11,040 nucleotides of DNA. Source: an uncultured Gammaproteobacteria bacterium (GTDB lineage Bacteria > Pseudomonadota > Gammaproteobacteria > GCA-2729495). The translations under genes were made by a program, and so were the position numbers. Numbering within the stretch: the stretch's first letter is position 1; each line of letters opens with the position of its first letter. The notes below the pieces were generated by a model. It was given only the letters and a program-made list of their open reading frames with translations, ran no database searches and was not told where the DNA came from. The DNA is taken from positions 1 through 11,040 of the forward strand of contig CAMYJV010000100.1 of the NCBI GenBank assembly GCA_947258805.1, read 5' to 3'. Shown piece by piece: positions 1 through 11,040 of the stretch.

Positions 1-36
1 CGCGCAGATTCTCGGCGAGCAACTTAAACTGCCACG

Positions 37-603
37 ATGCTGGATGAATACGCCAGCGGTGGTGATCCGCAACACGGCCTGTTGTTCATGTGCGTGCTGA
101 TGTTCCTGCAACAGTTTCTGGTTTTTCTGGCCAGGGGCCGCACGGTGTTGTTGTTCACTTCGCTGTTTTTCGGGGCCGCGGGTTTCGGCGTGTTGTGCGA
201 GATTCTCGATATCGATTTCGAGATCGCGGCCATCGCGCTTGGCGTCGGCCTGACGGCTGTGACCTGGGCCATCGACAAGACCGAACACCGCGTTATCACG
301 CCGTTCTGGTATTTCGCCGGCTCGGCGTTCTTCCTGGCCGGCACGTTCGACGTGTTGGAGGATACGGTGCTGGAAATCGCCTATTTCGGGGTGGCGGCCG
401 GCATCATGTACCTGGGCACCGTGGTACGCAGCCGAACCCTGCTGTTCACCAGCGTGCTGGCGCTGATGGCCTTCACTGGCTACTTCTTCCGCGACAGCCT
501 GGCCAACGCTTTCGGTCTGATCGTGATGGGCCTGCTGCTGATCGGCCTCAGCGCTTTCGCAATGAGCCTGAACCGGAAGTTCATCCGCAACCGGCCCTTG
601 TAA
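37..603 (+). CDS. Polytopic membrane protein of unknown function
   Basis: The 188-residue product is mostly hydrophobic. I see about seven membrane segments at residues 13-32, 36-54, 61-79, 87-106, 112-130, 134-151 and 157-177, ending in a short basic tail. The look is that of the membrane part of DUF2157-type bacterial proteins, but this is an impression and I do not assign a function. The frame is closed upstream by TAA at 25-27, so ATG 37 is the first possible methionine. No good Shine-Dalgarno sequence precedes it, and DUF2157-like proteins are usually longer, so this may be the 3' part of a gene broken just left of the window. The stop codon TAA (601-603) lies on the edge of a palindromic repeat. 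The next gene on this strand starts 173 bases later and looks independently expressed. Confidence 0.65.
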   Translation: MLDEYASGGDPQHGLLFMCVLMFLQQFLVFLARGRTVLLFTSLFFGAAGFGVLCEILDIDFEIAAIALGVGLTAVTWAIDKTEHRVITPFWYFAGSAFFLAGTFDVLEDTVLEIAYFGVAAGIMYLGTVVRSRTLLFTSVLALMAFTGYFFRDSLANAFGLIVMGLLLIGLSAFAMSLNRKFIRNRPL

Positions 604-621
604 AGGGGTCAGAGCCCTTTT
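601..621. repeat. REP-like palindrome, copy A
   Basis: AAAGGG (602-607) and CCCTTT (615-620) form a 6-bp stem around the 7-base loop GTCAGAG. The left edge overlaps the TAA stop of the preceding membrane-protein gene. The right half continues as GAGCCCTTTTCTGC (612-625), which is repeated exactly at 634-647, a small local duplication. Confidence 0.75.
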
Positions 622-663
622 CTGCGTTTATTGGAGCCCTTTTCTGCAGCCGACCCGTCTCCA

Positions 664-714
664 ATAAAGGGGTCAGCGTAATAAAGGGCTCTGACCCCTT
701 TATGACCCCTTTAT
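664..714. repeat. Nested REP-like palindromes, copy B
   Basis: A complete palindrome at 681-703 has 8-bp arms ATAAAGGG and CCCTTTAT around CTCTGAC. It is flanked by half copies: ATAAAGGGGTC at 664-674 and GACCCCTTTAT at 704-714, which are perfect 11-bp reverse complements of each other. The left half can also pair for 12 bp with 692-703. The unit can fold as alternative nested hairpins, as expected for paired REP elements (BIME-like). It lies between the membrane-protein gene and the promoter region of the alcohol dehydrogenase. Confidence 0.8.
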
Positions 715-742
715 GGACCCGGAATTCTGGAAATCGATGGGC

Positions 743-748
743 TATACT
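743..748 (+). promoter_or_regulatory. Possible -10 element before the alcohol dehydrogenase
   Basis: TATACT sits 28 bases upstream of the ATG at 777, just right of the repeat cluster. No convincing -35 hexamer is present at 16-18 bases upstream, so this is only a candidate, possibly activator-dependent. Confidence 0.25.
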
Positions 749-776
749 TTTTGTTCACTACCCCCGGAGAGGACAC

Positions 777-3011
777 ATGCGCAAGTTGACCTGGTTGATC
801 GGGCTGCTGGCCGTCGCTGCAGTGATTTACTGGTTTGCTTTTTACCAGCCACAACCGGTTTCCACTGCAGCCATAGAGGCGGTAGAAGAATCCTCCAGCG
901 CCTCCGCCGCGCAGCATACCCTGGGGCAGGTCGACGATGCACGCGTCGCCGATGCGGCGGCGGACGAAGCCAACTGGCTGGTGCATGGCCGTACCTTCGA
1001 TGAACAACGCTTCTCCCCGCTCACCCAGATCAATCGCGACACGGTCAGTGGCCTGGGGCTGGCTTGGTTCCGCGACATGGGCACGAACCGCACCCTGGAA
1101 GCGACGCCCATCGTGGTTGATAACGTGATGTTTTTCAGCGGCGCCTGGAGCCGGGTTTACGCCATGTCAGCCGATGACGGCGAAATGCTCTGGTCATTCG
1201 ACCCGCAGATCAGCGGCGAGTGGGGCCGCAGAACCTGCTGTGACGTGGTCAATCGGGGTGTTGCCGTATACCAGGGCAAAGTGTATGTCGGCGCACTGGA
1301 TGGCCGCCTGATTGCGCTGGACGCCAAGAGTGGAGAACAACTGTGGACGGCCGATACCGTTGTTGACCGCTCCCGGGATTATTCCATCACCGGTGCGCCG
1401 CGCGTGGCCAATGGCAAGGTATTTATTGGTAACGGCGGCGCCGAATACGGGGTGCGCGGCTATGCCAGCGCTTACGACGCCGGCACCGGAGAACTGCTGT
1501 GGCGTTTTTTCACCGTTCCCGGCGATCCCTCTAAGCCTTTTGAGCACCCTGAAATGGAACTGGCCGCAAAGACCTGGAGCGGTGCCCCCTGGTGGGAGCA
1601 TGGCGGTGGCGGCACGGTCTGGAATTCCATCGTTTACGATCCGGAGTTCAACCAGGTCTATCTCGGAACCGGCAACGGTGCCCCCTGGCCACACGCGATA
1701 CGCTCCCCGGGGGGCGGCGACAATCTGTTCCTGGCCTCAATCGTGGCGGTTGACGCCGACACAGGCCACATGAACTGGTACTACCAGCAGGTCCCCGCGG
1801 AAAACTGGGATTACACTGCCACTCAGGACATGGCGCTGGCGGAAATGGAAGTGGATGGCGTGATGCGCAAGGTCCTCTTGCAGGCACCCAAGAACGGTTT
1901 CTTTTATGTGCTCGATCGCGCCGACGGCAAGTTATTACGGGCCCACCCTTTTGCCACCCTCAACTGGGCCACGCATGTGGACCTGGAGACCGGCCGGCCG
2001 GTGCTGAATCCCGACATCGATTACCTGGAAAAAGCCAAGTGGGTAATACCCGGCCCACTGGGAGCGCATAACTGGCAGGCGATGTCGGTGGACGTCCAGG
2101 CAGGCCTGGTTTATCTACCCACCCACGACACCCCCTTCATTTATTCCATGCCGGAAGGCTGGCAGAGCACCGGCCTGTACCAGAGGCGCATGGGCCAGTG
2201 GAATCTGGGTGTTGAACTCGAACGGGTAGCTGCCCTAATCGTGGAGAATATCGACACCGCGCCCCGGACCAGGGGTTACCTGAAAGCCTTTGATCCACTG
2301 AGCGGCGAAGCTCGCTGGACCGTCGAATTACCCCACTACTGGAATGGTGGAGTGCTGGCTACGAAGGGTGGCCTGGTGTTCCAGGGTGATGCACAGGGCT
2401 ACCTGAGCGCATACAACAAGGAAACGGGCGAGGTGCTGTGGCAATTCAATAGCTACACGTCCATCCTCGCAGCGCCCATCACTTACGCGGTTGACGGGGT
2501 GCAGTACGTTTCCATCCTGACCGGCACCGGCGGCGGAGACCTGTTCGGCCCGGGCGCCATCGATGCCGGCGAAACCCTGGCGTCGGGAAAGTACGGCAAC
2601 GCCGGCCGCATGCTGGTGTTCAGGCTGGGAGGCAAAGAACAACTGCCGCCACCGGCTTTGCGCGACCGATCCATACCCGAACAGGTGTTAACAGCCGTGT
2701 CGGATGAAGACCTGGCCGGCGGGGAACGGCTTTATTTCCAGAACTGTGCGGCTTGTCATGGTTTTGCCGTTCGGGCCGCCGGCGCTGGCATACCCGACCT
2801 GAGGCAGATGTCGCCGGCGACGCATGAAACCTTCGCCGCTATCGTACTTGGCGGTTCCCGCATGTCCAACGGCATGGCTTCATTCGCCAATGTACTGACC
2901 GCCGAGCAGGCGGAGCAGGTTCACCACTACATCAGGGCTCGCGCTTTCGAGGATCGTGAACAGTTACTGGGTAACAAGGAAGCAGCGCGGTTGACCTGGC
3001 AGCAGGATTAA
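777..3011 (+). CDS. Membrane-anchored PQQ- and haem c-containing alcohol dehydrogenase (quinohaemoprotein)
   Basis: This predicted periplasmic enzyme oxidises alcohols (substrate unknown) with PQQ and passes electrons through its own cytochrome c domain. The 744 residues comprise a hydrophobic anchor or uncleaved signal (4-23), a Ser/Ala/Glu-rich linker (24-60), an eight-bladed propeller (about 65-620) and a C-terminal cytochrome c (about 640-725). Six propeller docking motifs of the type AxDxxxGxxxW are visible (for example 180-190, 324-334, 504-514). Key residues are the vicinal disulphide Cys154-Cys155, metal ligands Glu224 and Asn300, catalytic Asp345 in NWDYT, and Lys371. The haem site is CAACH (657-661), with Met700 in NGMASF the likely sixth ligand. 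Thr347, two after the catalytic Asp, argues for calcium rather than a lanthanide. Start: GGAGAGG (766-772) precedes ATG 777. The frame stays open upstream to 90 only because it overlaps another gene. No PQQ synthesis gene is nearby. Confidence 0.9.
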   Translation: MRKLTWLIGLLAVAAVIYWFAFYQPQPVSTAAIEAVEESSSASAAQHTLGQVDDARVADAAADEANWLVHGRTFDEQRFSPLTQINRDTVSGLGLAWFRDMGTNRTLEATPIVVDNVMFFSGAWSRVYAMSADDGEMLWSFDPQISGEWGRRTCCDVVNRGVAVYQGKVYVGALDGRLIALDAKSGEQLWTADTVVDRSRDYSITGAPRVANGKVFIGNGGAEYGVRGYASAYDAGTGELLWRFFTVPGDPSKPFEHPEMELAAKTWSGAPWWEHGGGGTVWNSIVYDPEFNQVYLGTGNGAPWPHAIRSPGGGDNLFLASIVAVDADTGHMNWYYQQVPAENWDYTATQDMALAEMEVDGVMRKVLLQAPKNGFFYVLDRADGKLLRAHPFATLNWATHVDLETGRPVLNPDIDYLEKAKWVIPGPLGAHNWQAMSVDVQAGLVYLPTHDTPFIYSMPEGWQSTGLYQRRMGQWNLGVELERVAALIVENIDTAPRTRGYLKAFDPLSGEARWTVELPHYWNGGVLATKGGLVFQGDAQGYLSAYNKETGEVLWQFNSYTSILAAPITYAVDGVQYVSILTGTGGGDLFGPGAIDAGETLASGKYGNAGRMLVFRLGGKEQLPPPALRDRSIPEQVLTAVSDEDLAGGERLYFQNCAACHGFAVRAAGAGIPDLRQMSPATHETFAAIVLGGSRMSNGMASFANVLTAEQAEQVHHYIRARAFEDREQLLGNKEAARLTWQQD

Positions 3012-3032
3012 GCCGACCGCGGGACTGCAGGA

Positions 3033-3067
3033 ATAAAGGGTTCTGACCCCTTTATGGACCCCTTTAT
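3033..3067. repeat. REP-like palindrome, copy C, between convergent genes
   Basis: ATAAAGGG (3033-3040) and CCCTTTAT (3048-3055) form an 8-bp stem around TTCTGAC, followed by the half copy CCCCTTTAT (3059-3067). The layout (full palindrome, then a half copy) is that of the right part of copy B. It lies 21 bases after the dehydrogenase stop and includes the stop codon of the convergent membrane-protein gene. It could act as a bidirectional terminator, though there is no true T-run. Confidence 0.75.
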
Positions 3068-3681
3068 GAGCCGTCGGCTGGCAGGCGGATCAAGTCACGG
3101 CCCAGCCCCGCGATGCCCAATCCTAGAATCACGTTTCCGGCGATTGCGCCGGCCAGCCCCAGGGGTGTGGCGGCCAGGGCCGGGATGGCCACGAAGCCCG
3201 CGATGATCGCCACCGCTGTCCAGCGGGCGAACACACCGCTGCGCAGCATGCTGATCGCCAGCAACAGCCAGCCGAGGCCGAACAGGCCGGCTGAGGCGGC
3301 GAATCCGATGGTCATCAGCGTGGATGCGTCCAGAGCCGCCAAAGCCTCGGGGAGGGTCTCGGCAACAGCGCGCAGCACGAATACGTTGGACCACTCGATG
3401 GCGACAACGAGGGCGTTCCCGACGAAGACGACGCCAAAGGCGAACGCCCCGAATCGGCCAGCGGCATGCCGCTGCGCCAGGTGCGCCCCGATGCAGCCGA
3501 ACAGCAAGAACAGGGCCGCGAGTCCGGAGGCGGACAGGCGGACCAGGTAAATTGCTGACAGACGCGTCGCCGCCTCGTCCTCGCCCGAAGGCATCAACGG
3601 TGTCAGCACCAGGTTGATCAGCGCCAAAAGTAGTCCGCCCAACAGCAATGCGAAGCCGCAGCGTTTCAGGAATCCACTCAT
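3064..3681 (-). CDS. Six-helix membrane protein, DUF4386-like in outline
   Basis: The 205-residue product has about six membrane segments (7-27, 45-67, 78-95, 121-145, 153-171, 175-193). It contains many Ala, Gly and Leu residues and a short cytoplasmic-looking C-terminus. The spacing resembles DUF4386 proteins, whose role is unknown; no catalytic motif is visible. Its ATG overlaps the stop of the upstream cupin gene (ATGA, 3678-3681), and GAGAGG lies shortly upstream, so it is very probably translated together with the cupin. Its stop codon is the TAA supplied by the half copy of the REP-like repeat at 3059-3067. The original end of the gene may therefore have been replaced when the repeat arrived, though the tail removed would be short. 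It is the last gene of a four-frame leftward operon. Confidence 0.75.
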   Translation of the reverse strand: MSGFLKRCGFALLLGGLLLALINLVLTPLMPSGEDEAATRLSAIYLVRLSASGLAALFLLFGCIGAHLAQRHAAGRFGAFAFGVVFVGNALVVAIEWSNVFVLRAVAETLPEALAALDASTLMTIGFAASAGLFGLGWLLLAISMLRSGVFARWTAVAIIAGFVAIPALAATPLGLAGAIAGNVILGLGIAGLGRDLIRLPADGS

Positions 3682-4043
3682 GTATTGTTTTCCTCTCTGG
3701 CGTGCTTAGGGTTTATCGTCATGTCGAGTGCAATGCACACTTCGTCGCCGACGACCCAGGCGTCGTGACCGGGCCCAACTTCGAAGGCGTCGCCCGGTCG
3801 CAGTTCGAACGTGCGGCCATCTGCGCTTTCAATGGCCATCGAACCCGACTGGATGTAGCCGATATGGGCAGCGGACCGCTGTCCAGTTTGTGCACCGGCG
3901 TGTTTAGACCACGTCCAGCCCGGGTGGAAGTGCCCCAGCCCCAGCTTCATCGTTGGAAGTTCCAGTCTCCAGTACTTGCTGCCGTCCAGGAAGGTACGCG
4001 CAGCGGGTCCCTCAGTGACCTGTCGAAAAACCATATCAATCAT
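3678..4043 (-). CDS. Small single-domain cupin protein
   Basis: The 121-residue product is one cupin barrel. The first conserved stretch is GHFHPGWTWSKH (37-48), giving metal-ligand candidates His38, His40 and His48. His60 opens the next strand (HIGYIQSG), and the second motif is RPGDAFEVGPGHDAWVVGD (82-100). This matches a common family of short, uncharacterised cupins annotated only as cupin-domain proteins, which have the same PGHDAWVVGD ending; the substrate is unknown. The start at 4043 overlaps the stop of the preceding gene by 8 bases (ATGATTGA). A second in-frame ATG at 4034 would begin just after that stop. The 3' end overlaps the next gene by 4 bases. Translational coupling on both sides suggests joint work with the two neighbouring membrane proteins. 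Confidence 0.82.
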   Translation of the reverse strand: MIDMVFRQVTEGPAARTFLDGSKYWRLELPTMKLGLGHFHPGWTWSKHAGAQTGQRSAAHIGYIQSGSMAIESADGRTFELRPGDAFEVGPGHDAWVVGDEVCIALDMTINPKHAREENNT

Positions 4044-4263
4044 CTGGGTTCACCCGGGTTGTTCGGCGTGCTGATCGTTTGCTGCCGCGGTTGCGCATCC
4101 GGATACCCGCCCGCAGGAAAAGGAATCCGACTAACAAGAGGAAAACATACCAGAAAAGGCGAGATTGATCCGGTTCGCCCCAGGGGACGATGATGGCCGA
4201 CCAGGCGTAACTGGCGATGAGCAGGAACCCGGCCAGCATCAGTGCGTACGCAAAAACCCTCAT
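4036..4263 (-). CDS. Short two-helix membrane protein of unknown function
   Basis: The 75-residue product has two hydrophobic segments (about 4-26 and 37-53) joined by a polar turn containing GEPDQSR, then a strongly basic tail rich in Arg, Lys and Ser that should face the cytoplasm. I recognise no family. Its reality is supported by position: its ATG (4261-4263) overlaps a TGA in the frame of a DUF4440-like end just upstream (ATGA at 4260-4263), and its own stop overlaps the cupin start. It may be a small accessory or anchor protein for the cupin and the larger membrane protein. Confidence 0.6.
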   Translation of the reverse strand: MRVFAYALMLAGFLLIASYAWSAIIVPWGEPDQSRLFWYVFLLLVGFLFLRAGIRMRNRGSKRSARRTTRVNPDD

Positions 4264-4358
4264 GCTAGCGGCGTTCCCTGATGAAACTGCAGCCGCCAGG
4301 TTTCGCCGTCACGTTGCCAGAGGGATGAACGCAGTGTCTCCCAACACGATTCGGACCC
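4260..4358 (-). pseudogene. C-terminal remnant of a DUF4440/NTF2-like protein in a displaced frame
   Basis: Read leftward in the frame that ends with TGA at 4262-4260, the DNA encodes TLRSSLWQRDGETWRLQFH then QGTPLA. This is the typical end of DUF4440 (NTF2-like fold) proteins. That frame has no ATG or GTG start and is closed by a stop about 190 bases upstream, so it cannot be expressed alone. The TGA forms an ATGA overlap with the next gene, as in an intact operon. The upstream open frame (start at 4522) runs through this segment in a different frame. A frameshift or small deletion in an older gene is the simplest reading. The left limit given is only where the family resemblance fades. Confidence 0.5.
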
Positions 4359-4522
4359 TTGATTTGAGCCTCGAGCTGCTCGGCCCCCCGGGAGATCTTT
4401 CCCATGCTCCCGGTCAGCTCGTCCTCGACGGTCTTGATGTGGTACGGGTCCAGTTCACCGTCCCAGACACTGTCCACCCGGTGCACCAGCCGTTCGAAGT
4501 CATTGTGTTTTATGCCACGCAT
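4265..4522 (-). CDS. Hypothetical short frame, probably the 5' part of a broken gene
   Basis: From ATG 4522 (GAGG 9 bases upstream; a GTG at 4537 is also possible) the frame gives 85 residues. The first 55 are plausible protein (DFERLVHRVDSVWDGELD, then an acidic helix-like stretch). The last 25 or so (HCVHPSGNVTAKPGG and on) look like out-of-frame translation, because the same bases in another frame give a convincing DUF4440-like ending. I therefore think only the first part is in its native frame. A typical DUF4440 protein is about 120-130 residues and I cannot match the N-terminal half to that family, so a deletion or fusion is as likely as a single frameshift. The frame ends one base before the next gene. 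Confidence 0.4.
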   Translation of the reverse strand: MRGIKHNDFERLVHRVDSVWDGELDPYHIKTVEDELTGSMGKISRGAEQLEAQIKGPNRVGRHCVHPSGNVTAKPGGCSFIRERR

Positions 4523-4643
4523 CTCCGCAATCCTCACCGATAAACAGCGTCACAGACTGCGCAAATTCGGTGCGGGAGTAAAGCGGCGAGCGTAAAAGCG
4601 GCCCGCAAAGAGGCCGGGTACCTTTTGCCTGGGGTATCGCAGT

Positions 4644-4664
4644 TAAGGGATCAGAGCCCTTTAT
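4644..4664. repeat. REP-like palindrome, copy D
   Basis: TAAGGG and CCCTTTAT enclose ATCAGAG, a slightly diverged copy of the same palindrome, oriented like copy A. It lies in the 4538-4709 spacer upstream of the leftward four-frame operon and 46 bases beyond the stop of the intradiol dioxygenase gene. The rest of this spacer shows only a short GC-rich imperfect hairpin near 4599-4619. Confidence 0.65.
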
Positions 4665-4709
4665 GTCGCAGCGCTCTACCTCTAGCCAGGCAATTTCACC
4701 CGGCCAGGC

Positions 4710-5462
4710 TCACCCCTGCCGGTAATGGTCGGGCAGTTCCCCGAACATGCGGCCGTAGAACACCACGCCCAATTCGTGCTCGGCCGCGTAGTCGTTCTGC
4801 GTCTTGACGATGTTCAGCCACAGGTCCTCGTCCTCGAACGAGAAAATGCCGGATTCATCGCCCGGGGAGCGGCGCGTCGGGTTGGGTCCGCGCTGCCGGT
4901 ACGGCTCCTGCGCATAGACCTCGTCGCAGATATCGTTGCGGAAATACAGCTGCGTCGTCGCTTCCTCGCCGAAATCGGGAGGATAGACCTTCAGGTGCAG
5001 GTGCGTGACGCGCGGGAAATACCAGCCGGGAAACGCCGTGACGAACTGCACCCTGCCCTGCTCGTCGGAGGTCTGCATGCCCCGGTGGAACGTCTCCGCG
5101 CTCAGGTCCACCTTGTCCGGTTTCGATGAGCCGTCGGCGTTGAGCAGCGTGTTTTCGACCCCTGAGTACAGCCCCTCGCTGTTGGCGTGCCAGATGACGA
5201 CCTTCGCTCCGGGCAACGGACGGCAGGCCAGCGCGTCCACCACGCGGAAGTTCAGCGTCAGGGGAATGCCTTTCTGGTTTTCGATCAGGTTCGACCGGTC
5301 CAGGTAATGGTCGACGTGGAACGGCCCCGTGACATCCTGCGTGATCAGGCGGCAGGAGCCCGCGCCGATTGCGCTGCGGGACTCCTCCTCCGCCAGCAGG
5401 CCCCCGACGCCCAGCCCGCCGCCGAGCGCGACGAGGCCCTTGATGAGTTTTCTTCGTTGCAT
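4710..5462 (-). CDS. Exported intradiol ring-cleavage dioxygenase
   Basis: This non-haem Fe(III) enzyme is expected to cleave a catechol-type ring between the hydroxyls, like protocatechuate 3,4-dioxygenase. The 250 residues start with a Tat-like signal: QRRKLIKGL followed by a Gly/Leu-rich core (9-24). The catalytic domain spans about 38-245. All four iron ligands are visible: Tyr99 (WHANSEGLYSG), Tyr148 (PGWYFPR), His154 and His156 (THLHLKVYP). It is a single-chain form outside the classic catA or pcaGH setting; no beta-ketoadipate pathway gene is in the window, so the substrate is unknown. Tat export as a folded metalloprotein points to the periplasm. The start at 5462 has GGGAGAG upstream. 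A hairpin (5480-5496) sits just before the ribosome binding site. Confidence 0.87.
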   Translation of the reverse strand: MQRRKLIKGLVALGGGLGVGGLLAEEESRSAIGAGSCRLITQDVTGPFHVDHYLDRSNLIENQKGIPLTLNFRVVDALACRPLPGAKVVIWHANSEGLYSGVENTLLNADGSSKPDKVDLSAETFHRGMQTSDEQGRVQFVTAFPGWYFPRVTHLHLKVYPPDFGEEATTQLYFRNDICDEVYAQEPYRQRGPNPTRRSPGDESGIFSFEDEDLWLNIVKTQNDYAAEHELGVVFYGRMFGELPDHYRQG

Positions 5463-5479
5463 GATGCTCTCCCTGTTTT

Positions 5480-5496
5480 CCGCCGTTATCCGGCGG
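5480..5496 (-). promoter_or_regulatory. Hairpin in the leader of the dioxygenase gene
   Basis: CCGCCG (5480-5485) pairs with CGGCGG (5491-5496) around a 5-base loop. In the leftward transcript it lies immediately upstream of the Shine-Dalgarno sequence of the intradiol dioxygenase. It might affect translation or mRNA stability; nothing in the sequence shows a ligand or protein that controls it. Confidence 0.35.
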
Positions 5497-5520
5497 TTTG
5501 TGTGATTTTGGGTGATTTGA

Positions 5521-5526
5521 AGTATA
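5521..5526 (-). promoter_or_regulatory. Possible -10 element for the dioxygenase gene
   Basis: Read leftward this is TATACT, about 60 bases before the ATG at 5462. No good -35 hexamer is at the expected distance. Just downstream the spaced repeat ATCACCCAAAATCAC could be a half-site pair. Confidence 0.25.
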
Positions 5527-5561
5527 AGCGATGATTGCCCGTTTGCCTCTCCGGGGCTTGA

Positions 5562-5581
5562 ACCCCTGATTCAGCAGGGGT
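5562..5581 (-). terminator. Hairpin between the Nudix and dioxygenase genes
   Basis: ACCCCTG and CAGGGGT form a 7-bp stem with a 6-base loop, 33 bases beyond the Nudix stop codon. In the leftward transcript it is not followed by a U-run, so it is a weak terminator candidate; it could also be a 3'-end stabilising hairpin. Confidence 0.3.
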
Positions 5582-5613
5582 ATTTTCACCCGCGCGCCCG
5601 CCAAGCACCTCAA

Positions 5614-6126
5614 CTAACACCGGAACTTCTGCCAAATTTTTCTTATTGCCGGCGTCAATTCGGACCGGGAAACCGCAACCCAATGATCCATCTCTTCAGG
5701 GCTCAGCCACGTTCCTTCATCCACTTCCGCCGGTTGCAGGGTGACCGGGGCGTCTGAAACGCAAAGAAACACGGTGCAGTATTCATATCCCGTGTCCTTC
5801 GAAGCCGGAAATTTGAATAACTGTGTCAGTTTTCCTTGATGCTGGATGCCGAGTTCTTCATTCAGTTCCCTCAAAGCGCACTGGTGATAACTTTCACCCG
5901 GATTCAGGTGGCCTGCGGCCGAACTGTCCCAGAGTCCTGGAAACTCATCCTTGTTCATTGAGCGCTTTTGCAGAAAAAACTCCCCCACCGTGTTGAAGAG
6001 CAGTACTTGGGCTGAACGGTGCATCAGGCCGCGTTTGTGGATAGTGCTACGGCTCTCCTTGCCAATCACCCGGTCGTTGTGGTCAACGACCTCCAGGATT
6101 TCTTTGCTGTATTTGGAACCTGGCAT
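5614..6126 (-). CDS. Nudix hydrolase, YfcD / IPP-isomerase-like group
   Basis: The 170 residues match the short Nudix proteins related to YfcD of E. coli and to isopentenyl-diphosphate isomerase: an N-terminal EILEVVDHNDRVIGKESR (10-27), then HRSAQVLLFN (36-45). The Nudix box GHLNPGESYHQCALREL (72-88) continues into NEELGI (89-94), with every catalytic Glu and Arg in place. The protein should hydrolyse a nucleoside diphosphate linked to another group, using Mg2+; the substrate cannot be read from the sequence, and isomerase activity is less likely. It is transcribed away from the korA operon and shares the 255-base divergent spacer with it. Sampled lines of the gene have roughly 53% GC, clearly below the kor operon, so it may have a separate history. 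Confidence 0.85.
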   Translation of the reverse strand: MPGSKYSKEILEVVDHNDRVIGKESRSTIHKRGLMHRSAQVLLFNTVGEFFLQKRSMNKDEFPGLWDSSAAGHLNPGESYHQCALRELNEELGIQHQGKLTQLFKFPASKDTGYEYCTVFLCVSDAPVTLQPAEVDEGTWLSPEEMDHWVAVSRSELTPAIRKIWQKFRC

Positions 6127-6206
6127 TCGGGATTGGGCGTTTTGGCGGAATCGTCCACATGTTACTTGATCTGGTCACTTTCCATACCCCTGCTGTGAAC
6201 TCGGCG

Positions 6207-6241
6207 GCTGGCCGTGGGTCGCCTTCGGCACCCTGGCCGGC
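6207..6241. other. GC-rich hairpin in the divergent spacer
   Basis: Arms 6207-6213 and 6235-6241 pair over 7 positions (one G-T), followed by GGGT with ACCC and GCC with GGC around a TTC loop. No T-run follows on either strand, so it is not a standard terminator. It lies 81 bases upstream of the Nudix start and about 140 bases upstream of korA. Confidence 0.45.
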
Positions 6242-6245
6242 GCTA

Positions 6246-6269
6246 ATTCATGATTTTCTCTGCATGAAT
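6246..6269. promoter_or_regulatory. Inverted repeat ATTCATG-N10-CATGAAT, possible operator for korA
   Basis: Perfect 7-bp arms are separated by 10 bases, a centre-to-centre spacing of 17 bases that suits a dimeric helix-turn-helix regulator. It is followed by TTGACC (6279-6284) and an AT-rich stretch including TATATT (6309-6314). These lie too far apart to be one standard promoter. The site is 113 bases upstream of the korA start, in the only long non-coding stretch before the operon. Confidence 0.35.
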
Positions 6270-6381
6270 GCAATGCAATTGACCTATGCCAGTTTATTAG
6301 CAACTCCATATATTTAAAGTGACCCGAGAAGGAATCCGTTAAGTTGCGGTATCCTGTTGCAAAAATCTGGAGTAAGCGAGC

Positions 6382-8268
6382 GTGGGTACAGCGGATATCA
6401 GGTCTATCGACATCATGGAAGTACCAGAGCATACGGTAGAAATCATCACCAACTCGGGGGAGGGCGCGCAGAAATGCGCGCAGATTTTTGGTCAGACCTG
6501 CGCCAAGATGGGGAATGGCGTCTGGACGGTGGAAATTATTCCGGCTGAAATCGAGCCGCCGCACCACACGGTGACCAGCACTTCGGGCAACATCATCCGG
6601 TTCGGGACCGACAAGATCACCAACTGGGGCGACCAGTCCAAGCTGGCCTTTGCCTTCAACGATCAGGTGCTGCTATCCCGCCATCGCCTCGATTCCCTCA
6701 AGGACGACTGCATCATCCTGCTGGAGTCCTGCTGGCAGGACCACGAGGACGAAGAGATTCGCCGAATGTACAAGGAGGCGATGGAGGAAATGTCCTCGAA
6801 GAATTACCGCTTCGTCCTGGTTCCGATCGAGGAGGAGACGCTCAAGATCGTCGACAATCCCAGCCACGGCAAGAACATGTTCGCGCTGGGCGTGCTGGCG
6901 GAGATTTACCAGCGTGACGTCTCGATCATCGAGAGGCAGATCGCGCACATTTTCCGCCTCAAGCCGCCCAAGGTCACGGAGAAGAACATCGAGTTGGTGA
7001 AGTCCGGCATTGCCTGGGCAAAGGAGAACCTCGACTTCCAGTTCCACATCAGGTCAGTGCCGTTCGATGAAGAACGAATCGTTATAAACGGCAACCAGGC
7101 CGCCGCCCTCGGCGCCATCGCCGCCGGCATGGAGTTGTGCGCGATGTACCCGATCACGCCGGCGACCTCGGTGTCGCACGATCTCTCCGAAATCATCGAG
7201 AGTTACGGCGGCATCGTGCACCAGGCGGAGGATGAGATCGCCGCCGCCGGTGTGGCCATAGGCGCTTCCTATGGCGGCAAAGTCGCGCTGACCGTGACCT
7301 CGGGCCCCGGCATGGCGCTGAAGACCGAGTTCCTGGCGCTGGCCATCATGGTGGAAGTGCCGCTGGTGGTGCTGGATGTCCAGCGCGGCGGGCCGTCGAC
7401 CGGCCTGCCGACCAAGGTGGAGCAGTCCGACCTGCTGTCTTCGCTGTACGGCCAGCCCGGCGACGCCCCGCGCGTCGTCATCGCGCCACGCACGATCGAG
7501 GAGTGCTTCCACTCCATGGTCACCGCGCGGCGCATCGCGGAGACCTTCCGCACCGTGGTTATCGTCCTGACCGACGCCAACCTGGCTACCGGCGTGCAGC
7601 AGTTCACGCGCCCGGCCCTGGACGTGCGCTGGCAGCAGGACCCGATTGACCAGTCGCCGGTCCCCGAGGGGCTTCGCCCCTACGATTGGGATCCCGACAC
7701 CGGTCTCTCACGGCGCATCATTCCCGGCTCGCCCGGCGGACAGCATACCGTGACCGGCCTGGCCCACGACGAAGAAAGCCTGGTGTCCTACCATCCCTCG
7801 AGCAACGAGCGGGGCATGGTGATGCGCAGCCGCAAGCTGGCCGTGTTCCAGTCCACGCTGATGCCGCCGGATCTCCACGGCGAAGAGGAAGGTGATCTGC
7901 TGGTCATCGGCTGGGGCTCGACCCAGGGCGCCATCGTCGAGGCGGTCGACCGGGCTCGCGCCGATGGCCACAAGGTCTCCACCTGCCAGCTGACCTTCCT
8001 GTCGCCGCTGGAACCGGGCCTGAAGGAGATCTGCAGCAAGTTCAGGAAAGTCATGACGGTGGAGATCAACTATTCCGACACCCCTGGCGACCCGTACATC
8101 AACGACGAAACACGCCGCTACGGCCAGCTGGCCTGGCTGCTGCGCGCCCACACGCTGGTGGACATCGACTGCTGGACCAGCTGTCCAGGTCAGCCCCTGC
8201 GTCCAAAGGACATTTACCGCAACATCATCGCCAAGATAGAACCGATTGAAGAAGGAGTGGCCGCATGA
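6382..8268 (+). CDS. korA: 2-oxoglutarate:ferredoxin oxidoreductase, fused gamma-alpha subunit
   Basis: With the next gene it should catalyse 2-oxoacid + CoA to acyl-CoA + CO2, reducing a low-potential electron carrier. The 628 residues carry the gamma (POR) domain first (about 15-195, NSGEGAQKCAQIFGQ near its start). A linker leads to the alpha domain (about 233-440), with YPITPAT (256-262), TSGPGMALKTEF (306-317) and RGGPSTGLPTK (335-345), and a C-terminal transketolase-like domain (about 485-615). This gamma-alpha fusion and length are typical of KorA-type enzymes. The start is GTG 6382, with GGAG at 6369-6372. It overlaps korB by 4 bases (ATGA). 2-oxoglutarate is the usual substrate of this fused type, but sequence alone does not exclude other 2-oxoacids. 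Confidence 0.87.
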   Translation: MGTADIRSIDIMEVPEHTVEIITNSGEGAQKCAQIFGQTCAKMGNGVWTVEIIPAEIEPPHHTVTSTSGNIIRFGTDKITNWGDQSKLAFAFNDQVLLSRHRLDSLKDDCIILLESCWQDHEDEEIRRMYKEAMEEMSSKNYRFVLVPIEEETLKIVDNPSHGKNMFALGVLAEIYQRDVSIIERQIAHIFRLKPPKVTEKNIELVKSGIAWAKENLDFQFHIRSVPFDEERIVINGNQAAALGAIAAGMELCAMYPITPATSVSHDLSEIIESYGGIVHQAEDEIAAAGVAIGASYGGKVALTVTSGPGMALKTEFLALAIMVEVPLVVLDVQRGGPSTGLPTKVEQSDLLSSLYGQPGDAPRVVIAPRTIEECFHSMVTARRIAETFRTVVIVLTDANLATGVQQFTRPALDVRWQQDPIDQSPVPEGLRPYDWDPDTGLSRRIIPGSPGGQHTVTGLAHDEESLVSYHPSSNERGMVMRSRKLAVFQSTLMPPDLHGEEEGDLLVIGWGSTQGAIVEAVDRARADGHKVSTCQLTFLSPLEPGLKEICSKFRKVMTVEINYSDTPGDPYINDETRRYGQLAWLLRAHTLVDIDCWTSCPGQPLRPKDIYRNIIAKIEPIEEGVAA

Positions 8269-9218
8269 GCAGTATCGCAATCTCGCTGCTGGATCTCGAA
8301 CCCGACGCCCCCGCGTGCCTGGAGGCGGAAGACTACCAGCGTCGACCCGGTAAATGGTGCGCAGGCTGCGGCGATTTCGGCGCCCTGAACGCGGTCAAGC
8401 GCCTGATGGCAAAGGAACAGCTGCAACCCGAGAAAACGGTGTTCGTGTCCGGCATCGGCTGCTCCAGCCGCTTTCCGCATTACGTCAACGCATACGGCTT
8501 CCACGGCATCCACGGGCGCGCCCTGCCGGTCGCCACCGGCGTCAAGCTGGCGCGGCCGGAACTGGACGTGTTCGTGACCATGGGTGACGGTGACTGCACC
8601 TCGATCGGCGCCGGTCACTGGATCCACGCGACGCGTTACAACGCCAACATGGTCGTGCTGATGCTGGACAACAACATCTACGGCCTGACCAAGAACCAGA
8701 CCTCGCCGACCACGCCTTTGGGCTATGCCTCGATGACCTCGCCGCGCGGCGCGGTGCTGCCGGCGCTGGACCCGCTGCAGGCCACGCTCGGCGTGTCCAA
8801 CGCCTCCTTCGTGGCCCAGACCGCCGACTGGGTGCCGGTGCACCTGTATGCCACTCTGGAGGCCGCCTACGAGCACCCCGGTTTTTCCTTCGTGCGCATC
8901 CTGCAGCGCTGCCCCAAGTTCACGCCGGACGTGTTCCAGAAGAACGTCGAGAATCCCGACCTGACCGAATTGCTGGTGCATGAGGACGGTGTCGACGTCC
9001 CCGCGCTGGAGCAGCTGTTCAAGTCGCGGCGCAGGCATGACCCACTGAATCTCGACGACGCCCGGTCCCTGGCGCGCCGCAGCGACATGCTCCGCCTGGG
9101 CGTGTTCTTCCGCGACGACAGCCTGCCGGTTTACGAGGAAATCCGCGCTGTGCCGAAGGTATCGGCGGAAGAGAAAGTGGCCCGCCTCAACAAGGAATTC
9201 GAACGTCATGCCGTCTGA
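8265..9218 (+). CDS. korB: 2-oxoglutarate:ferredoxin oxidoreductase, beta (TPP) subunit
   Basis: This subunit binds thiamine diphosphate and one [4Fe-4S] cluster and completes the active site with KorA. The TPP motif is GDGDCTSIGAGHWIHATRYN (107-126), followed by LDNNIYGLTKNQ (134-145). Cluster ligands are Cys32 and Cys35 in WCAGCGDF, Cys66 in IGCSSRF and Cys216 in QRCPKF. At 317 residues it is of usual length. Gene order alpha-beta with ATGA overlap and AAGGAG shortly upstream show a translationally coupled pair. Its last 11 bases overlap the next gene, which suggests that the unknown protein is made together with the enzyme. Confidence 0.9.
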   Translation: MSSIAISLLDLEPDAPACLEAEDYQRRPGKWCAGCGDFGALNAVKRLMAKEQLQPEKTVFVSGIGCSSRFPHYVNAYGFHGIHGRALPVATGVKLARPELDVFVTMGDGDCTSIGAGHWIHATRYNANMVVLMLDNNIYGLTKNQTSPTTPLGYASMTSPRGAVLPALDPLQATLGVSNASFVAQTADWVPVHLYATLEAAYEHPGFSFVRILQRCPKFTPDVFQKNVENPDLTELLVHEDGVDVPALEQLFKSRRRHDPLNLDDARSLARRSDMLRLGVFFRDDSLPVYEEIRAVPKVSAEEKVARLNKEFERHAV

Positions 9219-10074
9219 AGATCGAACCGGGATCGCCCTGGAGGCGATCCGCCCGCGCGCAGAGCTGTTCCATTCGGCCTTGGCGACGACCATGGAGCAG
9301 ATCCGTGGCCTGTTGGCCGGGACCGGTGAGTCTCCGGAGGATCAGACGATCGCCCTGGGCAACTTCGCCTCGGGCCACGTAGACGTTCAGCGCTTCTCCG
9401 CATTCACCCGCCAGGCCACGAAAGTCGAGCCCACGGCGGAACTGCCGATCCGTGCCGCGCAGAGGGCGCTCGATGACCTCCTGCACATGGGCGACAACCT
9501 GTTCGTATTGAAACTGGCTGAAGGCGCCAACCTGGGCGCCGAGGTAGCTGAACGGCTGAAGACGATCGGTAACGCATTTTCCGCCGCCCATGTCGCCGAC
9601 CTGGCCAAGCGCAACCAGTTCCGCGAAGAGAAGCATGCGCACCTGCTGGACGGCCTGGCCTACGCGAACTGGAGCCAGGCCGAGCGGGCGCTGGCGCCGG
9701 GATTGGTGATCGAACTGGGCGGCGCCGAGTTCACACCGGCCCAGGCCGCGCCCTATCTCGATGCCGGGCTGGAGGCTTTCTCGGCATGGGAAGGCACAGC
9801 GGTTGCCGCGCTGCTGCCCGAGGGTGCGGTCACTTTCGTTCACGATCCCGCGGCCGGTGAGACCACCTACGAGCGCTTCACCACGCTGGATCTGCCCAAG
9901 GAAATCCGCAAGCGCGCCATCGGCGGTATCAGTGCACGGCAGCAGGCTGAAGACCTGGAACTGCTGGAGGCCCTGGCCGTGGTTCCCACGCCGACCGGCG
10001 AGGCGGCTTCCGATCCGGCGGGCAAGCTTTCCGCCTGGTTGCTGAGCCAGACCAGCCTGGCCGGCGACGGATAG
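9208..10074 (+). CDS. Unknown cysteine-free protein inside the oxidoreductase operon
   Basis: I do not recognise this 288-residue protein. It is soluble-looking: no signal peptide, no membrane segment, and no cysteine at all, so it holds no iron-sulphur cluster although every other complete gene in the operon encodes one or more. It is rich in Ala, Leu and Glu. The first two thirds look mainly helical (for example 14-38, 84-97, 109-150), followed by a segment with short strands (165-215) and a low-complexity C-terminus. It starts inside korB (11-base overlap, ATG 9208, AAGGA upstream) and ends 22 bases before the RnfB-like gene. The position suggests a structural or assembly subunit that links KorAB to the membrane ferredoxin, or a maturation factor; this is inference from context only. 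Confidence 0.8.
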   Translation: MPSEDRTGIALEAIRPRAELFHSALATTMEQIRGLLAGTGESPEDQTIALGNFASGHVDVQRFSAFTRQATKVEPTAELPIRAAQRALDDLLHMGDNLFVLKLAEGANLGAEVAERLKTIGNAFSAAHVADLAKRNQFREEKHAHLLDGLAYANWSQAERALAPGLVIELGGAEFTPAQAAPYLDAGLEAFSAWEGTAVAALLPEGAVTFVHDPAAGETTYERFTTLDLPKEIRKRAIGGISARQQAEDLELLEALAVVPTPTGEAASDPAGKLSAWLLSQTSLAGDG

Positions 10075-10096
10075 CCAAACCCGTGGGCAACAGGCC

Positions 10097-10963
10097 ATGA
10101 GCGGCAATCCCATTCTCGATTCGGCCCTGATACTGGGCGGCGTGGGCCTGTTTTTCGGTTTCGTCATCGCCCTGGTCAACAAGCGCTTCAGGGTGTGGGA
10201 AGACCCGCGTATCGTCGGTGTCGAGGAACTGTTGCCCAGCACGAATTGCGGCGCCTGCTCACAGCCCGGCTGCCGGGCCTTCGCCGAGTCGGTGGTGACC
10301 GGTGTTCAACAGCCGTCCGACTGCACGGTGATGAGCCCCGATGCTATCGAAGACCTGGCAGGTTACCTCGGCGTCGATGCCGGTGAGGCCAACAAGCGCG
10401 TGGCCCGCCTGCTGTGCGCAGGAGGCAAGGACGAGGCGCACCGGAACGCCGATTACAGCGGTTTCGATTCCTGCAAGGCCGCCGCGGCCGTCGCCGGCGG
10501 CGGCAAGGGCTGCACCTGGGGCTGCCTGGGCCTGCGCGATTGCGAAGTGGTCTGCCTGCTTGACGCCATCTACATGAACGATGACGAGTTGCCGGTGGTG
10601 ATCCCCGAAAAATGCACTGCCTGCAATGACTGCGTGGAGACCTGCCCGAAAGACCTGTTCGTGCTGATGCCGATCGAGCAGAAGCTCATCGTGCAGTGCC
10701 GGAACCTGGTCTATGGCGATGCGGCCGAGGAGATGTGCAGTGTGGCCTGCAACGCCTGCTCACGCTGCGTCGCCGACGCCGAGCCGGGATTGATTGAGAT
10801 GATCGACAACCTGGCTGTCATCGATTACGAGAAAAACGCCCTGGCCGATCCCAAGGCCATCGCACGGTGCCCCACGGACGCGATCGTGTGGGTCGAGGGG
10901 CAACAGTTTGCCCAGCAAACTATCAATAGTAGCTCCAAGAAGCCGGAGATAAGAGCCGTATGA
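10097..10963 (+). CDS. RnfB-like membrane-anchored polyferredoxin
   Basis: The 288 residues have one N-terminal membrane helix (about 6-27). Next is the RnfB-type [4Fe-4S] domain with Cys51, 54, 59 and 76 (CxxCx4C then 16 residues). A long-RnfB ferredoxin module follows: GCTWGCLGLRDC with Cys139, 143, 149 and 153, then CTACNDCVETC with Cys173, 176, 179 and 183. The last module keeps Cys218, 221, 224 and the distal Cys258 (RCPTDAI), enough for one cluster. It lacks the Cys expected near 228 and the three expected near 247-253. About four clusters are predicted; Cys107, 126, 201 and 214 are additional. In Rnf complexes RnfB takes electrons from ferredoxin; here it probably takes them from the oxidoreductases encoded beside it. 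No rnfC, D, G, E or A is in the window. It overlaps the next gene by 4 bases. Confidence 0.85.
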   Translation: MSGNPILDSALILGGVGLFFGFVIALVNKRFRVWEDPRIVGVEELLPSTNCGACSQPGCRAFAESVVTGVQQPSDCTVMSPDAIEDLAGYLGVDAGEANKRVARLLCAGGKDEAHRNADYSGFDSCKAAAAVAGGGKGCTWGCLGLRDCEVVCLLDAIYMNDDELPVVIPEKCTACNDCVETCPKDLFVLMPIEQKLIVQCRNLVYGDAAEEMCSVACNACSRCVADAEPGLIEMIDNLAVIDYEKNALADPKAIARCPTDAIVWVEGQQFAQQTINSSSKKPEIRAV

Positions 10964-11040
10964 AGCCGCAGGACCGCCAGGCCCGCTATCCCGGGATCGT
11001 CAGGACCGGGGATGGAAACGCCGCCGTCGTCGCGATGGAC
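10960..11040 (+). CDS. Start of a second 2-oxoacid:ferredoxin oxidoreductase subunit (partial)
   Basis: Only 27 residues are inside the window. The stretch RYPGIVRTGDGNAAVVAMD resembles the beginning of alpha-type subunits of pyruvate or 2-oxoacid:ferredoxin oxidoreductases, where YPG and DGNxAVV precede the YPITP motif. The ATG (10960) overlaps the stop of the RnfB-like gene (ATGA), and GGAG lies at 10945-10948. If correct, the operon encodes two distinct oxidoreductases around one RnfB-like protein. The call rests on a short stretch and needs the sequence to the right of the window. Confidence 0.55.
   Translation, partial: MKPQDRQARYPGIVRTGDGNAAVVAMD

Follow-up and report, generated by a model that had tools for sequence, protein, structure and literature searches.

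A ten-gene operon combining two 2-oxoacid oxidoreductases, an apparent pseudoenzyme and Rnf genes in metagenome-assembled genomes of several bacterial phyla

Our analysis of a window of 11,040 nucleotides from an uncultured gammaproteobacterium suggests that its right end carries the beginning (four complete genes and part of a fifth) of a ten-gene operon, korA-korB-X-rnfB-POR-rnfC-rnfD-rnfG-rnfE-rnfA, which in relatives contains the genes of a complete Rnf complex, two 2-oxoacid oxidoreductases (OFORs) and an apparent pseudoenzyme, X. The operon probably continues past the window edge as it does in the relatives. As a whole, we regard it as likely that 2-oxoacids are oxidized by KorAB and by the large oxidoreductase (POR), and that the electrons pass through RnfB to NAD+ with ion export, X serving as an adaptor. 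Rnf complexes and OFORs are usually connected only through diffusing ferredoxin. A conserved operon with an OFOR amid rnf genes, a second OFOR and an apparent pseudoenzyme suggests that one machine can both oxidize the substrate and pump ions, in hosts that encode heme-copper oxidases as well. In this unit, which occurs across several bacterial phyla, the joining of these enzymes with the Rnf ion pump suggests that the breakdown of 2-oxoacids is coupled to a membrane machine that saves energy.

Operon Structure

The window genes discussed here lie on the forward strand. The window appears to be a whole contig, as a protein search places its X on a contig that is likewise 11040 bases long. The gene korA (6382-8268, GTG start) encodes the alpha(+gamma) subunit of a 2-oxoacid:acceptor oxidoreductase and overlaps by 4 bases with korB (8265-9218), which encodes the thiamine diphosphate (ThDP)-binding, 4Fe-4S beta subunit. 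Gene X (9208-10074) overlaps korB by 11 bases and is followed, after a gap of 22 bases, by rnfB (10097-10963), the gene of a membrane-anchored polyferredoxin that is the electron-entry subunit of Rnf. The next gene (10960-11040) has its ATG at 10960, overlapping rnfB by 4 bases, and is cut by the end of the window at 11040, so that only 81 bases of it are inside. By eye, the 26 residues after its methionine agree with the beginning of the large PFOR-like oxidoreductase encoded at positions 10861-15927 of a related locus, L001, and the frame is therefore the start of an OFOR. The initial annotation, which had read this stretch as korA-korB-unknown-RnfB-like-second OFOR start with the same overlaps and gap and had taken the partial last gene for an OFOR subunit, agrees with the open reading frame coordinates and with this match. 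Its remark that no other rnf gene is visible holds for the window alone, because the sequence stops at 11040, but not for the relatives, where rnfCDGEA follow.

Locus L001 belongs to a Lysobacterales metagenome-assembled genome whose RnfB is 92% identical to that of the window. Its gene order is korA, korB, X, rnfB, the gene of a 1,688-residue POR, and then rnfC, rnfD, rnfG, rnfE and rnfA; all ten genes overlap or lie at most 8 bases apart, leaving no space for a separate ferredoxin gene.

Conservation in Relatives

An alignment of RnfB relatives was used as bait to scan a genome collection, and the best 80 of 133 matching stretches were taken, all from metagenome-assembled genomes labelled as Gammaproteobacteria, Gemmatimonadota, Rokubacteria, Planctomycetota and a few others. 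This gene-neighbourhood search with the RnfB-like protein, suggested in the initial annotation, found the complete ten-gene set in one order and on one strand in 31 of the 80 loci, representing fewer than 31 independent events, since L006 and L007, whose coordinates are identical, come from the two ends of a single contig, and L079 and L080 are near copies; another 35 loci had too little sequence downstream of rnfB to judge. The placement of two OFORs around a membrane-anchored RnfB, proposed from the window, thus recurs with the same order and strand in 31/31 complete loci among the best 80 stretches, which supports a conserved rather than a chance arrangement. As RnfB was the bait, these 80 loci are uninformative on the frequency of KorAB without Rnf.

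Genes rnfC, rnfD and rnfG together with two E/A-type genes were found in 41 of the 45 loci (within the best 80 of 133 stretches) that have at least 9.2 kb downstream of rnfB, including the near relatives L001 and L002. At three of the four exceptions (L019, L039 and L042) the homology breaks off at a scaffold gap, seen as a run of N, and is not picked up again in the available stretch. The fourth, L063, has rnfB-rnfE-rnfA and no rnfC, rnfD, rnfG or POR gene in its 20.9 kb.

With a profile of X as second bait, X was found in 37 of 200 Gemmatimonadota genomes searched; 30 of the 37 were new to the analysis, and 14 of those 30 were looked at. All 14 loci have korA-korB-X-rnfB-POR, and 12 have a complete rnfCDGEA; of the other two, L088 is interrupted by a run of N within the POR gene, and in L092 the contig itself ends. 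Two of the 14 overlap with the first set (L093 is the L071 contig, and L081 is close kin of L075, L079 and L080), and the remaining 12 have no sampled 60-mer in common with it. The same gene association is thus recovered from X and is not an artefact of RnfB as bait.

In a 78-row RnfB tree (L050, L007 and L080 omitted; L050 was placed in a 25-row tree), the gammaproteobacterial clade of the window, comprising 15 labelled rows and the window itself (support 100/98), sits among other phyla. This placement is compatible with transfer between phyla but does not prove it.

The Two Oxidoreductases

In KorA, two Pfam domains were recognized, PF01855 and PF01558, and its TIGR03710 score lies above the NCBIfam cut-off (512.9 vs. 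482.75 bits); the YPITP motif was present in 55/55 relatives examined. In KorB, PF02775 is above cut-off (91.5 vs. 21.9 bits). The best NCBIfam model of KorB, TIGR02177, stays under its cut-off (220.2 vs. 261.9 bits), so the naming rests on domain and motif: the GDG motif occurs in 64/64 relatives, and the ThDP and cluster-cysteine motifs in 61-64 of 64. The best solved relative of KorB by sequence is 6n2n_B. The substrate of KorAB is probably 2-oxoglutarate, although sequence does not fix it. A call from active-site motifs, for which only YPITP-type motifs were counted, was not decisive.

The POR of L001 contains PF01855, PF17147, PF01558 and ferredoxin motifs; its ThDP region is recognized by PorB-type models and a solved PFOR but not by Pfam, and the POR of L069 has PF02775 too. 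Both PORs scanned end in a C-terminal single-cluster ferredoxin domain (Fer4_13), and a CxxCxxC motif lies within the last 120 residues of 56/62 PORs. Against the canonical PFOR model TIGR02176, the L001 protein scores 301.5 bits, far under the cut-off of 911.35, and is therefore classed as PFOR-like only. Pyruvate or a similar 2-oxoacid is its probable substrate.

RnfB and the Rnf Complex

The RnfB of the window passes the cut-offs of PF04060 (47.1 vs. 23 bits) and of the rnfB model TIGR01944 (78.3 vs. 68.7 bits). Its N-terminus appears hydrophobic by eye and may form a membrane helix. Over most of its length it aligns with the solved chains 9eri_B (residues 4-263) and 7zc6_B (8-266), which we take to belong to the Rnf complexes of Acetobacterium woodii and Clostridium tetanomorphum, respectively.

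Downstream in L001, rnfC, rnfD and rnfE pass NCBIfam cut-offs; rnfG (91.7 vs. 102 bits) and rnfA (225 vs. 229.3 bits) are slightly below, and are still named Rnf subunits by NCBIfam. In the RnfC of L001, the FMN/NADH-type domain PF01512 is retained, which favours NAD(H) over quinone.

Only one CxxCxxCxxxC run is left in 79/79 untruncated RnfB relatives (10 of them aligned), and the cysteines that precede the final RCPT.AI motif in the aligned 7zc6 chain are missing. The number of clusters in RnfB varies among known Rnf complexes, according to the available part of PMC7414866; the single run is thus a lead and not an argument.

Protein X

Protein X is unnamed or "hypothetical" in the databases searched, and neither Pfam nor NCBIfam gives a match for it at E 0.001. 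A profile-profile comparison matched it to the ThDP domain of POR, and a fold comparison of the predicted single chain with PFOR domain VI and the OFOR beta subunit appears to lead to the same domain in that enzyme family (folds missing from the VIA lists were not counted as excluded). The GDG...N cofactor motif was found in only 1/67 X sequences, vs. 64/64 for KorB and 55/62 for POR. That X is a diverged paralogue of the large oxidoreductase's ThDP domain, without the cofactor motif, is well supported but not proven, and the protein is apparently catalytically dead. It could instead be an unrelated new protein that resembles a ThDP domain by chance; we think this improbable, as the profile-profile and structure comparisons agree on one domain of one enzyme family, and shuffled or reversed controls reach only about half the score.

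Three other candidate identities were rejected. First, X is not a duplicate of KorB, with which it has no profile similarity (probability 1.4). Second, no solved structure is recognizably related to it in sequence, the single match having E 1. Third, it is not a metal-cluster protein: the sequences have 0-5 cysteines each, and 17/67 have none.

Among the best 80 of 133 stretches, X and KorAB occur together in 66 loci, X occurs without KorAB in 4, and 10 have neither; KorAB without X was found in 0/80 loci, which suggests that X is a stoichiometric partner. Of the four loci with X and no KorAB, L017 has a piece of KorB adjoining an N gap, and L023, L031 and L061 begin at most 1.1 kb from rnfB. 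Three of the loci with neither (L029, L052 and L070) have less than 700 bases available upstream. Seven loci in which neither was found, six with POR and L063 without it, split from the rest of the RnfB tree with support 100/100. Most likely, X is a pseudo-subunit with a structural adaptor role, tying KorAB to RnfB and/or POR, and a testable role is thereby offered for a protein family that databases call hypothetical.

Locus L050 is an exception to the split in the RnfB tree: its RnfB falls in the KorAB clade, yet the genes upstream of it are unrelated.

The X of the window has 34 residues fewer than its relatives, owing to an in-frame gap of 102 bases at a short CCGG repeat. The missing segment corresponds to predicted strands in the alpha/beta part, and the gap is either an assembly error or a real deletion.

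Host Genomes

A gene for heme-copper oxidase subunit I is present in 39/40 host genomes. The 2-oxoglutarate dehydrogenase E1 component (TIGR00239) is over cut-off in 29/40 hosts, and three strong partial matches bring the hand count to 32; no strong match was found in eight of the 40 (G013, G018, G022, G023, G032, G034, G035 and G037), many of these genomes being perhaps incomplete assemblies. KorAB as a general stand-in for a missing 2-oxoglutarate dehydrogenase was accordingly rejected, given the 29 hosts with E1 over cut-off; such a role is possible in the eight hosts listed. The arrangement raises the question of why a second, low-potential route is present in bacteria that often already have 2-oxoglutarate dehydrogenase.

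The citrate-binding domain of ATP-citrate lyase was over cut-off in 0/40 hosts, with two weak matches below it, a weak negative because control genomes likewise gave 0/14. A classic reductive TCA cycle based on ATP-citrate lyase was rejected on this weak ground. Gene rnfC was over cut-off in 38/40 hosts, and a hand count put two or more RnfC places over cut-off in 12/14 gammaproteobacterial genomes (G001-G014), so a second Rnf may exist beside the present one.

Proposed Mechanism

In the proposed mechanism, KorAB and the large POR would carry out CoA-dependent oxidation of 2-oxoacids, yielding low-potential electrons. Both OFORs would hand these to RnfB as part of a complete Rnf complex, and the complex would reduce NAD+ while exporting Na+ or H+. 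Protein X, presumably derived from a POR-like ThDP domain, would dock KorAB onto RnfB and/or POR. In PFOR, the domain ancestral to X packs near the dicluster ferredoxin domain; hence our proposal that X may clamp KorAB to the ferredoxin domains of RnfB.

How closely the parts are joined is a separate matter. Conceivably, though we would not count on it, an Rnf supercomplex includes KorAB and POR as permanent subunits, their clusters passing electrons directly to RnfB without free ferredoxin and the dead-copy X docking KorAB. If so, the energy released when respiring bacteria oxidize 2-oxoacids would be stored in an ion gradient already at the dehydrogenase step. Slightly less probable in our estimate is that the genes are co-regulated and the proteins not linked, the OFORs reducing a soluble ferredoxin encoded elsewhere, which then feeds Rnf, and X being a stability or assembly factor. 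This is the general mode of OFORs and Rnf in known organisms, and tight gene spacing speaks for co-expression, not contact; against it stand the lack of space for a ferredoxin gene in L001, the C-terminal ferredoxin domain that POR itself carries, and the absence of KorAB without X from the 80 RnfB-bait loci.

Electron flow could also run in reverse, with Rnf using NADH and the ion gradient to reduce RnfB or ferredoxin, and KorAB and POR acting as reductive carboxylases in CO2 fixation or anaplerosis. We consider this unlikely. Rnf is described as running both ways (PMC7414866, in part) and, in the Riftia symbiont, as clustered with reductive TCA cycle genes (PMC11636981, in part), and the 2-oxoglutarate dehydrogenase of 32/40 hosts could already handle the oxidation; however, the near-universal heme-copper oxidase of the hosts fits respiring heterotrophs, and the missing ATP-citrate lyase domain also argues against reversal, for what that negative is worth given the controls. 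A citrate-synthase-based reverse cycle is still conceivable.

The initial annotation had instead seen RnfB outside Rnf, feeding OFOR electrons into a quinone or a different membrane partner, and had named a full rnf operon directly downstream as evidence to the contrary; such an operon is present, by homology, in the relatives, the window ending too early, and RnfB is thus most probably the electron-entry subunit of a full Rnf and not a lone quinone outlet. Even with no further rnf gene in the window itself and with the reduced L063 locus, we reject a stand-alone RnfB as highly improbable in view of the rnf genes downstream in 41/45 long-enough loci of the best 80 stretches, L001 and L002 among them, and of PF01512 in the L001 RnfC.

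Comparison with Known Systems

Rnf, KorAB and PFOR are known kinds of enzymes; new, as far as the literature searched goes, are their joint operon and X. The available parts of that literature, subscription papers and preprints aside, contained no description of an OFOR inside an rnf operon or of an X-like protein. In the accessible part of PMC11636981, the chemosynthetic Riftia symbiont has OFOR genes near Rnf, as here, and korABCD with Hdr-Flx, transhydrogenase and ATP-citrate lyase genes; unlike here, neither an X-like subunit nor an OFOR inside the rnf operon is mentioned in that part. Rokubacterial and Woeseiales Rnf are noted without the present operon context in the parts available of PMC6064768 and PMC7451513, and Halieaceae isolates have OFORs adjoining 2-oxoglutarate dehydrogenase (PMC10100682, in part).

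The large POR resembles pyruvate:ferredoxin oxidoreductase (6cin, 1b0p) in its Pfam domains, its ferredoxin motifs and the PFOR/PorB match of its ThDP region, but is about 460-520 residues longer, has the extra C-terminal ferredoxin and scores far lower with the canonical model. KorAB is like the solved 2-oxoacid oxidoreductases 6n2n and 5b46 in that KorA passes TIGR03710 and the ThDP motif and the cluster cysteines are found in relatives of KorB; it differs in being encoded together with X and Rnf and in the sub-cut-off TIGR02177 score of KorB. Finally, the complex is like known Rnf (9eri, 7zc6) in the alignment of RnfB and in the L001 rnfC, rnfD and rnfE scores, whereas the ligands of one cluster are left in the C-terminal ferredoxin part of RnfB, vs. 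more in the 9eri and 7zc6 chains, the genes of KorAB and X stand ahead of rnfB, and rnfB is separated from rnfC by the gene of a large OFOR.

Variation in locus layout

A simpler layout, rnfB-POR-rnfCDGEA, in which the gene for the large PFOR-like 2-oxoacid oxidoreductase (POR) lies between rnfB and rnfC, was observed in Acidobacteria and some Gammaproteobacteria, at five loci recovered with RnfB as bait (L066, L069, L070, L073, and L074). Neither the other oxidoreductase, KorAB, nor X, the gene found between korB and rnfB in the window, was detected in L066, L069, L073, and L074, nor in L070, where only 692 bases of upstream sequence are available. At L077, rnfB-POR is present and is followed by the contig end. 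The acidobacterial locus L063 contains an rnfB-rnfE-rnfA trio (9941-12184); rnfC, rnfD, rnfG, and POR were not detected in its 20.9 kb of sequence. In Gemmatimonadota, approximately 1.5 kb of additional sequence separates rnfD from rnfG in L084 (14679-16166), and 1.2 kb separates rnfG from rnfE in L085 (2928-4129). Loci L006 and L007 are opposite ends of a single contig, which looks like an assembly palindrome, as both ends yield identical cluster coordinates.

X and the upstream genes of the window

The window's X (9208-10074, plus strand) lacks, at 9763-9764, an in-frame segment of 102 bases (34 residues) present in its relatives; the gap sits at a short CCGG repeat and is either an assembly error or a real deletion. 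On the operon's upstream side, the minus strand encodes within 4710-6126 a protein resembling intradiol dioxygenases (PF00775), together with a NUDIX hydrolase that resembles IPP isomerase (PF00293). The gene at 768-3011, for which the start coordinate is provisional, encodes a PQQ-dependent dehydrogenase of the alcohol type that ends in a cytochrome c domain and scores over the TIGR03075 cut-off. Between this gene and the window's first gene, a cluster of short palindromic repeats (601-714) with exact inverted arms of 20, 13, and 12 bases could represent a mobile or regulatory repeat.

Possible coexistence of two Rnf systems

Gammaproteobacterial host genomes G001-G003, G005-G012, and G014 each have at least two rnfC places over the cut-off; therefore, two Rnf systems may coexist in these hosts.
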